Assembly: GCA_027486105.1 (NCBI GenBank) | Contig: JAIXPV010000439.1 | Location: 1-37,801, forward strand | DNA: 37,801 bases | Direction of reading: 5' to 3' | Source: Runella sp. | GTDB taxonomy: Bacteria; Bacteroidota; Bacteroidia; Cytophagales; Spirosomataceae | In this document: positions 1 to 37,801 of the stretch, in pieces | How positions within the stretch are numbered: position 1 is the first letter of the stretch | Layout: each line of letters starts with the position of its first letter | Program-made: the position numbers and the translations under genes | The notes under the pieces: generated by a model | What the model was told of the DNA's origin: nothing | The model's input: only the letters and a program-made list of their open reading frames with translations | Database searches by the model: none

Positions 1-64
1 CAGGGGCAAATCTCTGCAAAAGATTTTTGCCGCGCCTCAACCCTAGGGTGAATTTTTCTCCACC

Positions 65-370
65 CTAGAGGCGATAATGGGCCATTTCCAACAAAAATTT
101 GTGAAAACCATCCTTCCCTGCTACCCCCAATTTTGAAATAAGGTTGTTTTTGTGGGTCTTAATGGTGGCGATGCTTACCCCCAGAGCCGTTGCTATGTCG
201 GCATTGGTGCGGCGTTGGATGGCATAATAGAGCACTTTCAGCTCCTGCGGCGTGAACGTAACCGACCTGCGTTGCAGGAAGGCATTCAGTTGTTTCAGTT
301 TTTCCAACTCCTCGGCAGGGAAGTCAGCGGCTGTTTTCTTTGGCATTCGAGATGTAGTTAAATAGCTCAT
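65..370 (-). CDS. Small solo LuxR-type HTH transcriptional regulator
   Basis: This 101-residue protein consists almost only of a GerE/LuxR-type helix-turn-helix. Residues about 39-90 show the family pattern: TPQELKVLYY, then ADIATALGVSIATIKTHKNNLISKLGV. There is no receiver or ligand-binding domain, so it is a stand-alone DNA-binding protein and its input signal is unknown. It is a close paralogue of the protein encoded at 486-767 on the same strand, 115 nt upstream, which suggests a tandem duplication. The start at 370 is the first ATG; a later ATG at 346 (MPKKTAADF) is also possible. The stop codon lies inside an 8-bp inverted repeat (43-50/61-68). The HTH class is secure; the regulated targets cannot be read from the sequence. 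Confidence 0.8.
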   Translation of the reverse strand: MSYLTTSRMPKKTAADFPAEELEKLKQLNAFLQRRSVTFTPQELKVLYYAIQRRTNADIATALGVSIATIKTHKNNLISKLGVAGKDGFHKFLLEMAHYRL

Positions 371-485
371 TTATAAACCATTACTTGCACAGATTATCTC
401 TAAGCAGGCACGGCATTGATTAAAATGAGTTTTTCTAAACGTTGAAAAAAAAGGGTAATACTGCTTATCAGCACCAACGCTTGAA

Positions 486-767
486 CTACCAAATAGTGGG
501 AATATTTTGGGCGGCATGAAACAAAAATTGCTGCAAGCCCGCCTTCCCTTCCACACCGAGCTTAGCGATGAGGTTGTTTTTGTGCTTCTTCACCGTACAG
601 ATGGCCGTTCCCAATTGGTCGGCTATTTCGCGGTTGTTCCGGCCTTCTTTGGCCCAATACAGCACATTGAGTTCCTGAGGGGAGAGAAAAATAGATTGGC
701 GGAGCAGAAAAATGCCTAACCTGTTCAATGGGTCGAAATGGTCTGGTTGCGGGCACTGGGCTGTCAT
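486..767 (-). CDS. Small solo LuxR-type HTH transcriptional regulator (paralogue)
   Basis: This is a 93-residue protein with a C-terminal LuxR/GerE helix-turn-helix (SPQELNVLYWAKEG, then NREIADQLGTAICTVKKHKN and LIAKLGV). It lacks any receiver domain. It shares the KHKNNLI.KLGV core and the following GK.G...FL segment with its downstream neighbour at 65-370. Its upstream region is unusual: 58 nt before the start codon there is an (ATAG)8 tract inside a perfect inverted repeat, so expression could change with repeat number (inference). No kinase or sensor partner is adjacent. Start at 767 is the first ATG in frame. Confidence 0.8.
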   Translation of the reverse strand: MTAQCPQPDHFDPLNRLGIFLLRQSIFLSPQELNVLYWAKEGRNNREIADQLGTAICTVKKHKNNLIAKLGVEGKAGLQQFLFHAAQNIPTIW

Positions 768-804
768 CTTCTTTGATTTTTAGATACTTAAACACTTTCT
801 GAGG

Positions 805-870
<66 letters not shown>

Positions 871-1081
871 GCCTTTCGGCACGGGCTGTCAATGATTCGT
901 TCATCAAGAAGCAGGGTAGAAGAACTGTACGCCCAAAGCGCACAGCGAGCCAAAAACAAACTGGTTTTTTTGAGAAAGACAAATAATAGTTATCAAACGG
1001 TGTATGAGGGTTGATAGCAGCCTTTTGCCCTCTAATACAAGTCAAATTGCCCCGTGACTTATGGGTATAAAAGCTGCGCAA

Positions 1082-1111
1082 ATTGTTTTTTTTAGGATAA
1101 AATTATCTTTA
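1082..1111 (+). promoter_or_regulatory. Candidate promoter for LCIB-family gene
   Basis: ATTG at 1082-1085 and TATCTTTA at 1104-1111 are 18 nt apart. They resemble the Bacteroidota -33 and -7 elements (TTTG and TAnnTTTG), with the last base of the -7 box differing. Predicted transcription would begin near 1118, about 100 nt before the start codon. Confidence 0.35.
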
Positions 1112-1219
1112 CTTCCTTTTCCGTTTTTACTTTGTAAATAAACGACCCATTCAAAGCGTACTGAAGCACTTAGCATTTTCTAAATACCCCAATCAAAACC
1201 TTTTTAGCCATTCGCAAGT

Positions 1220-1966
1220 ATGAAAAAACGAGAAAAATTAGCGATAATAAGAAATTATTATCCCAATGCCGTCACCACGATTGACAGTGTAAACAAACTC
1301 ATCGACTTTCTGGAAGAGCATTTAGATTTAGAGCCTGGCCAAATCATGCTGGCCGACAGTATTTGCAGCGACGATGTAAACGCCATTCAGTATCCATCCA
1401 GAGCGCACGAGTTTTTGGGGCCTTTCAAAATGGGCGGCTTGGATGGGTATCCTTTTACGGGCCTTACGGGCATGGGGGCCTTTGCCAGCCACGTACCCGA
1501 CGAAGGCGCCGTCTTTATCTATTACGGCCCCCACATCGGCATCACCAAAGAAGGGGTCATCGGGGAGATTAAGCGCGTGGGGCAGGCCAAAAATTCGGGA
1601 TGTTGCGGAGCCGCCAAAGGGGCGCTCAATAAACTGGTGAACAATCAAATTGTGGAAGGCAACGTGACCGAAATGGACTTCCAAATGAACACCATTGAGC
1701 AAATACTGCTCCGCCAAAAAGACCGAATTCTCAGCGCGGCAGTACCACTTTATGAGGCAACCGAAGTAATTTATGAGGCCATCGACCAACGTATTCATGA
1801 ATTGGTCGAAAAAACAAACTACCACTGCAAGTATGTAATATTGTTTGGCACCATCCTGATCAACAGCGATTCTGACATGGGGTCTTACACCAGCGCAAAA
1901 CGCTTCGACATTATTGACTTGGCCACCAACGAAAAAAGGAGCGTCTTGGATTACTACGACAATTAA
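1220..1966 (+). CDS. LCIB-family beta-carbonic anhydrase homologue
   Basis: The 248-residue protein matches the LCIB/LCIC family, first known from the algal CO2-concentrating mechanism and later shown to include beta-type carbonic anhydrases that interconvert CO2 and bicarbonate. Visible motifs are ADSICSDDVN (residues 45-54, with Cys49 and the adjacent acidic pair), FKMGGLDGYPFTGLTGMGAF (69-88), SHVPDEG (90-96), YYGPHIGI (101-108, His105) and SGCCGAA (126-132, Cys128/Cys129). Cys49, His105 and one of the CC pair are the expected zinc ligands. There is no signal peptide, so a cytosolic location is likely. It stands alone with a hairpin terminator behind it. The window also carries dabAB, a second inorganic carbon function. 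Family assignment is confident; catalytic activity is inferred because some family members are inactive. Confidence 0.8.
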   Translation: MKKREKLAIIRNYYPNAVTTIDSVNKLIDFLEEHLDLEPGQIMLADSICSDDVNAIQYPSRAHEFLGPFKMGGLDGYPFTGLTGMGAFASHVPDEGAVFIYYGPHIGITKEGVIGEIKRVGQAKNSGCCGAAKGALNKLVNNQIVEGNVTEMDFQMNTIEQILLRQKDRILSAAVPLYEATEVIYEAIDQRIHELVEKTNYHCKYVILFGTILINSDSDMGSYTSAKRFDIIDLATNEKRSVLDYYDN

Positions 1967-1988
1967 ACAATAACCAAGAGATTGAACG

Positions 1989-2035
1989 GGGCCGTCGAAA
2001 GCGTACAATTGTGCGCTCGACGGCCCTATATTTTT
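1989..2035 (+). terminator. Rho-independent terminator after LCIB-family gene
   Basis: GGGCCGTCGA at 1989-1998 pairs perfectly with TCGACGGCCC at 2017-2026. Further short pairing is possible inside, and a T-rich tail (TATATTTTT) follows. Confidence 0.8.
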
Positions 2036-2286
2036 GAAAGGCTTGCGTCGTGCAGCCAAATGAACTTCCTCAAAGGGGCTATCTTTTCTTCTTCTTCTGG
2101 GTCGCACTTGGCCATTATTGAACGCTAGTCAATATCACTTTTCTCAACCTCGTCCTCTGCAATGGAGTGTACCAAAATGAGCGTTTGGCGTATACTTTTT
2201 CTTTATCAACAGACCATTAAGGCAGAAAATCGCAAAAATCAGAAAAATAAAGACCTTTTTAGGATAAAAATACCGGAATTCCAGTA

Positions 2287-2317
2287 TTGCGCCTTGCCTA
2301 ATCTTGTATGAAATTTG
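2287..2317 (+). promoter_or_regulatory. Candidate promoter for LytTR gene
   Basis: TTG at 2287-2289 (followed by C) and GAAATTTG at 2310-2317 are 20 nt apart, one mismatch from the TAnnTTTG consensus. The implied transcript start near 2323 lies after the ATG at 2308, which supports translation from the ATG at 2368. Confidence 0.4.
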
Positions 2318-2367
2318 GGTACTCAAATCTTTACCCTACTATATTAAAAACTTTAACATTGATTATT

Positions 2368-2718
2368 ATGAATCCACAACTATTCATTTCTGAAAATTTG
2401 GGCCATCAGCATTTCTTTTCATTCGATTTGGAAAGTGTGGTGCGTTTGGAAGGGGTTAGAAATTACACCCGCTTTATCCCAGCAAAAGGACAACCAGTTA
2501 TTACCTGTCGATCGTTGGGTCTTTATCTTGAACAACTACCGCAGCAGTTTGTGCGAGTCCACAAAAGTTATGTTATCAACTGTCGATATATTTTAGGAAT
2601 AGACCAGCGCAATCATTCTATTATGATGACCGACGGCACGTCCATTCCTATTTCGAGACGAAAGAGAACAACTATCATGCGCCTTTTGGGGAAGTCCCGT
2701 TTAAAATCAACGACTTAG
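2368..2718 (+). CDS. Solo LytTR DNA-binding transcriptional regulator
   Basis: The protein (116 residues from the preferred start) is a LytTR domain with almost nothing else. Hallmarks are VVRLEGVRNYTRF near the N-terminus, the CRSLGLYLEQLP segment, FVRVHKSYVIN, and a final IPISRRKR strand. LytTR domains bind direct repeats in promoters, usually behind a response-regulator receiver, which is absent here. An upstream in-frame ATG at 2308 would add 20 residues unlike the family, and the probable promoter (2287-2317) would start transcription after it, so 2368 is preferred. A NarL-type response regulator follows 80 nt downstream with its own promoter-like sequence; no histidine kinase is present. 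Confidence 0.8.
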   Translation: MNPQLFISENLGHQHFFSFDLESVVRLEGVRNYTRFIPAKGQPVITCRSLGLYLEQLPQQFVRVHKSYVINCRYILGIDQRNHSIMMTDGTSIPISRRKRTTIMRLLGKSRLKSTT

Positions 2719-2747
2719 CTATAATCAAATTTATTTTAAAGGATCAA

Positions 2748-2780
2748 TTTGACTTTATATCCAAAAAGATTCTATATTTT
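2748..2780 (+). promoter_or_regulatory. Candidate promoter for response regulator
   Basis: TTTG at 2748-2751 and TATATTTT at 2773-2780 are 21 nt apart. This fits the Bacteroidota -33/-7 arrangement with one mismatch in the -7 box and would give a leader of roughly a dozen nucleotides. Confidence 0.4.
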
Positions 2781-2798
2781 CAGGAAAAGTCCCTTCCT

Positions 2799-3443
2799 AT
2801 GCGCGTATTGTTGGCAGATGACCACCTGATTTTGCTTGAAAGTTTGGCAGCTCTCTTAGAAAAAAAAGAAGGGGTTCAGATTGTTGCCAAAGCCACGAAT
2901 GGCTTGGAAGCACTCCAGCTCCTGGAAGAGATACCTATAGATATAGTCGTTTCTGACCTCAATATGCCTCTTTTGGGGGGTATTGAGTTTACAATGCGTG
3001 TAAAGGAACGATTCCCTCACATAAAGGTAATTTTGCTCACTATGGTAGAAGATGCCTCCCAGATTCGGGAAGCTATTCAGGCAGGTGCATGTGGATATAT
3101 TCTAAAAAGTGCCTCCCCCGACGAATTGCGGAAGGCTTTGACCGAAGTGAGCGAAGGAAGGCGATACTTTAGCCGCGACATTGAAAAGCAATTGGCTTCT
3201 ATTCCCAATCCACACGTCCCCAATGGCCACGAAATCGTGGATGGGGTTCCGCATTTAACCAAGCGTGAAATCGAAATTATTCGGTTTATTGTACATGATT
3301 TTTCCAGTGAAGCTATTGCCAAGCAATTGAATGTCAGCATCAATACTATTGAAACCCACCGTCGAAATATCTTCAAAAAACTACGCCTGAACACAGTAGT
3401 AGGACTGGTACGATTCGCGATTAAATATAAGTTAGTTGACTAA
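2799..3443 (+). CDS. NarL/FixJ-family response regulator
   Basis: The 214-residue protein has an N-terminal receiver domain (residues 1-120) and a C-terminal LuxR-type helix-turn-helix (about 150-210). Receiver landmarks are the acidic pair Asp7-Asp8, the phospho-acceptor Asp53 in VVSDLNMP, Thr81 in LLTMVED and Lys103 in YILKSASP. The DNA-binding part reads LTKREIEIIRFI, then EAIAKQLNVSINTIETHRRN and IFKKL. It should be activated by phosphorylation from a sensor kinase, but none is encoded nearby, so it is an orphan within this window. All key residues are intact. It follows the solo LytTR gene and has its own promoter-like sequence. Confidence 0.93.
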   Translation: MRVLLADDHLILLESLAALLEKKEGVQIVAKATNGLEALQLLEEIPIDIVVSDLNMPLLGGIEFTMRVKERFPHIKVILLTMVEDASQIREAIQAGACGYILKSASPDELRKALTEVSEGRRYFSRDIEKQLASIPNPHVPNGHEIVDGVPHLTKREIEIIRFIVHDFSSEAIAKQLNVSINTIETHRRNIFKKLRLNTVVGLVRFAIKYKLVD

Positions 3444-3476
3444 AAATCAACGACACAAACTTAGTCTACACGCTTA

Positions 3477-4454
3477 TCAATTCTTTATCGTAGGTCTTAT
3501 CAATCTTGCGAGAAACTCCTGATGCAAGGCATTGCAATAGGGTGATTCGGGAAAATCTTCTTTAAACCGTTCCAACAACTTGCCCGCAACGGTGTATTCT
3601 TTCTCGGGTGAAAAGTACGCCAACGAAAACGCCCTCTGTACGGTTTTGGCAAGCATCAGTTCGCGGGTTTGGGGGGATTTGCGCAGTCCGTCATATATTG
3701 AATTATACCATCCTTCCCACACCGTGCTGTCGAGCTGCAGCACCATATTTCGATTCATAAAAGGTCCTGGCAGAAAACCTAGCCACCGCGAATACAAAGC
3801 CTCGCGGTAAATATCCGAGATAAGGGCTTCGTCGTTCATCATTTGTAGGCTAATTGACTCATTTTTAGCCGCTTCTCCCAGGCTCCGAAGGTAGGTTTGT
3901 TTGCGTAAATATTTTTGTCCTTCCAACGACGCCAAAACGTACGCATTTATCTGATGGTTTGTGGTATCCTGCTCACGTTGAAAACGTTCGGCCGACTGGG
4001 TAGCAAGATCGTTGATAACAAACGAATAATCTTCCATCGACATGTGCTGAAACAGGGGTTTGCGCCGGAGAGAATCCTGCCCAAACAGCAAGCTTCCGTA
4101 CAAAAACTGGTGTAAACGAGCCGTTGGGCCTTTTACGACTGGGAAAGACGACCGGCTAGGGTTGACGAAATAAAGGGTGTCGTTGGGTTTAAGTAAAAAA
4201 TCGACGCGGTACCCCAAACATTCAACCGTTACTTTTTGGGGCGACTCAAGACACAAATCAGCTTTAAAACAGCCACTTTCGTCGGTGCGCTCTTTCAACA
4301 CAGCTTCGGGGTCGTACGGAGAAAATCCCAAAGGGTTATCCAAAAAAATTTGATACTGCGAAGAAGGAAACCCCTCAAAATAGCCTTGAATATGCACATT
4401 TGGCTGGGCAAAACTCCGCAAACAGCAAACAAGCAAAAGGAGTAAATACCGCAT
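3477..4454 (-). CDS. Secreted protein of unknown function (DUF4369-like N-terminus)
   Basis: The 325-residue protein begins with a signal peptide (MRYLLLLLVCCLRSFA, cleavage likely before QPN), so it is exported. Residues about 20-115 form a beta-rich segment (VHIQGYFEGF, then a DESGCFKADL turn and FLLKPNDTLYFV) that resembles the N-terminal domain often found before TlpA-type thioredoxins in Bacteroidota. No thioredoxin CxxC motif follows; the rest is predicted to be helical and charged, without recognisable domains. The start codon lies 12 nt past the stop of the FAD/Fe-S dehydrogenase gene on the same strand, so the two are probably co-transcribed. Function is unknown. Confidence 0.7.
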   Translation of the reverse strand: MRYLLLLLVCCLRSFAQPNVHIQGYFEGFPSSQYQIFLDNPLGFSPYDPEAVLKERTDESGCFKADLCLESPQKVTVECLGYRVDFLLKPNDTLYFVNPSRSSFPVVKGPTARLHQFLYGSLLFGQDSLRRKPLFQHMSMEDYSFVINDLATQSAERFQREQDTTNHQINAYVLASLEGQKYLRKQTYLRSLGEAAKNESISLQMMNDEALISDIYREALYSRWLGFLPGPFMNRNMVLQLDSTVWEGWYNSIYDGLRKSPQTRELMLAKTVQRAFSLAYFSPEKEYTVAGKLLERFKEDFPESPYCNALHQEFLARLIRPTIKN

Positions 4455-4466
4455 AATCCTGTCTGT

Positions 4467-7373
4467 TTAAGTACGTAATGCTTCCCACAAAATCTCAATC
4501 GGATGTTTGGCTTTTCGCCCCGTACCATCTTTGATTTGATGACGGCAACTCGTGCCTGGCGCGGCAATAATGACCTCTTCTGGCTGTTGACGCACCGTAG
4601 GAAAAAGCACCAATTCACCCACTTGCATCGACAACTCATAATGCTCCTCTTCGTAGCCAAAAGACCCGGCCATGCCGCAGCAACCCGAAGGAATCAATTG
4701 AACGGTATAATTTTCGGGTAACGACAGCATCTTTTTGCTCGGAGTCAGCGACGACAACGCTTTTTGGTGACAATGCCCGTGCAATTTAATGGTTTTTTGT
4801 TCATTCGTAAACTGTTGACGATGAATACGTTTTGCATCTATCTCGCGCCCAATAAACTCTTCAAACTGCAAGGCATTTTTGGCTAATTTTTGAGCTACCT
4901 CCTGAAGTTCGTTAGGAACTAAATCGAGGTATTCGTCCCGAAAAGTCAAAATAGCCGAAGGTTCGATGCCAATCAAATGGGCATGGTCAGAGATGACATC
5001 CTTGAGCATTTCTACATTCTGAATCGCTATTTTCTTTGCCTCTTTCACCAAGCCCTTTGAAAGATACGTTCGGCCGCTTTCGGAGTGCTTGGGAATGATG
5101 ACTTCATAGCCTAGTTTTTCGAGCAATAAAATCGCTTTCTGGCCTATTTCAACGTCGTTGTAGTTCGTAAATTCATCACAGAAAAGATACACCCGCTTAC
5201 CTCCGCTCTGTGGTCGGGCCTTGTGCCAATCTGTAAGGGTTGTTTTTGACAACATTGGCATGGTTCGGTCGGGGTGAAAGCCTACCATTTTGTTGGCAAT
5301 GCGCCGCAGTGACTCATTGCCAAAAATAGAATTATACGCCCAGGGTGCAATACTCGCCAAACGCATCTGTTGGGAGAAGTTAGCAATTAACCGCGCCCGA
5401 AACGGCACCCCGTTTTTATCATAATAGCTTTGCAAAAACTCCGCTTTCATCTTGGAGATATCCACGCTCGACGGGCACTCCGACTTGCAACCTTTACAGG
5501 ATAGACAAAGGTCCAAAATCTCCTTGGTTTCTTCGGCACTGGCATCGACCGAGGACGATTCGGTATAAAAATGACGCAGCATATTGGCACGGGCGCGAGT
5601 GGTGTCGCGCTCACGCCGCGTTGCCATGTAGCTTGGGCACATGGTACCGCCAGTAATGTGGGTTTTACGACAATCGCCCGAACCACTGCATTTTTCGGCC
5701 AATCTTAACAAGCTTTCTTGTTTTGAAAAATCAAAAACTGTTTCGATGGGAGGGGCTTTTTGGTCGGGCTGATAACGCAAAAACTCGTTCATCGGCGGTG
5801 TATCCACAATTTTCCCCCGGTTGAACACCCCGTACGGGTCAAACATTTTTTTTACTTCCCGAAACAGCCCATACACTTCCTCTCCCATCATAAACGGAAT
5901 AAACTCACCGCGCAGGCGCCCATCGCCATGCTCGCCCGAGAGCGAACCATTGTATTTTTTGAGCAACACGGCCGTATCTGCCAAGATATTCCGAAACTTG
6001 GCCTTGCCTTCCGAAGTTTTTAGGTTGACCATTGGCTCTACGTGCAGCTCACCTGCTCCCGCATGGGCATAATACGATGCGTGCACTTGGTGTTTCTTGA
6101 GCACTTCGCCCAAATCTTCGATATAATTCGGTAAGTCTTCCACCGCCACGGCACAATCTTCAATGAGGTTGACGGGCTGCAAATCGCCGGGTAAGTTTCG
6201 AATCAGGCCCAAACCTGCTTTGCGCACATCCCAAGCTTTTTTGGATTCATCACCAAATAGCAACGGATACGCATATCCTAAGCCGTTTAGCTTCAGTTCA
6301 GCCACCAATTTCGCCGCCGTTGTTTCAACGTCTGCGCGGGTTTCGGCCCCAAATTCCACCATGAGCATCGCCGCGGGATCACCTTCAATAAAAAAGCGAT
6401 TGTGACGGTATTCGTTGTGCTCTTTGGTAAAATCCATGATGTATTTATCCACCAACTCCGACGCCAACGGATTGTGTTTCATAGCAATACCGTTTGCCAG
6501 CAGTGATTCATGCAGCGACTGGCAATGCACACACAACAACCCGAGCTCGGCGGGGGGCAAGGGTAAAAGGTTGAGTTTGGCTTCAGTAATAAAACACAGG
6601 GTCCCTTCTGAGCCAGCGATAAGTTTGGGTAGATTCAAGCCGTTCGGTAAGTCAAGCAGGGCGTCAAGCGCGTAGCCTGAATTACGGCGTGTGACCGTTT
6701 TTTTAGGAAATTTCTCTCGAATAAGTTTTTGATTACCAGCATCTGACAAAAGTGATATAAGGCCCTGTTCAATACGCTCCCGCAGAGAGTTTGCCTGATT
6801 TGAAACCGACTTTTGGCCAAAAACGGCCTCGCTCCCATCGCTCAATAAAGCTTTAACTTCCAATAAATGGTCGCGGGTAGCGCCCCAACTGATGGAGTGG
6901 AGTCCGCACGAGTTGTTACCAATCATCCCGCCAATCATCGCACGGTTAGCAGTAGACGTTTCGGGTCCAAACATCAATCCATACGGCCTCAAAACCACGT
7001 TGAGGTCGTCACGAATCACACCCGGCTGTACTCGTACCCAACGTTCATCGGCATTTATTTCGAGGATTTTGTCAAAGTATTTAGAAATATCTACCACAAT
7101 TCCCTCACCTACCACTTGGCCCGCGAGGGAGGTGCCAGCCGCGCGCGGAATCAGCGTGAGGCCATGCTCCACGGCAAACAAAATGAGTTTTTGAATATCA
7201 CCGACCGTTTTGGGCAAAGCAACCGCCAGCGGGATTTCTTGGTACACCGAAGCATCGGTTGAATACAACCGTCGAATGGCCTGGTGAGTAACCGAATCGT
7301 CAAAAAAGAATTCTCCCTCAAAATCAAGGGTTAATTGGTGAAAAGGAAGTTTAGTAGGTGCAGCGTAAAACAT
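4467..7373 (-). CDS. FAD-binding and Fe-S-binding dehydrogenase (D-2-hydroxyacid type, GlcD-GlcF fusion)
   Basis: From the chosen start the protein has 968 residues and fuses two modules. The N-terminal half is a vanillyl-alcohol-oxidase-type FAD domain (IPRAAGTSLAGQVVGEG is the FAD-binding loop) with its C-terminal cap (SGEHGDGRLRGEFIP). The C-terminal half carries ferredoxin-like clusters (CSGSGDC with a later Cys, and CLSCKGCKSECP) and two cysteine-rich domains ending in SGCCGMAGSFGYE. This architecture belongs to D-lactate, glycolate or D-2-hydroxyglutarate dehydrogenases that pass electrons to the quinone pool; the substrate cannot be told. An upstream in-frame ATG at 7448 lies before the probable promoter box (CAAATGTA on the plus strand, 7392-7399), so the ATG at 7373 (MFYAAPTKLPF) is preferred. 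Confidence 0.9.
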   Translation of the reverse strand: MFYAAPTKLPFHQLTLDFEGEFFFDDSVTHQAIRRLYSTDASVYQEIPLAVALPKTVGDIQKLILFAVEHGLTLIPRAAGTSLAGQVVGEGIVVDISKYFDKILEINADERWVRVQPGVIRDDLNVVLRPYGLMFGPETSTANRAMIGGMIGNNSCGLHSISWGATRDHLLEVKALLSDGSEAVFGQKSVSNQANSLRERIEQGLISLLSDAGNQKLIREKFPKKTVTRRNSGYALDALLDLPNGLNLPKLIAGSEGTLCFITEAKLNLLPLPPAELGLLCVHCQSLHESLLANGIAMKHNPLASELVDKYIMDFTKEHNEYRHNRFFIEGDPAAMLMVEFGAETRADVETTAAKLVAELKLNGLGYAYPLLFGDESKKAWDVRKAGLGLIRNLPGDLQPVNLIEDCAVAVEDLPNYIEDLGEVLKKHQVHASYYAHAGAGELHVEPMVNLKTSEGKAKFRNILADTAVLLKKYNGSLSGEHGDGRLRGEFIPFMMGEEVYGLFREVKKMFDPYGVFNRGKIVDTPPMNEFLRYQPDQKAPPIETVFDFSKQESLLRLAEKCSGSGDCRKTHITGGTMCPSYMATRRERDTTRARANMLRHFYTESSSVDASAEETKEILDLCLSCKGCKSECPSSVDISKMKAEFLQSYYDKNGVPFRARLIANFSQQMRLASIAPWAYNSIFGNESLRRIANKMVGFHPDRTMPMLSKTTLTDWHKARPQSGGKRVYLFCDEFTNYNDVEIGQKAILLLEKLGYEVIIPKHSESGRTYLSKGLVKEAKKIAIQNVEMLKDVISDHAHLIGIEPSAILTFRDEYLDLVPNELQEVAQKLAKNALQFEEFIGREIDAKRIHRQQFTNEQKTIKLHGHCHQKALSSLTPSKKMLSLPENYTVQLIPSGCCGMAGSFGYEEEHYELSMQVGELVLFPTVRQQPEEVIIAAPGTSCRHQIKDGTGRKAKHPIEILWEALRT

Positions 7374-7391
7374 TGGAACGAATGATTTGTG

Positions 7392-7427
7392 CAAATGTAA
7401 TTTAAAAACAGATTGGGCGTACCTTTG
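7392..7427. promoter_or_regulatory. Divergent promoter region: dehydrogenase (minus) and prmA (plus)
   Basis: A perfect TAnnTTTG box occurs on each strand. TACATTTG reads on the minus strand at 7399-7392 and would serve the FAD/Fe-S dehydrogenase. TACCTTTG reads on the plus strand at 7420-7427 and would serve prmA with a leader of about 70 nt. Neither has a good -33 element at the usual spacing. Confidence 0.5.
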
Positions 7428-7501
7428 TCTCCCTTTGACGATTAACATTCAACCTCAAGATAGACTTTAAATTATTTACCAAAAACAAGAATTTTACCAA
7501 A

Positions 7502-8335
7502 ATGCCTGCTACTTATATTGAAACACGCCTAACGCTCAATCCCGACTATAACGAAATTTTAATGGCCGAATTGGCCGAGATTGGCTACGAATCCTTTGTC
7601 GAGTCCAGCGACGGCCTCTCGGCATATATTATCGACACAAGCTTTGACTTAGAGGCGCTTCAGCAAATCATTGAGCGGTATCAATCCATGACCGCCATTA
7701 CGTTTGAATCCCAACAACTCGAAACCAAAAACTGGAACGAAGAATGGGAACGCAATTATCAGCCGATTGAGGTGGCGGGCAGAATTCGGGTACGGGCTTC
7801 TTATCACACGCCCGACCCCGCGTTTGAGTACGACATCGTGATTGACCCCAAAATGTCGTTTGGAACGGGGCATCATGAAACCACTACGCTGGTGATGGAA
7901 CAGCAGCTTTTGCTCAATCATCAAGGAAAATCGGTGTTGGACGTAGGAAGCGGCACGGGAATTTTAGCTATTTTGGCGGAGAAACTCGGCGCTAACCGCC
8001 TTACCGCCTTTGACATTGAAGAATGGGCCTACCTCAATGCCGTAGAAAATTCGGCCCTGAACGGCTGCACGCACATCCACGTTTTTCAAGGAACGATTGC
8101 CGATTGCCCCGCTGCTACATATGATATTGTATTGGCCAACATCAACCGAAATATTTTATTGCAGGAAATCCCTACCTATACCGAATTTTTGGTCGATGGC
8201 GGAACGATGATAGTCAGTGGGTTTTATGAATTTGACATTGCCGATATTGTTCAAAAAGCCGAAGAAGTAAGTCTTCGATTAGTAGCCCAAAAAACACTTA
8301 ATCAATGGGCTGTTTTAAGATTTGAAAAACCATGA
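7502..8335 (+). CDS. prmA: Ribosomal protein L11 methyltransferase
   Basis: The 277-residue protein is a class I SAM-dependent methyltransferase of the PrmA family, which trimethylates ribosomal protein L11. After an N-terminal substrate-recognition domain (residues 1-90) comes PKMSFGTGHHETT, a PrmA signature, then SAM motif I VLDVGSGTGILAI, the acidic strand LTAFDIEEWA, and IVLANINRNIL, the family-specific NxN loop. Length is close to that of known PrmA proteins. The stop overlaps the start of the following SDR gene by 4 nt (ATGA), so they are translationally coupled. Confidence 0.95.
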   Translation: MPATYIETRLTLNPDYNEILMAELAEIGYESFVESSDGLSAYIIDTSFDLEALQQIIERYQSMTAITFESQQLETKNWNEEWERNYQPIEVAGRIRVRASYHTPDPAFEYDIVIDPKMSFGTGHHETTTLVMEQQLLLNHQGKSVLDVGSGTGILAILAEKLGANRLTAFDIEEWAYLNAVENSALNGCTHIHVFQGTIADCPAATYDIVLANINRNILLQEIPTYTEFLVDGGTMIVSGFYEFDIADIVQKAEEVSLRLVAQKTLNQWAVLRFEKP

Positions 8336-9150
8336 AAATAAGCATTTTAGGATGTGGCTGGCTGGGGCTTCCGCTGGCCGCACAACTTGCCAGAGAGGGG
8401 CACAAGGTAAAAGGAAGCACGACGAGTGTCGAAAAATTGGCCGTTTTGCGCGCCCTTGAGATTGAACCTCTATGGCTCCAACTTACGCCCGACCCCAAAG
8501 GCATCGGTTGGGATTATTTGATGGATTGCGACGTTCTGGTTGTCAATATTCCTCCACGACTGGAGCGCGCGGGGCCTGATTTTCATTCGGCCCAAATGCG
8601 CCACTTGGTAGAACTGGTAAAAGAAAGCCCCGCCCAACGGGTAATCTACATCAGTTCAACCTCCGTCTATCCTGAGCTCAACCGAGAATTAAAGGAAGAG
8701 GATGTGATTTATCCTAGCCAATCAGCGGCACCCACCTTGGCCGAAGCAGAACTATTGATTCAATCCCTACCCCAAGCATGGGTTGTATTGCGTTGCGGAG
8801 GTTTGATGGGCTACGAACGCATACCCGCAAAATATGTTTCAGGCAAAAAAAACATTACTACTGGTGAAGTTCCCGTCAATTACATCCACCGGGACGATGT
8901 CATCGGGGTCATCAAGGCTTTTTTACAAAACCTATCGGTATGGAATGAGACTTACAACGTAGTGGCACCCCTCCACCCTACCCGTAGAGAAGTGTACCTT
9001 GCAAGTTGTACTCCTTTTGGCTATCAGCCACCCACGTTTAGTTCCGCCGAAATCAATCCCTTTAAAATTATCTCTTCTCAAAAATTGGTGTCTAAACTCA
9101 ACTATCCATTTCTGTATCCCAATCCCCTCCAATTTCTGTATCAGCTGTAG
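8332..9150 (+). CDS. NAD(P)-dependent epimerase/reductase-like SDR protein (YeeZ-like)
   Basis: The 272-residue protein has a Rossmann N-terminus (ISILGCGWLGLPLAAQLAREGHKVKGSTTS) in which GCGWLG replaces the classic GxxGxxG. It continues with VLVVNIPPR and VIYISSTSVYPEL, where the SST-SVY segment matches the epimerase active-site region, and later YIHRDDVIGVI. This is the YeeZ-like branch of extended short-chain dehydrogenases, whose substrates are mostly unknown. The ATG overlaps the prmA stop, so the two form an operon. The coenzyme-binding fold is clear; the reaction is not. Confidence 0.8.
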   Translation: MKISILGCGWLGLPLAAQLAREGHKVKGSTTSVEKLAVLRALEIEPLWLQLTPDPKGIGWDYLMDCDVLVVNIPPRLERAGPDFHSAQMRHLVELVKESPAQRVIYISSTSVYPELNRELKEEDVIYPSQSAAPTLAEAELLIQSLPQAWVVLRCGGLMGYERIPAKYVSGKKNITTGEVPVNYIHRDDVIGVIKAFLQNLSVWNETYNVVAPLHPTRREVYLASCTPFGYQPPTFSSAEINPFKIISSQKLVSKLNYPFLYPNPLQFLYQL

Positions 9151-9456
9151 ATTTTTGTTTAATTAACCATCAACAAAAGTCAAACACTTATTTTTATTTA
9201 AATTTTGTTTAACGTTAATCGCCATAAGTTAAACAAAGTAAATTTTTTGAACTTTTTAAAGACAAAAACCCAAAAAAGACCTTTAAATAATACTATAATA
9301 TAACTAAACCAATACAAAAAATAGATTTTTAGTCCAAAAAACTGCTCTATAAATTTAATTTTTAAAAATTTATTCAATAATGATTTGGATGTTTGTTTAA
9401 TGTTTCATTAAATTTGTTCAACAAACTGAAACCAAAAACATTCAAACAAGCCCACA
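9151..9456 (+). other. AT-rich intergenic region upstream of the ECF sigma gene
   Basis: This 306-nt spacer is very AT-rich. A consensus Bacteroidota promoter sits at 9384-9416 near its right end. No open frame or RNA gene is recognised in the rest. Confidence 0.6.
9384..9416 (+). promoter_or_regulatory. Bacteroidota-type promoter of ECF sigma factor gene
   Basis: TTTG at 9384-9387 and TAAATTTG at 9409-9416 are separated by 21 nt, a full match to the -33/-7 consensus. The transcript would start near 9422 and carry a leader of about 35 nt. Confidence 0.65.
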
Positions 9457-9969
9457 ATGACAGCTATCGAGTTCACTTACCACATCGCTAAAGTGTCAAA
9501 GTCACTTAAGCCCTTTGCGATGCGTTTAACAAAAGACAGCGAAGATGCTAACGATTTGTTGCAGGATACGCTGTTGAAGGCTTTTACTAATCGTGACAAA
9601 TACGCCGACGGCACAAACCTCAAGGCATGGTTGTATACCATCATGAAAAATACCTTCATCACCAACTACCAGCGTATGGTGCGGAAGAATACCTTTATCG
9701 ACACAAGCGACAACTTACACTACATCAATTCTTTTGAAAACAGCACCGAGAACGAAGCCGCTGGCAAATTTGCCATGGACGACATCAACAAAGCCGTTAA
9801 TTCACTAGAGGAAGCTTATCGTACCCCTTTTATGATGTATTATCGGGGGTTCAAGTACCACGAAATTGCTGACCGCTTACGCATTCCTATCGGAACGGTC
9901 AAAAACAGAATTCACATTGCGCGGAAAGAGCTTAAAGACAAGTTGTATGTCTATGCGCATCCATTTTGA
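9457..9969 (+). CDS. ECF-family RNA polymerase sigma factor
   Basis: The 170-residue protein has the two conserved sigma-70 regions of extracytoplasmic-function factors. Region 2 spans about 20-85 (EDANDLLQDTLLKAF and NLKAWLYTIMKNTFI), and region 4 spans about 110-160 (LEEAYRTPFMMYYRGFKYHE, then EIADRLRIPIGTVKNRIHIA). These bind core RNA polymerase and the -10 and -35 elements of target promoters. No anti-sigma factor or FecR-like gene is next to it; the gene is monocistronic and is followed by a strong terminator. It therefore may be controlled at its own promoter or by a distant partner. Confidence 0.92.
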   Translation: MTAIEFTYHIAKVSKSLKPFAMRLTKDSEDANDLLQDTLLKAFTNRDKYADGTNLKAWLYTIMKNTFITNYQRMVRKNTFIDTSDNLHYINSFENSTENEAAGKFAMDDINKAVNSLEEAYRTPFMMYYRGFKYHEIADRLRIPIGTVKNRIHIARKELKDKLYVYAHPF

Positions 9970-10049
9970 GTAGGGATAATGAGACATTGGCGGCTTAGCT
10001 ATCTTAACGGATAAAGCGAAGCTGCCAGTTTAAAAAGAGGAAGGTTTCG

Positions 10050-10081
10050 AAAAGTTGATCGGTATCCGGTCAACTTTTTTG
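10050..10081. terminator. Bidirectional terminator between sigma gene and murB
   Basis: AAAAGTTGATCGG at 10050-10062 pairs with CCGGTCAACTTTT at 10066-10078 with one G-T wobble. A T run follows on the plus strand, and the A run on the left gives a shorter T run on the minus strand. It lies just before the convergent murB stop. Confidence 0.8.
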
Positions 10082-10083
10082 TT

Positions 10084-11103
10084 TTAGACAAAATTGACTT
10101 CAGTATGCAAACGAATCCCGAATTGCTCCTCCACAGAAGACTGGATTTTTTCGGCTAACTGCTTGATTTCATTTCCTTTACCGCCACCATAATTGACCAA
10201 CACGAGCGCCTGACGAGTGTGTACTCCAATACTCCCGAAGCGTTTCCCTTTCCAGCCACATTGTTCGATCAACCATCCAGCGGGCACCTTTACAACCTCG
10301 CTACTGATGACGTAGCCTGGTATCTCAGGATAAATCAATTTAAGATGCTCGTATTGCATCACCGAAATTTCGGGGTTCTTAAAGAAACTACCAGCGTTAC
10401 CGATTTCGACGGGGTCAGGCAATTTACTACGCCTGATTTTAATGACGGCATCGCTGATAGCCTTGATACTCAACTCACTTACGCCCATTTCGTCGAGCGT
10501 TTTTTGAATATCACCGTACGAAACATGAAATACGGGTGTTTTTTGCAACTTGAACTGCACGCTGCAAATAATGTACTGCCCCTTCAATTCATTTTTGAAC
10601 ACGCTGTCGCGGTAGCCAAAACGACATTCTTCATTGGTAAAAACCCGTTTTTGACCAGTCAGGATATGAACAGCTTCGAGCCGGTCAAAAGTATCCTTTA
10701 TTTCAACCCCGTAAGCCCCTATATTCTGCATAGGAGCGGCTCCGACGGTGCCCGGAATAAGGGATAGATTTTCAAGACCCGCCAAGCCTCGTTCTACGCA
10801 GTAAAGTACAAATTCATGCCAATTTTCGCCAGCTCCCACGCGTACCCACACATTCTCCTGATCTTCTTTGACCGTCCGAATGCCCTTGATGTTGATTTTG
10901 ACCACCAGCCCGTTGAAATCTTGCGTTAGAAGAAGATTACTGCCTCCGCCCAAAATAAGTTTTGGCAACGTCTGCACGTCAGGAAGCTGGAGTAATGTCT
11001 GAATATCTTCGTCATTATCCACTTCTACCAAATAGCGAGCCGTAGCATCTATGCCGAAGGTATTGTATGATTTAAGAGAAACGTTGCTTTGGATGGTAAG
11101 CAT
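10084..11103 (-). CDS. murB: UDP-N-acetylenolpyruvoylglucosamine reductase
   Basis: The 339-residue protein is a type I MurB, the FAD enzyme that reduces UDP-GlcNAc-enolpyruvate to UDP-MurNAc in peptidoglycan synthesis. It shows NTFGIDA, the FAD-binding LGGGSNLLL, IPGTVGAAPMQNIGAYG, the YRDSVFK loop typical of type I enzymes, GNAGSFFKNP with the catalytic serine, and a C-terminal AGWLIEQCGWKG. Length matches the E. coli enzyme. The stop abuts the bidirectional terminator. The RNA methyltransferase gene lies 46 nt upstream on the same strand and may share a transcript. Confidence 0.96.
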   Translation of the reverse strand: MLTIQSNVSLKSYNTFGIDATARYLVEVDNDEDIQTLLQLPDVQTLPKLILGGGSNLLLTQDFNGLVVKINIKGIRTVKEDQENVWVRVGAGENWHEFVLYCVERGLAGLENLSLIPGTVGAAPMQNIGAYGVEIKDTFDRLEAVHILTGQKRVFTNEECRFGYRDSVFKNELKGQYIICSVQFKLQKTPVFHVSYGDIQKTLDEMGVSELSIKAISDAVIKIRRSKLPDPVEIGNAGSFFKNPEISVMQYEHLKLIYPEIPGYVISSEVVKVPAGWLIEQCGWKGKRFGSIGVHTRQALVLVNYGGGKGNEIKQLAEKIQSSVEEQFGIRLHTEVNFV

Positions 11104-11149
11104 TTTACCGTAGTAGATTCTGGTGCAAAGAACGTAAAAAATGGTTGTT

Positions 11150-12346
11150 TCACAAAGGTTTCGTCAAACAAGCCATGTAAAACCCATCGAATCCGTCGCG
11201 CGCGGGCGAGGTCCGAGCTTCTTCCAAAAGCTGCCATTTTGTACCCTGTTCGGCCAAAAAACGCTTTACCTGCTCTTCGCTTTCAGACGGCAGAATGCTG
11301 CACGTAGCATATACCAACTTTCCGCCAGGTTTCACCATTTGCGAATAATTTGTCAGAATTTCATACTGCGTTTGGCGAATTTGGGTCAGAAAATCAGGTT
11401 TCATTTTCCACTTAGAATCCGGATTACGACGCAATACACCCAATCCTGAACAGGGCACATCCAACAACACGCGGTCGGCGGTATCGCGGAGGCGTTTGAT
11501 GGTTTTGGGTTCAATAAGGCGCGTTTCTACATTGCTGACCCCATTTCGTCGGGCCCTACGGCGCAGTTCCTCTAGTTTCCAACCTTCCACATCCATTGCA
11601 ATGAGTCGCCCTTGATTCTGCATCAAAGCCGCCAAATGCAGGGTTTTTCCACCCGCGCCCGCACAGGCATCAATGACCCGCATCCCTGGATGGGCATCCA
11701 ACATAGGCGCGATGCGCTGCGAACCAGCATCCTGCACTTCAAACTGCCCGTTTTGGAAGTTATCGGTCTGAAAAACGTTCTTTTTTTCGCGCAATTTCAA
11801 GGCATCAGGCAAGCTGGGAAGGGTTTCGGTATAGATGTCTCTGCTCGCCAAGGCTTCTTTCAGTACTGTGACCGTCGTTTTGAGGGTATTGACTCTCAGC
11901 ACCACAGGAGCTGTTTGATTTAGGGCATGAAGTTCATCGTCCCAAGAGGTGCCCAATTCTGCCGCACCGATTTCGTCCAGCCAATCGGGAATCGACTCCC
12001 TAATTTTGCGGCTTTTTTTGGCTTCTTCGTAGGCTTGGCGAATGGCGTTGGGTTTGATATGCGCAAATTCAGTCCACAGCGGCAGTTCGTTGCCTTTCAA
12101 AATTTGCCACGCGGCAAAAAAATCAAGATAAGAAGGACTGCCTGAATGGGCAGTGACAAAATCCAACATTCGCCACCAACGGACAATTTCGTAGGTATTT
12201 TCGGCAATAAAGCCTCGGTCGCGCGCGCCCCATTTACGGTTGGATTTGAGCACCTGCTCAATCACTTTATCGGCCTGACGCCCTTTTTCAAATATTTCGG
12301 TCAGCGAAAAGACAATCGCTTCCACTAAAACGCGGTGATATTTCAT
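11150..12346 (-). CDS. RsmB/NOP-family RNA (cytosine-C5)-methyltransferase
   Basis: The 398-residue protein has an N-terminal helical region like that of RsmB and a C-terminal SAM-dependent m5C methyltransferase domain. Visible motifs are VIDACAGAGGKTLHLA (motif I), LIAMDVEGWKLEELR, LLDVPCSGLGVLRRNPD (motif IV with its Pro-Cys) and VYATCSILPSE (motif VI with the catalytic Cys). The two cysteines make up the catalytic machinery of this class, which modifies rRNA or tRNA. Which RNA is modified cannot be told from the sequence. It lies upstream of murB on the same strand. Confidence 0.9.
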   Translation of the reverse strand: MKYHRVLVEAIVFSLTEIFEKGRQADKVIEQVLKSNRKWGARDRGFIAENTYEIVRWWRMLDFVTAHSGSPSYLDFFAAWQILKGNELPLWTEFAHIKPNAIRQAYEEAKKSRKIRESIPDWLDEIGAAELGTSWDDELHALNQTAPVVLRVNTLKTTVTVLKEALASRDIYTETLPSLPDALKLREKKNVFQTDNFQNGQFEVQDAGSQRIAPMLDAHPGMRVIDACAGAGGKTLHLAALMQNQGRLIAMDVEGWKLEELRRRARRNGVSNVETRLIEPKTIKRLRDTADRVLLDVPCSGLGVLRRNPDSKWKMKPDFLTQIRQTQYEILTNYSQMVKPGGKLVYATCSILPSESEEQVKRFLAEQGTKWQLLEEARTSPARDGFDGFYMACLTKPL

Positions 12347-12408
12347 TGTTTTTAGATCAAAAGGGGCAATGACGGATCAATTTCAAAAGTTGTGGAGCAA
12401 ATATCAAC

Positions 12409-12440
12409 AAAAAAGCACTTAACATTTCTGTTAAGTGCTT
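12409..12440 (-). terminator. Terminator downstream of tRNA-Asn
   Basis: A 12-bp perfect stem (12413-12424 with 12429-12440) has a four-base loop. Six A residues at 12409-12414 give a T run on the minus strand, directly behind the leftward tRNA gene. Confidence 0.85.
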
Positions 12441-12450
12441 GATTTTGAAG

Positions 12451-12524
12451 CTCCCGAGGCTGGGCTCGAACCAGCGACCCTCTGATTAACAGTCAGATGC
12501 TCTAACCGACTGAGCTACTCGGGA
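12451..12524 (-). tRNA. tRNA-Asn (anticodon GTT)
   Basis: The minus strand folds into a complete cloverleaf. Acceptor TCCCGAG pairs with CTCGGGA. The D arm is GCTC...GAGC, the anticodon stem is TCTGA/TCAGA with loop CTGTTAA (anticodon GTT), and the T arm is GCTGG-TTCGAGC-CCAGC. The base after the acceptor stem is G, the usual discriminator of tRNA-Asn. CCA is not encoded. Confidence 0.97.
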
Positions 12525-12560
12525 ATTTGGACGCCTAGGTCGTTTCCGATTTTGGTGGTG

Positions 12561-12591
12561 CAAAAGTAAGTAGTTCAGTATTTTAATGCAA
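12561..12591 (-). promoter_or_regulatory. Promoter of tRNA-Asn
   Basis: On the minus strand TTG (12591-12589) is followed after 20 nt by TACTTTTG (12568-12561). This is an exact TAnnTTTG box, and it lies 36 nt before the mature tRNA 5' end. Confidence 0.7.
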
Positions 12592-12707
12592 GAACTTTTT
12601 CAAAAACTTTACTCCTTTTTCGCTTATTGCCTGACAATCTATGGGTTAAACCTATTAAAAATAACAAACAAATAAATCACGCATCGGAAGGGGGAGGCAA
12701 AAAATTC

Positions 12708-12983
12708 CTAAACTCGTTCCAAAATAAGCGCCTTAATACGCTGCGCATCGCTTTTTGTAAAATTTTCAATGACAATTTCGGGCCTTGCGCGGGGAATAAC
12801 GCGGATGGTCGCAAAGAACATGCCACTGTCAATTTCTACGCCAGAGATATCGCTATAAAACACAAATTGCTCGGTACCACCGATGAGTTTTTTCATTTTA
12901 AAGCTTACCCCTTTGTCGGTCAACTGAACCTCATTCGGCCTAACTGGGTCTTTTATACTGCTCGATTTGAATACTTCGTTCAT
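12708..12983 (-). CDS. Small PH-domain-like protein
   Basis: This 91-residue protein has the strand pattern of bacterial PH-like domains: VQLTDKGVSFK, FVFYSDISGVEI, TIRVIPRARPEIVIENF and a final helix DAQRIKALI. There is no signal peptide or membrane segment. It follows rsmG by 32 nt on the same strand and is probably the last gene of the glycosyltransferase-rsmG transcript. The fold is an inference from the pattern; the function is unknown. Confidence 0.6.
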   Translation of the reverse strand: MNEVFKSSSIKDPVRPNEVQLTDKGVSFKMKKLIGGTEQFVFYSDISGVEIDSGMFFATIRVIPRARPEIVIENFTKSDAQRIKALILERV

Positions 12984-13015
12984 GAGTTTAAAATTTAACG
13001 TATAATAGTAGGATA

Positions 13016-13648
13016 CTATCCTATGGGTATATAAACTATTTTTTTTGTTTCAAAGAATTCTTCTTCAAAGAAATCCTGGAGGTCAAAGATACGGCTTTTA
13101 CGTTTTAATTCGGCCAACTCTTCATCCAAATCGCCTCCCTTCAGTGCTAAAATACCGTTTGTGATGGGATGAACATGGTTGCGGCTGATTTTACTACGTA
13201 CCCAACTATACAGCGGAGCAATGCGCGTAACCGCCCGTGTAACCACAAAGTCGTAGTCTCCATCGGCCTGTTCGGCCCGGCAATGTTCGGCTCGAACATT
13301 TTTTAAATCTAGAGCATTAGCGATTTCTTGCACAACTTTGATTTTCTTCCCAATACTATCTACAAGGTGAAACTCCGACTCAGGAAATAGAATTGCCAAC
13401 GGAATCCCGGGAAATCCACCGCCAGTACCTACATCTAAAATATTGGAAAACTCTCTGAATTTTACCACTTTAGCAATGCTCAGCGAGTGTAAGACGTGGC
13501 GCTCGTAAAGATTTTCCACATCTTGCCGCGAAATAACGTTAATCTGTGCGTTCCAGAAAGCATAAAGCTCTTGTAATTGTCCAAACTGTGCTTTCTGCTG
13601 AGGCGATAATTTTGGAAAATATTTTTCTACTATTTGCATATCGTTCAT
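13016..13648 (-). CDS. rsmG: 16S rRNA (guanine-527 N7)-methyltransferase
   Basis: The 210-residue protein is RsmG (GidB), which methylates G527 of 16S rRNA. Diagnostic segments are NAQINVISRQDVENLYERHVLHSL, the SAM-binding ILDVGTGGGFPGIPLAI, FHLVDSIGKKI and FVVTRAVT. Length is typical of the family. It lies between a membrane glycosyltransferase (22 nt upstream) and a PH-like protein (32 nt downstream), all on the minus strand, consistent with one operon. Confidence 0.95.
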   Translation of the reverse strand: MNDMQIVEKYFPKLSPQQKAQFGQLQELYAFWNAQINVISRQDVENLYERHVLHSLSIAKVVKFREFSNILDVGTGGGFPGIPLAILFPESEFHLVDSIGKKIKVVQEIANALDLKNVRAEHCRAEQADGDYDFVVTRAVTRIAPLYSWVRSKISRNHVHPITNGILALKGGDLDEELAELKRKSRIFDLQDFFEEEFFETKKIVYIPIG

Positions 13649-13670
13649 GTTTTACTGATTCATTTGGGTA

Positions 13671-14843
13671 TTATCTCCATCTTACTTTTTTACGTCGATT
13701 GTACCACATTACAAACGACATTGTAAAATAATAGACAAAGAGCGTCAAGTCCATCACTGGAACGGCAAACCAACTTACCGATTTATAAAGTTTGCGAGAT
13801 GCAAGGCCCAATACAACCCATTGTGCCAAAAGACGTATACTAAAAAGCACGCCTATGACAATGATGTAGGCCAGTAAAGCAGGATAATTCCATAAGCAAC
13901 CTAAAAGCAAGCCTAAAAATAACATCCACGACAGTACGTGCGTGCCTGATAATACGGCCAAACGAACTTTATTGCTCGTTTTATAATATTTACTAACCGA
14001 CAAATGTCGCTTTTTTTGGTGATACCAGTCTTTCCACGTTGTTTTTGGAAGGGAAACCATAAATGTATCAGCATTGAGGCAAACGGTCGTATTTTGTCCA
14101 GTGGCAATTTCATTCATCAACAAATCATCATCACCGCCCGTAACCCGCAAATGCGTATAGAAGCCTTTATTCTGGGTAAAAAGCGACTTGCTGTACATTA
14201 AATTCCTGCCTACTGCCATGTAGGGCTTTCCTACCAAGGCTAAGGATAAGTATTGAATAGCCACGTAAAATGTTTCAAAACGAATCAAGCGGTTGAGAAA
14301 TCCGTCAAGTTTTTGATAAGGAGAAAATCCCAGCACAATCTGTTTCTCCTCTGTAAGACAAGCCGCCATTCCTTTAATCCACTGATCGGTTGTTGGACGG
14401 CAATCTGCATCAGTCAATAATATTACATCATGCTTCGCACCTCGCACTGCGGTAGTAACGGCATATTTCTTGGGCGTAACGTGGTCGTATTCTTGCCTGA
14501 TATGAACAAAACGAATCTTAGTCCAAGCTCTGGCTTCTTCTTCGGCAAATTCTTCGGTTCCATCCCATGAACGATCATTCATTACAACTACCTCATAATC
14601 AGGATAGTCTTGTTCATTGAGCATAGGAAGCAACTCGCGCAAATTTTCCAATTCATTGTGCGCACAAACCACAACCGTTACCGCAGGCCAGTGTTTTTTT
14701 TCAACAGAGGCTTGTTGGACAAGGAGCTTCGCAAATACGAACAGGATGTAATACAATTGAACTAAGACAATTACGGCAAACAGGCCTAGTAAAATGTTCA
14801 ACAAAGGATAAAGTAACCAATTGGTCGAGTAGAATATATCCAT
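13671..14843 (-). CDS. Membrane-bound family 2 glycosyltransferase
   Basis: The protein (390 residues from the chosen start) has an N-terminal membrane helix (LLYPLLNILLGLFAVIVLVQ), a cytosolic GT-A domain and three or four membrane helices at the C-terminus. Catalytic landmarks are VVVCAHNELENL, MNDRSWDGT, LLTDADCRP (the DxD-like metal site), TGGDDDLLMNE and the acceptor-site QKKRHLS. It would transfer an activated sugar to a lipid or polysaccharide acceptor at the inner membrane; donor and acceptor are unknown. A consensus -7 box on the minus strand (TATATTTG, 14869-14862) overlaps the ATG at 14864, so the ATG at 14843 is preferred. Confidence 0.85.
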   Translation of the reverse strand: MDIFYSTNWLLYPLLNILLGLFAVIVLVQLYYILFVFAKLLVQQASVEKKHWPAVTVVVCAHNELENLRELLPMLNEQDYPDYEVVVMNDRSWDGTEEFAEEEARAWTKIRFVHIRQEYDHVTPKKYAVTTAVRGAKHDVILLTDADCRPTTDQWIKGMAACLTEEKQIVLGFSPYQKLDGFLNRLIRFETFYVAIQYLSLALVGKPYMAVGRNLMYSKSLFTQNKGFYTHLRVTGGDDDLLMNEIATGQNTTVCLNADTFMVSLPKTTWKDWYHQKKRHLSVSKYYKTSNKVRLAVLSGTHVLSWMLFLGLLLGCLWNYPALLAYIIVIGVLFSIRLLAQWVVLGLASRKLYKSVSWFAVPVMDLTLFVYYFTMSFVMWYNRRKKVRWR

Positions 14844-14861
14844 GCGGTAGTAAAAAGTCCG

Positions 14862-14869
14862 CAAATATA
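14862..14869 (-). promoter_or_regulatory. Minus-10-type box for the glycosyltransferase operon
   Basis: TATATTTG reads on the minus strand, an exact TAnnTTTG. It lies about 19 nt before the preferred start codon; the -33 element is poor (TTTAG). Confidence 0.45.
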
Positions 14870-14924
14870 ACTGGGGTTGGTCAGATGCTAAAGACCTAAT
14901 GATAGATTAAATGATATAGTATTC

Positions 14925-14932
14925 TAATTTTG
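14925..14932 (+). promoter_or_regulatory. Minus-10-type box for tgt
   Basis: TAATTTTG matches TAnnTTTG exactly and lies 24 nt upstream of the tgt start codon. No clear -33 element is seen. Confidence 0.4.
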
Positions 14933-14956
14933 TGCCTCAAAAGTTAATTCACCTTC

Positions 14957-16090
14957 ATGAAATTCGATATTATTCATAAAGATTCTAGCACCAAGGCCCG
15001 GACTGGAGTGATTCATACCGACCATGGTACCATTCAAACCCCCATTTTTATGCCCGTTGGTACCGCTGGTACTGTTAAGGCAGTGCATCAGCGTGAATTA
15101 CGAGATGATATAAAGGCGCAGATTATTTTAGGAAATACCTATCACCTTTATTTACGTCCTGGGTTGGATATTTTAGAAAAAGCGGGCGGGTTACATCGGT
15201 TTAATGGCTGGGATAAACCTATTTTGACGGATAGCGGAGGGTATCAAGTCTATTCTTTGGCAAAAACAGGACGTAAAATCAGTGAAGAAGGCGTAAAATT
15301 TAAATCGCATATCGACGGCTCTACCCACTTTTTTACTCCTGAGGGCGTCATGGATATTCAACGCCGAATCGGTGCAGACATTATTATGGCTTTTGACGAA
15401 TGTACGCCTTACCCTTGTGACTTTTCATACGCAAGGACGTCTATGGATATGACACACCGCTGGTTGAAGCGCTGTTGCAATCGATTTGACACCACAGAGT
15501 CTTTTTATGGTTACCAACAAACCCTATTCCCAATAGTTCAGGGAAGCGTTTATAAAGACCTAAGAAGACAATCAGCTGAGTTTATTGCCAGCATGGAGCG
15601 AGAAGGCAATGCCATTGGAGGATTATCGGTGGGGGAGCCAGCCGAAGATATGTACGAAATGACTGAGTTAGTTTGTGGTATTTTGCCCGCCGATAAGCCT
15701 CGTTACCTGATGGGTGTAGGCACCCCAGAAAATATTTTGGAGAGCATTGCATTAGGTATCGACATGTTTGATTGTGTAATGCCCACCCGGAATGCCCGGC
15801 ATGGTATTTTATACACTACCGAAGGCGTAATAAATATTAAAAATGAGAGGTGGAAAGACGATTTTAGCCCTATTGATGAGCGTTTAGGGGGTTACGTAAG
15901 CACTTCTTACACAAAAGGGTACTTAAGGCACCTCATCAAGTCAGAAGAAATCCTGGGTGCACAGATTGCAAGTGTACATAATTTAAGTTTTTATTTATGG
16001 CTTGTAGGGCAGGCACGGGAGCAAATTGCAGCAGGAACATTTCCTCTTTGGAAGGCTGAAATTTTGAGAAAATTAACGTGCAGACTTTGA
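14957..16090 (+). CDS. tgt: tRNA-guanine(34) transglycosylase (queuosine synthesis), without zinc cysteines
   Basis: The 377-residue protein is a bacterial-type Tgt, which exchanges guanine-34 for the queuine precursor preQ1 in tRNAs with GUN anticodons. It keeps the general base Asp92 in LTDSGGYQ, FDECTPYP, GGLSVGEP, YLMGVGTPENI and the nucleophile Asp272 in FDCVMPTRNARHG. Unusually, the three zinc cysteines of the canonical enzyme (E. coli C302, C304, C307) fall on Leu310, Gly312 and Ser315 here, with identical spacing, while the histidine ligand (His341 in ASVHNLSFYL) is kept. Flanking sequence (YTKGYLRHL) is intact, so this is not a frameshift. The enzyme probably folds without zinc or with other contacts. 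Confidence 0.93.
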   Translation: MKFDIIHKDSSTKARTGVIHTDHGTIQTPIFMPVGTAGTVKAVHQRELRDDIKAQIILGNTYHLYLRPGLDILEKAGGLHRFNGWDKPILTDSGGYQVYSLAKTGRKISEEGVKFKSHIDGSTHFFTPEGVMDIQRRIGADIIMAFDECTPYPCDFSYARTSMDMTHRWLKRCCNRFDTTESFYGYQQTLFPIVQGSVYKDLRRQSAEFIASMEREGNAIGGLSVGEPAEDMYEMTELVCGILPADKPRYLMGVGTPENILESIALGIDMFDCVMPTRNARHGILYTTEGVINIKNERWKDDFSPIDERLGGYVSTSYTKGYLRHLIKSEEILGAQIASVHNLSFYLWLVGQAREQIAAGTFPLWKAEILRKLTCRL

Positions 16091-16131
16091 AAGCTGGTAA
16101 AAAAGAATTTTCTTTAGAGTATTAAAATATT

Positions 16132-16162
16132 TTTTGAAATAAAAATTGAATCCATACTTTTG
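16132..16162 (+). promoter_or_regulatory. Promoter of OmpA-family gene
   Basis: TTTG at 16132-16135 and TACTTTTG at 16155-16162 are 19 nt apart, an exact match to the Bacteroidota consensus. The transcript start near 16169 rules out translation from the TTG at 16160. Confidence 0.7.
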
Positions 16163-16255
16163 TTGGCGAATCTGGTCAGGAAAGACTATTTTTGCGATAG
16201 TAGAATTTATAGGTATAGTGAAACGTATCCCCCTTATTCAACAAAAAGGTTTATT

Positions 16256-17767
16256 ATGAAAAAAGTATCTCTGCTTGTCACATTCGTATTGTTGGGATTC
16301 TGTTTGCTTGAAACTCAAGCGCAGTACAATCCAAAGGCTCCTTACGAAGGCCCCTACAAGCTGAACACTTGGTCTTTAAGTGCTTATCTAGGTCCAAGTC
16401 AATTTTACGGCGATTTACGTGAATATGACTTCTTCCCTGTAGGTACTAACAATTTTGACAGCCGTTCAGAACGTGGAACCATGCATTTTGGTGTATCTCT
16501 TGGAAAACAACTCACCTACCTCTTTGGGGCAAGATTGGACGTTGGTGCAGGAAATTTGAAAGGGATGAAACGCCGTATCTACCAATCTTATTTTAACGCC
16601 AATTATTTTCAAGCCGATGTCGCAGCCACTGTAAACATTAAAGGTCTTCTTTTTGGCCCCACAAAATTGAAACGCTGGAAAATGGATGTGTACGCTGGTG
16701 CGGGTCAAGTTTGGTTTAAATCTACCGCTTATCAGCTAGGTTCTGGGCGTTTGCAGCGCCGCTCTGATGATTCACCTACTTTGCGTAACAATACAACTGA
16801 ACTCAATAAAAAGGCTTCTTCTTATACTCAAGAATGGGTTATCCCTGTTGGATTCAGTACATCATACGAACTAACAAAGTCGCTTGATTTAGGCATTGAT
16901 TTTCGTTTGAACAACGTAAATACTGAAAAGTTGGATGCAACCGTAGGCGGTGACGCTTCTTCTATCTACGATGGCCCAACGGGTGGTCGCTTGTATGAAG
17001 GTGGCGATGCAAACAATTTCTTAGGAACTCCTAAAGGAAGCTCAGCGCTTGATAAATATGGCTACCTTGCTGTAACATTGACGTACAAACTGGGTAAAAA
17101 CCCATTACGTGTTGAGAAGAAAAACGGCAAATGGGCGTATGATTTTAACGCACTTGATGCTGGAAAAGGTTTTTACCACTTGCGTTATACCGATCCTAAA
17201 TTGCTCGTAAAACCACCGAGAATTCTCTCATTGGCTGAAATTGATTCAATTGCGAAAGCCAATAAGCCTAAAGAAATTGATCCTCGTTTGCTACAGGATA
17301 CAGATAACGACGGTGTCTCTGACTACTTCGATAAAGAGCCTAACACTCCCGCAGGAAGTATCGTAACGGGTGCTGGTCAGAAAATCGACTTTGATAAATA
17401 TGTAAGAGACGCTCTTCCAGGAATGGCTTGCAATGAAATATTTGCCAACATATTGTTTGATACCGATAAAGCCATCATCAAACCAGAGTTTTATGACTTG
17501 CTTAACAAAGTGGTTGAGTTGATGAACAAAACACAATGCCGCTTACAAATGGCTGGTCACGCTGACCGCCGTGCTTCAGACCGCTACAACGTAGCTCTTT
17601 CTGAACGCCGCGTGAATGCCGTGAAACAGTACCTTGCGCAGGCAGGCTTGAAAGATCCGAACCGCATCGTTGTCGACGCCTATGGTTCGTTCAAACCAAT
17701 TGCTGACAACGGAACGGTAGACGGCTTGAAGAAAAACCGTCGCGTAGAATTGAAATTGATGCCTTAA
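16256..17767 (+). CDS. OmpA-family outer membrane protein
   Basis: The 503-residue precursor starts with a signal peptide (MKKVSLLVTFVLLGFCLLETQA, then QYNPKAPY). Residues about 40-330 look like an outer membrane beta-barrel (alternating strands, GVSLGKQLTYLFGARLDVG). A TSP3-like calcium segment follows (DTDNDGVSDYFDKEPNT). The C-terminal OmpA domain reads ILFDTDKAIIKPEFYDLL, GHADRRASDRYNVALSERR and KKNRRVELKL, and anchors the barrel to peptidoglycan. The start at 16256 is chosen because the signal peptide begins there and the promoter lies at 16132-16162. A strong terminator follows, so the gene is monocistronic and probably highly expressed. Confidence 0.92.
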   Translation: MKKVSLLVTFVLLGFCLLETQAQYNPKAPYEGPYKLNTWSLSAYLGPSQFYGDLREYDFFPVGTNNFDSRSERGTMHFGVSLGKQLTYLFGARLDVGAGNLKGMKRRIYQSYFNANYFQADVAATVNIKGLLFGPTKLKRWKMDVYAGAGQVWFKSTAYQLGSGRLQRRSDDSPTLRNNTTELNKKASSYTQEWVIPVGFSTSYELTKSLDLGIDFRLNNVNTEKLDATVGGDASSIYDGPTGGRLYEGGDANNFLGTPKGSSALDKYGYLAVTLTYKLGKNPLRVEKKNGKWAYDFNALDAGKGFYHLRYTDPKLLVKPPRILSLAEIDSIAKANKPKEIDPRLLQDTDNDGVSDYFDKEPNTPAGSIVTGAGQKIDFDKYVRDALPGMACNEIFANILFDTDKAIIKPEFYDLLNKVVELMNKTQCRLQMAGHADRRASDRYNVALSERRVNAVKQYLAQAGLKDPNRIVVDAYGSFKPIADNGTVDGLKKNRRVELKLMP

Positions 17768-17787
17768 TATCTAAAGGCCCCTGATAG

Positions 17788-17817
17788 AAAAGACCTTGGC
17801 AAACGTCAAGGTCTTTT
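17788..17817 (+). terminator. Rho-independent terminator after OmpA-family gene
   Basis: AAAAGACCTTG at 17788-17798 pairs perfectly with CAAGGTCTTTT at 17807-17817, and the stem can extend by two pairs to leave a four-base loop. The 3' arm ends in T residues. Confidence 0.85.
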
Positions 17818-17819
17818 CA

Positions 17820-17852
17820 TTTGGTACTAATCACACGCGTATCGTATCTTTA
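17820..17852 (+). promoter_or_regulatory. Promoter of nucleotide-sugar dehydrogenase gene
   Basis: TTTG at 17820-17823 and TATCTTTA at 17845-17852 are 21 nt apart, one base from consensus in the -7 box. It begins right after the preceding terminator and 20 nt before the start codon. Confidence 0.6.
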
Positions 17853-17872
17853 CGGTCAGATTAATAAACAAA

Positions 17873-19162
17873 ATGTATCAGCAACTCCTCCAGAAAGAGA
17901 AACAAATAGCAATTATTGGCCTTGGATATGTAGGACTCCCCATTGCTCTAGAATTTGCCAAGTATTTTCGAGTCATTGGATTTGATATTAATCAACATCG
18001 TATTGATATGATGAGGGCGGGTCAAGACCCTTCTAATGAATTGGATTCAACCGTTTTTGAGGATAAAGACATCTTCTTTACGGCCAATCCCGACGATTTA
18101 CAACAAGCACATTTTTTTATTGTGGCCGTTCCTACTCCCGTTGATGATTACAAAGTACCTGATTTAAAACCGCTCATCGGGGCGTCGCACGCGATTGGCA
18201 AAGCACTAAAAAAAGGTGATTACGTTATTTATGAGTCAACCGTCTATCCTGGTTGTACCGAAGAAGATTGTTTGCCTATTTTGGAGGCGGAGTCTGGTCT
18301 GACATTAGGAGAAGATTTCAAAATCGGTTACTCGCCAGAAAGAATTAACCCTGGAGATAAAGAACGAACCATTGATAAAATCCTGAAGATAGTTTCGGGG
18401 AGTGATGCCGAAGCCTTGGAAGAAATTGCCCAAGTCTATGGCAAAATCATCACCGCAGGCATATACAAAGCCCCTACCATCAAAGTAGCCGAAGCCGCCA
18501 AAGTAATCGAAAACACCCAACGTGATCTCAATATCTCATTGATGAATGAGTTAGCTATTATTTTTGACATGATGGGCATTGATACCAAAGATGTGATTGA
18601 AGCTGCGGGTACCAAATGGAATTTTATTAAACTATACCCTGGCTTAGTAGGAGGGCATTGCATCGGTGTAGACCCGTATTATCTGCTTTATAAGGCTAAA
18701 AAATTAGGCTACGACCCGCAAGTAATCCACAGCGGGCGCCGTATCAATGACGGTATGCCCGGATTTATCGCTAAACGGTTGGTGCAGATGTTAATACAAA
18801 AAGGGAAAAGCCCTCAGAATGCCAAAGTACTGATGATGGGAATTACCTTCAAAGAAAATGTCTCGGATATTCGTAATTCAAAAGTAGCGGATTTGGTCAA
18901 AGAACTAATGAGCTTTTCCATCAATGTTCACCTTGTTGACCCATATGCTTCTCCCAATGAAGTAGCCCATGAATATGGGTTGACGCTGATTGATAAGCCT
19001 TCCAAAGACTATGATGCAGTTATTGTTTCGGTAGGACATGAGGGATATAAAACACTGGATATTAACTATTTCAAATCTATCATGAATAAAGAACCGATTT
19101 TGATGGATTTGAAAGGAATGTATAAAAATACGGAGGAAAATATAACGTATTGGAGATTGTAA
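17873..19162 (+). CDS. UDP-N-acetylhexosamine 6-dehydrogenase (TviB/WbpA-like)
   Basis: The 429-residue protein is a UDP-sugar dehydrogenase that oxidises C6 of a UDP-hexose or UDP-HexNAc to the uronic acid using NAD. Motifs are the NAD-binding IAIIGLGYVGLPIALEFAK, VAVPTPVDD, YESTVYPGCTE, SPERINPGD, the central-helix ENTQRDLNISLMNEL, and VGGHCIGVDPYYL with catalytic Cys263. The SPERINPGD and NTQRDLNIS wording and the length fit the TviB/WbpA branch, acting on UDP-GlcNAc or UDP-GalNAc, rather than UDP-glucose dehydrogenase. It is followed by glf, so the pair supplies sugars for a capsule or O-antigen. Confidence 0.92.
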   Translation: MYQQLLQKEKQIAIIGLGYVGLPIALEFAKYFRVIGFDINQHRIDMMRAGQDPSNELDSTVFEDKDIFFTANPDDLQQAHFFIVAVPTPVDDYKVPDLKPLIGASHAIGKALKKGDYVIYESTVYPGCTEEDCLPILEAESGLTLGEDFKIGYSPERINPGDKERTIDKILKIVSGSDAEALEEIAQVYGKIITAGIYKAPTIKVAEAAKVIENTQRDLNISLMNELAIIFDMMGIDTKDVIEAAGTKWNFIKLYPGLVGGHCIGVDPYYLLYKAKKLGYDPQVIHSGRRINDGMPGFIAKRLVQMLIQKGKSPQNAKVLMMGITFKENVSDIRNSKVADLVKELMSFSINVHLVDPYASPNEVAHEYGLTLIDKPSKDYDAVIVSVGHEGYKTLDINYFKSIMNKEPILMDLKGMYKNTEENITYWRL

Positions 19163-19255
19163 CCATTACTTATAAATGATAATTCTCTGCCTGAAATAAA
19201 TTTTTAGATAGCCCAAAATGAAAGGCGATAACCATTGGGCCATAAACAAAAAACT

Positions 19256-20356
19256 ATGTACGATTATCTTATTGTAGGTGCGGGGCTATTTGGAAATATA
19301 TGGGCGCACGAAGCCACCAAAAGAGGAAAAAGATGCTTAGTGATAGACCGTCGGAATCACATTGGGGGGAATACTTACTGTGAAAATGTAGAAGGAATTA
19401 ATGTTCACTACTACGGTGCGCACATTTTTCACACCAACGACAAAGACATTTGGGATTATGTCAACTCATTTGTAGAATTTAACCGTTATACCAATTCGCC
19501 CGTGGCAAATTATTACGGTGAGCTTTATAATTTGCCTTTCAATATGAACACTTTCTACCAAATGTGGAAGGTGCTTACTCCTGACGAAGCAAAAGCAAAA
19601 ATTCAAGAACAGATTGAAGCCGCCAATATCAAGGAGCCTAAAAATCTGGAAGAACAGGCCATCTCATTGGTAGGAACCGACATCTACGAAAAACTCATTA
19701 AAAGTTACACCGAAAAACAATGGGGACGTAAGTGTGTTGATTTGCCCGCTTTTATTATCAAGCGTTTGCCAGTGCGGTTTACGTTTGACAATAACTATTT
19801 TAACGACCGTTATCAGGGGATTCCGATTGGGGGCTATAATAAACTCAACGAGGCCTTATTGGAAGGAATTGATGTACGTTTGGGCGTAGATTACTTCAAA
19901 AACCGGGCGGAATTGGATGCGTCGGCCAAGCAAATTGTCTATACTGGTCAACTGGATGAGTATTTCGATTTTAAACTCGGATATCTAGAATACCGCAGCC
20001 TGCGTTTTGAGCACCAAACGTTGGATAAGCCCAACTATCAAGGTAATGCAGTAGTTAACTATACCGACGGCGAAACAGCTTATACGCGAATCATTGAACA
20101 TAAGCATTTTGAGTTTGGGACGCAAGACAAAACGGTCATTACGCACGAATATCCGCAAGAATGGACGCCAGGCCAGGAACCTTATTACCCTGTAAATGAC
20201 GACAAAAACGATAAGCTATTACGGGAATATCGTAAACTAGTCGACGCAGAAACGAATGTGATTTTTGGTGGGCGCTTGGCCGAATACCGTTATTATGACA
20301 TGCACCAAGTGATTGGGTCGGCCCTTGCAAAAGTTCGAAAACATTTTGGAGAATAA
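19256..20356 (+). CDS. glf: UDP-galactopyranose mutase
   Basis: The 366-residue flavoenzyme converts UDP-galactopyranose to UDP-galactofuranose, the donor for galactofuranose in surface polysaccharides. It shows the FAD Rossmann start YDYLIVGAGLFGNIWAHEA, VIDRRNHIGGNTYCEN, YGAHIFHTND, SYTEKQWGR, and a C-terminal VIFGGRLAEYRYYDMHQVI. The ATG at 19256 (MYDYLIVGAG) is preferred to the TTG at 19235 because the FAD-binding strand should start close to the N-terminus. It lies downstream of the UDP-HexNAc dehydrogenase on the same strand with a 93-nt gap. Confidence 0.95.
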   Translation: MYDYLIVGAGLFGNIWAHEATKRGKRCLVIDRRNHIGGNTYCENVEGINVHYYGAHIFHTNDKDIWDYVNSFVEFNRYTNSPVANYYGELYNLPFNMNTFYQMWKVLTPDEAKAKIQEQIEAANIKEPKNLEEQAISLVGTDIYEKLIKSYTEKQWGRKCVDLPAFIIKRLPVRFTFDNNYFNDRYQGIPIGGYNKLNEALLEGIDVRLGVDYFKNRAELDASAKQIVYTGQLDEYFDFKLGYLEYRSLRFEHQTLDKPNYQGNAVVNYTDGETAYTRIIEHKHFEFGTQDKTVITHEYPQEWTPGQEPYYPVNDDKNDKLLREYRKLVDAETNVIFGGRLAEYRYYDMHQVIGSALAKVRKHFGE

Positions 20357-20431
20357 AAAAAAAAGAATTATATTCGTACAGTTCTTTGCGTAAGTGTTTC
20401 TTTTCGTTCAGTGCTTTTATTTTTGGAATTA

Positions 20432-20636
20432 GGAAATAAAACAGTGAGTAAGAAACGCCAAAAGCGTCTCCAATGCTGAAAAGCAGTCACAAAGTGGTTT
20501 AAGCAAGTTAAAAATCAGTGTTCAATTGAATACTTGATGATTAGTTTCCTTAAAAATTTTGGTGAACTAAGGTGCAAACAAGAAACTTACTCAAAGAACT
20601 AAAAAAAACGGGGCAGGTAACTGTCCCGTTTTTGCG
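20432..20636 (+). ncRNA. Candidate structured small RNA, about 200 nt
   Basis: An exact TAnnTTTG box (TATTTTTG, 20418-20425) predicts transcription from about 20432, and a strong terminator ends it. Inside, TGAGTAAG at 20445-20452 pairs perfectly with CTTACTCA at 20586-20593 to close a long domain. Within that domain lie short hairpins: ACGC/GCGT near 20456-20467, TGCT-GAAA-AGCA at 20474-20485, and GTTTCCTTA at 20544-20552 paired with TAAGG...AAAC at 20568-20579. Length and the closing stem are compatible with a 6S-type regulatory RNA, but homology is not shown. The 5' end and the identity are inference. Confidence 0.5.
20604..20636 (+). terminator. Rho-independent terminator of candidate ncRNA
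   Basis: An A run leads into ACGGGGCAG, loop GTAA, then CTGTCCCGT (one G-T wobble) followed by a T run. The A run on the left could also terminate the leftward transcript weakly. Confidence 0.85.
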
Positions 20637-20715
20637 TTTTATAGGTTCTTGTGTATTTTCTTTTTACAAACCGTTAAAATAAATATCCATAAGCTCCAAA
20701 GGTATGTTTCACTCA

Positions 20716-22050
20716 TTAGCTTTTGAGATTATCTGCCCAGTTGAAACGGTCATCGGGAGAGAATTTCCACGGTGCTTGGTTGGTTTCAAGGTTGTTAAAC
20801 ATAGCATTCCACGAACCTGGGGCCTGTGCCTCATCCATGATTTTATAGCGGCGCAATTGCAGAATAATTTCTAACGGATTAATTAGCACGGGGCATTCTT
20901 GCACGCAAGCGTTACAGGTAGTACACGCCAAAATTTCTTCTTCCGAAATATAATCCCCCAATAGGCTTTTTCCGTCGTCTTTAAACTCTCCACCGTTGGC
21001 CAGCATGTTTTTACCAACATCTTCTAAACGGTCGCGGGTGTCCATCATGATTTTGCGCGGAGAAAGTTTTTTGCCCGTTATGTTTGCCGGACAGGCCGAC
21101 GTACAGCGTCCGCACTCGGTGCATGAGTACGCATCCATGAGGTTTTTCCAGCTTAAATCAGCCACGTCTTTGGCCCCAAAACGCCCGATTTCGGCAGGGA
21201 CTTCGTTAGGATCAGGTTGTTCAAGCCCCAACATGATTTTGACTTCTTTGGTGATGTCTGGCATGTTTGACATCTCACCTTTGGGAGTCAAATTGGTAAA
21301 ATAGGTATTGGGAAACGCCAAAAAAATGTGCAAATGCTTGGAATAAGTTACATACAACGCGAAACCAAAGATGCCCAAAATGTGCGCCCACCACGCAATG
21401 CGCTCCACCGCCACCAAAGCACCATCCGAAAGATTTTTAAAAATTGGTTGCAAGAATCCGCTAAAGAAGAAACCTCCTACCAATGGATAATGCTCCACAC
21501 CACGTTCTTGTAATAAGCTATCGGCAGCATTCATGCTCAAAATCGCAAGCATCAGCACAATTTCAATGCCTAAAATGGTATTGGCATCCAGTACTGGCCA
21601 GCCGTTCAGCTCACGGTGGCGGGTAGGTTGAAGGCGCTCTACTTTGGTGATGTTGCGTCGAATCAGAAAAATGACGCAGACGGCGAGTACCCCAACGGCC
21701 AGAAACTCAAAGAAATTGATGAGGATTGGGTAAAAATCGCCCAATAATGGGGCAAACAACCGGTGAGTGCCCAATACCCCGTCTAAGACGATTTCGAGCA
21801 CTTCAACATTGATGAGCAAAAAGCCCGCGTAAATCACAAAATGCATCAGGCCCACGAGGGGGCGGTCAAACATCTTTTTTTGCGCAAACGCCACCCGCAG
21901 CATGGTAGACAATCGTTCGGCGGGGCGGTCGGTCCGATGTACGGCTTTACCGAGTTGAATCGTCTTTTTAATAATCCCGATACGTTTGCTAATCAGCCAA
22001 GACGTTAGACCGAATGCTACGACAAAAAGAAGTTGTTGAACAATTTGCAT
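20716..22050 (-). CDS. Membrane Fe-S oxidoreductase (HdrD/NarI-like fusion)
   Basis: The 444-residue protein has about five membrane helices in its N-terminal 280 residues (for example IVQQLLFVVAFGLTSWLI and IAWWAHILGIFGFALYVTY), resembling the cytochrome-b-like gamma subunit of nitrate reductases. Two 4Fe-4S motifs follow: CTECGRCTSACP and CTTCNACVQECP. This layout is typical of heterodisulfide-reductase-like electron carriers that link quinones to a soluble partner. The usual partner gene with CCG domains is not adjacent here. The ATG at 22050 (MQIVQQLLF) is chosen because the segment before it does not look like the family. The electron donor and acceptor are unknown. Confidence 0.85.
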   Translation of the reverse strand: MQIVQQLLFVVAFGLTSWLISKRIGIIKKTIQLGKAVHRTDRPAERLSTMLRVAFAQKKMFDRPLVGLMHFVIYAGFLLINVEVLEIVLDGVLGTHRLFAPLLGDFYPILINFFEFLAVGVLAVCVIFLIRRNITKVERLQPTRHRELNGWPVLDANTILGIEIVLMLAILSMNAADSLLQERGVEHYPLVGGFFFSGFLQPIFKNLSDGALVAVERIAWWAHILGIFGFALYVTYSKHLHIFLAFPNTYFTNLTPKGEMSNMPDITKEVKIMLGLEQPDPNEVPAEIGRFGAKDVADLSWKNLMDAYSCTECGRCTSACPANITGKKLSPRKIMMDTRDRLEDVGKNMLANGGEFKDDGKSLLGDYISEEEILACTTCNACVQECPVLINPLEIILQLRRYKIMDEAQAPGSWNAMFNNLETNQAPWKFSPDDRFNWADNLKS

Positions 22051-22257
22051 AATGGTTCTCAATGGTTGATTTATTCTGCAAGCAGAGTATGAACAAATAT
22101 CGGAAAAATGAAATAGGTAGCAAATGAACAAGGTAAAAAACTGCTCGCCAATCTCTAAACTTCCTTAAAGTTCTTAACTTTCGGAAAGCGATGCAAAACT
22201 ATTCTATGCTTTGGGCTGTTACACAAACATACCCAAACTAACCAATTTTCGACAACT

Positions 22258-23775
22258 ATGACCTATCGTGAGTTGAAGTCTAAACAGCTTCTCAAAATCC
22301 ACACGCTTGGAGAGTTAAAAGCGGCGGGTTATCAGCCAAAGTCCATTAAACAGGAATTAAGAGATAATCTTATTGAAAAATTACGGGCCAAAGAATCAGT
22401 TTTTCCAGGTATTTGGGGATATGAAGATACCGTTATTCCTGATGTGGAACGGGCGATTTTATCCATGCACCATATCAACCTGTTGGGTTTGAGAGGGCAG
22501 GCCAAAACACGTATTGCACGATTAATGGTCAATTTGTTGGATGAGTACATCCCTGTGGTGGCTGGCTCAGACCTCAATGACGACCCCTTGGAGCCGCTTT
22601 CGCGGTTTGCGCGGGACATTATCCACGAAAAAGGAGACGATACCCCCGTGGCATGGATGCACCGCGACGACCGCTACGCAGAAAAACTCGCAACGCCCGA
22701 CGTTTCTATCGCTGACCTAATTGGAGATGTTGACCCCATCAAAGCCGCTACGCTCAAACTCCCTTATTCGGATGAGCGCGTTATCCACTTTGGGCTTATT
22801 CCACGTTCGCACCGTTGTATCTTTGTAATCAACGAGTTACCAGATTTACAGGCACGTATTCAGGTTTCTTTGTTCAATATTTTGCAAGAAGGAGATATTC
22901 AGATTCGTGGTTTTAAACTTCGTTTGCCGCTGGATATTCAATTTGTATTTACCGCCAACCCAGAAGACTACACCAATCGCGGAAGCATTGTGACTCCTCT
23001 GAAAGACCGGATTGATAGCCAAATTGTTACGCACTATCCTAAGTCGCTGGAAATTGGCCGGAAGATTACGCAGCAAGAAGCAATTGTTAAAACGGAACAA
23101 AAAGGCATGATTAAAACCAATGAAATCATCAAGGATTTGATTGAGCAAATTGCCTTTGAGGCCCGCGAAAGCGAATACGTTGATTCAAAAAGCGGGGTAT
23201 CGGCCCGCCTAACGATTGCGGCTTACGAAAACCTACTTTCTGCCGCGGAACGGCGCGTACTTCTCAACGGTGAAAAAGAAACCTACGTACGTATTTCTGA
23301 CCTTTATGGCGTAGTGCCCGCTATCTGTGGAAAAGTGGAACTGGTCTATGAAGGCGAAGTAGAAGGACCCGTAATAGTGGCTCAAAACCTGATTGGAAAA
23401 GCCATTCGTACCCAATTCCTGAATTATTTTATCAATCCTGAATCCCTGAAGAAGAAAAAGGGAGCTAAAAACCCTTTCCAAAAAATTCAGGACTGGTTTG
23501 GTGAAAATGAAATGGATATTTTGAGCGACCTCACCAACCGTGAATACGAAGCGCGTTTGCGTACCATTGAAGGTCTGGACGACTTGGTGGATGATTTCCA
23601 CCGGGGATTGAGTCGCGAAGAAAAATTGTTCTTAATGGAATTTGCCCTGCACGGAATGGCCGAATACTCGCTCGTGGGTAAGCAGGCGATGGATAATGGG
23701 CTTCATTTTAAAGATTTGCTCAGCAGCATGTTTTCAGGCCCCGATGCTGATGACGACGACGATGACGTGTTTTAA
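22258..23775 (+). CDS. Mg-chelatase-like (MoxR/ChlI-type) AAA+ ATPase
   Basis: The 505-residue protein is an AAA+ ATPase of the helix-2-insert clade. Walker A is GLRGQAKT at 77-84. The Walker B position reads CIFVINELPD with Asn192-Glu193 instead of Asp-Glu. Sensor 1 is FVFTANPEDYTNRG and an arginine-finger region is PLKDRIDSQI. The middle resembles ChlI/BchI; the last 100 residues are helical and end in an acidic tail (DADDDDDDVF). These ATPases usually remodel a partner with a von Willebrand A domain, and none is adjacent. It is not expected to make chlorophyll in this organism. The specific client is unknown. Confidence 0.8.
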   Translation: MTYRELKSKQLLKIHTLGELKAAGYQPKSIKQELRDNLIEKLRAKESVFPGIWGYEDTVIPDVERAILSMHHINLLGLRGQAKTRIARLMVNLLDEYIPVVAGSDLNDDPLEPLSRFARDIIHEKGDDTPVAWMHRDDRYAEKLATPDVSIADLIGDVDPIKAATLKLPYSDERVIHFGLIPRSHRCIFVINELPDLQARIQVSLFNILQEGDIQIRGFKLRLPLDIQFVFTANPEDYTNRGSIVTPLKDRIDSQIVTHYPKSLEIGRKITQQEAIVKTEQKGMIKTNEIIKDLIEQIAFEARESEYVDSKSGVSARLTIAAYENLLSAAERRVLLNGEKETYVRISDLYGVVPAICGKVELVYEGEVEGPVIVAQNLIGKAIRTQFLNYFINPESLKKKKGAKNPFQKIQDWFGENEMDILSDLTNREYEARLRTIEGLDDLVDDFHRGLSREEKLFLMEFALHGMAEYSLVGKQAMDNGLHFKDLLSSMFSGPDADDDDDDVF

Positions 23776-23791
23776 TTTTAAATACTAAAGC

Positions 23792-23839
23792 GCCTAACCT
23801 AAATGCCCAGCCAAATTTGACTGGGCATTTAGGTTAGGC
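23792..23839. terminator. 19-bp perfect inverted repeat between convergent genes
   Basis: Positions 23792-23810 and 23821-23839 are exact reverse complements with a 10-nt loop. The right arm covers the stop codon (23834-23836) of the leftward gene. There is no clear T run on either side, so it may act as a bidirectional terminator or mRNA 3' end stabiliser. Confidence 0.6.
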
Positions 23840-24838
23840 AGCTAGTCGTCGATTGGGGCGGAGAGAATCCAAGAGCGGTCGGGTGTTTTGTTCTAAGCGC
23901 TGTTTTACAAATCCATCGCGCAAATAAGCGGGAAGCGCATCAATCCACTGCGTATATTGGTCTATTCCTACTGCTTTTGCTACATAACATTCATGAACAA
24001 AATTGAGGTACTTCACGATGTTGAGCAATGAATGGTGGAATTGAGAAATATCAATGTCTGCTTCAACAAAGCGCTCCAATTCGCGCTGGCTGCCCGATAC
24101 TTTTAGTCTTGCCATCATGTCGAAATAGGTCGTAACTCCCATACTTTTGGCAATTTGTTCCCAATTACGCGCCCCAAACTTTGTCAATATCTTTCCCGTC
24201 TTGGTACGGAGTGCCTTTTCGGGATTGGCCTGCAAACGCTGACGAAACGCCCTCGCCGATAAGGTACGGGTAGTTTTCAGAAATTGAGCCACGTGTGCTT
24301 CCGCTTGCTTAGGCGTTTGAATAGGCAATAAAAGGGCTTGCTCTTCGCTATCAAGGAAATGATGAAGGGTATAATGCCCAACTGGGCCCTCGGCATAAAA
24401 ACTCACCGATTTGGGATACCAGCCTTTGACCACATACCCGTTGATAATCTGCCTGATAATGGCTTCGGCATTCACATTAATCCCCTGAATGGCCAGAAAA
24501 GCCTTAGCGCTATACAACACGCTATAGTACGCCTGAGGAAAGGTGGAATGAAGGGCATATTTGAGAAAATTCTCGTCAGGATTGGCGGCGGTGGTTCTCA
24601 ATGTAAACTCTGCATTCCACGCGTTGAGAAGCCATTTTTTGGTGAGCGTTAGGCGTTCAGCTTCCTGCTTTGGACGAAACCTCCGCAACCCTGCCAAATG
24701 CCCGATTTTGTTCAATCCTGCCAAATGACGAATGTGGTAATCAATCCCTCTAAAGTGATTTAAAAACACCTGTGCAGGAATAGATTTTTTCCATTGCTCA
24801 TCAGCATTTATTAATTGATTTTCTGGCTGCTTTATCAT
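23834..24838 (-). CDS. Uncharacterised protein with a HEPN-like helical segment
   Basis: The 334-residue protein has no signal peptide or membrane segment. Residues about 96-125 (FPQAYYSVLYSAKAFLAIQGIN) resemble the helix of HEPN-type proteins, where an AYYxxxYxAKAxL pattern is common. The usual RxxxxH nuclease motif of active HEPN toxins was not found. The C-terminal half is helical and rich in charged residues. It stands alone on the minus strand, convergent with the AAA+ gene, and an AT-rich 268-nt spacer lies upstream. The HEPN relation is a weak inference; function is unknown. Confidence 0.6.
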   Translation of the reverse strand: MIKQPENQLINADEQWKKSIPAQVFLNHFRGIDYHIRHLAGLNKIGHLAGLRRFRPKQEAERLTLTKKWLLNAWNAEFTLRTTAANPDENFLKYALHSTFPQAYYSVLYSAKAFLAIQGINVNAEAIIRQIINGYVVKGWYPKSVSFYAEGPVGHYTLHHFLDSEEQALLLPIQTPKQAEAHVAQFLKTTRTLSARAFRQRLQANPEKALRTKTGKILTKFGARNWEQIAKSMGVTTYFDMMARLKVSGSQRELERFVEADIDISQFHHSLLNIVKYLNFVHECYVAKAVGIDQYTQWIDALPAYLRDGFVKQRLEQNTRPLLDSLRPNRRLAA

Positions 24839-25077
24839 TGTTTTTGGTATTATTTTTATAAAACATCGTTGTAATCAAACAACGAAAAACAGCCTTAAAA
24901 AATTCATTTAAAAATATATCATATACACTTAATTATCATGTAGTTAATTAAATAAAATTAGACCTAAAATTGGCAACTTATTAAGCCTTAAAAAGAAAGC
25001 TACTTGCGTATGATTTTTCCAATAAACAAAGTTTGAATTAAAAAAAATAGTTTCGGTAAAACCTCCGAGGAAGGCAT

Positions 25078-25085
25078 TATCTTTG
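25078..25085 (+). promoter_or_regulatory. Minus-10-type box for TPR lipoprotein gene
   Basis: TATCTTTG is an exact TAnnTTTG match, 21 nt upstream of the start codon. The -33 region (TTCGG) is only partly conserved. Confidence 0.45.
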
Positions 25086-25106
25086 TGACTTCAATATTGA
25101 CTGTTT

Positions 25107-26189
25107 ATGGCCACATTTCTCTTCAAAAAAGCACCCACCCCACAAACCCTTATCCAATTCATTTTTTCGGGTTACGTTATTATTTTGTCCTTGTTTACAT
25201 TGGTTCTCACGGCTTGTTCTGACCAAAGTCAGAGTGAAGCAGCGCAATTTTTTTTAAAGGGAAATCTTGCATTGGAGCAAAAAGAATACACCAACGCCAT
25301 TCGCTACTACAACGAGGCATTGGAGAAAAAGAAGGATTTTGCGGATGTTCACAGCAATCGCGGGATTGCTTATTTGCGGATAGGTGAGTTTGACAAAGCC
25401 TTGGAGGATTTCAATCAGGCCCTTGAGATTGATAAAGACTTCGCCGAGGCCTATTTCAACCGGGCGGGTGTGTTGATTGATAAAAGTGAGTTTTCAATGG
25501 CAGCGGCCGATTTAGAGCAAATTCGTAAAGTGTACCAAGATTCCTCCAATTATTATTTAAAATGGGGCGATTTAAAATCCCAACAGGGTTATTACGAACA
25601 GGCCCTTTCCGAATACGACCGGGCGCTTGCATTGCAGGCGGGCAACGTGCAGGCGCGGGTAAACCGAGGAGTTGTTTATTTTGCGAAGAAAAATTTTAAA
25701 GAAGCACAAAAGGATTTCGAAAGCGCCCTCAAGCTTAATCCGCAGCAGGAATTGGCTTATAATAACTTGGCCTTGATTTTTGCCCGCAATAACCAACCCG
25801 AGAAAGCCCTGCAATTCATCAATCGGGCCTTAGATTTTGACGTAGTCAACCCTATTTATTTAAACAATAAAGGTTATGTACTACTGCTGCAGAATCAGTT
25901 GGAGGAAGCCAAAAAACTGATTGATCAGTCGCTGGCCAAATCGCCTAAAAACAGTTATGGGCACCGCAATGTTGGTCTTTATTTTCTCCGTAAAGGACAA
26001 AAAGTCGAGGCTTTGGAGGCACTTCAAAAGGCGTATACTCTCGACCCTTCCACCGACCAAATTCACGCTTGGCTCGGCGAAGCGCTTTTGGTAAATAATC
26101 AAAAAGAAAAAGCCTGTAAAATGTGGCGACAGGGACAATCTTTGGGCGACGAGGCGTCTTCTGCTCAATACAATCAACACTGCAAATAA
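25107..26189 (+). CDS. TPR-repeat lipoprotein
   Basis: The 360-residue precursor has a lipoprotein signal with lipobox LTAC (Cys37), so it is likely membrane-anchored. It is followed by about eight tetratricopeptide repeats from residue 45 to the end, for example ALEQKEYTNAIRYYNEALEK, NRGIAYLRIGEFDKALEDFN and NLALIFARNNQPEKALQFIN. TPR arrays make protein-protein scaffolds. The n-region before the lipobox is longer than usual, but no better start is present. The EamA transporter gene follows 56 nt downstream on the same strand. The binding partner is unknown. Confidence 0.85.
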   Translation: MATFLFKKAPTPQTLIQFIFSGYVIILSLFTLVLTACSDQSQSEAAQFFLKGNLALEQKEYTNAIRYYNEALEKKKDFADVHSNRGIAYLRIGEFDKALEDFNQALEIDKDFAEAYFNRAGVLIDKSEFSMAAADLEQIRKVYQDSSNYYLKWGDLKSQQGYYEQALSEYDRALALQAGNVQARVNRGVVYFAKKNFKEAQKDFESALKLNPQQELAYNNLALIFARNNQPEKALQFINRALDFDVVNPIYLNNKGYVLLLQNQLEEAKKLIDQSLAKSPKNSYGHRNVGLYFLRKGQKVEALEALQKAYTLDPSTDQIHAWLGEALLVNNQKEKACKMWRQGQSLGDEASSAQYNQHCK

Positions 26190-26245
26190 TACTTTTGCGC
26201 GATAATGATAACCTTTTACTCACTTTATAACTCACCTCTACTTTC

Positions 26246-27112
26246 TTGAAAAATATTGTCATTGGCTTATTTTTTGCGGCTTTGTGGGCGTCGGCTTCGG
26301 TAGCCACTAAATTTGGCATTAGATCCGCCGACCCGCTCATTCTGGCCAATGTACGTTTTTTGATTGCGGGCGGTTTGATGCTCGGCTTCGCTTACGTGGT
26401 GCAAGGGCGTAAAAACCCGCTACCCAAGGGCAAAGAATGGGGCCAACTTCTCATTTTTGCCTTTCTCAATACAACCTTGTATTTGAGTGCCTTTGTGATT
26501 TCAATGCGCGAGGTGGCGGCGGGTATCGGTAGTCTTTCTACTGCCACCGGCCCCCTTTTCGTGATTATCATTTCAGCCTTTTGGCTCCAGCGTCGATTAC
26601 GCTGGTACGAGGCCGTTGGTGTAGTACTTGGACTGTCGGGGGCAGCAATGGCTACTTGGCCATTGCTGCAAAACAGTTACGCCAGCGCAAGAGGATTATC
26701 CATTCTGATGGCGGGGATTGTGGCCGTATCGGCAGCCAGTGTTTATTATTCCAAAGTAAAATGGCAATTGTCCAACCTATTGATTAACGGTTGGCAAGTG
26801 ATGCTCGGCGGGCTTATGCTGTTACCATTTACCATCTATTTTGCTGATTGGCAACGTGCACAATGGGATATTCAATTTTGGGCTTCCGTGGCGTGGCTGA
26901 TTATTCCAGTATCGGTCATTTCGCTGCAACTTTGGTTTTATTTATTGCGTCTTGATGCGGTAAAGGCTTCGCTTTGGCTGTTTTTGTGTCCCGTTTTTGG
27001 ATTTACCTATTCCAATATCCTACTCAATGAGCCGCTCTCTTGGCATACTTTTGCAGGAACAGCCTTGGTGATTTTGGGCCTTTATGTAGCCCAACGCGAT
27101 AAATTTTCGTAA
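26246..27112 (+). CDS. EamA-family (DMT) transporter
   Basis: The 288-residue membrane protein has about ten hydrophobic segments arranged as two EamA repeats, typical of drug/metabolite exporters such as RhaT and YdcZ relatives. The first helix reads IVIGLFFAALWASASVATKF, and the second repeat begins near LSILMAGIVAVSAASVYYSKV. The start is a TTG at 26246: the first helix begins right there and no ATG occurs until about residue 45, so the TTG is needed. The substrate is unknown. It may be co-transcribed with the TPR lipoprotein gene upstream. Confidence 0.88.
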   Translation: MKNIVIGLFFAALWASASVATKFGIRSADPLILANVRFLIAGGLMLGFAYVVQGRKNPLPKGKEWGQLLIFAFLNTTLYLSAFVISMREVAAGIGSLSTATGPLFVIIISAFWLQRRLRWYEAVGVVLGLSGAAMATWPLLQNSYASARGLSILMAGIVAVSAASVYYSKVKWQLSNLLINGWQVMLGGLMLLPFTIYFADWQRAQWDIQFWASVAWLIIPVSVISLQLWFYLLRLDAVKASLWLFLCPVFGFTYSNILLNEPLSWHTFAGTALVILGLYVAQRDKFS

Positions 27113-27115
27113 TTT

Positions 27116-27676
27116 TTAAAATACCTTCTTCAAACTAAGGCCAAACGCTACTGCGTTGTTAGGTAAGGGTTCGGCCGAAAGCCCAATGCGAGGGCGGCCC
27201 AGGCGGGAATTGTAGATATTGACGGCTCTCCGCAACTGAGCATTTGCGATGAGATTGGAAGTCAATGAAACACCAATGGCACCAAAATACGTAATCCAGA
27301 ACGTTTGACGACTCACGCTTCTTCCACCCACCGAACGCGAGGTAACCAAGAAGTAGAGACCTGGCAAAGCCGATATCACCGAGCCAACCGCGCGTATGGT
27401 GCGCGCCCTACTAAAATAACGATTTACCTCTGGGTCATCCATTTCACCAAAAGGAATTTCTAACGAATATTGATTACGGAGGCGTTGCCCACCGTAATAA
27501 TACCGTCCGTTGCTGCCAATGACAATGGGTTTTAAATGAACGTTTTCCAGCAGAGGTTGAAAAAAAGCCGTGTCTCTTCGAGGGCTCGGGGGTTGTTGGG
27601 CAAGCAACGACGAAGTGGCATAACACCCAATAAAAACCGCGATAAGCACTTGATTGATAAAGTTATTGTTCTTCAT
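27116..27676 (-). CDS. Small secreted protein of unknown function
   Basis: The 186-residue precursor starts with a signal peptide (MKNNNFINQVLIAVFIGCYA then TSSLLAQQ), so the mature protein is probably periplasmic or at the cell surface. The mature part has two hydrophobic stretches (AVGSVISALPGLYFLV and FWITYFGAIGVSLTS), which could be membrane helices or barrel strands. No known domain is recognised. The ATG at 27676 is preferred over 27712 because it starts the signal peptide. It is convergent with the EamA gene, 3 nt apart. Confidence 0.65.
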   Translation of the reverse strand: MKNNNFINQVLIAVFIGCYATSSLLAQQPPSPRRDTAFFQPLLENVHLKPIVIGSNGRYYYGGQRLRNQYSLEIPFGEMDDPEVNRYFSRARTIRAVGSVISALPGLYFLVTSRSVGGRSVSRQTFWITYFGAIGVSLTSNLIANAQLRRAVNIYNSRLGRPRIGLSAEPLPNNAVAFGLSLKKVF

Positions 27677-28139
27677 TATAAATAACGTATTTAAATGGGC
27701 TGTTGAAAGCAATGGCGTGAAAACGATTTAAAGGGCATAAGATACTATAAAAATGACAATCTACTTTTGAATTTTCAGAGAGGAGGCTAGAAACCCCCAA
27801 AAATATTAAAAATCAATACATTAAAATAGGATTAAAAAAAGATGCCACAATTTTAACCTTTAAGTCTATTTTTTTATTTTCAAAGCCAAAATAATAACAT
27901 TAATAATTTAATAATCAGACAATTAATACAATTTGTCTTTAATTTTATCTTACAACAAAGCAAAGTATTTGTGTTGGAAAATAAAGTACTATTTCTATTT
28001 TAATGGCAAATTAATCTCTCGAAATTCTTATCAGCGTAGATTTGAATATTCTTTAGCAAAAAACGGCAATGCCCGGTTGCTCAACTGCCGTTACTCAAAA
28101 CTGTCTACCGAGTTAATAGTAAACACCACTGTTAAGTAC
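27677..28139. other. AT-rich region upstream of dabA
   Basis: This 463-nt stretch holds the divergent leaders of the small secreted protein and dabA. An exact TAnnTTTG box occurs at 28037-28044 (TAGATTTG), giving a dabA leader of roughly 90 nt. That leader includes AACGGCA at 28062-28068 paired with TGCCGTT at 28086-28092. The dabA frame stays open back to 27933, but those 69 codons do not resemble the family. Confidence 0.5.
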
Positions 28140-30635
28140 ATGAAAACACATGATTCATTGTTCGATGAACACGAAGTACTTCACGATTTGAAGCACTTCT
28201 TACCTGCTCAGGCGCCCCTCAAAGACTTTATTCACCACAATACCCTACACGCATTTCAGACGGACAAATTCTACGAAGCTACTCAAAAAGCATCTGAATT
28301 GTTTGGGTATAAAGTCTCGCTTTCGCTAGATGAATTCCGTGAATTATATAAATTGGAGCGCATCACAAAAGAGGTGCTTGACAAAATCATTGTCGAAAAG
28401 AAAGGAGCGAAAGCCCTTAAGGAATGGCAAAACAACCTTATTTCGAAAACATACGCTCCTGCGGCCTTACCGAGAGTTGGCGCATTGCGAGCCAACTGGA
28501 AAAAGCATTATCGTATCGATTTGGACTCTCTGGTACACCCGATTCTTTTCAGAGTGCTTTGCAGTTATCTAGACCAAGGAATTTCGATTTGGAATTTCCC
28601 CATTAAAGACAAAACGTTTCTTGCTTCCATGCGGGAGCTAGAAAAAAATAGTTTTTCTAGCATTTTTAGGTCTTCACGCGCCAAGGATTTGCTTTTAAAC
28701 GGCAATTGCGAAATCAGCTCGTTGTTGAAAATTCTGGTGGGCAAAAAAGAATTATATCAGCAATACCTCTACGATCAGCAATTCGCGCATCAGGGATGGT
28801 CGGGGATGGTATCGGCCATTGAAGACCAACCGCAAACATTGCTCGACCGCCGCAAAATATCACTCCATGATGTGATTGTGTTTGAACTTTTATTGGAAAT
28901 CGACGCCCTCGACTTTCACTGTGGCGGAGATTGGCCACCGCTAAAAGATCGCATGATTCAAGTACCGACACCGCTCTTTGCTCCCGTCGAAAAAACTGAG
29001 CTGAACGAAGTGCTTGCGCTATGGCAGGAGGCTTTTGAATGGAGTTATTATGACCAAGTACTGACGGGACTTCAAAACAAAAAGAAAGAGAGCGTTGATA
29101 GCTCTCGCAAAAGCTTTCAGGCCATGTTTTGTATCGACGACCGTGAATGCTCGCTGCGCCGCTATCTGGAAGAATTTGACCCCGCCTGTGCAACATTTGG
29201 TACGCCTGGTTTTTTTGGGGTGGAGTTTTTTTATCAACCCGAAGACGGGAAATTTTATACCAAAGTTTGTCCTGCTCCCGTAACGCCCAAATACTTAATT
29301 AAAGAAATAGGCAATAAACATCGACGCAAAAAAGATGTGCATTTCAGCAAACACTCCCACTCTTTTTACGGAGGTTGGCTGATTTCTCAAACGCTGGGAT
29401 TTTGGTCGGCCGCTAAGCTGTTCATCAATATTTTTCGGCCTTCGATGAGTCCAGCTACGGCGTCTTCATTCAAACACATGGACCGTTTTTCGACGCTTAC
29501 CATCGAAAACAAACATGCCAGTCACCACGAAAACGATCTTCAAATTGGATTCACGATTGACGAAATGGCCATTCGTGTCGAAAACCTGCTGAAAAGTATA
29601 GGTTTGGTGGATAATTTTGCGCCTATTATGTACGTGATAGGGCACGGAGCAAGTAGCGTAAACAACCCTCACTACGCCGCCTACGACTGCGGCGCCTGCG
29701 CGGGTCGGGCTGGCTCGGTCAACTCACGGGTGATTTCATTTATGGCCAACCACCCCAAAGTCAGGGCTATTTTGAGCGACCGAGGCATCGTGATTCCGGC
29801 CGACACCCAGTTTATAGGTGGCCTTCATGATACCACCCGCGACGAAATTGTGTACTTTGACGAAAACGCGCTCTCGCCCCAAAATCAGGAAAGGCACAAC
29901 AAGAATGAAAGAATTTTTGAGAAAGCACTGGATTATAATGCCAAAGAACGCTCTCGGCGATTTGAATCGATTGACACCACACTGAGCCCTCAAAAAATCC
30001 ACGAAAAGATAAGAACCCGCTCAGTATCGTTGTTTGAGCCTCGGCCTGAGCTCAACCACGCCACCAATGCCCTTTGTATTATTGGACGGCGGAGCTTGTC
30101 GAGAGATGTGTTTCTAGATCGAAGAGCGTTTTTAAATTCGTTTGACTACCAAGTAGATCCCGAAGGAAAGTACCTACTCAATATTCTTAACGCCGCCGCT
30201 CCCGTATGCGGAGGCATTAATCTGGAGTACTTTTTCTCGCGGGTCGACAATCAGAAATTGGGGGCTGGAACCAAATTGCCGCACAATGTGATGGGGCTTT
30301 TTGGAGTTGCCAACGGAATCGACGGCGATTTGCGTCCTGGACTACCGAGCCAGATGATCGAAGTACACGACCCCGTACGCCTTCTGATGATTGTAGAGCA
30401 CTTTCCCGATGTGGTCTTGCAAACGATTCAGAAAAATCCCGCTACGTATGAGTGGTTTATCAATGAATGGGTCAATTTGGCCGTGATAAACCCCGAAACA
30501 CAGGAAATTTCGGTGTTTAAAAACGGGGAGTTTGTGCCTTACAATCCTTTGGTAAGTCACGTAGATACGGTCAACAACATGACGTCTTTGTTGGAAACTC
30601 ACCATGAAAACCTTCCCGTTTACTCACTTAGCTAG
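28140..30635 (+). CDS. dabA: DabA: inorganic carbon transporter subunit (DUF2309)
   Basis: From the chosen start the protein has 831 residues and belongs to DUF2309, now known as DabA, the soluble carbonic-anhydrase-like subunit of the DAB energy-coupled CO2/bicarbonate accumulation system. The four metal ligands of Halothiobacillus DabA (C351, D353, H524, C539) correspond to Cys331 and Asp333 in FCIDDRECSLRR, His502 in VIGHGASSVNNP and Cys517 in YDCGACAGRAGS, with the same local spacing. The N-terminus FLPAQAPLKDFIHHNTLHAFQ is also typical. The ATG at 28140 is preferred to an open frame reaching back to 27933, since the extra 69 residues are unlike the family and a -7 box lies at 28037-28044. 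dabB follows 8 nt later. Confidence 0.93.
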   Translation: MKTHDSLFDEHEVLHDLKHFLPAQAPLKDFIHHNTLHAFQTDKFYEATQKASELFGYKVSLSLDEFRELYKLERITKEVLDKIIVEKKGAKALKEWQNNLISKTYAPAALPRVGALRANWKKHYRIDLDSLVHPILFRVLCSYLDQGISIWNFPIKDKTFLASMRELEKNSFSSIFRSSRAKDLLLNGNCEISSLLKILVGKKELYQQYLYDQQFAHQGWSGMVSAIEDQPQTLLDRRKISLHDVIVFELLLEIDALDFHCGGDWPPLKDRMIQVPTPLFAPVEKTELNEVLALWQEAFEWSYYDQVLTGLQNKKKESVDSSRKSFQAMFCIDDRECSLRRYLEEFDPACATFGTPGFFGVEFFYQPEDGKFYTKVCPAPVTPKYLIKEIGNKHRRKKDVHFSKHSHSFYGGWLISQTLGFWSAAKLFINIFRPSMSPATASSFKHMDRFSTLTIENKHASHHENDLQIGFTIDEMAIRVENLLKSIGLVDNFAPIMYVIGHGASSVNNPHYAAYDCGACAGRAGSVNSRVISFMANHPKVRAILSDRGIVIPADTQFIGGLHDTTRDEIVYFDENALSPQNQERHNKNERIFEKALDYNAKERSRRFESIDTTLSPQKIHEKIRTRSVSLFEPRPELNHATNALCIIGRRSLSRDVFLDRRAFLNSFDYQVDPEGKYLLNILNAAAPVCGGINLEYFFSRVDNQKLGAGTKLPHNVMGLFGVANGIDGDLRPGLPSQMIEVHDPVRLLMIVEHFPDVVLQTIQKNPATYEWFINEWVNLAVINPETQEISVFKNGEFVPYNPLVSHVDTVNNMTSLLETHHENLPVYSLS

Positions 30636-30643
30636 TTATTGTC

Positions 30644-32512
30644 ATGACCTTGTTCCTTCATATTTTTATTCTGCTCCCCGTTTTTGGCTTTATCATCAGT
30701 TTACTGGTACCAGCGCCCAAAGAAGGTGTTATTTCGGGGGTTGCTTTTGGTACTGTTGGCTTACATTTGGCTTCAACCCTCGGCTTTATTGGGTATTGGT
30801 TATTGAATGGCCGTCCCATTCTGAACATTAAAGACATTGTTCTTTTTAAAGCCACTGGATACGAGTTTTTTATTGATTTTTGTTTTGACGAAATCGCGGC
30901 TACGTACCTTTTTGTTGGCTCGTTTCTGACTTTCTTGGTCACCATCTACAGCCGATATTATCTCCACCGCGAGCGTGGCTACAAGCGGTTTTTCAACACG
31001 ATTCTGTTCTTTTATGTAGGCTACAACATCATCATTCTCTCTGGCAACCTCGAAACCCTTTTTATAGGCTGGGAGATTTTGGGGATTTCTTCATTTCTGT
31101 TAATTGCCTTCTACAGAGACCGTTACCTTCCAGTTAAAAACGCCGTCAAAGTATTTTCCATTTATCGAATTGGCGATGTGGGCCTGATATTGGCCATGTG
31201 GATGAGCCACCATTTGTTTCACGAAAACATTACTTTCCTGAAATTAAATAATTATGAACTCGTGCACGAACACCTCCAGAACCATACGTGGATTGGGGTT
31301 TTTATCTCGATTATGATTTTGATTTCGGCGGCGGCCAAATCGGCTCAGCTCCCGTTTTCTTCGTGGCTACCACGCGCCATGGAAGGGCCTACGCCCTCGA
31401 CGGCCATTTTTTACGGCTCACTTTCGGTGCATTTGGGCGTGTTTTTGTTATTAAGAACCTATCCTTTCTGGGAACACCAGCTTTCGGTCCGAATTTTGAT
31501 TGCGGTATTGGGTCTATTTACTGCCGTGATTACGACGGGAATTGCCCGGGTTCAGTCGTCGGTAAAAAGTCAAATTGCGTACGCGTCCATTGCGCAAATC
31601 GGGTTGATATTTATTGAAGTGGCGGCGGGTTTGGAGATGTTGGCGATGTTTCACTTTGCTGGAAACGCTTTCTTGAGAACGTATCAGCTGCTGGTTTCAC
31701 CGTCGGTGGTAAGTTATTTGATTCGCGAACAATTCTACAACTTCTCACCTCGTGCACGTTCCATCGAACATTTCTTTCCCAAAAAGCTAGAATATACGCT
31801 CTACCTGTTGAGCATTAAGGAATGGAATCTAGATTCGTTGATGTACCGGTATTTGTGGAACCCGCTGAAATGGGCTGGCAACAAAATGAATTTCCTGGCC
31901 GTCAATCGGTTGTTGATTTTTTTTATTCCTACCTATGTCATTGGATTGGTTTGTCTTTACAATGAAGAGCTTATTCCCACCAAGATCCACGCCTATCTGC
32001 CGATTGTGTTTTCGCTGATTGGGCTGTTGATGGTATTGAAATCTTTCACAGAACGCCGAAAAGCACCTATGAGTTGGATATTGGTCATTATGAATCACTT
32101 CTGGATTGCCCTGGCGATTTCGTTCAACGAACATTTCAAAAACGACCAGACAATCTTGTACCTCAGTGGCATCATTGCGTCGGGGGTTTTAGGCTATTTC
32201 TGTCTTACCAAACTTAAATCACTCGAAGGTAGCATTGACCTAAACCAATTCCATGGACATTCCTATAAACATCCCAAGCTTGCATTTATTTTTCTAATGG
32301 CATGTTTGGGGGTTTCGGGTTTTCCCATTACACCGACTTTTATCGGAGAGGATTTGATTTTCAGCCATATCCACGAAAACCAGGCTATTTTGGCATTATC
32401 GGTTTCGTTGAGTTTTATCATTGACGGACTAGCCATCATCCGGATTTATGCCCGGATTTTCTTAGGGCCACACGTAAAATCCGTGTACGAAACTGCCTAT
32501 CGTTCCTCTTAG
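30644..32512 (+). CDS. dabB: DabB: membrane subunit of DAB inorganic carbon transporter (NuoL-like)
   Basis: The 622-residue protein is related to NADH dehydrogenase subunit 5/NuoL and has many membrane helices. It keeps Glu144 (FIGWEILGISSFLL) and Lys232 (AAKSAQLPFSSWLP), equivalents of NuoL proton-channel residues. At the NuoL His254 position it has Tyr257 in TAIFYGSLSVHLGVFLLL, as in other DAB/Mps membrane subunits. DabB is thought to couple proton or sodium flow to DabA-catalysed CO2 hydration. It sits 8 nt behind dabA, so the two are one operon, and it is closed by a strong terminator. With no other Nuo genes nearby, a role in complex I is unlikely. Confidence 0.9.
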   Translation: MTLFLHIFILLPVFGFIISLLVPAPKEGVISGVAFGTVGLHLASTLGFIGYWLLNGRPILNIKDIVLFKATGYEFFIDFCFDEIAATYLFVGSFLTFLVTIYSRYYLHRERGYKRFFNTILFFYVGYNIIILSGNLETLFIGWEILGISSFLLIAFYRDRYLPVKNAVKVFSIYRIGDVGLILAMWMSHHLFHENITFLKLNNYELVHEHLQNHTWIGVFISIMILISAAAKSAQLPFSSWLPRAMEGPTPSTAIFYGSLSVHLGVFLLLRTYPFWEHQLSVRILIAVLGLFTAVITTGIARVQSSVKSQIAYASIAQIGLIFIEVAAGLEMLAMFHFAGNAFLRTYQLLVSPSVVSYLIREQFYNFSPRARSIEHFFPKKLEYTLYLLSIKEWNLDSLMYRYLWNPLKWAGNKMNFLAVNRLLIFFIPTYVIGLVCLYNEELIPTKIHAYLPIVFSLIGLLMVLKSFTERRKAPMSWILVIMNHFWIALAISFNEHFKNDQTILYLSGIIASGVLGYFCLTKLKSLEGSIDLNQFHGHSYKHPKLAFIFLMACLGVSGFPITPTFIGEDLIFSHIHENQAILALSVSLSFIIDGLAIIRIYARIFLGPHVKSVYETAYRSS

Positions 32513-32559
32513 ATTCAATTTGTCTGTAGTTTATTTGTTTAGTGTTAGTAGTGATATCG

Positions 32560-32592
32560 AAAGAGGCTGTCTAGGAAGGCAGTCTCTTTTTT
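32560..32592 (+). terminator. Rho-independent terminator of dabAB
   Basis: AAAGAGGCTGTCT at 32560-32572 pairs with AGGCAGTCTCTTT at 32577-32589 through G-T wobbles and a four-base loop. A run of T residues follows to 32592. Confidence 0.85.
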
Positions 32593-32624
32593 ATATAGCT
32601 TAAAAGAGAATGAATGGGGTATTT

Positions 32625-32657
32625 TTCGGGTTTGAATTGATGATTCGATTATCTTTG
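32625..32657 (+). promoter_or_regulatory. Promoter of secreted EEP-family gene
   Basis: TTCG at 32625-32628 and an exact TATCTTTG at 32650-32657 are 21 nt apart, one mismatch in the -33 box. The start codon lies 32 nt downstream. Confidence 0.5.
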
Positions 32658-32689
32658 TTTACGATTTTCCCCTTTAACTCCGTTGGACT

Positions 32690-33478
32690 GTGCGCGTTTT
32701 TAACTACTTTTTATTGTTATTTTTAGGGCATGCTGCTGTGGTTTCTAGCTATGGTCAGAAGTCAAAACCCGCCCCTATTAAGCTGAAAGTAATGACTTTC
32801 AACATTCACCACGGCGAAAATAACTTGGGCAAAACCAACCTGACCCGCGTGGCAGATTTAATCAAAATGCACAAGCCCGACTTTGTGGCGCTGCAAGAAA
32901 TTGACAGCGGAGCCACGCGCTCGGGGAAGTTGAACCAAATGCGAATTTTATCGCTGTTGACGGGTTACGAGGAGGCTTTTGGAAAAACAATTGATTTGCA
33001 GGGCGGAAAATACGGCTTGGGTATCTTGTCGACCCGCCCGATAGAAGCTGTTCAGCGGCTCAAACTCCCCAATCCAGATTCCACTGAGCCGCGCCTCCTG
33101 ATGTGCGCTTTGGTGGATCTTGGCGTCAATAAATACGTCCGGTTTTGCACAACGCACCTAGACCATCGGTCGCCACTGAATCGGGGGCTGCAAGCGGCGG
33201 TCATTAACGAAAACTTACAAAATAGTCTATATCCCGTCATTGTAGGCGGAGATTTTAACGCAACCGCCGATGAGCATACGCTCGAAGCCATGACCAAATA
33301 CTGGAACGACGCGGGCGCCAATACCGAAGGGGCCACTTATCCAGGCAACGGCAAGCGAATTGATTACTTTTGGACGCACAAAGAAAGCCCGTTTAAGGTG
33401 CTTGATTATCGCGTCTTGTACGAGCCCACCACCTCCGATCATCTTCCCGTGGTTGTTACTTACTCTTTCGGCAAATGA
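32690..33478 (+). CDS. Secreted endonuclease/exonuclease/phosphatase-family protein
   Basis: The 262-residue precursor begins with a GTG and a signal peptide (MRVFNYFLLLFLGHAAVVSSYG). The mature part is an EEP-fold metal-dependent phosphoesterase: TFNIHHGEN, ALQEIDSG (metal Glu), FCTTHLDHRS (His), VGGDFNATADE (Asp and Asn) and the final TSDHLPVVV (His). Such exported enzymes act on phosphodiesters, phospholipids or inositol phosphates; the substrate is not clear. The GTG start is needed since the signal peptide begins there and no ATG precedes it. The stop overlaps the AraC-family gene start by 4 nt (ATGA), so the two are translationally coupled. Confidence 0.9.
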   Translation: MRVFNYFLLLFLGHAAVVSSYGQKSKPAPIKLKVMTFNIHHGENNLGKTNLTRVADLIKMHKPDFVALQEIDSGATRSGKLNQMRILSLLTGYEEAFGKTIDLQGGKYGLGILSTRPIEAVQRLKLPNPDSTEPRLLMCALVDLGVNKYVRFCTTHLDHRSPLNRGLQAAVINENLQNSLYPVIVGGDFNATADEHTLEAMTKYWNDAGANTEGATYPGNGKRIDYFWTHKESPFKVLDYRVLYEPTTSDHLPVVVTYSFGK

Positions 33479-34338
33479 AAGCACTGCTTTTTCGCGTCCC
33501 CACCGTTGATGACCGCTCGTTTCGGGTGCAGGTAGATCACGACAAACACTTTTACCAGCGTCTTCATTTTCACCCCGAATTTCAGTTGACCTTGATTAAA
33601 GAAGGCACCGGAACATTGGTGGTTGGTGACCGCATTGATCGTTTTCAGCCTTATGATTTAGTGCTTTTGGGGGCCAATGTGCCGCACGTGATGCTCAACG
33701 ATGCCGACTATTTTCTGCCCGATTCGCCACGCCGGGTAATGGCGTATTCGTTCTTTTTTAAAGAATCTATTCTGGGAGATATTTTCATCACATCACCCGA
33801 ATTGATGCACATTGCTGAATTGCTGCGGGAAGCCACGCACGGTGTACGGATTCAGTTTTCTGGGCCCAACTCGCTCACGGATAGATTAGAACAACTCAAT
33901 GAACTGCGCCCTTTTGAGCAATTGATGCTGCTTCTAAACACCCTTGACACCCTTACGCTCTCGCCCGACTGCGAACGCCTATCGGGGACATCCTACAAAA
34001 ACCCCAACAAACCCGTTGACCATCAGCGGTTGGAAAATGTATTTAACTTTATTCTGACCAATTACGCCAACCCCATAACCCTCGACGATATTGCGGGCGT
34101 AGCCAATTTGACTCCTCACGCATTTTGTCGGTTTTTGCGCGTTCATACCCGTAAAACCTTCTCTCAACTCCTCAATGAAGTGCGGATTGAGCACGCTTGC
34201 CGGTTGTTGAAAGACTCCACCCAGAGTGTCAGCCAAATTGCCTTTTCTTGTGGCTACGCAAATTTATCCAATTTCAATCGACAGTTTAAACAGGTAACTG
34301 GTATGCCGCCCCGCGACTACCTAAAAAAAGCCAATTGA
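33475..34338 (+). CDS. AraC-family transcriptional regulator
   Basis: The 287-residue protein has an N-terminal cupin-like sensing domain (HFHPEFQLTLIKEGTGTLVVGDRI and LVLLGANVPHVM) and a C-terminal AraC double helix-turn-helix from about residue 185 (ITLDDIAGVANLTPHAFCRF and VSQIAFSCGYANLSNFNRQF). These proteins bind a small ligand, often a sugar or amino acid derivative, and activate nearby catabolic genes. It overlaps the upstream EEP gene by 4 nt and precedes a DapA-family lyase by 172 nt. That lyase is a plausible target, since AraC regulators often sit beside hydroxyproline catabolic genes; this is inference. Confidence 0.92.
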   Translation: MKALLFRVPTVDDRSFRVQVDHDKHFYQRLHFHPEFQLTLIKEGTGTLVVGDRIDRFQPYDLVLLGANVPHVMLNDADYFLPDSPRRVMAYSFFFKESILGDIFITSPELMHIAELLREATHGVRIQFSGPNSLTDRLEQLNELRPFEQLMLLLNTLDTLTLSPDCERLSGTSYKNPNKPVDHQRLENVFNFILTNYANPITLDDIAGVANLTPHAFCRFLRVHTRKTFSQLLNEVRIEHACRLLKDSTQSVSQIAFSCGYANLSNFNRQFKQVTGMPPRDYLKKAN

Positions 34339-34446
34339 CGCAAAGTGATAGTTCTTTACCCATTTAAAAAGGGATGAGTCTCATTTTTGAATAAAATACT
34401 ATTAGAATCAGTCAACTAGCGAAAAGTTTGGCAAGCTCTGGCACGT

Positions 34447-34454
34447 TAATTTTG
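34447..34454 (+). promoter_or_regulatory. Minus-10-type box for DapA-family gene
   Basis: TAATTTTG is an exact TAnnTTTG match, 56 nt before the start codon. A TTTG at 34427-34430 is only 16 nt upstream, shorter than usual, as might occur in an activator-dependent promoter. Confidence 0.4.
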
Positions 34455-34510
34455 TATCGTATAAATTAGTTAACATCTACGTTTCTGCATAATCTCAAAA
34501 CTTTCCTCAT

Positions 34511-35416
34511 ATGAAGCCAAATTGGATAGGCGTATATCCCGCCGTGACGACAAAATTTTTTGAAGACGAAACCCTCGATCTCAAAACGTTTGCCTATAAC
34601 ATTGACGAACAAATCAAAGCTGGCGTACACGGCATCATCATCTGTGGTTCGCTTGGTGAAAACAGTACGCTGACCTATACTGAGAAGCTGGAGCTTTTGA
34701 CGGCCGCCCGTGAAACCATCGCCGACCGCGTACCATTGATTATTGGTATTGCCGAAAACATCACCCGCATGGCGGTTTCGTTCGTAAAAGAAGCGGCTGA
34801 TGCGGGCGCCGACGGCTTTATGCTATTACCACCGATGCGTTATCCTTCCGATGAGCGCGAAACCTTGCATTATATGCACACCGTGGCAGATGCAACTGAT
34901 TTGCCCGTGATGATTTACAACAATCCCGTGGCTTACAAGACGTTGGTAACTATTCCGATGTTCAAAGATTTGGCCCAAAATGCCCACTTTGAGTCCATGA
35001 AAGAGTCGACGGGCGATATTCGCTACATGACTGACATTATCAATGAACTCGGTGGACGCTTCAAAATCCTTTCGGGCGTGGATGATATGGCGTTGGAGAG
35101 CCTCCTCATGGGAGCCGACGGCTGGATTGCGGGTCTGGTAGATGCCTTCCCGCGCGAAACGGTCGTAATCTACGAATTGGCCAAGCAAGGCCGGATTGAA
35201 GAAGCCCGCGAAATTTACCGTTGGTTCTATCCGCTGCTGCATTTGGACGTATCGACCAAATTTGTACAAAACATCAAACTGGCCGAAGTGGCCACTGGCT
35301 TAGGAACAGAATATGTGCGTCAGCCGCGTCTGCCGTTGATTGGAGCCGAGCGCGAGCACGTGTTGAAAGTGATTAACGATTCTTTGGCAAAACGACCCGT
35401 TTTACCAGCGATTTAA
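34511..35416 (+). CDS. DapA-family lyase, possibly 1-pyrroline-4-hydroxy-2-carboxylate deaminase
   Basis: The 301-residue protein is a (beta/alpha)8 aldolase/lyase of the DHDPS/NAL superfamily. The Schiff-base lysine is Lys164 in SMKESTGD and the partner tyrosine is Tyr136 in IYNNPVAY. The usual GTTGE loop reads GSLGENSTL. The IYRWFYPLLHLDVSTKFVQNIKL segment and the nearby AraC regulator resemble those of Bacteroidota enzymes in 4-hydroxyproline catabolism, which deaminate 1-pyrroline-4-hydroxy-2-carboxylate. No epimerase, oxidase or aldehyde dehydrogenase of that pathway lies in the window, so the specific reaction is not certain. It is less likely to be the biosynthetic dapA. Confidence 0.85.
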   Translation: MKPNWIGVYPAVTTKFFEDETLDLKTFAYNIDEQIKAGVHGIIICGSLGENSTLTYTEKLELLTAARETIADRVPLIIGIAENITRMAVSFVKEAADAGADGFMLLPPMRYPSDERETLHYMHTVADATDLPVMIYNNPVAYKTLVTIPMFKDLAQNAHFESMKESTGDIRYMTDIINELGGRFKILSGVDDMALESLLMGADGWIAGLVDAFPRETVVIYELAKQGRIEEAREIYRWFYPLLHLDVSTKFVQNIKLAEVATGLGTEYVRQPRLPLIGAEREHVLKVINDSLAKRPVLPAI

Positions 35417-35422
35417 TATCTT

Positions 35423-35510
35423 CAACCGCAAAGTACGCTAAGAAGAATACGATGGGCACTAAGAATTTTCTTCGTGTGCTTTGTGCCCTTCTCTGCGCAC
35501 TTTGCGGTTG
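35423..35510. repeat. REP-like extragenic palindrome
   Basis: The ends CAACCGCAAAGTACGC (35423-35438) and GCGCACTTTGCGGTTG (35495-35510) are complementary with one wobble. Inner arms GGGCAC and GTGCCC also pair. The CGCAAAG-rich sequence resembles dispersed palindromes common between genes in Bacteroidota. Confidence 0.7.
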
Positions 35511-35551
35511 ATAATTACTTTTAGTATTCTTGAATATCTTCATACTGCTTC

Positions 35552-35593
35552 GCACCTGCGTTGAGCCGCTGTTGGTGCGTGCTCAGCACCTGC
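35552..35593. repeat. Second short palindromic element
   Basis: GCACCTGC occurs at 35552-35559 and again at 35586-35593. GCACC (35552-35556) pairs with GGTGC (35574-35578), and GTGCTCAGCAC (35579-35589) is itself a palindrome. It looks like a second REP-type unit. Confidence 0.5.
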
Positions 35594-35910
35594 CCAAATC
35601 TTCGCTTTTTTTGCCCTTACGATTGGAACTAACCGTTACACCGATTATATTTTTGCAAAACTCTTCTGGTGCATATTTTCTTCTTTTCGGGAAGTTTTTC
35701 AACTTGGGTGAAATGGAAAACTAAATCATTATCAACGAGCCTTGTGAAGTCTTTGAAAAACTCAATGGATTTTATATTGGCATGATGGCGAGTCATTTAT
35801 AACTTAGCGCGGATCGTTTTCGAGCAAACAGGCGATGGGGGATAATGACAAAATTGGTGCTTTGAAACTAACTTAACAATAAACAAGTTCTCATGGGGAA
35901 TTTAGGGGCT

Positions 35911-36792
35911 ATGAAAAAAGTAATTTTACTACGAGGCTTGCCCGCGAGTGGAAAATCCACCCTCGCCCGACAGTTGTTGGATGAAAATAAAGGCACGTAC
36001 AAGCGACTGAACAAAGACGAACTCCGTGCCATGCTCGACAACAGCGAGCACTCCAAAAACAATGAGAAATTTGTGGAACGTGTCCGTGATTTGATGTTGA
36101 TAGAAGCCCTTCGGGAGGGCAAAAACGTCATTATTGATGATACTAATTTATCGGACCGACCCATAGAGCGCATTCGTCAAGTGGTAGAAAAATATACCAA
36201 AGACACTGGTGAGCAGGTAAAAATTGAGATTCGGGAAATGAATACTTCACTGGAAGAAAGCTTGGCGCGGGATGAAGTGCGGGAGAAAAAAGTAGGCCGC
36301 GACGTGATTTTGCGCATGTACAAAACCCACGTGTTGGGCAATGAGCGCGGACCGCATTATCAGCCCCAAGACCCCAGTTTACCGCCTGCTGTTCTGTGTG
36401 ACTTGGACGGCACTTTGGCAATTTTGAGCAACCGAAGCCCTTATGATGCTATGTCGTGTGAATTAGATGACCTCAATCAGCCCATTGCCGAAATCATCAA
36501 AAATTATCACACCTTGGGCACTAACATTATTTTGCTGTCGGGCCGAGAAGAGAAAGCGCGGACGCCGACGCTCAATTGGCTGAAATACAACAATATCCCT
36601 TACCATGCGCTCTATATGCGTACGACTGGCGATATGCGCAAAGATGCTATTGTCAAAAAAGAGCTTTACGAAGCGCATATAAAAGGGCAGTATTTCGTAC
36701 AGTTTGTGCTCGATGACCGCAACCAAGTCGTGGATTTGTGGCGTTTGGAGCTGGGCTTGCCGTGTTTGCAGGTGAACTACGGTGATTTTTAA
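35911..36792 (+). CDS. T4-type polynucleotide 5'-kinase/3'-phosphatase
   Basis: From the chosen start the protein has 293 residues and aligns over its whole length with phage T4 Pnkp (301 residues), an RNA/DNA end-healing enzyme. The kinase P-loop GLPASGKST is at residues 9-17, exactly as in T4, and the region of the T4 acceptor-site residues reads NKDELR (Asp36, Arg39). The phosphatase motif is CDLDGTLA with Asp164 and Asp166 (T4 Asp165, Asp167). The C-terminus has SPYDAMSCE, GDMRKDAIVKKELYEAHI and VLDDRNQVVDLWR. The enzyme phosphorylates 5'-OH ends and removes 3'-phosphates so that a ligase can seal the break; no ligase is next to it. The ATG at 35911 matches the T4 start better than 35893. 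Confidence 0.92.
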   Translation: MKKVILLRGLPASGKSTLARQLLDENKGTYKRLNKDELRAMLDNSEHSKNNEKFVERVRDLMLIEALREGKNVIIDDTNLSDRPIERIRQVVEKYTKDTGEQVKIEIREMNTSLEESLARDEVREKKVGRDVILRMYKTHVLGNERGPHYQPQDPSLPPAVLCDLDGTLAILSNRSPYDAMSCELDDLNQPIAEIIKNYHTLGTNIILLSGREEKARTPTLNWLKYNNIPYHALYMRTTGDMRKDAIVKKELYEAHIKGQYFVQFVLDDRNQVVDLWRLELGLPCLQVNYGDF

Positions 36793-36803
36793 TCGTGCGG
36801 AAG

Positions 36804-36838
36804 GTCAGACGATAATCAGACCAGGCAGGTCGTCTGAC
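36804..36838. repeat. Intergenic inverted repeat with GTCAGAC/GTCTGAC
   Basis: GTCAGACGA at 36804-36812 and TCGTCTGAC at 36830-36838 are exact reverse complements. A third related copy, GTCTGAC, follows at 36845-36851, and CAGACCAGGCAGG lies in the loop. No T run follows, so it is more likely a REP-type element than a terminator. Confidence 0.6.
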
Positions 36839-36877
36839 ACTCCAGTCTGACTTTCACGTAAGAAATCAACTCATTTA

Positions 36878-36900
36878 CCCCGTGAGGGGCTTCTTTTATT
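36878..36900 (+). terminator. Weak terminator after Pnkp gene
   Basis: CCCC-GTGA-GGGG at 36878-36889 is followed by the T-rich CTTCTTTTATT. The stem is only four pairs, so termination is uncertain. Confidence 0.45.
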
Positions 36901-36978
36901 TCCTATACAGTTCATTCATTTAGTAGTTGGTTGCCTAAAAATGCTTTTTAAAGGCAGAAATAAACCAACGGCTCCTCC

Positions 36979-37801
36979 ATGATTCGGAACATATCTTTAT
37001 TGCTCTGTTTTCTGCTTTATCAGTCAGTCTACGCCCAATCGCCCAAACCCAATATTCTCTTTCTCTTCGCTGACGACCTCCGCGCCGATGCCTTGGGTTG
37101 TTACGGAAATCCATATGTACAAACACCCAATCTCGACCAATTGGCGCGTAATGGCACATTATTCAGCGAGGCGCATATTTTGGGGGGCAACCACGGGGCC
37201 GTTTGTGCACCGAGCCGGGCGATGTTGATGAGCGGGAAAGGGTTTTTTAGAGTAACAGACAAACTAAATGGCGTCACTACGTGGCCAATGCTACTGCGCC
37301 AAAATGGCTATTCCACTTTTATGACGGGCAAATGGCACAACGAACCTGCGGCAGTGGGAGCGAGTTTTATGGAGGCCAAAAACGTAATGCTCGGCGGAAT
37401 GGCCGATCATTATCAAACCCCGATGAGTGATTTAAAACCCGACGGAACCTTTACGACCCCCATCAAAAAAGGATTCTCTACCGATCATTTTGCCGAAACA
37501 GCCATTGAGTTTTTAGACAAACAAACGGCCAATAAACCTTTTGTCACCTACGTAGCATTCACCGCCCCGCACGACCCGCGTTCGCCTTTGCCTGAGTACC
37601 TCAAACGCTACGGAACTGCTCCGCTACCGCCAAACTTTATGCCCGCTCACCCCTTCAATTTTGGCAGTGATATGACCGTGCGCGACGAAATGCTGGCCGC
37701 CTATCCGCGTACCGCCGACGTCATCAAATCGCAGCTCACGGAGTATTACGCCATGATTACGCACTTAGACGAAGCCATTGGGAAGATTCTGGCAAAGCTG
37801 A
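36979..37801 (+). CDS. Secreted sulfatase, N-terminal part (cut by window edge)
   Basis: The visible 274 codons encode a signal peptide (MIRNISLLLCFLLYQSVYA) and the N-terminal part of a type I sulfatase. Metal ligands appear in NILFLFADDLRADALG (Asp32, Asp33). The formylglycine motif is CAPSR with Cys76, which is converted to formylglycine to become the catalytic residue. Further family segments are STFMTGKWHN, FVTYVAFTAPHDPRSPL and YYAMITHLDEAIGKIL. It probably removes sulfate from polysaccharides outside the cytoplasm. The reading frame continues past the window end without a stop, so the C-terminus is missing. Confidence 0.93.
   Translation, partial: MIRNISLLLCFLLYQSVYAQSPKPNILFLFADDLRADALGCYGNPYVQTPNLDQLARNGTLFSEAHILGGNHGAVCAPSRAMLMSGKGFFRVTDKLNGVTTWPMLLRQNGYSTFMTGKWHNEPAAVGASFMEAKNVMLGGMADHYQTPMSDLKPDGTFTTPIKKGFSTDHFAETAIEFLDKQTANKPFVTYVAFTAPHDPRSPLPEYLKRYGTAPLPPNFMPAHPFNFGSDMTVRDEMLAAYPRTADVIKSQLTEYYAMITHLDEAIGKILAKL

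Follow-up and report, generated by a model that had tools for sequence, protein, structure and literature searches.

A predicted clade-restricted structured RNA gene between glf and an Fe-S oxidoreductase gene in Runella

In Flavobacterium psychrophilum, 85 independent RNAs with a median length of 176 nt have been mapped, 45 of which are not antisense (PMC9723704). Deletion of one of these 45, Rfp18, alters the levels of predicted target mRNAs, which supports the pairing action proposed there (PMC9723704). 6S RNA (RF00013) has a rod-like outline (PMC8876501), and Ms1 of Actinobacteria sets a precedent, as an RNA of 6S shape that was identified from its structure and gene neighbourhood, not from its sequence (PMC9130861). 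Here we describe a locus in Runella sp., within a window of 37.8 kb (37,801 nt, the whole stretch of DNA analysed), that resembles the Rfp18-type sRNAs in several respects: it falls in the same length class, has a sigma-A-type promoter motif and a strong fold, is intergenic and is conserved among congeners (PMC9723704). Unlike these sRNAs, the Runella RNA is confined to four species. RNA regulation is poorly known in this group: Hfq seems to be missing from Runella, and no 6S RNA of the order rises above the Rfam cut-off.

The initial annotation proposed an unannotated structured RNA of about 200 nt at 20418-20636, in a gene-free interval between glf and an Fe-S oxidoreductase gene. No long ORF is present in any frame of this interval, and the box described as a perfect -7 element, TATTTTTG at 20418-20425, matches the Bacteroidota motif TAnnTTTG exactly. 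As this motif sits at -12 to -5 in a flavobacterium (PMC9723704), the +1 would fall at 20430, a position that coincides exactly with the start of a change-free stretch. The predicted start of the RNA is more likely near 20430 than at 20418. With 51 TAnnTTTG boxes in the window for 37 expected, little weight can be placed on the -7 box by itself, and no clear -33 element can be seen upstream of it. In two of the four species (G009 and G012), TATTTTTG is replaced by TATTTTTA, in which the final G of the box is missing. The features of the locus are as follows.

19256-20356, +: glf, the upstream gene, with the RNA at its 3' end (ORF list and reading of 13 Runella)
20380-20404, +: left arm of an outer imperfect inverted repeat, 20/25 complementary to the right arm
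20418-20425, +: predicted -7 box TATTTTTG, exact fit to TAnnTTTG (sequence)
20430-20636, +: predicted small RNA of about 205 nt (start from the -7 box; conservation; fold z -5.2)
20445-20452, +: 5' strand of the closing stem, TGAGTAAG, 8 bp (fold; invariant in four species)
20455-20467, +: small hairpin 1, 4 bp (predicted fold)
20474-20485, +: small hairpin 2, 4 bp (predicted fold)
20487-20565, +: long interrupted apical hairpin, 79 nt, 31 bp (predicted fold)
20566-20585, +: single-stranded 3' linker AACTAAGGTGCAAACAAGAA, invariant (centroid fold and alignment)
20576-20600, +: right arm of the outer inverted repeat, 20/25 complementary, overlapping the 3' closing strand
20586-20593, +: 3' strand of the closing stem, CTTACTCA (fold; alignment)
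20604-20633, +: intrinsic terminator, 13 bp, with an A-run and a T-run at its flanks (sequence, fold)

The folding energy of 20440-20636 is -57.4 kcal/mol, compared to -36.3 +/- 4.1 for dinucleotide shuffles (z -5.2), and none of 200 shuffles folded as well. Without the terminator, the fold remains more stable than its shuffles (-36.9 vs -24.9; z -3.6), and the versions of the relatives adopt the same fold, with z of -2.9 and -2.5. The parts anticipated by the initial annotation were recovered: a long-range closing stem, in which TGAGTAAG (20445-20452) pairs with CTTACTCA (20586-20593) over 8 bp; several internal hairpins, two of them small (20455-20467 and 20474-20485) and one of 79 nt (20487-20565); and a strong intrinsic terminator, a 13-bp hairpin at 20604-20633. 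Only 1 of 47 base pairs varies across the four species, and covariation is not scorable since the pairs hardly vary. In addition, an outer repeat had been missed, whose arms, 20380-20404 and 20576-20600, are complementary at 20/25 positions, a value reached by none of 300 shuffles. According to the modelled fold, this repeat could pair in a glf read-through RNA, and it may be the scar of an insertion.

The conservation of the block is limited to the predicted transcript. Among the four species, whose core alignment comprises only three distinct sequences, 7 of the 172 columns in 20430-20601 are variable (genome G000 is 84% complete). No substitution is found from 20430 to 20470, the next variable site being 20471. 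Variable sites lie just upstream, at 20414, 20425 and 20429, and 8 of the 73 sites vary in 20357-20429, which holds the left outer arm. Within the RNA, most variation is found in the tip of the long hairpin, at 20519, 20520, 20526, 20532 and 20533. Past the terminator, the window and the other carriers disagree at 78-91 of 130 columns, and this divergence directly after the terminator indicates that conservation follows the transcript. The RNA body (20433-20601) of G011 and G012 differs at 0 of 169 bases, compared to 27 of 137 fourfold sites in the adjacent glf (Fisher p 8e-11), and the same comparison in four further species pairs gave Fisher p values of 4e-6 to 2e-10. Similarly, the window differs from the other carriers at 6-7 of 169 positions of the RNA body, compared to 20-31% change at glf fourfold sites. 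This transcript-limited conservation is the main evidence that the predicted RNA is functional and, together with the fold, supports well the proposal of an unannotated structured RNA of about 200 nt, which would represent a new RNA under very strong constraint within one genus.

In the 12.6 kb of shared synteny, no more than three stretches reach this degree of conservation: the RNA, the leader and start of an OmpA-family gene, and the start of a gene at 22258. The last of these, 22164-22461, covers the spacer and the start of the gene. The leader of the OmpA-family gene, 16091-16256 (ATG likely at 16257), varies at a single column of 160 (16091-16250) across the four species; it is recognisable in 13 of 13 Runella genomes and has no strong fold. 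This candidate conserved 5' leader carries a promoter box, TACTTTTG, at 16155-16162.

Three other Runella genomes were found by DNA search to carry the block, at 94-96% identity and in single copy in each, and a pattern scan placed Runella aurantiaca YX9 and Runella sp. CRIBMP among the carriers. The four carriers represent four Runella species, all with the RNA placed after glf. With wider scoring, applied to all 13 Runella, 4 carry the RNA and 9 do not. A covariance model of the RNA returned the same four genomes only, among 201 of the family and 391 of the order, in searches that scored few candidates per genome, so that a very divergent relative could escape. No homologue was found beyond the four carriers in the 391 genomes of the order, nor in Rfam, and plasmids, phages and viral contigs yielded nothing of note related to the RNA. 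Rfam matches to STnc40, STnc430 and similar families were rejected, being far below gathering scores and resting mainly on the terminator. Also discarded were 20-22-nt matches in fmt and in a sensor kinase gene, within coding sequence and with chance E-values, and weak model matches in other genomes: a terminator-type hairpin (L045), coding DNA (L092) and a hairpin of low sequence similarity (L091).

The 3' side of glf, read in 13 genomes, points to the origin of the locus. In seven non-carrier Runella, a terminator lies 15-40 nt after glf; the sequence at this place is different in G004 and G006. The terminator directly after glf in G002 (GGGGCAGGTAACTGTC) is clearly homologous to that of the RNA, indicating that the terminator at 20604-20633 was ancestrally that of glf, and probably of the convergent gene as well. 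In the glf tree, the four carriers form one clade, with a branch support of 100%. Because a terminator closely follows glf in the seven non-carriers, the RNA is most simply explained as having been gained once, in one clade, by insertion between glf and its terminator. This looks like the birth of an sRNA gene that can be placed on a tree, the sister species keeping the empty site (glf, then terminator). Right past the terminator, at 20637-20715, a stretch that the three remaining carriers apparently keep (in G002, a small gene beside the Fe-S gene) seems to be missing from the window, an apparent lineage-specific deletion.

The -7 box, the conservation edge near 20430, the terminator and the lack of a long ORF are the signals of an independent unit, and, as predicted from sequence, the interval between glf and the Fe-S oxidoreductase gene very likely holds a genuine non-coding RNA gene. 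Our preferred reading, to which we assign a probability of about 0.5, is that of a lineage-specific non-coding RNA of about 205 nt with its own promoter, a regulatory sRNA pairing in trans without Hfq. Such an RNA would be transcribed from its own sigma-A-type promoter, starting near 20430, and would end at a terminator common to the RNA and glf, after a single birth or insertion, between glf and glf's terminator, in the ancestor of the four Runella species. It would most likely act in trans as a regulatory sRNA, its closing stem and long hairpin holding and protecting the molecule, and its unpaired, invariant segments (20430-20444, the linker that separates the small hairpins, and 20566-20585) pairing with target mRNAs. 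Hfq (PF17209) was recognised in 0 of 13 Runella, five control genomes giving matches, and target pairing would therefore proceed independently of Hfq. When the open segments were screened for duplexes with start regions in the window and with 1963 ORFs (about one third of G009), they scored no better than shuffled segments. The near-total invariance, paired bases included, would also suit a protein-binding RNA. It is rather improbable, in our view, that the locus encodes a newly born, lineage-specific structured RNA, 6S-like in outline and acting on RNA polymerase or another protein instead of by base-pairing, that was inserted between the sugar-mutase gene and its terminator; this would explain the invariance at both paired and unpaired positions.

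The position of the block between glf and the ancestral terminator of glf raises the question of whether it is a structured 3' UTR, co-transcribed with glf, closed by the outer repeat, and stabilising the mRNA or processed from it. In the read-through RNA, 20380-20395 and 20585-20600 are predicted to pair, with high probability at most positions, replacing the inner closing stem, an observation in favour of a 3'-UTR role. By contrast, conservation begins at the predicted start near 20430, 20357-20429 varying at 8/73 sites, and position 20596 is an A in the three relatives, which breaks the pair with C20384, so that no compensatory change maintains the outer stem. We thus regard the 3' UTR as an unlikely but credible reading. 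The same outer repeat, with its 20/25 complementarity equalled in 0/300 shuffles, the A-runs on both sides and the single occupied site facing an empty site in relatives would be expected of a degenerate or inert, MITE-like mobile element with terminal inverted repeats. However, the block is present in single copy, with no second one in its own or related genomes, the repeat-end pattern is about as frequent as its reversed control, with no clear excess, and no relative was found in plasmids, phages or viral contigs. Nor would an inert element remain unaltered against 20-31% change at fourfold sites, and this origin appears very improbable as a full account, although a mobile element may have been the route by which the RNA gene arrived. 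Finally, the closing stem, two small hairpins and one long hairpin recall a retron ncRNA, and the short frames opening at GTG 20444 (11 codons) and ATG 20474 (9 codons) would be those of a small-peptide mRNA. Inspection by eye of the long ORFs in the 37.8-kb window revealed no recognisable reverse transcriptase, and the frames are tiny or interrupted, making either of these RNA devices highly improbable.

The resemblance to 6S RNA suggested by the initial annotation is one of outline only, with a closing stem, an open middle and a long apical hairpin, and does not extend to model match or distribution. A 6S-like RNA binding RNA polymerase, either a true 6S or a functional analogue such as Ms1 in Actinobacteria, would fit the length of about 200 nt, the terminal closing stem, the asymmetric open middle, the long apical stem and the very strong conservation, in an order for which no 6S above the cut-off is known. 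The length, closing stem, open middle and long apical stem are also those of 6S-Flavo (RF01685). In the middle region, the 5' strand spans 34 nt and contains both small hairpins, and the 3' strand spans 20 nt, covariation support being absent. However, the search with Rfam 6S-Flavo and other covariance models, advised as a check, returned no 6S match, neither at gathering scores nor at E values up to 10. Model R2 (6S-Flavo and a relative from the same order) gave 4.3 bits on the + strand. Rfam scans revealed no 6S match in any of the 13 Runella, and neither promoter-mimic elements nor a product-RNA start were recognisable. The RNA is missing from 9/13 Runella and from 387/391 genomes of the order; a housekeeping 6S RNA would hardly be expected to be absent from most of its own genus, and Ms1 is, by contrast, widespread in its phylum with conserved neighbours (PMC9130861). 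Its neighbours are glf and the Fe-S oxidoreductase gene, as opposed to zapA and rny at the flavobacterial 6S loci inspected, a habit rather than a strict criterion. With no Rfam match, a score of about 4 bits and a distribution that is too narrow, we conclude that this RNA is not a member of the 6S family, and a 6S-like role at RNA polymerase seems quite improbable.

A probable divergent 6S RNA elsewhere in the order also argues against this role. 6S-Flavo scored above the cut-off in 9 of 198 Bacteroidota sampled, none of them in the order of the window; the Rfam model seems blind to this order. In G046, from the same order, L031:1477-1640 reaches 33 bits with 6S-Flavo, for a cut-off of 85, and, aligned with four 6S-Flavo loci, it keeps several stems via changes on both sides; it is a probable divergent 6S RNA. 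These compensatory changes indicate that a 6S RNA particular to the order probably exists and departs from the Rfam model. In the part of G009 examined, the two best 6S-model matches (L245 and L231) overlap long ORFs and were rejected, and neither zapA nor rny was found within these 2.4 Mb. In L109 and L110, 6S (around 1150-1700) directly follows zapA, with rny coming next in L110. This flavobacterial zapA-6S order recalls the zapA-ssrS neighbourhood of E. coli, and should be useful for locating 6S RNAs in other Bacteroidota.
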